In this document: positions 1-25,965 of the stretch, piece after piece
How positions within the stretch are numbered: position 1 is the first letter of the stretch
Layout of the letters: the number at the start of each line of letters is the position of its first letter
Virus record (IMG/VR): IMGVR_UViG_3300025695_000088
Coordinates: 1 to 25,965 of that record
Strand: one strand, 5' to 3'
From: a virus
Length of the DNA stretch: 25,965 nucleotides
The notes under the pieces: generated by a model
What the model was told of the DNA's origin: nothing
Databases searched by the model: none
Seen by the model: the letters and a program-made list of their open reading frames with translations, nothing else
Program-made: the position numbers and the translations under genes

Positions 1-43
1 CCGATTATGGCAGGGTCTATTTTATAGAACGATATTATCCTAA

Positions 44-559
44 TTAAGCAGTAGGATCAATGTCAGTTCCACCTGTAGTAGGAGCATCACAAAAGAAAGG
101 CGGTGCAGTCTCCTGAGCAGTTAATGTTAAGGTAAATCCTGATAGATCTCCCATTGCAGCACCGGTAACTATCGTACCTCCTGAAACTTCTGCACCGTGG
201 TCCTTACCTACTAAGAAAAAGTTTCCATTGTTATCCTCAATTACTACCTGAGGTCTTCCTGCAGCTAATAATTTAATCTCTTCCTGAGTTGCACTATCTA
301 AGAAAGTGAAAGTCGCACTTAAAGTAGATTCGTAGAAAGTAGTTCCATTCTCACGAGATGAGTTAATAGCAGTCTCTAAACTAGAATTTCCTTTTATCTC
401 ATATTTGTAGAACGTTTCGCTATCGTCAAAGGTAATAACCCCTGCAGTCGGTGTTAAGGCAGCAATATCTGCGTCGTAATTTGAGAAGTAGATGTTTTTA
501 AGTCCACCTACGGCACTCTTACAAGGCAATACTCTCCCTTTTGCTATTGAACAAGCCAT
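44..559 (-). CDS. Probable major tail (tube) protein
   Basis: A 171-aa protein starting MACSIAKGRVLPCKSAVGGL. FYKYEIKGNSSLETAINSSR (50-69) with NGTTFYESTLSATFTFLDSA, then RPQVVIEDNNGNFFLVGKDH and TGAAMGDLSGFTLTLTAQET, is a beta-rich pattern I recall for tail tube proteins in Bacteroidota siphoviruses. It would stack in rings around the tape measure. The unusual feature is its place after the capsid gene, far from the tape measure. A neck or other structural role is the main alternative. The C-terminus (GGTDIDPTA) is short and flexible. Confidence 0.65.
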   Translation of the reverse strand: MACSIAKGRVLPCKSAVGGLKNIYFSNYDADIAALTPTAGVITFDDSETFYKYEIKGNSSLETAINSSRENGTTFYESTLSATFTFLDSATQEEIKLLAAGRPQVVIEDNNGNFFLVGKDHGAEVSGGTIVTGAAMGDLSGFTLTLTAQETAPPFFCDAPTTGGTDIDPTA

Positions 560-584
560 ATTTTTAAGGTTTTTTAGATTAATT

Positions 585-623
585 AAAAAAGGGCAGGCAG
601 GTCTTTTATGGACTTACCTACCC
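585..623 (-). terminator. Intrinsic terminator after the major capsid gene
   Basis: On the minus strand GGGTAGGTAAGTC (623-611) pairs with GACCTGCCTGCCC (603-591) around the loop CATAAAA: 12 of 13 positions pair, with two T-G wobbles and one A-C mismatch. Six Ts follow (590-585). No promoter consensus is seen before the next gene at 559, so it may lower, not end, expression downstream. Confidence 0.82.
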
Positions 624-646
624 CTTATTTTATTTATTTTAACTTA

Positions 647-1576
647 TTAAGAGTAAAGCACGATATCGCTTCCGATTCCGTATTCTACACCTGCTGTAAA
701 ACGCATTATTACTCTTACGTTTTGAGATCCGTCAAGATCTCCCATATCTAGAACTTTTACCTCGTTGTGATCAGAAAGTAAGCCTGTACCGAAAAATAAG
801 TTAGACTTCTCAGCGGCCATTGCAGTATTGTCAGCCAATCCGTTTGCTACGAATAATTTAACACCATCAAAAGATAATGCTCCGTTATTCCACCATTGAG
901 TTCCCTCAGCGTTTACACCATTTGCTCCTAATCCTGAAGCACCAAATCCTCCTAAAGCACGAACGTATGCTCTAGCGATGTTTTGAGATACATAGATATA
1001 TAAATCCTCTTTTCCGTAAAGAGCAGATGGAATAGCATCGACGATTTTACCTAATTCATCAATAACATTAGCAGCTGTAACAGTAGTTCCTGTAACATCA
1101 ATTACAGTAGCATCTGCAGTAGCTTTTGTTACTAATCCGTCAAATTCACCTGCATTAGAATTTACACCTTTCCAAATGTTTTGCTCGGTTTTCTCAGCAA
1201 CTAATCCTGCAACGTGTGCAACTAAGAAATCAGAGAAAGCAGGAGGTAAGCTATCAAATGCAGATACACCCATTTGTACGGCTTCCCAATCTGATCTGAA
1301 GTCTTTTTTACATAATTCTAGGTTCACTTGGAACTCCTCAGGTTGTAAAATTCTCTCAGTTAATGTTACTTCAGCAGTATCTGTAAAATCACAGGATCCG
1401 TCTTTAATTACGTTAGCGTCAGTCGCCATCTTTTTGATAACTTCTTTGTACTTAACGTTTGGTTTAACAGTGATACCTCCATTGTTAAGAGTAGCACCTG
1501 ATAATAATGCTGCAGCGATATATTCTCTCGAAAATTCACCAGCATATGTAGTTGTAATGTCAGTAGTTGTAGCCAT
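647..1576 (-). CDS. Major capsid protein (HK97 fold)
   Basis: A 309-aa protein. AGEFSREYIAAALLSGATL lies near the N-terminus. VTLTERILQPEEFQVNLEL (69-87) and CKKDFRSDWEA (88-98) match the E-loop/P-domain region of Bacteroidota phage capsids. YIYVSQNIARAYVRAL and DGVKLFVANGLADN follow, and the C-terminus has VRVIMRFTAGVEYGIGSDIV, the strand that ends the HK97 P domain. It forms the icosahedral shell. It follows the scaffold gene by 20 nt. A strong terminator comes directly after it. Confidence 0.88.
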   Translation of the reverse strand: MATTTDITTTYAGEFSREYIAAALLSGATLNNGGITVKPNVKYKEVIKKMATDANVIKDGSCDFTDTAEVTLTERILQPEEFQVNLELCKKDFRSDWEAVQMGVSAFDSLPPAFSDFLVAHVAGLVAEKTEQNIWKGVNSNAGEFDGLVTKATADATVIDVTGTTVTAANVIDELGKIVDAIPSALYGKEDLYIYVSQNIARAYVRALGGFGASGLGANGVNAEGTQWWNNGALSFDGVKLFVANGLADNTAMAAEKSNLFFGTGLLSDHNEVKVLDMGDLDGSQNVRVIMRFTAGVEYGIGSDIVLYS

Positions 1577-1596
1577 TTTTTAAATGTTTTGTTTAT

Positions 1597-2214
1597 TTAT
1601 TTTTTAATGTTTGCAATTCTTGCGAATACTGTGTCCCTTGTGGACATTGGTCTGTTTTTTCCTAATACCATTTTCTTGGTCTCACTTCCTGCTTCAGGAC
1701 TATGCTTTAAAGGTTGAGCAGCAGGCTGAGAGGATAGTTCCTCTTTTACTTGTTCCTCAACTTCTTTCTGAGTAGATAATTGAGTTTTTAACTCGGCGAT
1801 CTCATTCTGTAATTTCTCAATTTCACTAAAGAAAGTTTCTTTACTTACTGATTCAATTACTTTTTTAGGTTGAGATACCTCAGCTTCCGCTTCAACTTCT
1901 ACCTCTACTTCTGGTGCTTCCTCTTCCATAGGAGCCTCCATTTCTTTGATCTCTTTAATGATACCCTCAGCTTCCACAACTAAGATCATTCCATCCTCTA
2001 AAGAATATTCACCCACAGGCAAGGCAATTCTGTCCTCTTCTGTTACGATAAATACTTCAGCTTCAGGAGTAAACTCTTCTGCTTCGATAATAGTACCATT
2101 CTCTAGGGTCATTTGAGCTAATTTGATTTCCTGTACAGTATCTTGTACGTCCTCTGATAACTCAATCCCTAGTACGCTTTTGATTTCTTTTAGCATTTCT
2201 AATGGATTTTTCAT
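1597..2214 (-). CDS. Capsid scaffold-like protein
   Basis: A 205-aa protein from the ATG at 2214 (MKNPLEMLKEIKSVLGIEL); the ATG at 2313 would run back through the intergenic gap and I reject it. Residues 35-90 form a beta-rich part (VFIVTEEDRIALPVGEYSLE). A very acidic stretch follows at about 95-115 (EAPEVEVEVEAEAEV), and then a coiled coil with SEIEKLQNEIAELKTQL. The C-terminus is basic (LGKNRPMSTRDTVFARIANI). Acidic coiled coil plus basic tail directly before the major capsid gene is the normal form of a scaffold. The protease upstream would process it. Confidence 0.72.
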   Translation of the reverse strand: MKNPLEMLKEIKSVLGIELSEDVQDTVQEIKLAQMTLENGTIIEAEEFTPEAEVFIVTEEDRIALPVGEYSLEDGMILVVEAEGIIKEIKEMEAPMEEEAPEVEVEVEAEAEVSQPKKVIESVSKETFFSEIEKLQNEIAELKTQLSTQKEVEEQVKEELSSQPAAQPLKHSPEAGSETKKMVLGKNRPMSTRDTVFARIANIKK

Positions 2215-2218
2215 ATTT

Positions 2219-2227
2219 ATATAACGG
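2219..2227 (-). promoter_or_regulatory. Variant copy (CCGTTATAT) of the 9-mer before the scaffold gene
   Basis: The minus strand reads TTAACCGTTATAT, 4 nt, then ATG at 2214. One base differs from ACGTTATAT. The spacing to the start codon equals that at the protease gene. Confidence 0.45.
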
Positions 2228-2255
2228 TTAATAATTATTATTTTGCATTTTCGTA

Positions 2256-2405
2256 TTAACTTTTTCTGTAAATACTGCCAATTCCCTGAGCCCATAGTGA
2301 TCCATCGCAACAATCTCTAGAGTAAGTATTGGTCTCTTTACAGTAACACGCTCTAGAACTTCCTTTAGGACTTGTGTAACTCGGTGTCTTGTCATCTTTA
2401 AGCAT
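2256..2405 (-). CDS. 49-aa cysteine-rich phage protein
   Basis: The ATG at 2405 gives MLKDDKTPSYTSPKGSSRAC and overlaps the preceding stop by 8 nt. A longer reading from 2498 would overlap the gene before by 101 nt and is not favoured. Five-residue spacing packs four cysteines into CYC (20-22) and DCC (31-33), ahead of DGSLWAQGIGSIY. I recall the CxC...YSxDCC..L..QGIG pattern as a small conserved protein near capsid genes in Bacteroidota phages. It may bind a metal. Role unknown. Confidence 0.68.
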   Translation of the reverse strand: MLKDDKTPSYTSPKGSSRACYCKETNTYSRDCCDGSLWAQGIGSIYRKS

Positions 2406-3027
2406 AGCTTTGTGTTTTTTGTATAAAGAATATAATATCCCATATCTTAGCAGTACCTCCATCGGCAGTAACTTTCCAACTTGAACCATTGTCCACAAAA
2501 TCTTGATCTACATAATATTGGAATACTCCGTGGTATTCGTGAGTAACATCGTTACCCTTAGGGAATATAATATCTTGCTTTAACCTTTCATATGGAGTAG
2601 CACCTGCATTTTCTAAGTTTAAGTGCATATATGTTTGATTAGCATTGGCTGCTGAATAGTTAAAAACCACAGTCATAATGTAAACATCTTTTGGTGTAGT
2701 AGCCAATAGTTTGTTTGTTACAGTATCATAGTAATTTATTCCTGGATCACTTTTTATAACTACTTCGCCATTGTTTGTAAGTGTTGTTTCTACACCATCT
2801 GCTAATAATAATTTACTATCTGATGTATATTGGTCATCGTCATATCTTGCCCATCCTAAACCTGAACTTGCTGCTGATTGAGGATATAATTTAATCCACT
2901 CTCCATTATATACAGTCCATACTCCCGATTCAGTAGTCACGAATGCCCCCTCTTCAATATTGTAGCTATTTCTGATCTGATCAGTATCTACATCTACCTG
3001 TACTTTATATGATGTATTCCTAGCCAT
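2398..3027 (-). CDS. Putative head fibre or decoration protein (209 aa)
   Basis: Starts MARNTSYKVQVDVDTDQIRN and is beta-rich. GLGWARYDDDQYTSDSKLLL (57-76) followed by LTNNGEVVIKSD resembles the start of trimeric phage head-fibre or receptor-binding domains. DVYIMTVVFNYSAANANQTY (about 113-132) suits the jelly-roll core. The placement inside the head genes, between protease and scaffold, favours a capsid surface fibre over a tail fibre. The match is by pattern. Confidence is moderate. Confidence 0.5.
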   Translation of the reverse strand: MARNTSYKVQVDVDTDQIRNSYNIEEGAFVTTESGVWTVYNGEWIKLYPQSAASSGLGWARYDDDQYTSDSKLLLADGVETTLTNNGEVVIKSDPGINYYDTVTNKLLATTPKDVYIMTVVFNYSAANANQTYMHLNLENAGATPYERLKQDIIFPKGNDVTHEYHGVFQYYVDQDFVDNGSSWKVTADGGTAKIWDIIFFIQKTQSYA

Positions 3028-3934
3028 CGATTTCTTTTAATTTTCTACTTGCCCAATTAATACCTGCATCTCCTCCCCAAGCATCCCACATAAGGCCACC
3101 ACATCCCTCTGAGTAAGGAACATCTTTATTTTGTTGGTGTCTCTTAAAAGATGCCATTCTAGCAATAGTATCTCTTGTTATATTCTCTCCGTTTGCTAAT
3201 TGATTTGCTCTAGCTTTTCCTGTAGCCTCTCCACAAGTTCCCCATCCATTTTTTTCTGCCCATTTCAAGGCTCTTTTTGCATTATTACTTGCGGCCTTAG
3301 GATAGTCATTATAACTTTCAAACTCTACTCTTCCAAATAGATCTTTTAATTTGTCTATAATTAACTTAGCCTCTTGCTCTTCCTGAGACATTGCAACCGA
3401 TTCCTTAGGCCTCTCCATTTTATCAGCAAAGTAACCCTCGATAGAAAACCCTTTGACCTTTCCTGTTTTTACATAATCATTCCAGACCTCCTCGTTATTC
3501 ACTTTTACTGCTCCCATCCAAGTACCTAAGGGTACATTCATTCCATACTTTCTACTCTTATCGTGTACCTCATCCTCTACTAGCCAACTCTCAACAAGTG
3601 ATAATCCTTTTAGATCATATTGATGTTCCATAGTAGAATTGTTTTGATTTCCATTCACTAAGTACATTTGAGACGCTTTTGCGACAGTTTCTTTGGAAAA
3701 ATATATATAATACTCATCCTCACCTGATCTGCGATATATGGGCTTGTTTGGAATTAATAAAGCACCCATTAAAATACGTTTCTCTTTATTAACCTCAGCG
3801 AGTTTGATCTCTTCACTCTTTAAAGCTACAAAATCCTCCTCTATTGCAGGGTTTTCCACTACTGAGATAGCCTCAACTCCTGTCATTTCCTGGTCCTCAT
3901 CCAAAATGAGTTCGATAATCTTAAAATTGCTCAT
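3020..3934 (-). CDS. XkdF-like prohead protease with extra C-terminal domain
   Basis: A 304-aa protein. Residues 1-185 match the XkdF / Peptidase S78-like group: KRILMGALLIPNKPIYR (52-68), NSTMEHQYDLKG with H104, SLVESWLVED (112-121), and KVKGFSIEGYF with S164 as the likely nucleophile. Such proteases clip scaffold and capsid proteins in the prohead. Residues 205-301 are a second domain (YPKAASNNAKRALKWAEKNG; ARANQLANGENITRDTIARM; YSEGCGGLMWDAWGGDAGIN) that I recall at the ends of several head proteins in Bacteroidota phages. Its job is unknown. The stop region overlaps the next gene by 8 nt. Confidence 0.78.
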   Translation of the reverse strand: MSNFKIIELILDEDQEMTGVEAISVVENPAIEEDFVALKSEEIKLAEVNKEKRILMGALLIPNKPIYRRSGEDEYYIYFSKETVAKASQMYLVNGNQNNSTMEHQYDLKGLSLVESWLVEDEVHDKSRKYGMNVPLGTWMGAVKVNNEEVWNDYVKTGKVKGFSIEGYFADKMERPKESVAMSQEEQEAKLIIDKLKDLFGRVEFESYNDYPKAASNNAKRALKWAEKNGWGTCGEATGKARANQLANGENITRDTIARMASFKRHQQNKDVPYSEGCGGLMWDAWGGDAGINWASRKLKEIDG

Positions 3935-3938
3935 ATTA

Positions 3939-3947
3939 ATATAACGT
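3939..3947 (-). promoter_or_regulatory. Copy of 9-mer ACGTTATAT before the protease gene
   Basis: The minus strand reads TTATACGTTATAT, 4 nt, then ATG at 3934. This is an exact copy. The 4-nt spacing is the same as at the 2214 start. The gap between tape measure and protease is only 35 nt. Confidence 0.52.
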
Positions 3948-3969
3948 ATAAAACTTTAAATTTTGTATT

Positions 3970-5787
3970 TTAAATTGAAGCACCTGATACAATATTTCTC
4001 TCTAGGCTCTGAGCAGAGGTAACATCACTAGAAACAACGTAGGCCTTTAAAGGTTCATTGCTTTTACCTTGAATAGTCTCAGCTAATTGATTAGTGCCTG
4101 AGGTTCCTACTACATTAAATTGAGGGGCTTGTGATGTAACAGGTGCAGATCCTCTTACTCCGGATATATTTGGACTACTCACACTTATACCTCCTGGTAC
4201 TTTTGTTGAGGATATTCTTTTTACATTTGCGACACCTGCTGCAATAGCTGCCCCTGCTGCTGCAAAACCTAACGCTGGTCCTATTATTGGTATTCCTGCT
4301 AGCGACTTATAAGAGTCTGTTGCAGATTGATATGTACTAATAGTCGCAGATGCAATAGCCGCTGCTTTACCTGCCGCACTTTGCTCTCCTAATATTTTAG
4401 ATAGATTATTAAAACCATCTGTCGAGATCTCTGCTTTTTTCTGCTCAGTCATTTCTGCCCAAGCTATCTCGTTTTCATTTTTTTTATCTGTTATTTTATT
4501 TAAAGCATCTGTTTTTGATTTCTCTAAATTAATAACTGATAGACCTGCATCTTTTGCTAATTGAATTAATTTATCATAATGCTCTGTTACTTTAATAATC
4601 TCTAAGGCTCTCTTTTCGTCCTCACTTACTGCCTCTGCTTCTCTTATTTGATTTTTAAGATCAGCTAGTGCTTTAGCGTCTGCAATTTCTTTATCTTGTG
4701 CGGCTTTATCTTTTGCATCTTGTTCATCTTGCTTTGCTTTCTCTGCTGCATCTACTTGTCCTTGTATTGTGTTTAATTCTCTCTGTAATTGTCTTGCTAC
4801 ATTTGCCCTCGCAGCAATTTGATTGTTTACTGCAGCAACCGCTTCTGCCTCTAAGGTTAGATTCTCTTTGTTTGTTCTACTAAATGTATTCTCTAAAATC
4901 TGAGCATCTCTTCTCAATTCTAAGTACTTAGTCTGATCGTCTAGTAATTGATCCTCTAATTCCTGTGCATCTAATAAAGCCTGCTTTCTCTCCTCAGCAC
5001 TAAATTGATCCTCTTGTCTAGCTTTTAATCTAAGTAAGGCCACCTCAGATTCTAGCTTAGATCTTTTAACTATTAAATCTCTCTCTATCTTATCTGCTTT
5101 AGCCCTCATATCAGCAACCTTAGCTGCTGCCTGTGCCTCTTTTACATTCTCTGCAATAAATTCTTTTGTTTTTTCTATTGCAGTCTCTATTTTACCGCTT
5201 AGATTATCAACTCCTAGAGCAACTTTTGCAACGGCATTTCCTGCAACCTTACCTGCTTCTGAAAATTCTCCTTTAAATAATAAATTTATAGCCTTTCCTA
5301 ACTGAGGTATTAATTCAGTAAGACCCTCAAATCTATTTGATATATTCTCTTTGATTAAATTACCAAAGTCTTTTAAGGCTTGTTTAGGATTCTCAAATGC
5401 CCATATTAATTTTTCTCCTAAGTCTGCTAGTAAATCTACAAGGTTGCCTGTTAAAGCACCAATTACCCCTAGTATCTTTGCGAACTTATTTTGCCCCTCT
5501 TCACTTGAATTAAATGCAGCTACGAGAGATGTTACACCTATTACTAAAGCACCTATTCCTGTTGCTATGATAGCACCTCTCAGGGTCTTAAAACCTGTTG
5601 TTACACCTTTTACAGTACTTATAAGTCCTTTAAATTTAGTTATAGCACCACCTGTTGCCTGATCTGCAGCAGAAGTAACACCATCTAAATTGCTAGATGT
5701 AGTCTTTAAATCTTTGTTTAGATCTTGTACATTCCTTTGAGCCTGACCTGTTTGTACGTCTAATATGACTACTCTTTTCTCTGCCAT
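3970..5787 (-). CDS. Tail tape measure protein
   Basis: A 605-aa protein with the usual make-up. Hydrophobic segments lie at about 73-92 (IIATGIGALVIGVTSLVAAF) and 105-124 (ILGVIGALTGNLVDLL). A long charged coiled coil runs from about 200 to 450, and a third hydrophobic stretch follows (about 498-523, GIPIIGPALGFAAAGAAIAA). The C-terminus is Ser/Gly/Pro-rich (VPGGISVSSPNISGVRG). It sets tail length and is ejected with DNA. At 1.5 Å per residue the helix would span roughly 90 nm. No sheath gene is visible, which favours a siphovirus tail, though the window may not hold all tail genes. Confidence 0.88.
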   Translation of the reverse strand: MAEKRVVILDVQTGQAQRNVQDLNKDLKTTSSNLDGVTSAADQATGGAITKFKGLISTVKGVTTGFKTLRGAIIATGIGALVIGVTSLVAAFNSSEEGQNKFAKILGVIGALTGNLVDLLADLGEKLIWAFENPKQALKDFGNLIKENISNRFEGLTELIPQLGKAINLLFKGEFSEAGKVAGNAVAKVALGVDNLSGKIETAIEKTKEFIAENVKEAQAAAKVADMRAKADKIERDLIVKRSKLESEVALLRLKARQEDQFSAEERKQALLDAQELEDQLLDDQTKYLELRRDAQILENTFSRTNKENLTLEAEAVAAVNNQIAARANVARQLQRELNTIQGQVDAAEKAKQDEQDAKDKAAQDKEIADAKALADLKNQIREAEAVSEDEKRALEIIKVTEHYDKLIQLAKDAGLSVINLEKSKTDALNKITDKKNENEIAWAEMTEQKKAEISTDGFNNLSKILGEQSAAGKAAAIASATISTYQSATDSYKSLAGIPIIGPALGFAAAGAAIAAGVANVKRISSTKVPGGISVSSPNISGVRGSAPVTSQAPQFNVVGTSGTNQLAETIQGKSNEPLKAYVVSSDVTSAQSLERNIVSGASI

Positions 5788-5918
5788 CTTATCTCTGTTT
5801 TTATTTGATTAAATGCTCCCTTTATGTTCTTAGGTAAATAGTATTTTCCCTGAGCAATCCTGATATTATCAGTATCTCCTTTTACTCTTCCTAATATGTT
5901 AAAAATACTTTCTAGCAT
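5769..5918 (-). CDS. 49-aa protein between tail tip and tape measure genes, unknown
   Basis: The ATG at 5918 overlaps the stop of the tail-tip gene as TAATG, and the TAG at 5771-5769 lies 19 nt inside the tape measure gene, so the ORF is bracketed by overlaps. The sequence starts MLESIFNILGRVKGDTDNIR and is moderately basic (KNIKGAFNQIKTEIRWQRKE). It may be a small tape measure partner, but that is inferred from place alone. Confidence 0.58.
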   Translation of the reverse strand: MLESIFNILGRVKGDTDNIRIAQGKYYLPKNIKGAFNQIKTEIRWQRKE

Positions 5919-8239
5919 TAGCTTATTAAATTTAGATTATCAAATAATTCATCGTTAGAAGTTAAACCTCCATTGCCTAAATTTGTTGCAACGCTCTCAC
6001 TTAGTTTATTTATTAACTGCAAGCTGCTTATTCCAGTCATTAAATCGGTGTCTATTGAATTAATAACATACTGTCTGCCATTAATAATAAACACATCATT
6101 TAATTCATAATTCAATAAAACCCTTTGAGGTAATTTAGCCCTAAACGTAAACATCCTGCCTTTTGGATTAAAAACCCTTTCTATATAGGACCTATAAAAA
6201 GTATCGTATATTGAATTGCTATTACTACTTAAAACAAATTCGTCTATCTCTGTTCCAAAGTTTATAGTAAACGACTTATCTATTTGATGCTCACTATCAG
6301 GGTTGCTAACATTACTAGGTCTATTATATGTATTAATACTACTATGATTTCCGCTAATCCAACTAATCGGATGCTGACTTGTAACTGTCTTTACATTAAA
6401 GAATATTAAAGGCTTTCCTATCTCAGGAGATGCATTACTTATATCATTACTAGAGTCGCCATTATATTTTGCAAACCATCCATAGGCTATATTTGTAAAC
6501 TCTGAACTATCAGACAACCTTTCGTAAACCATTTTTTCAAAGTCCACTTTTAAAGTGTATTCTGTACCATCAAATTTTTCCCCACCGTCATATATTAAGT
6601 TTCCAAATCTTGTTTTTCTACCCGTTATCTGATTGGTCTTTTCAGCTATAAAAGTTTTAGGTTCTGGGAACTCTAATTTTATTTTGTTATATGGTAATGC
6701 TCTATTGATTGTTGATTCGTCTGTGAATACGTAATTAGTAATATCGTGTATTTTATACTGACTATAAAAGGTATCTAAAGTTTCTACATAAATACTGCCA
6801 TCGTCTTTTACATAGCTTGTTAAATTAAACATCTTAAAAATGTTAGTCATAAAATCTAACACTTTCATATCAGGTATATTTTCTGTTATGTTTAACCTTG
6901 ACAATAATGTTTGATTTTCAGCTATATAAATATATGTGCGGTCAGTTAAATTGCCTCCACCTCTACTTGGCGTGGTTTCTCTTACGCTCCATTTTGCATC
7001 GTAATTAGTTAGTCCATTAGATGTTTCAATTTGCACTGTAATACTATGAGTATCTTCTACTCCTGTATAAGTAAAGGTTTCTGTATATTCTCCTGAAAAA
7101 TCTTTAAGTTCTTTTATTAATTCGTTTTTGTCGTATATTTTTAAAGAGTAAGTCCTGTCAGATTCAGGTATTAAATTAAAAGTAGCTTCTATTGTATTAC
7201 CAAAATAACCTAACCAAAATGTGCTGAATTTTAATGTTTGACCATCTTCCATTAAATTTACACCAACATAGCTTTCTGCACTTGTCACAAAGTTTTTTAT
7301 ATCGTCTGTAAATGTTTCACCATCTGCTACCCTTAACGATCCTTTTTTTCTATGAAGCCACATAAACAATCTGTCAAAGAAATTGCTTTCAAAGAAAGTA
7401 CTGCTAAATGTTATACCATACTTACGTTCAATAGCATCTACTATTTTATTAATTTTTAAAGCAGGTTTTAAATCTGTGTATTCAAGCCCCTGTTCAGGTT
7501 GTTCTGTATTGTAGCTTAAATTTCCATCTTGCCCAAAACTTTTAACTTCAACCAAATTAGCATCAGGAACTTCTACAATAAAATCTATTGTATAATATCC
7601 TTGAATATCTACAATAGTACTACCAATAAATACCCCTGTATAATATGCAGATATTTTATTGCCAGGCCTCCCTGTTCCTGTTACTTTTTTAGTATCTACT
7701 AACTCAATAGTCGGATCATATATAGTACTATTATAATAAAGCCTTTTGCTATGCGTTAATAAAGGGTAAATAATGTTTCCATTAAGTAGGCTTGTTTCTA
7801 ATCCTAATTTAACTTGCTGAGGACTATATTCGTGGCTATAATCGTTTAATTCTAAAATATCAGGTAATACATCGTCACCGAACAAATCAGGAAGCGTAAC
7901 AGTACTACCATAAAAAACAACCTTATAAGAACTAGGGTTGTTATTTTTCATATTAACACCCATTAAACTAAGTTTTCCCTTTCTAAAGGTTGAGTGGTTT
8001 ATTTGTAGTAAAGCATCTTGCCTTATTCTTGCATCAAATCCATCTACAATATCATAGTTATAATAGTGTTTAAATATCTTATTATTTTGAGCAGTAGCAG
8101 GAATAGTAAAGTCCTTACTAAAGTCAGTAAATATCTTACTTATATCTTTAGCATTTTGTATTGAGGATGTTACGTTAATAGTCTCATCTGAATACAATTC
8201 TACCCTCTCATCATTTACATATAATTGTAGTGTATTCAT
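5918..8239 (-). CDS. Putative tail tip / baseplate protein (773 aa)
   Basis: Starts MNTLQLYVNDERVELYSDET. Residues 25-60 (FTDFSKDFTIPATAQNNKIF) are a motif I associate with large tail proteins of Bacteroidota phages. The chain is beta-rich, with long stretches of short strands and loops, and has no catalytic motif I can see. QRVLLNYELNDVFIINGRQY lies late in the chain, near residue 715. Length and location next to the tape measure fit a tail hub or tip that meets the cell. Its end is joined to the 49-aa ORF by TAATG. Confidence 0.58.
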   Translation of the reverse strand: MNTLQLYVNDERVELYSDETINVTSSIQNAKDISKIFTDFSKDFTIPATAQNNKIFKHYYNYDIVDGFDARIRQDALLQINHSTFRKGKLSLMGVNMKNNNPSSYKVVFYGSTVTLPDLFGDDVLPDILELNDYSHEYSPQQVKLGLETSLLNGNIIYPLLTHSKRLYYNSTIYDPTIELVDTKKVTGTGRPGNKISAYYTGVFIGSTIVDIQGYYTIDFIVEVPDANLVEVKSFGQDGNLSYNTEQPEQGLEYTDLKPALKINKIVDAIERKYGITFSSTFFESNFFDRLFMWLHRKKGSLRVADGETFTDDIKNFVTSAESYVGVNLMEDGQTLKFSTFWLGYFGNTIEATFNLIPESDRTYSLKIYDKNELIKELKDFSGEYTETFTYTGVEDTHSITVQIETSNGLTNYDAKWSVRETTPSRGGGNLTDRTYIYIAENQTLLSRLNITENIPDMKVLDFMTNIFKMFNLTSYVKDDGSIYVETLDTFYSQYKIHDITNYVFTDESTINRALPYNKIKLEFPEPKTFIAEKTNQITGRKTRFGNLIYDGGEKFDGTEYTLKVDFEKMVYERLSDSSEFTNIAYGWFAKYNGDSSNDISNASPEIGKPLIFFNVKTVTSQHPISWISGNHSSINTYNRPSNVSNPDSEHQIDKSFTINFGTEIDEFVLSSNSNSIYDTFYRSYIERVFNPKGRMFTFRAKLPQRVLLNYELNDVFIINGRQYVINSIDTDLMTGISSLQLINKLSESVATNLGNGGLTSNDELFDNLNLIS

Positions 8240-9312
8240 TAACGGATGTTGTTTGTGTCGTTATAAGCGTATTCAAATTCTACTGTAAAGTTAATCAGCT
8301 TGTCATTTACTGCTGTTTTATAGTCTAGAGAACTTGTTTTAGGCACTATTGGGTAAACTTCATTGTTTTCACTTATCCACGCATTCTCAGTCAATAGAAG
8401 CTGCCTAATTACCTCGTTAAACTCCTCAATAACAAAACCTGTATTCATTGTAAATGACCTATCAGAATTTATGTTATAAAGTTCCTTTGTAGATTTGTAA
8501 CGAGAATAAGAAACATCATTCTCTCCTATATCTATTGTGTTACGTTTATAGCTTTCTTTTGTTACGTTTAAATTGTCTGTTCGTTTCTTAAAAAACCATA
8601 GGTCTTGCAATACTCCAAATTTATTTAAGAAAGTAACCTTGTAAGGTGTGAATTTAGGCTCGCATATATAATTAACATTAACGGTTGTTGTTGTGCCGTT
8701 TGTTGCTACAATAATCATTTTGTCTGCACCCTCATATTCAGCAATTCCTGTACCTATTGCAGTTGTTAAAATACTAACATCAGCATTTAATAATTCGGTG
8801 TCTGCCGTGTAATTGTCTATGTCAGCGGTTATATATTCAATAACCATTCCTTGCGTTTCAGTATTAACCAAAACCCCTTGCGTGTAATACTCAACCAATG
8901 CCGCCCCATTTGTAGACCTTAATATTGGCACTCTTGGTAATTCACCAACAGGAACGTAAATAGTCGTATTGCTTTGTAATAATACAGGGTTAAGTTCAGG
9001 GTTTACTCCCTCCTCAAAATCACCGTAACCGTTATACGCTACAAAGTCACCAATTAATGTGCTTTCGCTAAGGTCGTCAAATACCCTTGTTAATTCGTAT
9101 TCTACGAATGCACTTTGCTGAATAGTTGAATAATCTCCTGTAAATCTTATTTCAATATAATCTTTTACAAGTTCTGCAATGTCAAAGGTAATTCCTCTTT
9201 CGCTTGGTAGCTTATCTTTTTGCAATGTATATGTAGGATTTTCAGGATCTTTGCTTCCAAACTTCCCCGAATATATCCACAGTTTTAATGTTGCACTTTG
9301 TATTGTTGCCAT
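8239..9312 (-). CDS. Putative tail protein (357 aa)
   Basis: Beta-rich chain starting MATIQSATLKLWIYSGKFGS, with NPTYTLQKDKL early and a late SLDYKTAVNDKLINFTVEFE segment. VTFLNKFGVLQDLWFFKK (about 227-244) may be a core strand. Its stop overlaps the next start (TAATG at 8239). Its place between the cysteine-repeat protein and the 773-aa tail protein, ahead of the tape measure, suggests a distal-tail or baseplate component. I recall similar proteins in Bacteroidota phages but cannot name a family. Confidence 0.5.
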   Translation of the reverse strand: MATIQSATLKLWIYSGKFGSKDPENPTYTLQKDKLPSERGITFDIAELVKDYIEIRFTGDYSTIQQSAFVEYELTRVFDDLSESTLIGDFVAYNGYGDFEEGVNPELNPVLLQSNTTIYVPVGELPRVPILRSTNGAALVEYYTQGVLVNTETQGMVIEYITADIDNYTADTELLNADVSILTTAIGTGIAEYEGADKMIIVATNGTTTTVNVNYICEPKFTPYKVTFLNKFGVLQDLWFFKKRTDNLNVTKESYKRNTIDIGENDVSYSRYKSTKELYNINSDRSFTMNTGFVIEEFNEVIRQLLLTENAWISENNEVYPIVPKTSSLDYKTAVNDKLINFTVEFEYAYNDTNNIR

Positions 9313-9321
9313 ATCTTTATT

Positions 9322-12015
9322 TTATCCGCAGCTTAAATTTAAACCAACATTTAATGCGTTCATTTGTTCTGCCATTAAGTCTCTATAATAAGTAACAGGT
9401 CTATCCCTTTCTATGTTATAAACTATTTTTAACCTACCTGCATCAAACACATCTTTTAAGCCTGTTGCTCCGCCTTCTGTTTGTAATTTATTTAATAACC
9501 CTAAAAGATAATTATATCTCCTTATTCTGTCTTCAAATGTTTGGCTTGGATCAACAACATATATAATTATATATAATTTTGTCAAGTCTTGTTGTGATAA
9601 ATCATATCTAAAATTAGCAATTCCTGCCTCCCAATTTCTAATTTCAGTAGAAGTTGATAAATTGTTATAAGAAGTACCGGAACTATCAATAAAGAAATGC
9701 CTAACTGAAGTTGCATAATAATCTGTTCTTGCACACAAAAATTCTAACCATTTATTTTTACTTGCAACCGCAATAGTTCCACCACCTACATAAGTAAATG
9801 CCCTGCCATTATAAAAGGATTGCATACACTCGGTCAAACTGCCATCGTTATAAACATTTATAGTTTGTTCTATTTCTCTAAAAGAGTTGTAAACTTCTCC
9901 AAAATCAGCATTTCTACTTTCAAAATACCCCTGCAATATAACATAACTGTTAGGTTCAAATGTAGAGTCTTCCAATGGCGGACACTCTGTTACCGTTACA
10001 GTATATTCGTCATTTAATAATGGACTGTAAACTTCTAACTGTACAAGGTTAGGGTATGCTAATGTTTTGTCAAAAGTTAATGTAGCGTTCTTTGTTGAGG
10101 TTGCTCCTGTATTTATATCGCCACCACTTACACCAGCTGCTAATAATTGTGCATCATATTCGTTTGAACCAATATAGCCTGTATCAACTTGTTCTGTTCC
10201 ATTCCATTTTAAAACAAATTTACAAGGCACATCGTCACCGCTTACTGTTATTGTAAAATCACCAACTCCACTTGAATACACATTATATGTTTTTCGCCCA
10301 GCATCTGCTCCTTGAATATGTGTACCTCCACAACTCAATGAAACTTGTTCTGAAGTTGTTGGTAGTTTATAACATTCATTTACTGTTCCTGTTTTAACGT
10401 ATGTTACAACACCATTACTAAAAGAGTATATTAAAGGAAACACAACCGCACCATCTTTACAAACAGAAGTTAAAGCATTTGTTGCCGTACTTATTGAAGC
10501 GTAATGACCATTTAAAGAAGTGTTTTTTGTTCCGTTAGCATTATACACTTGGTGACCTACTGCCATTGGTACTGTTAATGCTTTTACAGTATTATATTGT
10601 ACCGCATTTGCACAAGGTAAACACTTAAATTCTGTGTCTAATTGGCTCACTGTTTTACCTACTAAATAATTGTTTTCATAAAAAGTAAGTAAATTAACAT
10701 CTTTTAATTGACCTTGTACAGTTGAAGCCTCACAAGTTGCACAATCACTAAACACCTCAGACCAATCCTTAGTGTTAGTTGTAAATACTTCATTGTTTAC
10801 TGTATAGCAATTATCGTCTCCTGAGAATTTAACAACCTTGTTAGTCATATCTACTTCAGACCTAAAGTAAGTAACAGTAGTACCACCGCAAATAGTAGCT
10901 TTCCAATATTTATATGGGTCATCACTTGGACAAGTAGGACAAACTTCTGTGGCATTGTAAACAGTACCACCACTTGTTGTTTGTGATAATATACTAAAAC
11001 AAGTATCGTCTTGCCCGCTTGCTTTCCACAATCTTGGTTGCATATAAGCCAACGTGTTTATAGAAGCTATTTTTATAACCGCCCCTGTTCCGTCACATTT
11101 TTGAGCATAAAAATAATTATAAGGATCATTTGCATTTGCACAAGCCGTACAATCTGTATATATGTTTGTCCAATCAATACCACTAACAGAACCCACACTT
11201 GTAACTTGATAGCAGGTAGTGCCATAACCATCTAAAGTAACTGAGCTACCTATTGCTAAAGTTATTTTTGATTTGAAATCTACTGTTGCACTTCCTCCAC
11301 ATTCAGTAGCCGTATAATAAGTATAAGGGTCAATAGGTGTGCAAGATGAACAGCTTTGGTAAAATGAAGTTATATCATTGGTGCTTGTCTCTTCAGTTTC
11401 TCCATCTAAAACAAAGCATTTATCTCCTTGACCACTTACATTAATTACAGGTAAACTTGACGGCAATGTTCCCTCATATCTTACAACAACGCTAGAAGTT
11501 CCATCACAGCTATTTGCGTCATAGTATTTATAATCTATTCCTGTAGCACAATGGTCGCAATTATTAAATAAAGTAACTACTGTATTTGTATTACTGCTTC
11601 CGCTTCCTGTTATAGTATAGCAATCTGCTGAATAATTTTCTGCTTTTATAACTTGACCAATCTCTAGTGTATCTATGGACCTTACATCTATTGGAGAGCC
11701 TCCTGAACATAATTCTGCTGAATAATAAATATAATCAGGTACTCCATTACATTTATCGCAGGTATCGTAAATAAAAGTAACATCTGTTTCATTGGTATCA
11801 GTTAATGTTCCTGTAACCTCAAAACAGGTGTCTCCATATCCGTTTACCTTTATTCCCTGTCCGTTTGTTAGTTCGGTTGTACTTCTAATACTTACTGTTG
11901 TAGATCCTCCGCACTCAGTAGCAGTATGATAAAAATATGGGTCAGGTAATATAACTGGCTCAATTTCTTGGTCTCCTGATATGTAAAATGGGCTTCGTAC
12001 GTTTATTTTTCTCAT
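9322..12015 (-). CDS. Large cysteine-repeat structural protein, probable tail fibre or tip
   Basis: An 897-aa protein. Residues 27-428 are six repeats of about 65 residues (see the repeat entry). Residues 430-560 are a mixed region with scattered cysteines, including a CLPC. Residues about 575-690 look like a beta sandwich (YNVYSSGVGDFTITVSGDD, then YTVTVTECPP). Residues 695-897 form a separate C-terminal domain with aromatic and charged patches (SRNADFGEVYNSFREIEQT; DRPVTYYRDLMAEQMNALNV). No signal peptide or membrane span. Repeated beta domains and its place among tail genes suggest surface attachment to the host. No enzyme motif was seen. The family is not recognised for sure. Confidence 0.55.
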   Translation of the reverse strand: MRKINVRSPFYISGDQEIEPVILPDPYFYHTATECGGSTTVSIRSTTELTNGQGIKVNGYGDTCFEVTGTLTDTNETDVTFIYDTCDKCNGVPDYIYYSAELCSGGSPIDVRSIDTLEIGQVIKAENYSADCYTITGSGSSNTNTVVTLFNNCDHCATGIDYKYYDANSCDGTSSVVVRYEGTLPSSLPVINVSGQGDKCFVLDGETEETSTNDITSFYQSCSSCTPIDPYTYYTATECGGSATVDFKSKITLAIGSSVTLDGYGTTCYQVTSVGSVSGIDWTNIYTDCTACANANDPYNYFYAQKCDGTGAVIKIASINTLAYMQPRLWKASGQDDTCFSILSQTTSGGTVYNATEVCPTCPSDDPYKYWKATICGGTTVTYFRSEVDMTNKVVKFSGDDNCYTVNNEVFTTNTKDWSEVFSDCATCEASTVQGQLKDVNLLTFYENNYLVGKTVSQLDTEFKCLPCANAVQYNTVKALTVPMAVGHQVYNANGTKNTSLNGHYASISTATNALTSVCKDGAVVFPLIYSFSNGVVTYVKTGTVNECYKLPTTSEQVSLSCGGTHIQGADAGRKTYNVYSSGVGDFTITVSGDDVPCKFVLKWNGTEQVDTGYIGSNEYDAQLLAAGVSGGDINTGATSTKNATLTFDKTLAYPNLVQLEVYSPLLNDEYTVTVTECPPLEDSTFEPNSYVILQGYFESRNADFGEVYNSFREIEQTINVYNDGSLTECMQSFYNGRAFTYVGGGTIAVASKNKWLEFLCARTDYYATSVRHFFIDSSGTSYNNLSTSTEIRNWEAGIANFRYDLSQQDLTKLYIIIYVVDPSQTFEDRIRRYNYLLGLLNKLQTEGGATGLKDVFDAGRLKIVYNIERDRPVTYYRDLMAEQMNALNVGLNLSCG
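10732..11937 (-). repeat. Six tandem cysteine-rich protein repeats
   Basis: Within the 897-aa protein the unit runs roughly Y-Y-x-A-x2-C-(G/D)G, then a strand with RS/KS, then G-(Y/Q)G-D-x-C-(Y/F), then T-x-(V/I)-x6-C-x2-C. Copies lie at residues 27-89, 94-156, 161-225, 230-292, 298-362 and 367-428. Each has four cysteines, one near the start, one in the middle and a closing CxxC, so each may hold a metal ion or two disulfides. The copies have diverged, so duplication is old and recombination has not homogenised them. Confidence 0.75.
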
Positions 12016-12019
12016 TTTT

Positions 12020-12529
12020 CTATGTTGTAAAATCTAGTAAATCGTCAATATCTAATCCAAATCTTTTTATTAAATCATCAGGTAAATTCTCAAATGCTTT
12101 CTCAAATGGCTTAGTAAAGAATAATGATGGTTTAATTCCTTTCTCATATATACTCTTCTGTAATATAAAGCCTATTGTTCTATAATTACCTTTCTTATAT
12201 CTCCCTTTCTCATCTCTTAGTCTAATCCTCCTGGCCTTAGCCCAATCTGCTAAAGGTTGCATAGGTGGTTTTTTATTTGTGTAACTAAAAGGTGTATTAT
12301 ATTTCTTTTTTATTCCTGATACCCCCTGATCAACAAACTGACCATAGTCTGCCATATAGAACTCTAGAGAAAATGAGTTAGGATTAACCTGTAAATCGTA
12401 CCCTAGACTTCCATAGAGATCGCTAGAGACATTCTTTTTGCTTTTTGATAGATTAGTCCTAGATTGCTGAATAACGTACTTAGCGAACTTGTTAAGGCTT
12501 TCCTTTGTCTTTTGTAATTTAGCAGACAT
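12020..12529 (-). CDS. HK97 gp10-like head-tail joining protein
   Basis: About 169 aa from the ATG at 12529 (MSAKLQKTKESLNKFAKYVI). An ATG at 12538 would add three residues and widen the overlap with the previous gene. MADYGQFVDQGVSGIKKKY and the late GIKPSLFFTKPFEKAF follow the HK97-gp10/minor tail joining pattern (YGxFVDxGxxG ... P.xF..PAFE). Such proteins link the neck to the tail. A basic middle (ARRIRLRDEKGRYKKGNYRT) is unusual but not unknown. It ends 4 nt before the large cysteine-repeat gene. Confidence 0.65.
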   Translation of the reverse strand: MSAKLQKTKESLNKFAKYVIQQSRTNLSKSKKNVSSDLYGSLGYDLQVNPNSFSLEFYMADYGQFVDQGVSGIKKKYNTPFSYTNKKPPMQPLADWAKARRIRLRDEKGRYKKGNYRTIGFILQKSIYEKGIKPSLFFTKPFEKAFENLPDDLIKRFGLDIDDLLDFTT

Positions 12530-12989
12530 TAATATCATTTTGAATTATTACATCAAACGTAGCGGTCCATCCTGCAACCTGATTCTCAAATCTATCCATA
12601 AAAGGCTCTAGAGTAACATCTCCTAAGACCTGATATAAGTCTCTATGTAATTGACCAATTCTTAGTTTCTGTACTAACTTATTTAAAACTGCTAATTGAG
12701 TATTCAATACATCCTGCTCATTATCATTCCCTAAGAATATATCTGTAACTACATCCTTTGATTGATCTACAATATCCATTGCTAGAATACTTATATTAAA
12801 TCCTAGTGTATTCTCTGAGGATGTTACATTATTTACAATCATATGAGACAAAGGGAATATAGTCTGCTTATTAAGATCCACCTCTGTAATATCTCCTGTC
12901 GTAACTGTATTAACGTTTAGATCAGATAACAAAGTGTCCTTTATCTTTTGAGTAAGTAAATAAAACCCTCTTATTCCTGTATTGCTCAT
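12519..12989 (-). CDS. Putative tail completion / head-tail joining protein
   Basis: A 156-aa protein starting MSNTGIRGFYLLTQKIKDTL. Its ATG overlaps the stop of the -1 frame extension. The alpha/beta pattern, with a central HMIVNNVTSSENTLGFNISI strand pair and a late VAGWTATFDVIIQND strand, suits a tail-terminator or connector ring protein. The neighbour downstream is gp10-like, also a joining protein. The role is inferred from position and size. I do not see a diagnostic motif. Confidence 0.5.
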   Translation of the reverse strand: MSNTGIRGFYLLTQKIKDTLLSDLNVNTVTTGDITEVDLNKQTIFPLSHMIVNNVTSSENTLGFNISILAMDIVDQSKDVVTDIFLGNDNEQDVLNTQLAVLNKLVQKLRIGQLHRDLYQVLGDVTLEPFMDRFENQVAGWTATFDVIIQNDINVC

Positions 12990-13240
12990 TATAGTTTGTT
13001 TTTAATCTTTCTAGATTCTAATTCGTTTTTCTCCTTTTCAAATGCTAACATCATAAAACACTCGTGGACATTTAATTTAGTGATATTCTCAAATCGTCTA
13101 ATATCGCCCTGAGCGAGTGCGTAAATTGATTGATACCAACCCCATTTTGCTCCGAACTGAGATATTGCACTAAATTGCTCTCCTGATTCTCCTGCAAATA
13201 ACTCATCATAGCTTGCGATAAGTCGATCCCTAAATGGTAA
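12989..13240 (-). CDS. -1 frame extension of the putative tail assembly chaperone
   Basis: If ribosomes slip -1 on T-TTT-TTT (13246-13240), reading resumes with TTA at 13240 and continues for 83 sense codons to TAA at 12991-12989. The product begins LPFRDRLIASYDELFAGESG and contains KWGWYQSIYALAQGDI and FENITKLNVHE, followed by FEKEKNELESRK, and looks like a genuine aromatic-rich folded domain. The stop overlaps the next ATG as TAATG, the standard junction here. Upstream the -1 frame is closed by TAG at 13258-13256, so only the narrow window at the T9 run allows entry. The fusion would be 244 aa. A one-base sequencing error in the run would give the same picture. Confidence 0.72.
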   Translation of the reverse strand, partial: LPFRDRLIASYDELFAGESGEQFSAISQFGAKWGWYQSIYALAQGDIRRFENITKLNVHECFMMLAFEKEKNELESRKIKNKL

Positions 13241-13722
13241 AAAAAAAGTATAGAACTAATTACTGCATCTAAAGGCATATCTTTTAATGTCTCTCCATCT
13301 CCTGCTTCATACTCTTTAATTGAGTATTTCTCTCCGTACTTCTGATCAATAGGTCTATATAGAACGGCCATTGCTCTGTGCATATTTTCCCAATCTCCTA
13401 AGAACGCATCTAGATCTACATACTCACCTAAGCTAATGTCATCGAGTTTTGGTATAAATCCATACTCTACTCCATTAATTTTAAAATGTCTCCTTAGATT
13501 AGGTTTCTCATTAAACATACCTATCAGGATCTCACATATCGCATTCACATCTGAAAACTTCATTTTCATAGTATCTGCTAAAGTAACATTGCAGAATATC
13601 TCAATCATTTTAGAGGCCAGGAATTTCTCATCTGTAACCTCTTCTGAGATCTTTAAATACTTTTGGTATTGCTCTAATGTTATCTCTGATAATGTATTGG
13701 GTATGGTTATTTCTAGTTTCAT
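13072..13722 (-). CDS. Putative tail assembly chaperone, frame-0 product
   Basis: I take the start MKLEITIPNTLSEITLEQYQ at 13722 and not the ATG at 13788, which would place the terminator inside the gene. The unshifted product is 216 aa. Residues 1-161 look like a normal folded protein (QKYLKISEEVTDEKF; FGFIPKLDDISLGEY-like segment with the residues GVEYGFIPKL). After the T9 run at 13247-13239 the frame-0 tail is less convincing, and it stops 82 nt short of the next gene in a genome that otherwise wastes little space. A -1 shift would replace the last 55 residues by 83 others. The lambda G/GT pair uses the same principle. The chaperone role comes from position before tail genes and from the frameshift, not from sequence identity. 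Confidence 0.62.
   Translation of the reverse strand: MKLEITIPNTLSEITLEQYQKYLKISEEVTDEKFLASKMIEIFCNVTLADTMKMKFSDVNAICEILIGMFNEKPNLRRHFKINGVEYGFIPKLDDISLGEYVDLDAFLGDWENMHRAMAVLYRPIDQKYGEKYSIKEYEAGDGETLKDMPLDAVISSILFFYHLGIDLSQAMMSYLQENQESNLVQYLSSEQNGVGINQFTHSLRAILDDLRISLN
13239..13247 (-). promoter_or_regulatory. Slippery T9 run for -1 frameshifting
   Basis: The minus strand reads ATA CTT TTT TTT TAC in frame 0, so it holds the canonical heptamer T_TTT_TTT at 13246-13240. Both tRNAs can re-pair after a -1 slip. Polymerase slippage on nine Ts is an alternative way to the same product. No downstream pseudoknot was worked out. Confidence 0.7.
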
Positions 13723-13738
13723 ATGCTTGGTATTATAT

Positions 13739-13747
13739 ATATAACGT
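13739..13747 (-). promoter_or_regulatory. Copy of 9-mer ACGTTATAT before the tail chaperone gene
   Basis: The minus strand reads ATTACGTTATATATATAATA; the 9-mer ends 16 nt before the ATG at 13722. It lies just after the terminator at 13776-13803, so a new transcript could start here. The copy is exact. See the copies at 17863, 3939 and 2219. Confidence 0.5.
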
Positions 13748-13775
13748 AATTTTTGATGTATTTTAGTAAATATAC

Positions 13776-13803
13776 AAAAAAAAAGCACCCATCTCTGAGT
13801 GCC
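13776..13803 (-). terminator. Intrinsic terminator ending the small-ORF cassette
   Basis: On the minus strand GCACTC (13802-13797) pairs with GGGTGC (13790-13785) around the loop AGAGAT, six pairs with one T-G wobble, followed by nine Ts (13784-13776). It lies between the 37-aa ORF and the tail assembly chaperone gene and separates the cassette from the tail transcript. Confidence 0.85.
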
Positions 13804-13828
13804 TCTTCTTACTAACTATAAAAACATA

Positions 13829-13942
13829 CTAATTCAACCATCCTGTTATTGCGTTAAAAAATATTAATGCTATACCTATCACTGAGTAAAAACTAATTAA
13901 ATAGTATATATTCTCAGGGTCTTTTTTAATCCAATCTCTCAT
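13829..13942 (-). CDS. 37-aa single-span membrane protein
   Basis: Starts MRDWIKKDPENIYYLISFYS and then has a hydrophobic span (YLISFYSVIGIALIFF, about 14-29), so one membrane segment with a charged N-terminus. The ATG comes 2 nt after the stop of the acidic ORF and an intrinsic terminator follows the stop by 25 nt, so it is the last gene of the cassette. It could be a small holin-like or superinfection-exclusion protein. That is speculation. Confidence 0.55.
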   Translation of the reverse strand: MRDWIKKDPENIYYLISFYSVIGIALIFFNAITGWLN

Positions 13943-13944
13943 AA

Positions 13945-14178
13945 TTAACTTTTATTTATTTGATGAGTAATAATTTCGTCTTCAAGTCTATTCAAAACAT
14001 AGTCTGAAAGTAGATCTGTAATATCTATATCAGAAGTCCATAATGTTATTTTTAATATATCAACCTGATCAGGTTCGTTAGGCTCAAAATAATTTCCTTT
14101 ATAACCCTCTTGAAAATAGTAAGATACAGCTAATTCTACATCTGCTATTGTAAATTGTGTTGTGTTTTCTTTTAACAT
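13945..14178 (-). CDS. 77-aa acidic protein, unknown
   Basis: Starts MLKENTTQFTIADVELAVSY. Acidic, with a C-terminal helical run (TDLLSDYVLNRLEDEIITHQ). It ends 2 nt before the 37-aa membrane ORF. No family recognised. It is part of the promoter-to-terminator cassette between terminase and tail genes. Confidence 0.58.
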   Translation of the reverse strand: MLKENTTQFTIADVELAVSYYFQEGYKGNYFEPNEPDQVDILKITLWTSDIDITDLLSDYVLNRLEDEIITHQINKS

Positions 14179-14250
14179 TTTATCTGTCTTTAATAATTAA
14201 TGATATGTAAATCTAAAAAACATATTTTACTTATGAAAATATTTTAGTAA

Positions 14251-14472
14251 TTAAATTTCAATTTTTAGATAATTTATAACATATGCTCTTTTCATACGAT
14301 ATAAAGTCTCCTCATCAAACCAATTATAAAACATAGCGAAGTCCATTTCTAAAAAAAGAACCTCATCCTCTCCCTCTTCTAGATTCTCTGCTCTAACTTC
14401 TAGATAAAAATTACCTTTCTTATCAGGCATCCCTAGTGTAACTATCTCTGTAATATTAAATTCTCTCTCCAT
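14251..14472 (-). CDS. 73-aa acidic protein, unknown
   Basis: Strongly acidic in the middle (AENLEEGEDEVLFLEMDFAM) and aromatic toward the end (FYNWFDEETLYRMKRAYVI). It begins 14 nt after the previous stop. Small acidic phage proteins sometimes mimic DNA or inhibit host enzymes, but nothing here proves that. A 72-nt A/T-rich gap follows, with only a poor promoter match (TATGTTTT). Confidence 0.58.
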   Translation of the reverse strand: MEREFNITEIVTLGMPDKKGNFYLEVRAENLEEGEDEVLFLEMDFAMFYNWFDEETLYRMKRAYVINYLKIEI

Positions 14473-14486
14473 ATCTTAATCTTATT

Positions 14487-14708
14487 TTAAATTGTCTTTT
14501 TTCTACCACAAAGCATTACCAATTCTGTTGTAACTTCTGTACCTGCTTTATAGACTTTCTTTTTAAGTAAGGTATCTTGTTCTAAGATCTCAGTAGTTCT
14601 ACCTTGGTAACCCATTACATCTCTATCTTGTTCTTGTAAAACAATATTACCAATGTATTTACCATTTAAATAAAAGTCTTTGCTGTAACCAAAAATATCG
14701 AAATTCAT
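14487..14708 (-). CDS. 73-aa protein of the small-ORF cassette, unknown
   Basis: Starts MNFDIFGYSKDFYLNGKYIG, has mixed alpha/beta character and no cysteine pair or membrane segment (one Cys in VMLCGRKKT). It is the first gene after the consensus promoter at 14733-14764, with a leader of about 20 nt. No family recognised. By position it may be an accessory gene expressed apart from the structural operon. Confidence 0.6.
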   Translation of the reverse strand: MNFDIFGYSKDFYLNGKYIGNIVLQEQDRDVMGYQGRTTEILEQDTLLKKKVYKAGTEVTTELVMLCGRKKTI

Positions 14709-14732
14709 AATGTTTTTGTTTTAATTCTTTAA

Positions 14733-14764
14733 CAAATATAAAACGCTTATTTAAGTTATGCAAA
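14733..14764 (-). promoter_or_regulatory. Bacteroidota-type promoter (TTTG-N20-TATATTTG)
   Basis: The minus strand has TTTG at 14764-14761, 20 nt, then TATATTTG at 14740-14733, an exact consensus -33/-7 pair. Transcription would start near 14727 and run into the 73-aa ORF at 14708. It sits in the 111-nt gap after terL. With the terminator at 13776-13803 it bounds a four-gene unit. Confidence 0.68.
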
Positions 14765-14819
14765 TTATTTAATAATTTTTTTTAATTATTTTTTTATCTA
14801 TCATCTAGTTCAGCCATAT

Positions 14820-15974
14820 CTATCTTATAGCGTACTTACCATAGTTAGGTTTTGTAAGTTTGTTTACTATTGAATATCTCAAACTATCTAGAGCGTGATT
14901 ATAAGCATCTATTGGTTTGTTAGTAAGCTGACCATTCTTGTCCTCTATGTATTTATAGTTTCTCAACTCTTTGATTGTATTAATACTATCCTCTGTAACG
15001 AATAATTTATACCTCCTAATCATATCAATACCGATATTAATAGATCCTTTAAAAGTGGGCTTTATATTCCATCCCATTCGATGTATCTCCTCTATTGATT
15101 TCGGTTCTGCACTATCAGCGAATATCTCATCTCTTCTGTCAAGGCCTAACCTCTTAAATTCATTTGCTATATCTTGATTAGTCATTCCTGTACGATATAT
15201 ATGCTCTTTTACGTACATATTATCTCCCATCGTAAATGTCTCCACTAAACTCGTAGGGTCGTTAGTAAATCCAAAATCTAATCCGTATGATATTCTCTTA
15301 GCCTCCTGAGGGACCTCTTTAATAGTTTGAAAGTTATATATTAAACTCCTAGACTGTCCTCTCTCTCCTAGTCCGTAAACTTTCCAATAGTTCTCGTCAA
15401 TATCTTTTAATCTCTCAATCTCTTCCTTTATTACATCACTCAGAAACGGATTGTCTCTATATGTTGTTTGGTGAAATTCTACATCCTTTCTTGTTAGTAC
15501 TTGGTCATATATCCAATGGAACTCATCAGATGGGTTATAATCTAGTATTACTTTCTCAGTAGTCCTGAATATTAACTGCTGCCAATCCTCAAAATTAAGT
15601 TCGTTAGCTTCATTAATAAACAATAGATCTCTTTTCCTACCTCTAATCTTTTGAGGTTCATCTAGGCTGATAAATTCAATTCTATTGCCATTCAGATAAT
15701 ACTCGTTAGCACTCTTGCTATGATACATCTCATTATAAATACCATATCCTTTAATAATATCAAAAAAATCCCTCATAACCGTTCCTCTAACGGCAGGGAA
15801 TGTCTTTCTGCATATAGTAATAGTTTTATCAGTACATCTATTGCAATAATCAAATATAATCCATAATAGTATGTTATAGGTTTTCCCTGATCTAGTTCCT
15901 CCTTGTTCTACTATTATCTTTTTATCAGATCTTGCTAAGTGTTTAAATACTTTATTCGTCGTAACTTCCCTCAT
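14820..15974 (-). CDS. terL: Terminase large subunit (Terminase_3 type)
   Basis: A 384-aa protein. Walker A QGGTRSGKT lies at 24-32, and Walker B with the catalytic glutamate, DLLFINE, at 116-122. YNPSDEFHW (146-154) matches the ATPase coupling segment. The nuclease domain is from about residue 228, with GLDFGFTND (D233), FADSAEPKSIEEI (D287) and DAYNHALDSLRY (D363) as the metal-binding acids. It pumps DNA into the prohead and cuts the concatemer. The length is near normal for the group. A 111-nt gap follows, holding a promoter for the small-ORF cassette. Confidence 0.95.
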   Translation of the reverse strand: MREVTTNKVFKHLARSDKKIIVEQGGTRSGKTYNILLWIIFDYCNRCTDKTITICRKTFPAVRGTVMRDFFDIIKGYGIYNEMYHSKSANEYYLNGNRIEFISLDEPQKIRGRKRDLLFINEANELNFEDWQQLIFRTTEKVILDYNPSDEFHWIYDQVLTRKDVEFHQTTYRDNPFLSDVIKEEIERLKDIDENYWKVYGLGERGQSRSLIYNFQTIKEVPQEAKRISYGLDFGFTNDPTSLVETFTMGDNMYVKEHIYRTGMTNQDIANEFKRLGLDRRDEIFADSAEPKSIEEIHRMGWNIKPTFKGSINIGIDMIRRYKLFVTEDSINTIKELRNYKYIEDKNGQLTNKPIDAYNHALDSLRYSIVNKLTKPNYGKYAIR

Positions 15975-16308
15975 CTATAATTTTGACTTGAAACAATCTC
16001 TCACCCTCCGCACCTGTTATCTCTTGTCTCTCTATATAGCCTCTCTTTTTTCCTTTAGTCTTTAAATAGAATATTGTTGCTGAGGTACTCCCATCTCCTA
16101 TTTGTTTATGTAATTGGCTCTCTGCAAAATCTAAAGCCACATTCTGTATCTCTTCTACCTGCTTAGCAAATTCAGGGTCATTATTTAGCCACTCATAAAA
16201 CGTAGTGCGACCTATTCCCACTTGTTTACAGGCAGTCGTTACAACTCCTAGACTTTTTTCTAGTGCTTGAATTATAGCATCCTTTTTAATGTGTTCGGTT
16301 TTGTTCAT
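15952..16308 (-). CDS. Terminase small subunit
   Basis: A 118-aa protein. Residues 22-42 (VTTACKQVGIGRTTFYEWLN) form a helix-turn-helix for binding the phage packaging site. A helical oligomer segment follows (FAKQVEEIQNVALDFAESQL), then STSATIFYLKTKGKKRGYIE (74-93), a segment typical of this small-terminase group. It overlaps the large subunit gene by 23 nt, the classic pairing. It should recognise phage DNA and load the large subunit motor. Confidence is high from motif plus neighbour. Confidence 0.87.
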   Translation of the reverse strand: MNKTEHIKKDAIIQALEKSLGVVTTACKQVGIGRTTFYEWLNNDPEFAKQVEEIQNVALDFAESQLHKQIGDGSTSATIFYLKTKGKKRGYIERQEITGAEGERLFQVKIIDEGSYDE

Positions 16309-17147
16309 TTTTTTAATGTTTCTCTTATAATCTTAGGTACTGCATTTTCCCAATTTATAGAATGATGCAACCTCTTATTAGTATCTCCCATAGGTTTAAT
16401 TATACAACACGATGGTGAGAATATAACAGTATAAAAAGACTTCACATACGTTCCATTATCTAAATAAATATCTGTCATACCTCCCTTATTCTTTTGAGTA
16501 GTCTTTTGAGTTAGAGATACCATTGGTATTGTTCCCATTAATAAACCTTTACTCTGTTCGTGTGTATATGTATTTACATCCTCATTAATTCTCCCTATAA
16601 ATTTAAATGGTCTCTTAGTACTACATATAAAACTATTCATACATTTTCGATATATAGTAGGCCTTTGTGCCATTCTATTGTTTTTACCTCCTATAAAATC
16701 ACCTCCCTGGGCCATAGATATAGTAGCGAAAGGTGTGTTTTTATAGAAATCCAATAAAGCTAAGAATACACTATCTAAGTTTTTAATTGTCTTAGGCTTT
16801 GTGTTATTCTCATTATATATACGATAGTTAAATCCGGTATAGTCATCATCCATTTGTATGAAGTACTCGTAGCCTTTTTCCTTTGCTATTTCAAAACACG
16901 CATTTCTTGCATAGACTATTGCCCTCCTATCTCCAAAATTATCTGCCTCATCAAATGTTTTAGATATTTTTTCTTTATTAAACATTTCTACATTGTCAAA
17001 ATTCTTATAATAATCATCGGACGTTTTATCCTCATTATCAATCACTATAATTATTTTTCCTGTGTAGCCGTGTTTTTTTAAAGTCTTAAACGTATGTACA
17101 TTGTTAGCCCTGCCGTGAGATAATATAAAAACTACAAAATTATCCAT
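16305..17147 (-). CDS. Glycosyltransferase, GT-A fold, TET-associated type (TAGT-like)
   Basis: A 280-aa protein. The N-terminus FVVFILSHGRANNVHTF carries the SHGRA box. YFIQMDDDYTGF (95-106) gives the DxD metal/sugar-nucleotide motif (D100-D102). GRINEDVNTY (185-194) fits the acidic catalytic site, and RLHHSINW (259-266) may be a late metal ligand. This is the layout of the TET-associated glycosyltransferases described from phages, which are thought to add sugars to modified pyrimidines in DNA. It overlaps ParB by 8 nt and the terminase small subunit by 4 nt. No TET/JBP dioxygenase or base hydroxymethylase gene is visible here, so the acceptor base, or even whether the target is DNA, is open. 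Confidence 0.72.
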   Translation of the reverse strand: MDNFVVFILSHGRANNVHTFKTLKKHGYTGKIIIVIDNEDKTSDDYYKNFDNVEMFNKEKISKTFDEADNFGDRRAIVYARNACFEIAKEKGYEYFIQMDDDYTGFNYRIYNENNTKPKTIKNLDSVFLALLDFYKNTPFATISMAQGGDFIGGKNNRMAQRPTIYRKCMNSFICSTKRPFKFIGRINEDVNTYTHEQSKGLLMGTIPMVSLTQKTTQKNKGGMTDIYLDNGTYVKSFYTVIFSPSCCIIKPMGDTNKRLHHSINWENAVPKIIRETLKK

Positions 17148-17862
17148 CTATTTCTGATAAATTTTCTATTGTATTGTAAACATTTACAAATCCTTTCTCT
17201 ATTGCTTTATCATAATCAATAATAACAAGTGCTGAATCCTCTATTAAGCATTGGCTCTCTTTATCACTATAAGCATAATAGTCTGCTATTTTAGAGTAAT
17301 TAAATTTTATATGTCTTGTTGCTGCAAGTCTCAAAAACTCTTTTATATCATCACTTATGTTTGACTTATTAATATCGTTTATAAGATCATTATATTTATT
17401 AATATCATAAAGTTCGTTTTCTTTTGGCTTTACTATTTTAGTCTCATATATTGGACTATCTATTTTCGTTGTATATTGATCATCATTTAAACTATTAAGT
17501 GCCGGCAAATCTACTCCCCAATCATTTAACTGTTGATGTTCCCATTCATTAGCTAGTACATCCCAATCCCACTCTCCAAAACCTGAATTGTCTTTAATAA
17601 GAAACTCCTTTTGTTGTTCCTCAGTAAGATCTTTTGCTTTTATTATATATACCTCCTCTAGGCCTGCTTGCTGACAAGCCTTGTATCTCATATTACCTCC
17701 AAGTATTACATTATCCTCATTTACTACGATAGGTCTAATCTCTAGCATCTCAGGAAATTCCTTTATACTTTTAACTAGCTTGTTGAATTTACTTTCTTTT
17801 ATAGATCTAGGATTTTCTGTATTTACTTTTATATCTCCTATTTTTACCTTGCTAATCTGCAT
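17140..17862 (-). CDS. ParB/sulfiredoxin-fold protein, probable DNA-modification partner
   Basis: A 240-aa protein. Residues 1-120 hold a ParB-type N-terminal domain: NPRSIKESKFNKLVKSI (17-33), RPIVVNEDNVILGGNMRYKA (43-62) with the GGNxR box, and then FGEWDWDVLANEW (95-107), a segment often seen in ParB domains joined to DNA methylases. Residues 139-240 form a second conserved-looking block (IYETKIVKPKENELYD; FLRLAATRHIKFNYSKIADY; SALVIIDYDKAIEKGFV). No methylase domain is present. It overlaps the glycosyltransferase gene by 8 nt. Proteins of this fold are frequent neighbours of phage base-modification enzymes, and some have nucleotide-binding or kinase activity. A part in DNA modification just before packaging is inferred. 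Confidence 0.72.
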   Translation of the reverse strand: MQISKVKIGDIKVNTENPRSIKESKFNKLVKSIKEFPEMLEIRPIVVNEDNVILGGNMRYKACQQAGLEEVYIIKAKDLTEEQQKEFLIKDNSGFGEWDWDVLANEWEHQQLNDWGVDLPALNSLNDDQYTTKIDSPIYETKIVKPKENELYDINKYNDLINDINKSNISDDIKEFLRLAATRHIKFNYSKIADYYAYSDKESQCLIEDSALVIIDYDKAIEKGFVNVYNTIENLSEIDG

Positions 17863-17871
17863 ATATAACGT
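17863..17871 (-). promoter_or_regulatory. Copy of 9-mer ACGTTATAT directly before the ParB start
   Basis: The minus strand reads TAATACGTTATAT followed at once by ATG (17862). The same 9-mer, or a one-base variant, lies just upstream of three other starts (13722, 3934, 2214). No Shine-Dalgarno site is visible. It may be an operator, a translation element or part of a phage promoter. Confidence 0.5.
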
Positions 17872-17872
17872 A

Positions 17873-18019
17873 TTAAAATTTATTTGTACTTATTATCTCA
17901 GGTAAACCAAATTCGTTTATCTCAATTCTTAGGTCTAAAGGTACACCACAATCTGGGTTTTCACATATAAAATTGTCTTTTGGATTGTCCTCTCCGCAAA
18001 CGCTACACTTATTTCTCAT
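17873..18019 (-). CDS. 48-aa zinc-ribbon protein
   Basis: Starts MRNKCSVCGEDNPKDNF and has C5-x2-C8, then C19-x4-C24 (CENPDCG), a compact zinc ribbon. It overlaps the DnaA-like gene by 11 nt and ends 10 nt before the ParB gene, so it fits the gap exactly. Such ribbons often contact nucleic acid or protein partners. Its role in this phage is unknown. Confidence 0.65.
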   Translation of the reverse strand: MRNKCSVCGEDNPKDNFICENPDCGVPLDLRIEINEFGLPEIISTNKF

Positions 18020-18425
18020 ATTCTTTTATTTGTTTGTCGTAATTCTCTTTTACTATCTTACTCACTTCTGAAAGGAAAGGTTCTCTTAATGCTTTAATGT
18101 CCTCAATAATCATATTTTGTTTTTCTATTATATCAGCTTTCTTATTCGTCAATACATTTAACCATTTATCTAGATCCTTATTGAACTTTCTATAATTGTT
18201 AAAATTATCCTTTGCATATAATGCAGTGCAGTGATCATAATTTTTGCCTCTACTCTTAAAATATCTCTCTATATCAGATAGTCTGAATTTCTTTGTATGA
18301 TACAACAAAAATACTACTAAGGAGCGAGCATCTACATACTCCTGTTTTCTTGTGTTCTTAAATATATCTAATCCTGATAATTCTTTTACTTTGTTTGCAA
18401 TCTGATCCGCCTCTTTTACTTTCAT
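18009..18425 (-). CDS. Protein resembling DnaA domain IV
   Basis: A 138-aa protein. Residues 25-75 (opening TRKQEYVDARSLVVFLLY, then FRLSDIERYFKSRGKNYDH and CTALYAKDNF) follow the layout of the DnaA C-terminal DNA-binding domain: R-x(5)-V-x2-R start, helix-turn-helix, and a GRxHTTVLHA-like signature seen here as SRGKNYDHCTALYA. In DnaA this domain reads the DnaA box. No AAA+ domain is present, so the protein could bind origin sites without ATP control or block host DnaA. Residues 85-138 form a charged helix. The match is by eye and moderate. Confidence 0.55.
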   Translation of the reverse strand: MKVKEADQIANKVKELSGLDIFKNTRKQEYVDARSLVVFLLYHTKKFRLSDIERYFKSRGKNYDHCTALYAKDNFNNYRKFNKDLDKWLNVLTNKKADIIEKQNMIIEDIKALREPFLSEVSKIVKENYDKQIKEYEK

Positions 18426-18640
18426 AATCTTTTACTCAATTTAATTAATTCCTCGTAGGTCATATTTCTAACCCTACGTCTTGCTTCTTTATTTGTTAAT
18501 TGTTTTAATATATCCTTTCTTAATAATCTTTTATGTTCTTTCTGAGTAGGATTGTATAATTTACTATTCTTTATCTTACCTGTCTTATGGTTAGCATTTA
18601 TTAATACTTTCTCAGGTATTGGTATGTATTTAATACCCAT
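18422..18640 (-). CDS. 72-aa basic protein, unknown
   Basis: Rich in lysine and arginine, with a helical C-terminal half (RRRVRNMTYEELIKLSKRL). It may bind DNA or RNA. It starts directly after the 39-aa basic ORF and ends with a 4-nt overlap into the DnaA-like gene, so the three are likely made together. No family recognised. Confidence 0.58.
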   Translation of the reverse strand: MGIKYIPIPEKVLINANHKTGKIKNSKLYNPTQKEHKRLLRKDILKQLTNKEARRRVRNMTYEELIKLSKRL

Positions 18641-18760
18641 TTACTTTTTTAAATTTTTGTGAATCTTACTGCTAAATTGTTTCCTTTTAGGTTTTCTTTT
18701 TTTAACCTCTTTGATCCAATCATTTAAACTGTCTTTAGGTGTGTAAGGTATAAATCTCAT
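18641..18760 (-). CDS. 39-aa basic protein, unknown
   Basis: The ATG overlaps the nuclease stop (ATGA) and the TAA abuts the next ATG with no gap, so it fits exactly between two genes. The protein is strongly basic (WIKEVKKRKPKRKQFSSKIH), which suggests nucleic-acid binding. No family recognised. Confidence 0.55.
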   Translation of the reverse strand: MRFIPYTPKDSLNDWIKEVKKRKPKRKQFSSKIHKNLKK

Positions 18761-19530
18761 AATGTACCCTCTAAATAATAATCGTCTATATCTAATCCAT
18801 CCACAAAGAAAGCCTCATATGTTTTAATAGCGGCCTCTACCTTTTGCTCTCCTGATAGATAAAACTCCTCTGAGCAATGATATACACCTATATCTAAACT
18901 CTTCTTGTCAATAGCTATAAACTTGAATTGATCATATGTCATTCCAAATAACTGGCAATAAAGATAGCATTGCATATCGTATGAATTTTTATAAGCACTG
19001 TATTTAAAACTTTTTATGTCAATAGTCGTTTTTAAATCTACGATCATATCCTTACATAATACATCTGCTTTTCCTCTGAAAGGGTACCCTTTTACTAATC
19101 CAATAGCAGGATGCTCAAAATTACAATTCGTTATATAAGATCTTGCAGTCTCATTCTTATAAAAAGCATCTGCTAATCTCTCAGCATCTCTCTTCTCTTT
19201 TTTAGTGAATACCTTATCGTGTTCCTTTTTAGCTTCCTGATATGCTTTTGCATTCTTACTTTCTACATTAACAAAGATCTGTTTCTCGAATACCTCAGGT
19301 TCCAATATAGCAGTATGGAATAACCATCCATCTCTCAGGGCCTGACTGCTTGCACTTCCGTACTGAGTAACATATTTATAAGTCTTAGGACTATCAATAA
19401 GCATTTTAGCATTTGAACTACTCAAAGCTGCCTTTCCTAAATACCCATAATAAAATTCGTCATCCTCCATCTCTTTGAGGATCTTATCCATTTTCCACTC
19501 TTTACCGTCTAATAATTTAATTGTCTCCAT
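18757..19530 (-). CDS. PDDEXK-like exodeoxyribonuclease (ExoVIII/RecE-type)
   Basis: A 257-aa protein that matches the phage ExoVIII-like PDDEXK group (DUF3799). LSSSNAKMLIDSPKTYK (36-52) is the usual opening. GWLFHTAILEP (68-78) holds the conserved histidine H72. GKADVL gives D156, VDLKT gives D165 and K167, and YDMQCYLY gives Q187, together the RecB-type metal centre. It should resect DNA ends 5' to 3' to produce 3' tails for recombination. A RecT or Red-beta annealing partner would be expected beside it but is not visible in this window. The OB-fold proteins may partly serve instead. Confidence 0.82.
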   Translation of the reverse strand: METIKLLDGKEWKMDKILKEMEDDEFYYGYLGKAALSSSNAKMLIDSPKTYKYVTQYGSASSQALRDGWLFHTAILEPEVFEKQIFVNVESKNAKAYQEAKKEHDKVFTKKEKRDAERLADAFYKNETARSYITNCNFEHPAIGLVKGYPFRGKADVLCKDMIVDLKTTIDIKSFKYSAYKNSYDMQCYLYCQLFGMTYDQFKFIAIDKKSLDIGVYHCSEEFYLSGEQKVEAAIKTYEAFFVDGLDIDDYYLEGTL

Positions 19531-19729
19531 ATAGTCTAAAAATTAATTGTTTAAGTATTTTATTGTTTGTTATTACTCCTCTATTATTGTTTGGCAATTC
19601 GTACATCACATACCATTGTCCTGTATGTTTATCATTATCACAGGAGGTAAAATCTCCCTTTACATAATTATAATAATGCTCATATTCTATTTTCTCAAAT
19701 CCTAAGTCTTTTAAATCGTTCTCTGTCAT
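19517..19729 (-). CDS. 70-aa phage protein, unknown
   Basis: Starts MTENDLKDLGFEKIEYEHYY, has mixed alpha/beta character, and contains a GQWYVMYELPNNNRGV strand pair. It looks like one of many small phage proteins with the MTENDLKxLGF opening, from memory, with no known activity. It overlaps the helix-turn-helix gene by 4 nt and the nuclease gene by 14 nt. Confidence 0.55.
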   Translation of the reverse strand: MTENDLKDLGFEKIEYEHYYNYVKGDFTSCDNDKHTGQWYVMYELPNNNRGVITNNKILKQLIFRLYGDN

Positions 19730-19989
19730 AATTTACTTTTTATTTCTATCTCACATCCTATGAAAGGCATCTCGTACCATATATTGCTTTCCTTTAATAA
19801 GGCCTCAATTCTTAATATATCTACCTCATCAAATACAAGTACCCTCTCTACTATCTTAATCTCAGGAGGTTCAGGCTTTTGATATTTCATTGCCCTATAT
19901 CTTACGTTCTCCTTTTTAAGTTTATACTTATCGGCTATCTCCTGAGGAGTTAATCCTGTTTTATAATAATCAAATTCTAAGTCTGTCAT
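19726..19989 (-). CDS. Small helix-turn-helix protein
   Basis: An 87-aa protein with LTPQEIADKYKLKKENVRYR at residues 13-32, a clear helix-turn-helix of the type that recognises DNA or primes a resolvase/sigma-4-like contact. The C-terminal half is acidic and hydrophobic (ERVLVFDEVDILRIEALL) and may dimerise. It is linked to both neighbours by ATGA overlaps. A local transcription regulator is the simplest reading, but the target is unknown. Confidence 0.6.
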   Translation of the reverse strand: MTDLEFDYYKTGLTPQEIADKYKLKKENVRYRAMKYQKPEPPEIKIVERVLVFDEVDILRIEALLKESNIWYEMPFIGCEIEIKSKL

Positions 19990-20297
19990 AATCCTAAATT
20001 GTTTTTAATTTCTAACTTCTTAATCTTTTGCTCTAGTTCATCTATTCTCTCATCTGATTTTCTTGCTCTCTCTACCGCTCTCACTTTATCAGCTAAACTC
20101 TCAGAGATAATCCTATCAAAAGAGAACCTCTCATCCTCTAGTGCTTGAATATATCTTAGTTGTCTAAATAAAGCATCCTCAAAGGCCTTTAATTCTTTAC
20201 TATCAGATTTCTTAGTCCACTTCAATATAAGAGACAATAGCATCTCCATATCTGCATTGTTCTGCAGTTCTAATAAATTACGATCAACTTTATACAT
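19986..20297 (-). CDS. 103-aa coiled-coil protein, unknown
   Basis: Helical and highly charged throughout. Residues 55-103 (for example RAVERARKSDERIDELEQKI) show heptad spacing typical of a coiled coil. A 48-nt A/T-rich gap precedes it and contains only a weak promoter-like TATCTTTA. Its stop overlaps the next ATG by 4 nt. No family recognised. Confidence 0.58.
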   Translation of the reverse strand: MYKVDRNLLELQNNADMEMLLSLILKWTKKSDSKELKAFEDALFRQLRYIQALEDERFSFDRIISESLADKVRAVERARKSDERIDELEQKIKKLEIKNNLGL

Positions 20298-20345
20298 CTG
20301 TCTTAATTTTGCATAAAGATATTAAAAATATTTAATTATTAAAAT

Positions 20346-20603
20346 TTATTTTGTAGAATTTTCAAACCATTTTGGCTCTTTAAAATCCTGAACTTCTTTA
20401 TTCCTTAGATCTCTTACGTATTGGATCTCTCTCTCTATATAATCCTTTGCTTTTAAAAGATCTTGTAACTCGTCATCTTTTTTTCCTGCCCTAGTGATGT
20501 ACTTAATTACATTGCCCCTGTTAAAATTTAATTTATAATCCTGAACAAAGTCGATCACATCATAATCTCCTGTTGATTCGTAGTGTATTGCGTTACCTCT
20601 CAT
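20346..20603 (-). CDS. DUF3310-like protein (possible nucleotide kinase-like family)
   Basis: An 85-aa protein with the DUF3310 pattern: HYESTGDYDVIDFVQDYKL (7-25), then NRGNVIKYITRAGKKDD (28-44), then a helix with LLKAKDYIEREI (49-60). Family members are small proteins common in phages, sometimes labelled nucleotide-kinase-like, but I know of no firm function. It overlaps the gene before it by 11 nt and sits inside the early cluster, in line with a DNA-metabolism or host-takeover role. Confidence 0.75.
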   Translation of the reverse strand: MRGNAIHYESTGDYDVIDFVQDYKLNFNRGNVIKYITRAGKKDDELQDLLKAKDYIEREIQYVRDLRNKEVQDFKEPKWFENSTK

Positions 20604-21009
20604 TGCTATTAATTATTGCTGCTTGTTCCTCTTTTAATAAGTAAACAATTTTGTTTATTTTTTTCTTACTCCATAAAGTAGTATAAGGACAATATAATTC
20701 TTTTGTCTCCGTTAATTCGATGTCATTTAACCAAAACATATAATTTGCTTTCGGATCATTTACAAAATACAATTTGACTATATCCTGATCCATACTCATT
20801 AATTTGTCATATTTTAGTTTTTCTAACATCTTAGTTTCATAATACTTTTTTCTGAATTTCATTTCCATTACGCAAGGTTTACCTTTTGGGGTTAATCCCT
20901 TTGCATCGTAATGTTCGTACCCATCTCCTGACCATTCAAGTTGCCAACCGTCTAAATTCAATATCTTAACTACTGCCTGTTCAAGTTCGTGTACTTTATT
21001 TATGGTCAT
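20593..21009 (-). CDS. Putative PD-(D/E)xK nuclease
   Basis: A 138-aa protein. D35 in YDAKG is followed after a strand-turn by E49-M-K51 in CVMEMKFRKKYYETK, which fits the D-(x)n-ExK core of restriction-like or Holliday-junction-type nucleases. A lysine-rich helix follows (MLEKLKYDKLMSM), with a later strand KLYFVND, as in that fold. A resolvase or VRR-NUC-like role in phage DNA processing is possible. This is inferred from motif spacing alone; no family was recognised with certainty. Confidence 0.45.
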   Translation of the reverse strand: MTINKVHELEQAVVKILNLDGWQLEWSGDGYEHYDAKGLTPKGKPCVMEMKFRKKYYETKMLEKLKYDKLMSMDQDIVKLYFVNDPKANYMFWLNDIELTETKELYCPYTTLWSKKKINKIVYLLKEEQAAIINSNER

Positions 21010-21010
21010 T

Positions 21011-21223
21011 CTATTGTTTTAGGAAAAATTCATTTAATTCAGAAATCCATCTTTTGATCTCTCTAGGATTGCAAGTACAGGGCTTATAAAATTTGTGATT
21101 AAAATATTTAGCGTGTAACCTACATATCAGATCAAACTCTTCAGCTTGCAATCTATCCTTAGTATTTTCTCTAAACTTTTGCCACATTAAGTGGTCCTCT
21201 TTACTCATCTCTGTATATTCCAT
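21011..21223 (-). CDS. 70-aa protein with CTC motif, unknown
   Basis: Charged helical protein with KPCTCNPREIKRWISELN at residues 47-64. The two close cysteines could bind metal but lack a second pair. Two starts are possible: ATG at 21223 (23-nt overlap with the gene before) or ATG at 21208 (MSKEDHL, 8-nt overlap). The second fits local spacing slightly better. The gene ends 1 nt before the next start. Function is unknown. Confidence 0.55.
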   Translation of the reverse strand: MEYTEMSKEDHLMWQKFRENTKDRLQAEEFDLICRLHAKYFNHKFYKPCTCNPREIKRWISELNEFFLKQ

Positions 21224-21371
21224 TTCTATCTATTATTATGTTATTTAATTTTTCTTTTCGTTTCTCACATCCGCAGGATTTGTAGCCTAGTAAATCTACT
21301 ACAATCTTTTTAGTTAGCCATTTTATCCCCGTCCAAGTCGTAATTTTCTCTATAATATTTCCTAATCTCAT
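21201..21371 (-). CDS. 56-aa phage protein with CGC motif, unknown
   Basis: The start at 21371 gives MRLGNIIEKITTWTGIKWLT, and YKSCGCEKRKEKLNN follows. This pattern of an amphipathic helix and then CGCxKRKEKLN is one I associate with small conserved proteins of Bacteroidota phages. An in-frame ATG at 21407 would add 12 lysine-rich residues and deepen the overlap with the preceding ORF, so I prefer 21371. It overlaps the gene upstream by 62 nt in another frame and the gene downstream by up to 23 nt. Function is unknown. Confidence 0.65.
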   Translation of the reverse strand: MRLGNIIEKITTWTGIKWLTKKIVVDLLGYKSCGCEKRKEKLNNIIIDRNGIYRDE

Positions 21372-21465
21372 TTTCTTTTTTGCTTTTAGTTGAATATTTT
21401 TTATCATTTACTTTCCATCCTGTTATCGGATGTATGTTCTCTTGTAATAATTCTTTTAGTGTCAT
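21310..21465 (-). CDS. 51-aa phage protein, unknown, overlaps the next gene
   Basis: The ATG (21465-21463) overlaps the stop of the sigma-like gene as ATGA, which strongly suggests coupled translation. The sequence begins MTLKELLQENIHPITGWKVN and is rich in lysine and glutamate (YSTKSKKENEIRKYYREN). The HPITGWK and STKSKKE segments look like a conserved small phage family, from memory. The last 62 nt overlap the next gene in a different frame. Function is unknown. Confidence 0.6.
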   Translation of the reverse strand: MTLKELLQENIHPITGWKVNDKKYSTKSKKENEIRKYYRENYDLDGDKMAN

Positions 21466-21944
21466 TTAATAATACTCTTTAAATGTTTTTTAACTTTTCG
21501 ATATGTGTTATAAAGTGAGTAATAACTGATTTTTGTTTTATCACTTAATCCCTGAAAACTTTCTCCTGAATCTATTAATTCAAATATCTTTTTATCATAC
21601 CAATATAAACTCTCTAATTCTGTTGTTAGCTTCTCAAATAGTTTATCATAATCTATATGCTCTTCCTGTGTTAGATCCTTTGTTATCTCATCTAGCCCTA
21701 GTATATCGACTTTCTTTTCCTTTCTTTTAAGATCTAAAAATAAAGTGTAAAGCGTTCTATATATGTAATAGTAATTTACCTCATTGTCATTGTACATCAC
21801 ATCAGTTCCACCCTCTGAGATTTTACCAATCTTATAATACATCTCTTGCACTAAGTCCTCAGCTGTATCAGGATTAACTCCAAAACTTTTAACTATATCG
21901 CACCAATCATTATGTTTTTTAAATAGTATCTCTAATATCTCCAT
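21462..21944 (-). CDS. RNA polymerase sigma-factor-like protein
   Basis: A 160-aa protein. I chose the ATG at 21944 (MEILEILFKK) over an upstream ATG at 21974, because it gives a 13-nt overlap with the previous gene and a better sigma-like N-terminus. Residues 1-75 resemble sigma region 2, with the hallmark NPDTAEDLVQEMYYKI (24-39) and LYTLFLDLKRK (65-75). Residues 115-160 resemble region 4, a helix-turn-helix ending in SYYSLYNTYRKVKKHLK. The ECF-like layout suggests that it redirects host RNA polymerase to phage promoters, or only binds DNA as a regulator. The region-4 motif is weak. The call rests mainly on the TAEDLVQE box. Confidence 0.65.
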   Translation of the reverse strand: MEILEILFKKHNDWCDIVKSFGVNPDTAEDLVQEMYYKIGKISEGGTDVMYNDNEVNYYYIYRTLYTLFLDLKRKEKKVDILGLDEITKDLTQEEHIDYDKLFEKLTTELESLYWYDKKIFELIDSGESFQGLSDKTKISYYSLYNTYRKVKKHLKSIIK

Positions 21945-22123
21945 ACAGTAATATGTAAACCGACTAACAAGCACATAATTGTAACTTGTTGATAAAAATC
22001 TTCGTCGTCCACATTGTCACTGTCTGGTTCTAAGTTGGGATTGTAATATAAGAATCCTAGTGATAAACCATAAATTGGTATCGCCTGAATGTTTACTCCT
22101 ATACTACCAAAGTCAATATTCAT
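21932..22123 (-). CDS. 63-aa protein with hydrophobic C-terminus, unknown
   Basis: Starts 10 nt after the helicase stop. The N-terminal half is neutral (FGSIGVNIQAIPIYGLSLGF) and the middle is acidic (DSDNVDDED). The last 20 residues are hydrophobic (TIMCLLVGLHITVW), perhaps one membrane segment. Its end overlaps the sigma-like gene by 13 nt. I do not recognise a family with certainty. Confidence 0.6.
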   Translation of the reverse strand: MNIDFGSIGVNIQAIPIYGLSLGFLYYNPNLEPDSDNVDDEDFYQQVTIMCLLVGLHITVWRY

Positions 22124-22133
22124 ATTTCATAAA

Positions 22134-23048
22134 TTAAAAAGGCATTTCTTTTTGAATCATTTTAGGTGGGTTAATTAAACTCTTGTGATCCACTTCAAAG
22201 CCTACGTTATTAATTAAACTTTTTAACCTTATTGGATTATCCAAAGGTGTAGGTCTGCCTCCTGAATCTATGTCTTTTACTTTCCTAACGTGTATATGAG
22301 AATACATCCAATCAGTTGGGTGTTGCGTGTAACGGTGTATGCAAATAAATTCGTCTGCTCTATTCACAAACTTACCGCCACCCTCTACATCACTAGCCAT
22401 TGGTGGTATAGGATGCTCTGCATACTCGTGGCCACTTCCGTGCTTTTTTCTCAATGCCTCAGTAGCTGCGTGAGTGTTAAGCCAAATACTAACATTATTT
22501 TTTTTGCAAAATATTCTCATTTCACTTGTTGCCTGATAATCGTATTCGTGAGAATTAATCCCTTTTAACACGTTTCTGTCTTTCATTAAACTATTATAAG
22601 GATCTATCATAAATCCGTCATAACTCCACGCATTTTTAACGTGTTGGGCCAATTCCATTATTTGCTTGTAAGTATAAAGATCATTCGGTTCAATAAATTT
22701 AAAATGCTCATTAACCCATTTTACCTGTTTATTAAATGAATCAGTATCAATTTTATTAATTGGTTGCCCCTCTAGATATTCTACTAATTTTCTGATTAAT
22801 GAATAAGGTTCATTTTCAGAACTAAATACTAACCATTTTAAATTATGTTTAATTGAATAAAGTAACATCAAATACATAACTACTGATGTTTTTCCTACGT
22901 TAGCGTGACCTAATATTACGTTAAAATTTCCTGGTTTAAATCTCAGAAACTCATCTATCTGTATCACATCTAATTTCAGGCCCTCCTTTATACTTCCATT
23001 TCTTACTTTTTGTAATTTCTCTATTTGTTCCTCTAAATTTATAAGCAT
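22134..23048 (-). CDS. Replicative DNA helicase / RecA-fold ATPase (DnaB-like)
   Basis: A 304-aa protein with one RecA-type core. Walker A is GHANVGKTS (47-55). SSENEP (76-81) holds the glutamate typical of the DnaB/KaiC group. Walker B is DGFMIDP (144-150), and WLNTHAATEALRK (189-201) matches the sensor segment in which DnaB has xTHP. It is shorter than bacterial DnaB and lacks the usual N-terminal domain, so it resembles the compact phage AAA_25/DnaB type. It should unwind the phage DNA or act as its loader. No primase or DNA polymerase gene is visible in the window, so host enzymes are probably used. The protein ends in KEMPF, a short tip similar to that of the SSB-like neighbour. Confidence 0.8.
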   Translation of the reverse strand: MLINLEEQIEKLQKVRNGSIKEGLKLDVIQIDEFLRFKPGNFNVILGHANVGKTSVVMYLMLLYSIKHNLKWLVFSSENEPYSLIRKLVEYLEGQPINKIDTDSFNKQVKWVNEHFKFIEPNDLYTYKQIMELAQHVKNAWSYDGFMIDPYNSLMKDRNVLKGINSHEYDYQATSEMRIFCKKNNVSIWLNTHAATEALRKKHGSGHEYAEHPIPPMASDVEGGGKFVNRADEFICIHRYTQHPTDWMYSHIHVRKVKDIDSGGRPTPLDNPIRLKSLINNVGFEVDHKSLINPPKMIQKEMPF

Positions 23049-23068
23049 CTTGTCTGAATTTTGTCTTA

Positions 23069-23100
23069 AATATAAATAAAAGGGGGCAATAAAGCCCCCC
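23069..23100 (-). terminator. Strong intrinsic terminator after the DUF3127 gene
   Basis: On the minus strand GGGGGC (23099-23094) and GCCCCC (23087-23082) form a perfect six-pair G/C stem around the loop TTTATT, followed by TTTTATTTATATTT. It lies in the 58-nt gap between the SSB-like gene and the helicase. No consensus promoter is visible between it and the helicase start. The helicase may therefore depend on read-through, which would give the SSB-like genes higher expression. Confidence 0.85.
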
Positions 23101-23106
23101 TAAATT

Positions 23107-23466
23107 TTAAAATGGTAAATCTGCAGTCTCTCTATCAGGTGCAAAAGTCTTAGAATTTACTTCCTGAACCTTAGGTAATTCGTCTAGTCGATCTACTCTG
23201 TACATACTTAGATTAGTATAATACTTTCCGTTATACTCATTACAACGAATGTTAAAAGATACCTTTACTAGATCCCCCACATTATAGTATTGTACGAATT
23301 TATGTACATCAGCTGCCTTGTCCTGAGACTTAAATAAATTTAAACAATATACGTTATTATATTTCTCCTCTGTCTCTAAAATAAAATCTAAAGAGGTGAA
23401 CTCTCCATTTTTTAAACTTACCGGATCTTTAATTTCTGTGATTTTTCCGCTTATTTCAAAACTCAT
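23107..23466 (-). CDS. DUF3127-like OB-fold protein, probable single-stranded DNA-binding protein
   Basis: A 119-aa protein that begins MSFEISGKITEI and contains ETEEKYNNV (31-39), then VKVSFNIRCNEYNGKYYTNL (67-86). This matches the DUF3127 pattern common in Bacteroidota, an OB-fold group related to SSB. It ends in ETADLPF, like the acidic tip (DDIPF/DLPF) by which bacterial SSB recruits partner proteins. That argues for a true SSB role in phage replication. It starts 4 nt after the preceding OB-fold gene stops. A strong terminator follows it, so it may be made in larger amount than the helicase downstream. Confidence 0.78.
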   Translation of the reverse strand: MSFEISGKITEIKDPVSLKNGEFTSLDFILETEEKYNNVYCLNLFKSQDKAADVHKFVQYYNVGDLVKVSFNIRCNEYNGKYYTNLSMYRVDRLDELPKVQEVNSKTFAPDRETADLPF

Positions 23467-23470
23467 AACT

Positions 23471-23866
23471 CTAATTTTTATATATTAATTTAACAAAATA
23501 TTGGTGTAACTCGCTTACATCCTCCCAAGTCGATCCCTCTTTGTCTTTTAAGAAATTAACTGCATTGGTTAAACAGGATTGTCTCACTATCAATTCCTGA
23601 GTATCATTACTTTTAGGTGTTGAACTGAAATTCCCTTGCATTGGATTAGGCCTCACTAACTTTGCAGTATTGTAGATCTGTCCATTGTACTCTTTTTGCT
23701 CAGAAGTGAATTGACACTCTTCTCCTACTTGGTGCTTAAACTCACCAATAGCATTAAATTGATAAATGTTCCCATCTGCCATACTAACATTGTAGCGGTT
23801 AAATGTTTTAGATCCGTTACTCCACGATCCATTAGGAGTAATTGCGGTAATCTTACCTGTTTTCAT
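23471..23866 (-). CDS. OB-fold ssDNA-binding-like protein
   Basis: A 131-aa protein. Residues 1-72 look like a small beta barrel: short strands KTGKITAITPNG, FNRYNVSMADG and IYQFNAIGEF, then EYNGQIYNTAKLV, in the spacing of an OB fold. After a flexible NPMQGNFSSTPKS linker, residues 90-131 form a helical tail (ELIVRQSCLTNAVNFLKDK, WEDVSELHQYFV) of the kind seen at the end of several phage ssDNA-binding or recombination proteins. It sits next to a second OB-fold gene and the helicase gene, which fits binding of single-stranded DNA in replication. The assignment rests on fold pattern and context only. Confidence 0.6.
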   Translation of the reverse strand: MKTGKITAITPNGSWSNGSKTFNRYNVSMADGNIYQFNAIGEFKHQVGEECQFTSEQKEYNGQIYNTAKLVRPNPMQGNFSSTPKSNDTQELIVRQSCLTNAVNFLKDKEGSTWEDVSELHQYFVKLIYKN

Positions 23867-23984
23867 TTTGTAATTGTTTTTCGTTATTTAATATTTCAAT
23901 TTGAGCCTCTAGGAACTCAACTCTTCTCTCGAGTGCTTCTATTCGCATCTCGTGTAATCTTTTTAAATCATCTGAGTAAGTCAT
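23853..23984 (-). CDS. 43-aa coiled-coil protein, unknown
   Basis: Starts MTYSDDLKRLHEMRIEALER and continues as an amphipathic helix with heptad leucines (RRVEFLEAQIEILNNEKQLQ). It overlaps the gene before it by 4 nt and the ssDNA-binding-like gene after it by 14 nt. This chain of overlaps is the main reason to accept it. It looks like a sibling of the 44-aa ORF upstream in size and style, though the sequences do not clearly align. Function is unknown. Confidence 0.58.
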   Translation of the reverse strand: MTYSDDLKRLHEMRIEALERRVEFLEAQIEILNNEKQLQNENR

Positions 23985-24115
23985 AACTCTAGATTTTTTA
24001 ATTCTCTTCTAAATATCTGTATTTGAAATTCAGCCTCAGATAATTTCTTTTGGTGGTAATCCTCCGCCCACTCTAAATCTTTAATTTTTGCTTTTAATAA
24101 TTCAATTTTGTCCAT
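23981..24115 (-). CDS. 44-aa coiled-coil protein, unknown
   Basis: A short ORF that starts MDKIELLKAKIKDLEWAEDY. The whole chain is charged and helical with leucine/isoleucine heptad spacing, which points to a coiled coil. The start lies 72 nt after the terminator T-run. The stop TGA overlaps the ATG of the next tiny ORF (ATGA at 23984-23981), which supports real translation. Function is unknown. Small coiled-coil proteins beside ssDNA-binding genes may be binding partners, but that is only a guess. Confidence 0.6.
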   Translation of the reverse strand: MDKIELLKAKIKDLEWAEDYHQKKLSEAEFQIQIFRRELKNLEL

Positions 24116-24186
24116 CTTTTTAATTGTTTTTAATGATTAAACTTGTTCAAAAATAATAAAAATATTGAATAAAAAAACTTTTTATC

Positions 24187-24219
24187 AAAAAAAAAGGATA
24201 TATCAGTTAAGATACACCC
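24187..24219 (-). terminator. Intrinsic terminator in the leader of the replication genes
   Basis: On the minus strand GGGTGTATC (24219-24211) pairs with GATATATCC (24204-24196) around the loop TTAACT, giving nine pairs of which two are G-T wobbles, followed by nine Ts (24195-24187). The wobble pairs become A-C mismatches on the plus strand, so the element is oriented for leftward transcription. It lies between the promoter at 24262-24294 and the first small ORF at 24115. It could end read-through from ninG or serve as an attenuator. Confidence 0.8.
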
Positions 24220-24261
24220 CTTTTTCTCTTAGAATTAAGACAATTAATTAAGACAGACGCT

Positions 24262-24294
24262 CAAATATAATGCTATTTTCTACTATAAAACAAA
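24262..24294 (-). promoter_or_regulatory. Bacteroidota-type promoter (TTTG-N21-TATATTTG)
   Basis: The minus strand has TTTG at 24294-24291, then 21 nt, then TATATTTG at 24269-24262. This is an exact fit to the TAnnTTTG -7 element and the TTTG/TTG -33 element known for Bacteroidota housekeeping promoters. Transcription would start near 24255, just past the NinG stop, and head toward the replication genes. An intrinsic terminator follows after only about 40-70 nt. Confidence 0.65.
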
Positions 24295-24301
24295 CTTTTT
24301 T

Positions 24302-24688
24302 TTATTTTTTTCCTATCCTCTCTATTTTTTCTTTAAATATATCTATCATTTCCTGTAATTCAATGTTGGAAAATTTCCTAGTTTCTCTACTCAAAGCTAA
24401 TAGTTCATCTGCTAACTCATCCCCTAGAAATTTAGAGAACTTATATTGCTCACCATATCGATATACATTACAACTAACGCATTGAACTTCTACATTTCTC
24501 TCATCCCATCTAGTGGAATAGTGTTTACGGCTCATAAAATGACCAGCTTGTAGATTTTTCCAATGATCCTTTTTTCCACAAGTAACACATTCAGCAATAT
24601 CATTCTTTGCCTTACGTCTCCTAATATACTCAGAAAATACCGAATCTAGTTTTTTAATTATTGTCTTTCTACTCTGTACTCTTGCCAT
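24302..24688 (-). CDS. ninG: NinG/Rap-like recombination nuclease
   Basis: A 128-aa protein with the NinG (lambda Rap) layout. A basic N-terminal helix (IRRRKAKND, about residues 22-30) is followed by C34-x2-C37, then W43, and an AGHFMSR motif at 48-54 with H50. The segment STRWDERNVEVQC leads to a second pair, C70-x2-C73, followed by N74. The two CxxC pairs should bind zinc and the AGHF/CN region resembles an HNH-type core. In lambda the protein acts on branched DNA in phage recombination, and a similar role is inferred here. It ends just upstream of a promoter/terminator pair, and ssDNA-binding genes follow. It is somewhat shorter than lambda NinG. Confidence 0.85.
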   Translation of the reverse strand: MARVQSRKTIIKKLDSVFSEYIRRRKAKNDIAECVTCGKKDHWKNLQAGHFMSRKHYSTRWDERNVEVQCVSCNVYRYGEQYKFSKFLGDELADELLALSRETRKFSNIELQEMIDIFKEKIERIGKK

Positions 24689-24729
24689 CCTATCATATGT
24701 CTCCCCAAGTTAATAACTTTTTTTTATTG

Positions 24730-24960
24730 TTAATAACCATCTTGGTGTTGTATAAGTAATTTTCCTGTCTCTAGATCTAAGTCTTTAATTGCTCTGTATA
24801 TTACCCTACTCTTTTTTTTTACCTCTAGTTTCTCAGCTTTAGTACTATCAGATCCTAGATTAGTGTACATAGTAGCATCAGCCTCTAATAATTCATTAAT
24901 TCTCTCAATAACAGTTTTATTATAATCCTCTGCTATTTTATAAATTTCTTCTTTTGTCAT
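24730..24960 (-). CDS. Small conserved-looking phage protein, unknown function
   Basis: A 76-aa protein, charged and predicted to be mostly helical, with no cysteine cluster and no membrane segment. It starts MTKEEIYKIAEDYNKT and has a lysine-rich middle (EKLEVKKKSRVIYRAIKDL). I do not recognise it with certainty. It is the first gene after the A/T-rich tract and lies 41 nt before the NinG-like gene, so it may be the first gene of the recombination/replication transcript. Confidence 0.6.
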   Translation of the reverse strand: MTKEEIYKIAEDYNKTVIERINELLEADATMYTNLGSDSTKAEKLEVKKKSRVIYRAIKDLDLETGKLLIQHQDGY

Positions 24961-25123
24961 AGTATATAATATATTATTATGTAAATATATATAATTTATA
25001 ATTATTATAATATAATAGTATATAGTAATATAATATATATATATAATATATAGTTATAAAAAAAACTAAAAATTAATGATATATTAAAGTATTTATTTAA
25101 AAACTTATTAAATACTTATTAAA
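24961..25123. other. 163-nt almost pure A/T intergenic region
   Basis: Between the holin stop and the next start the sequence is nearly all A and T, with long runs of alternating TA around 24990-25065. At its right end are two copies of acttattaaa (25103-25112 and 25114-25123), 11 nt apart. No ORF and no clear promoter consensus is visible on either strand. Such a tract melts easily. It could be a replication origin or unwinding element, or an upstream element of a promoter. There is no direct proof of either. Confidence 0.5.
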
Positions 25124-25552
25124 CTACCTGTTTTCTTTTTTAGCACTTCCAAAGTAATATCCAAATATAGACAATGCTACACCCTCTACAATTCCTAATA
25201 AGTGAATAAATATCTCTTTGTTACTCTCAGGTACTTGTGTAGTAACTACTGTATAAACTAAAAAAGCAAATGCTAATAATCCTACAATTCCTGTTGCATT
25301 AAACATCCAATCCGTACCATACTTTCTAAGATAGACTTCTCGCTTTCTTGCACTATCTCTATCGCTTACCTCTATCTTATAAGCCTCTATGCTCTCGTTT
25401 AAGAGACTTTCTCTCTCTTCTGGGGTAAGACTATCATCGCCATCTAAAAGATCTCTTACAACCCCTAAAACACCATCCTTAGGCAATATACCTGATAGTT
25501 TCTTAATGATCTTACCTAGACCTGTTTCGTTAAATGGTTTCTTATCTTTCAT
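25124..25552 (-). CDS. Holin-like membrane protein
   Basis: A 142-aa protein that starts directly after the stop of the endolysin gene. Residues 1-80 are soluble and charged, with an acidic DGDDSLTPEE stretch and a DSARKREV segment that recalls the gene-transfer-agent / 3TM holin group. Two hydrophobic helices follow, at about residues 84-103 (FNATGIVGLLAFAFLVYTVV) and 114-135 (a LLGIVEGVALSIFGYYF core), and the protein ends in a basic tail (KKENR). Two C-terminal membrane spans next to an endolysin are best read as a holin that opens the inner membrane. The family match is from memory. A small membrane protein of another role remains possible. Confidence 0.7.
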   Translation of the reverse strand: MKDKKPFNETGLGKIIKKLSGILPKDGVLGVVRDLLDGDDSLTPEERESLLNESIEAYKIEVSDRDSARKREVYLRKYGTDWMFNATGIVGLLAFAFLVYTVVTTQVPESNKEIFIHLLGIVEGVALSIFGYYFGSAKKENR

Positions 25553-25906
25553 TTAGTACGTCCAAATTACATTACCTGACTTACTAGGATCATTATCTAC
25601 GTGAATAAAACTATCTGCAATTCCTATCCTAGTGAATCCTGCTTTTAGTAATGATGTTATAATCTTAAATCTATATACACTATTACTGCAAGCTATATCA
25701 GCTGCGTGTCCGATTATATGAGACGAGTTTTCCACTCCCCCTACTTTAGCATTATGCTGAGGTGTTCTAAATCCTGATGTTATTTTGAAAGGTACTCCTG
25801 CAATAGATCTTGCCTGATCAATACGAGTTAAAAACTCCCTATCCATAGCTTCGCCACTTCCCACCAAATCAGGACTATCAAACTCAGAAAGTTTAAAATA
25901 TTTCAT
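25553..25906 (-). CDS. Endolysin, M15-type zinc D-Ala-D-Ala (L-Ala-D-Glu) peptidase
   Basis: A 117-aa single-domain protein that matches the peptidase M15A_3 / VanY-like pattern. It should cut peptide bonds in the peptidoglycan stem or cross-link at the end of infection. The SGFRTPQHN motif lies at about residues 44-52. The metal motif SxHxxGxAxD runs from S61 or S62 to D70, with H63 and D70 as predicted zinc ligands. The third ligand, H102, lies in the FIHVDND segment. No signal peptide is visible, so export would depend on a holin. The gene following it 1 nt later encodes a holin-like protein, giving a compact lysis pair. The family is sure. The exact bond cut (endo- or carboxypeptidase) cannot be told from sequence. 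Confidence 0.88.
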   Translation of the reverse strand: MKYFKLSEFDSPDLVGSGEAMDREFLTRIDQARSIAGVPFKITSGFRTPQHNAKVGGVENSSHIIGHAADIACSNSVYRFKIITSLLKAGFTRIGIADSFIHVDNDPSKSGNVIWTY

Positions 25907-25965
25907 AGTATTTTACCAATTAACATACTTGTTAGAATCATTATAAGCATCCAAAATAAACCAAA
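25903..25965 (-). CDS. C-terminal end of a membrane protein (partial)
   Basis: Reading the minus strand in from the right edge gives 20 residues and then TGA at 25905-25903. The tail is almost wholly hydrophobic (FGLFWMLIMILTSMLIGKIL), which fits one membrane-spanning segment. The stop overlaps the ATG of the M15 peptidase gene as ATGA, the usual coupling in this genome, and this supports it as a real gene end. Its place just before the endolysin suggests a lysis-linked membrane protein such as a second holin or a spanin part. That is inference, because the rest of the gene lies outside the window. Confidence 0.5.
   Translation of the reverse strand, partial: FGLFWMLIMILTSMLIGKIL

Follow-up and report, generated by a model that had tools for sequence, protein, structure and literature searches.

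A conserved run of nine Ts and a probable -1 recoding site in a tail-module gene of Bacteroidota phages

Background

The heptamer T_TTT_TTT is a normal ribosomal slip site, and two-ended products of a -1 slip in the phage tail module are typical of tail assembly chaperones, the gene for which usually adjoins the tape measure gene. In the gpG/gpGT system of phage lambda, a late -1 slip in the first gene of the pair gives rise to a minor fusion product carrying a second domain, within the tail module (PMC5009743), and reporter assays of two tail chaperone genes from an HK97-like cluster measured frameshifting at 6-7% (PMC3711429). There are documented cases of slippage on nine As or Ts (PMC5009743), and in many bacteria selection against slippage starts to show at a run length of nine (PMC1088944). 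Homologous genes may furthermore use different slip mechanisms, as in the case of dnaX, which is subject to a ribosomal slip in E. coli and to transcriptional slippage on A9 in Thermus thermophilus (PMC1088944, PMC5009743). Among the papers searched on slippage in phage tail genes and on recoding in flavobacterial phages, none on the gene family described here was found.

The gene under study lies in a 25,965-nucleotide stretch of viral DNA (IMG/VR record IMGVR_UViG_3300025695_000088, positions 1 to 25,965), referred to here in its full length as the window. The gene shares with lambda gpG/gpGT a late -1 slip site, a predicted minor fusion with a second domain and a place in the tail module, but no sequence or fold match to the lambda proteins was found, the slip would occur on a T9/T10 run, the frame-0 tail is long (55 residues) and constrained, and the gene follows that of the terminase large subunit (TerL), with five genes separating it from the tape measure gene. 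Recoding in a tail chaperone gene would also be shared with the HK97-like cluster, which however belongs to another family, the hosts here being Bacteroidota. The same gene, with a T9 site and a -1 tail, occurs in the Nonlabens phages P12024S and P12024L as gp38 and gp39, although these are annotated as two separate hypothetical proteins and have a short frame-0 tail, of about 27 residues counted from the start of the run. In both phages gp39 (L082 and L083, 6528-6695, plus strand) has been called from an internal ATG in the -1 frame and represents a shortened version of the frameshift tail.

The explanation that we favour, with a probability of about 0.82, is that the gene produces a G/GT-like pair of tail-assembly factors through -1 recoding at the T run. 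The main product would be a 216-aa frame-0 protein, and a minor product of 244 aa would join residues 1-161 to an 83-residue helical -1 tail. The slip would set the ratio of the two products, which by analogy with lambda gpG/gpGT may act as a tail assembly chaperone pair. Slips of this kind are known in phage tail genes.

Results and discussion

Organisation of the gene and its two reading frames

The features referred to in the text are as follows, by position in the window:

13072..13722, minus strand: frame-0 coding sequence, 216 aa, predicted G-like product; PHROG 32199 (unknown function), conserved throughout in relatives
13239..13247, minus strand: T9 run, the putative slip site; T9/T10 in 356/358 distinct relatives
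13240..13246, minus strand: slippery heptamer T_TTT_TTT, in frame, in the codons of F160 and F161; also found in a distant prophage family as CA[T_TTT_TTT]
12989..13240, minus strand: tail of 83 codons in the -1 frame, followed by TAA; joined to residues 1-161 it would give a 244-aa GT-like product
13072..13240, minus strand: overlap coding in both frames (0 and -1), from substitution counts and codon redraw tests
13256..13258, minus strand: TAG closing the -1 frame upstream of the slip site
12519..12989, minus strand: next gene, 156 aa, PHROG 30964; its ATG overlaps the -1 stop
14820..15974, minus strand: terminase large subunit, the upstream syntenic anchor
3970..5787, minus strand: 605-aa tape measure protein, further downstream in this gene series
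559-44: tail-tube-like ORF beyond the tape measure gene, as read from the sequence by the analyst

Codons 159-162 of the 216-aa gene read CTT TTT TTT TAC, with the shift point following residue 161 (FF), after which 55 residues remain in frame 0 and 83 in the -1 frame. The latter is open from the TAG at 13258-13256 to the TAA at 12991-12989, the final A of which is the first base of the next ATG, while the frame-0 stop is followed by a gap of 82 nt, with a doubly coding overlap of 169 nt between the two frames. An earlier note on this DNA had described the T9 run with its heptamer, the TAG and the TAA/ATG overlap, as well as the lengths of both tails and of the gap, and re-reading of the sequence confirmed every figure. 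No ATG, GTG or TTG occurs in the -1 frame of the window until nucleotide 669 of the gene, and the KWGWYQSIY region is thus unreachable by internal initiation. As there is no start codon before the last part of the -1 tail, most of this tail needs a change of frame.

The gene follows the terminase region and is separated from the tape measure gene by five genes, the first of which, encoding the 156-aa protein, may be tail-terminator-like on the basis of its position and size. Just upstream of the frameshift gene is a terminator-like hairpin of the intrinsic type with a T run (13810-13777, minus strand), and the frameshift gene may thus start its own transcript. Elsewhere in the window, an 897-aa protein (9322-12015, minus strand) contains in its N-terminal half about six tandem cysteine-rich units, each of roughly 80 residues, and has no family matches above threshold. 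Furthermore, a TET-associated glycosyltransferase (PF20691; 16305-17147, minus strand) adjoins a ParB-like ORF (17140-17862), a combination suggestive of DNA base modification; no partner enzyme was noticed.

Conservation of the run and of the second frame

Each of the 80 relatives returned by a scan of viral contigs has T9 or T10 at the corresponding position, and both frames are open wherever the contig is long enough. The full set for the window's relatives (clade 1) comprises 445 loci, 358 of them distinct and stemming from many assemblies; it was drawn from viral contigs, bacterial genomes, a DNA pattern scan, a scan that used the -1 tail and two divergent-tail scans. Among the distinct loci, 356 have T9 or T10 and a second ORF in the -1 frame. 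These include runs in phase 1 (NTT TTT TTT T; 300 T9 and 37 T10), phase 0 (TTT TTT TTT followed by T or CTN; 15 T10 and 3 T9) and phase 2 (NNT TTT TTT TTG; 1 T9). A second phase-2 T9 was found in a bacterial genome; the phase-2 cases belong to two separate lineages, both with TTG after FF. The two exceptions are a truncated contig and a single T8 run (L346, around 1500), the only one among the 358, in which both ORFs are otherwise intact and which is therefore considered a sequencing error or a rare indel. In over 400 clade 1 relatives the run is practically never shorter than nine, and the heptamer, with the X_XXY_YYZ form of canonical -1 sites, is in frame at the junction in the window and in every relative with a complete site. 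Frame 0 is open for at least 120 codons in 432/432 loci with at least 600 nt upstream.

The same picture emerged from a scan restricted to the N-domain, which precedes the slip site; the members that diverge most served as queries, and matches were mostly at ~30% identity: all 80 of the 80 returned loci have T9 (75 loci) or T10 (5 loci) and an open -1 frame. The cultured Nonlabens phages P12024S and P12024L and a prophage of Flagellimonas onchidii also carry this site. The programmed -1 event proposed in the earlier note is thus strongly supported by the comparative data. T-run lengths that would join the frames without a slip were sought and none was found among the 358 distinct loci, the T8 and the truncated locus aside. 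Nor do homologues keep the frame-0 tail alone; it is the -1 tail that is conserved more widely. The arrangement is best read as one by which two proteins with a common start and different ends would be made, in a flavobacteria phage and hundreds of its relatives. From these features we infer that slipping takes place at the run, at a rate that would determine how much of the longer protein is made.

Constraint on both frames in the overlap

Substitutions per site were counted by codon position in pairs of relatives at 70-80% identity. Upstream of the run the usual frame-0 pattern is seen (0.21, 0.11 and 0.50 at codon positions 1, 2 and 3), and beyond the frame-0 stop the -1 frame gives 0.20, 0.12 and 0.39 at its positions 1, 2 and 3. 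In the overlap the values are lowered at all codon positions (0.12, 0.14 and 0.18 by frame-0 position), with the third position of frame 0 falling to 0.18 from 0.50 upstream of the run. The second position of frame 0, which is the third position of the -1 frame, falls from 0.39 beyond the stop to 0.14 in the overlap, indicating that the frame-0 tail is constrained too. Both frames are thus constrained in the overlap within the window's clade, and the two-frame arrangement is retained in more than 400 loci.

For the redraw tests the residues of one frame were kept fixed, synonymous codons were redrawn and the other frame was checked for openness. With frame 0 fixed, the -1 frame was free of stop codons throughout the overlap in 1.3% of draws in the case of the window and in 0.5% on average over 130 distinct overlaps, and the reverse test gave 0.3% (window) and 0.8% (mean). 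Chance is excluded as the cause of the open second frame. An overlap of 169 nt that is constrained in both frames is unusual for such a gene.

A distant prophage family and other relatives

A weak match in one Bacteroidota genome led to a prophage gene present in 84/381 genomes of one order (clade 2). This gene is located directly after TerL and before the tail genes and the tape measure protein, in the same order as in the window. Profile-profile comparison with the window gene gave matches for frame 0 (E 5e-7), in an alignment that passes through the FF of the slip site, and for the -1 tail (E 1e-6). The clade 2 site is CAT TTT TTT ACC or similar, comprising T_TTT_TTT with seven Ts in most members and variable following codons, while more distant members have T9-T10 and some of them end frame 0 within a few codons. 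Codons starting with A are allowed right after the slip site, and the extra Ts are thus required by neither protein frame in general. Substitutions in the clade 2 overlap (0.10, 0.41 and 0.22 by frame-0 position) follow the -1 frame alone, and the frame-0 tail there looks dispensable.

A second copy in one bacterial genome (L573), a paralogue with the site CAC TTT TTT AAT, has a closed -1 frame and appears to have lost the slip. In Elizabethkingia phage TCUEAP1 (QGZ15838.1; L564, 2164-2706, plus strand) a related tail domain is likewise encoded directly after TerL, but in a single ORF for which no slip is needed. With the tail fused in frame in this phage, not every member of the wider family relies on a slip. 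A weak fold match in Flavobacterium phage 6H was set aside, as this phage has no convincing counterpart of the tail and only T6.

Candidate slip machinery

The earlier note had allowed for slippage by the polymerase as well as the ribosome, and the two are weighed here. In the first of two single-machine explanations, only the ribosome is involved, with the Phe-tRNAs slipping on U_UUU_UUU and the additional Ts serving the protein or raising the level of slipping. This accords with the in-frame heptamer at every complete site, with the reporter results for the two HK97-like genes (PMC3711429) and with CA[T_TTT_TTT] and its free next codon in most members of the distant family, where seven Ts suffice. 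It sits less easily with the clade 1 run, which is at least nine in all three phases. The codon after FF in clade 1 encodes Y, W, L, S, F or C, and the codons used share only the first T; in the few CTN cases, a first codon TTT compensates by bringing the run back to nine Ts. Furthermore, no RNA structure was found downstream of the run in 120 relatives (mean fold z +0.36), nor an Rfam match for a stimulator, a feature which is common but not obligatory in canonical -1 sites. We place the ribosome-only explanation at slightly below even odds.

In the second, RNA polymerase slippage alone would produce transcripts with one extra U, normal translation of which would give the 244-aa protein. A run of at least nine, the feature expected for transcriptional slippage, is kept in 356/358 clade 1 loci and in 80/80 loci of the N-domain scan but not in clade 2, and the lack of RNA structure also fits. 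Elsewhere in 526 kb of the relatives' coding sequence, only one T run of nine or more occurs vs about 20 expected, an avoidance of long A/T runs that grows with length in all three phases, the T7 phase that holds the bare heptamer being only halved; replicative instability of long runs would yield similar avoidance. The avoidance thus tracks length rather than phase, which also speaks against a purely ribosomal slip. The +1 frame, which other slip products would enter, closes early (in 85% of distinct loci it is open for no more than 8 codons, in 96% for no more than 12), although this follows in part from the TTAGG coded in both frames. Against the polymerase as sole agent, the T7 sites of the distant family are hard to explain, and the heptamer is always present too, any nine-T run necessarily containing it. 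Polymerase slippage alone appears unlikely.

The run of at least nine in all phases, the lack of RNA structure and the avoidance of long runs elsewhere together make RNA polymerase slippage a serious candidate, and these run-length facts favour a role for it, short of proof, as a longer U tract may also aid the ribosome. Whether slippage on T9, with one extra U, contributes to or even dominates the recoding in clade 1 we judge to be an evenly balanced question. A tentative extension, which we would put at rather less than even, is that clade 1 sets the ratio of its products by polymerase slippage on T9/T10 and the distant prophage gene by the ribosome on the bare T_TTT_TTT, with both C-termini functional in the slippage clade. 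Such a switch would parallel dnaX, which differs in being a cellular gene with a run of A, in which Thermus slippage shortens the product.

Identity and likely role of the proteins

The N-terminal part and the -1 tail were folded as separate chains. AlphaFold predicted a confident N-domain and a poorly ordered frame-0 tail for the frame-0 protein (mean pLDDT 79.5, pTM 0.75), and a helical -1 tail (mean pLDDT 75, pTM 0.50). No relative of the frame-0 model was found among solved structures (PDB) by sequence and fold search. Foldseek gave a single weak match with a chaperone annotation (E 0.49), and among predicted viral structures the good scores belong to uncharacterized proteins. Several viral proteins, each 226-267 aa long, resemble both parts within a single predicted structure, the -1 tail less closely than the N-domain. 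There was no match to a chaperone family in Pfam or PHROGs, the PHROG match being of unknown function. Two further candidates were rejected: PHROG 166 'tail protein', matched at E 0.03 (2e-4 for the best member), was dropped after control genomes were considered, as it also matches in the E. coli and Synechococcus controls and not in the T4, lambda, P12024S or Flagellimonas genomes, and a T4 gp26/gp51-like identity was discarded as these two proteins share PHROG 150, which is matched by no family member.

The label of tail assembly chaperone given in the earlier note is plausible from synteny and architecture, while the fold or sequence match that would accompany it was not found. A chaperone pair is the most likely role, judging from the place of the gene in the tail module and its predicted two-ended product, although the gene does not lie between the major tail protein and tape measure genes, where a chaperone gene would usually be expected. 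In both families and in TCUEAP1 the gene comes shortly after the terminase genes, and this position, together with the lack of a chaperone family match, would also suit a frameshifted structural or head-tail connector protein. However, the conserved gene order places it ahead of the tail genes and tape measure and a two-ended -1 product is typical of chaperones, and the connector alternative is considered improbable. That the gene is truly joined, with a T run that was misread in sequencing or assembly or that varies in phase at the DNA level, is a very remote prospect despite the error-prone nature of homopolymers and the single T8 locus: the -1 relation is constant in 356/358 loci, in two cultured Nonlabens phages and in the Flagellimonas prophage and is held by T9 and T10 variants alike, and long constrained double coding does not arise from errors. 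Error is thereby already refuted; phase variation would call for frequent alleles in which the frames are joined or broken, and only one was seen.

Implications

Recoding is little studied in Bacteroidota, and the G/GT-like reading would provide a function-level interpretation for a large, unannotated gene family of Bacteroidota phages (PHROG 32199 and 38404, 'unknown function'), the second product of which is cut short or missed by gene callers. The T7 and T9 families furthermore represent a natural comparison of ribosomal and transcriptional slippage in one phage gene.
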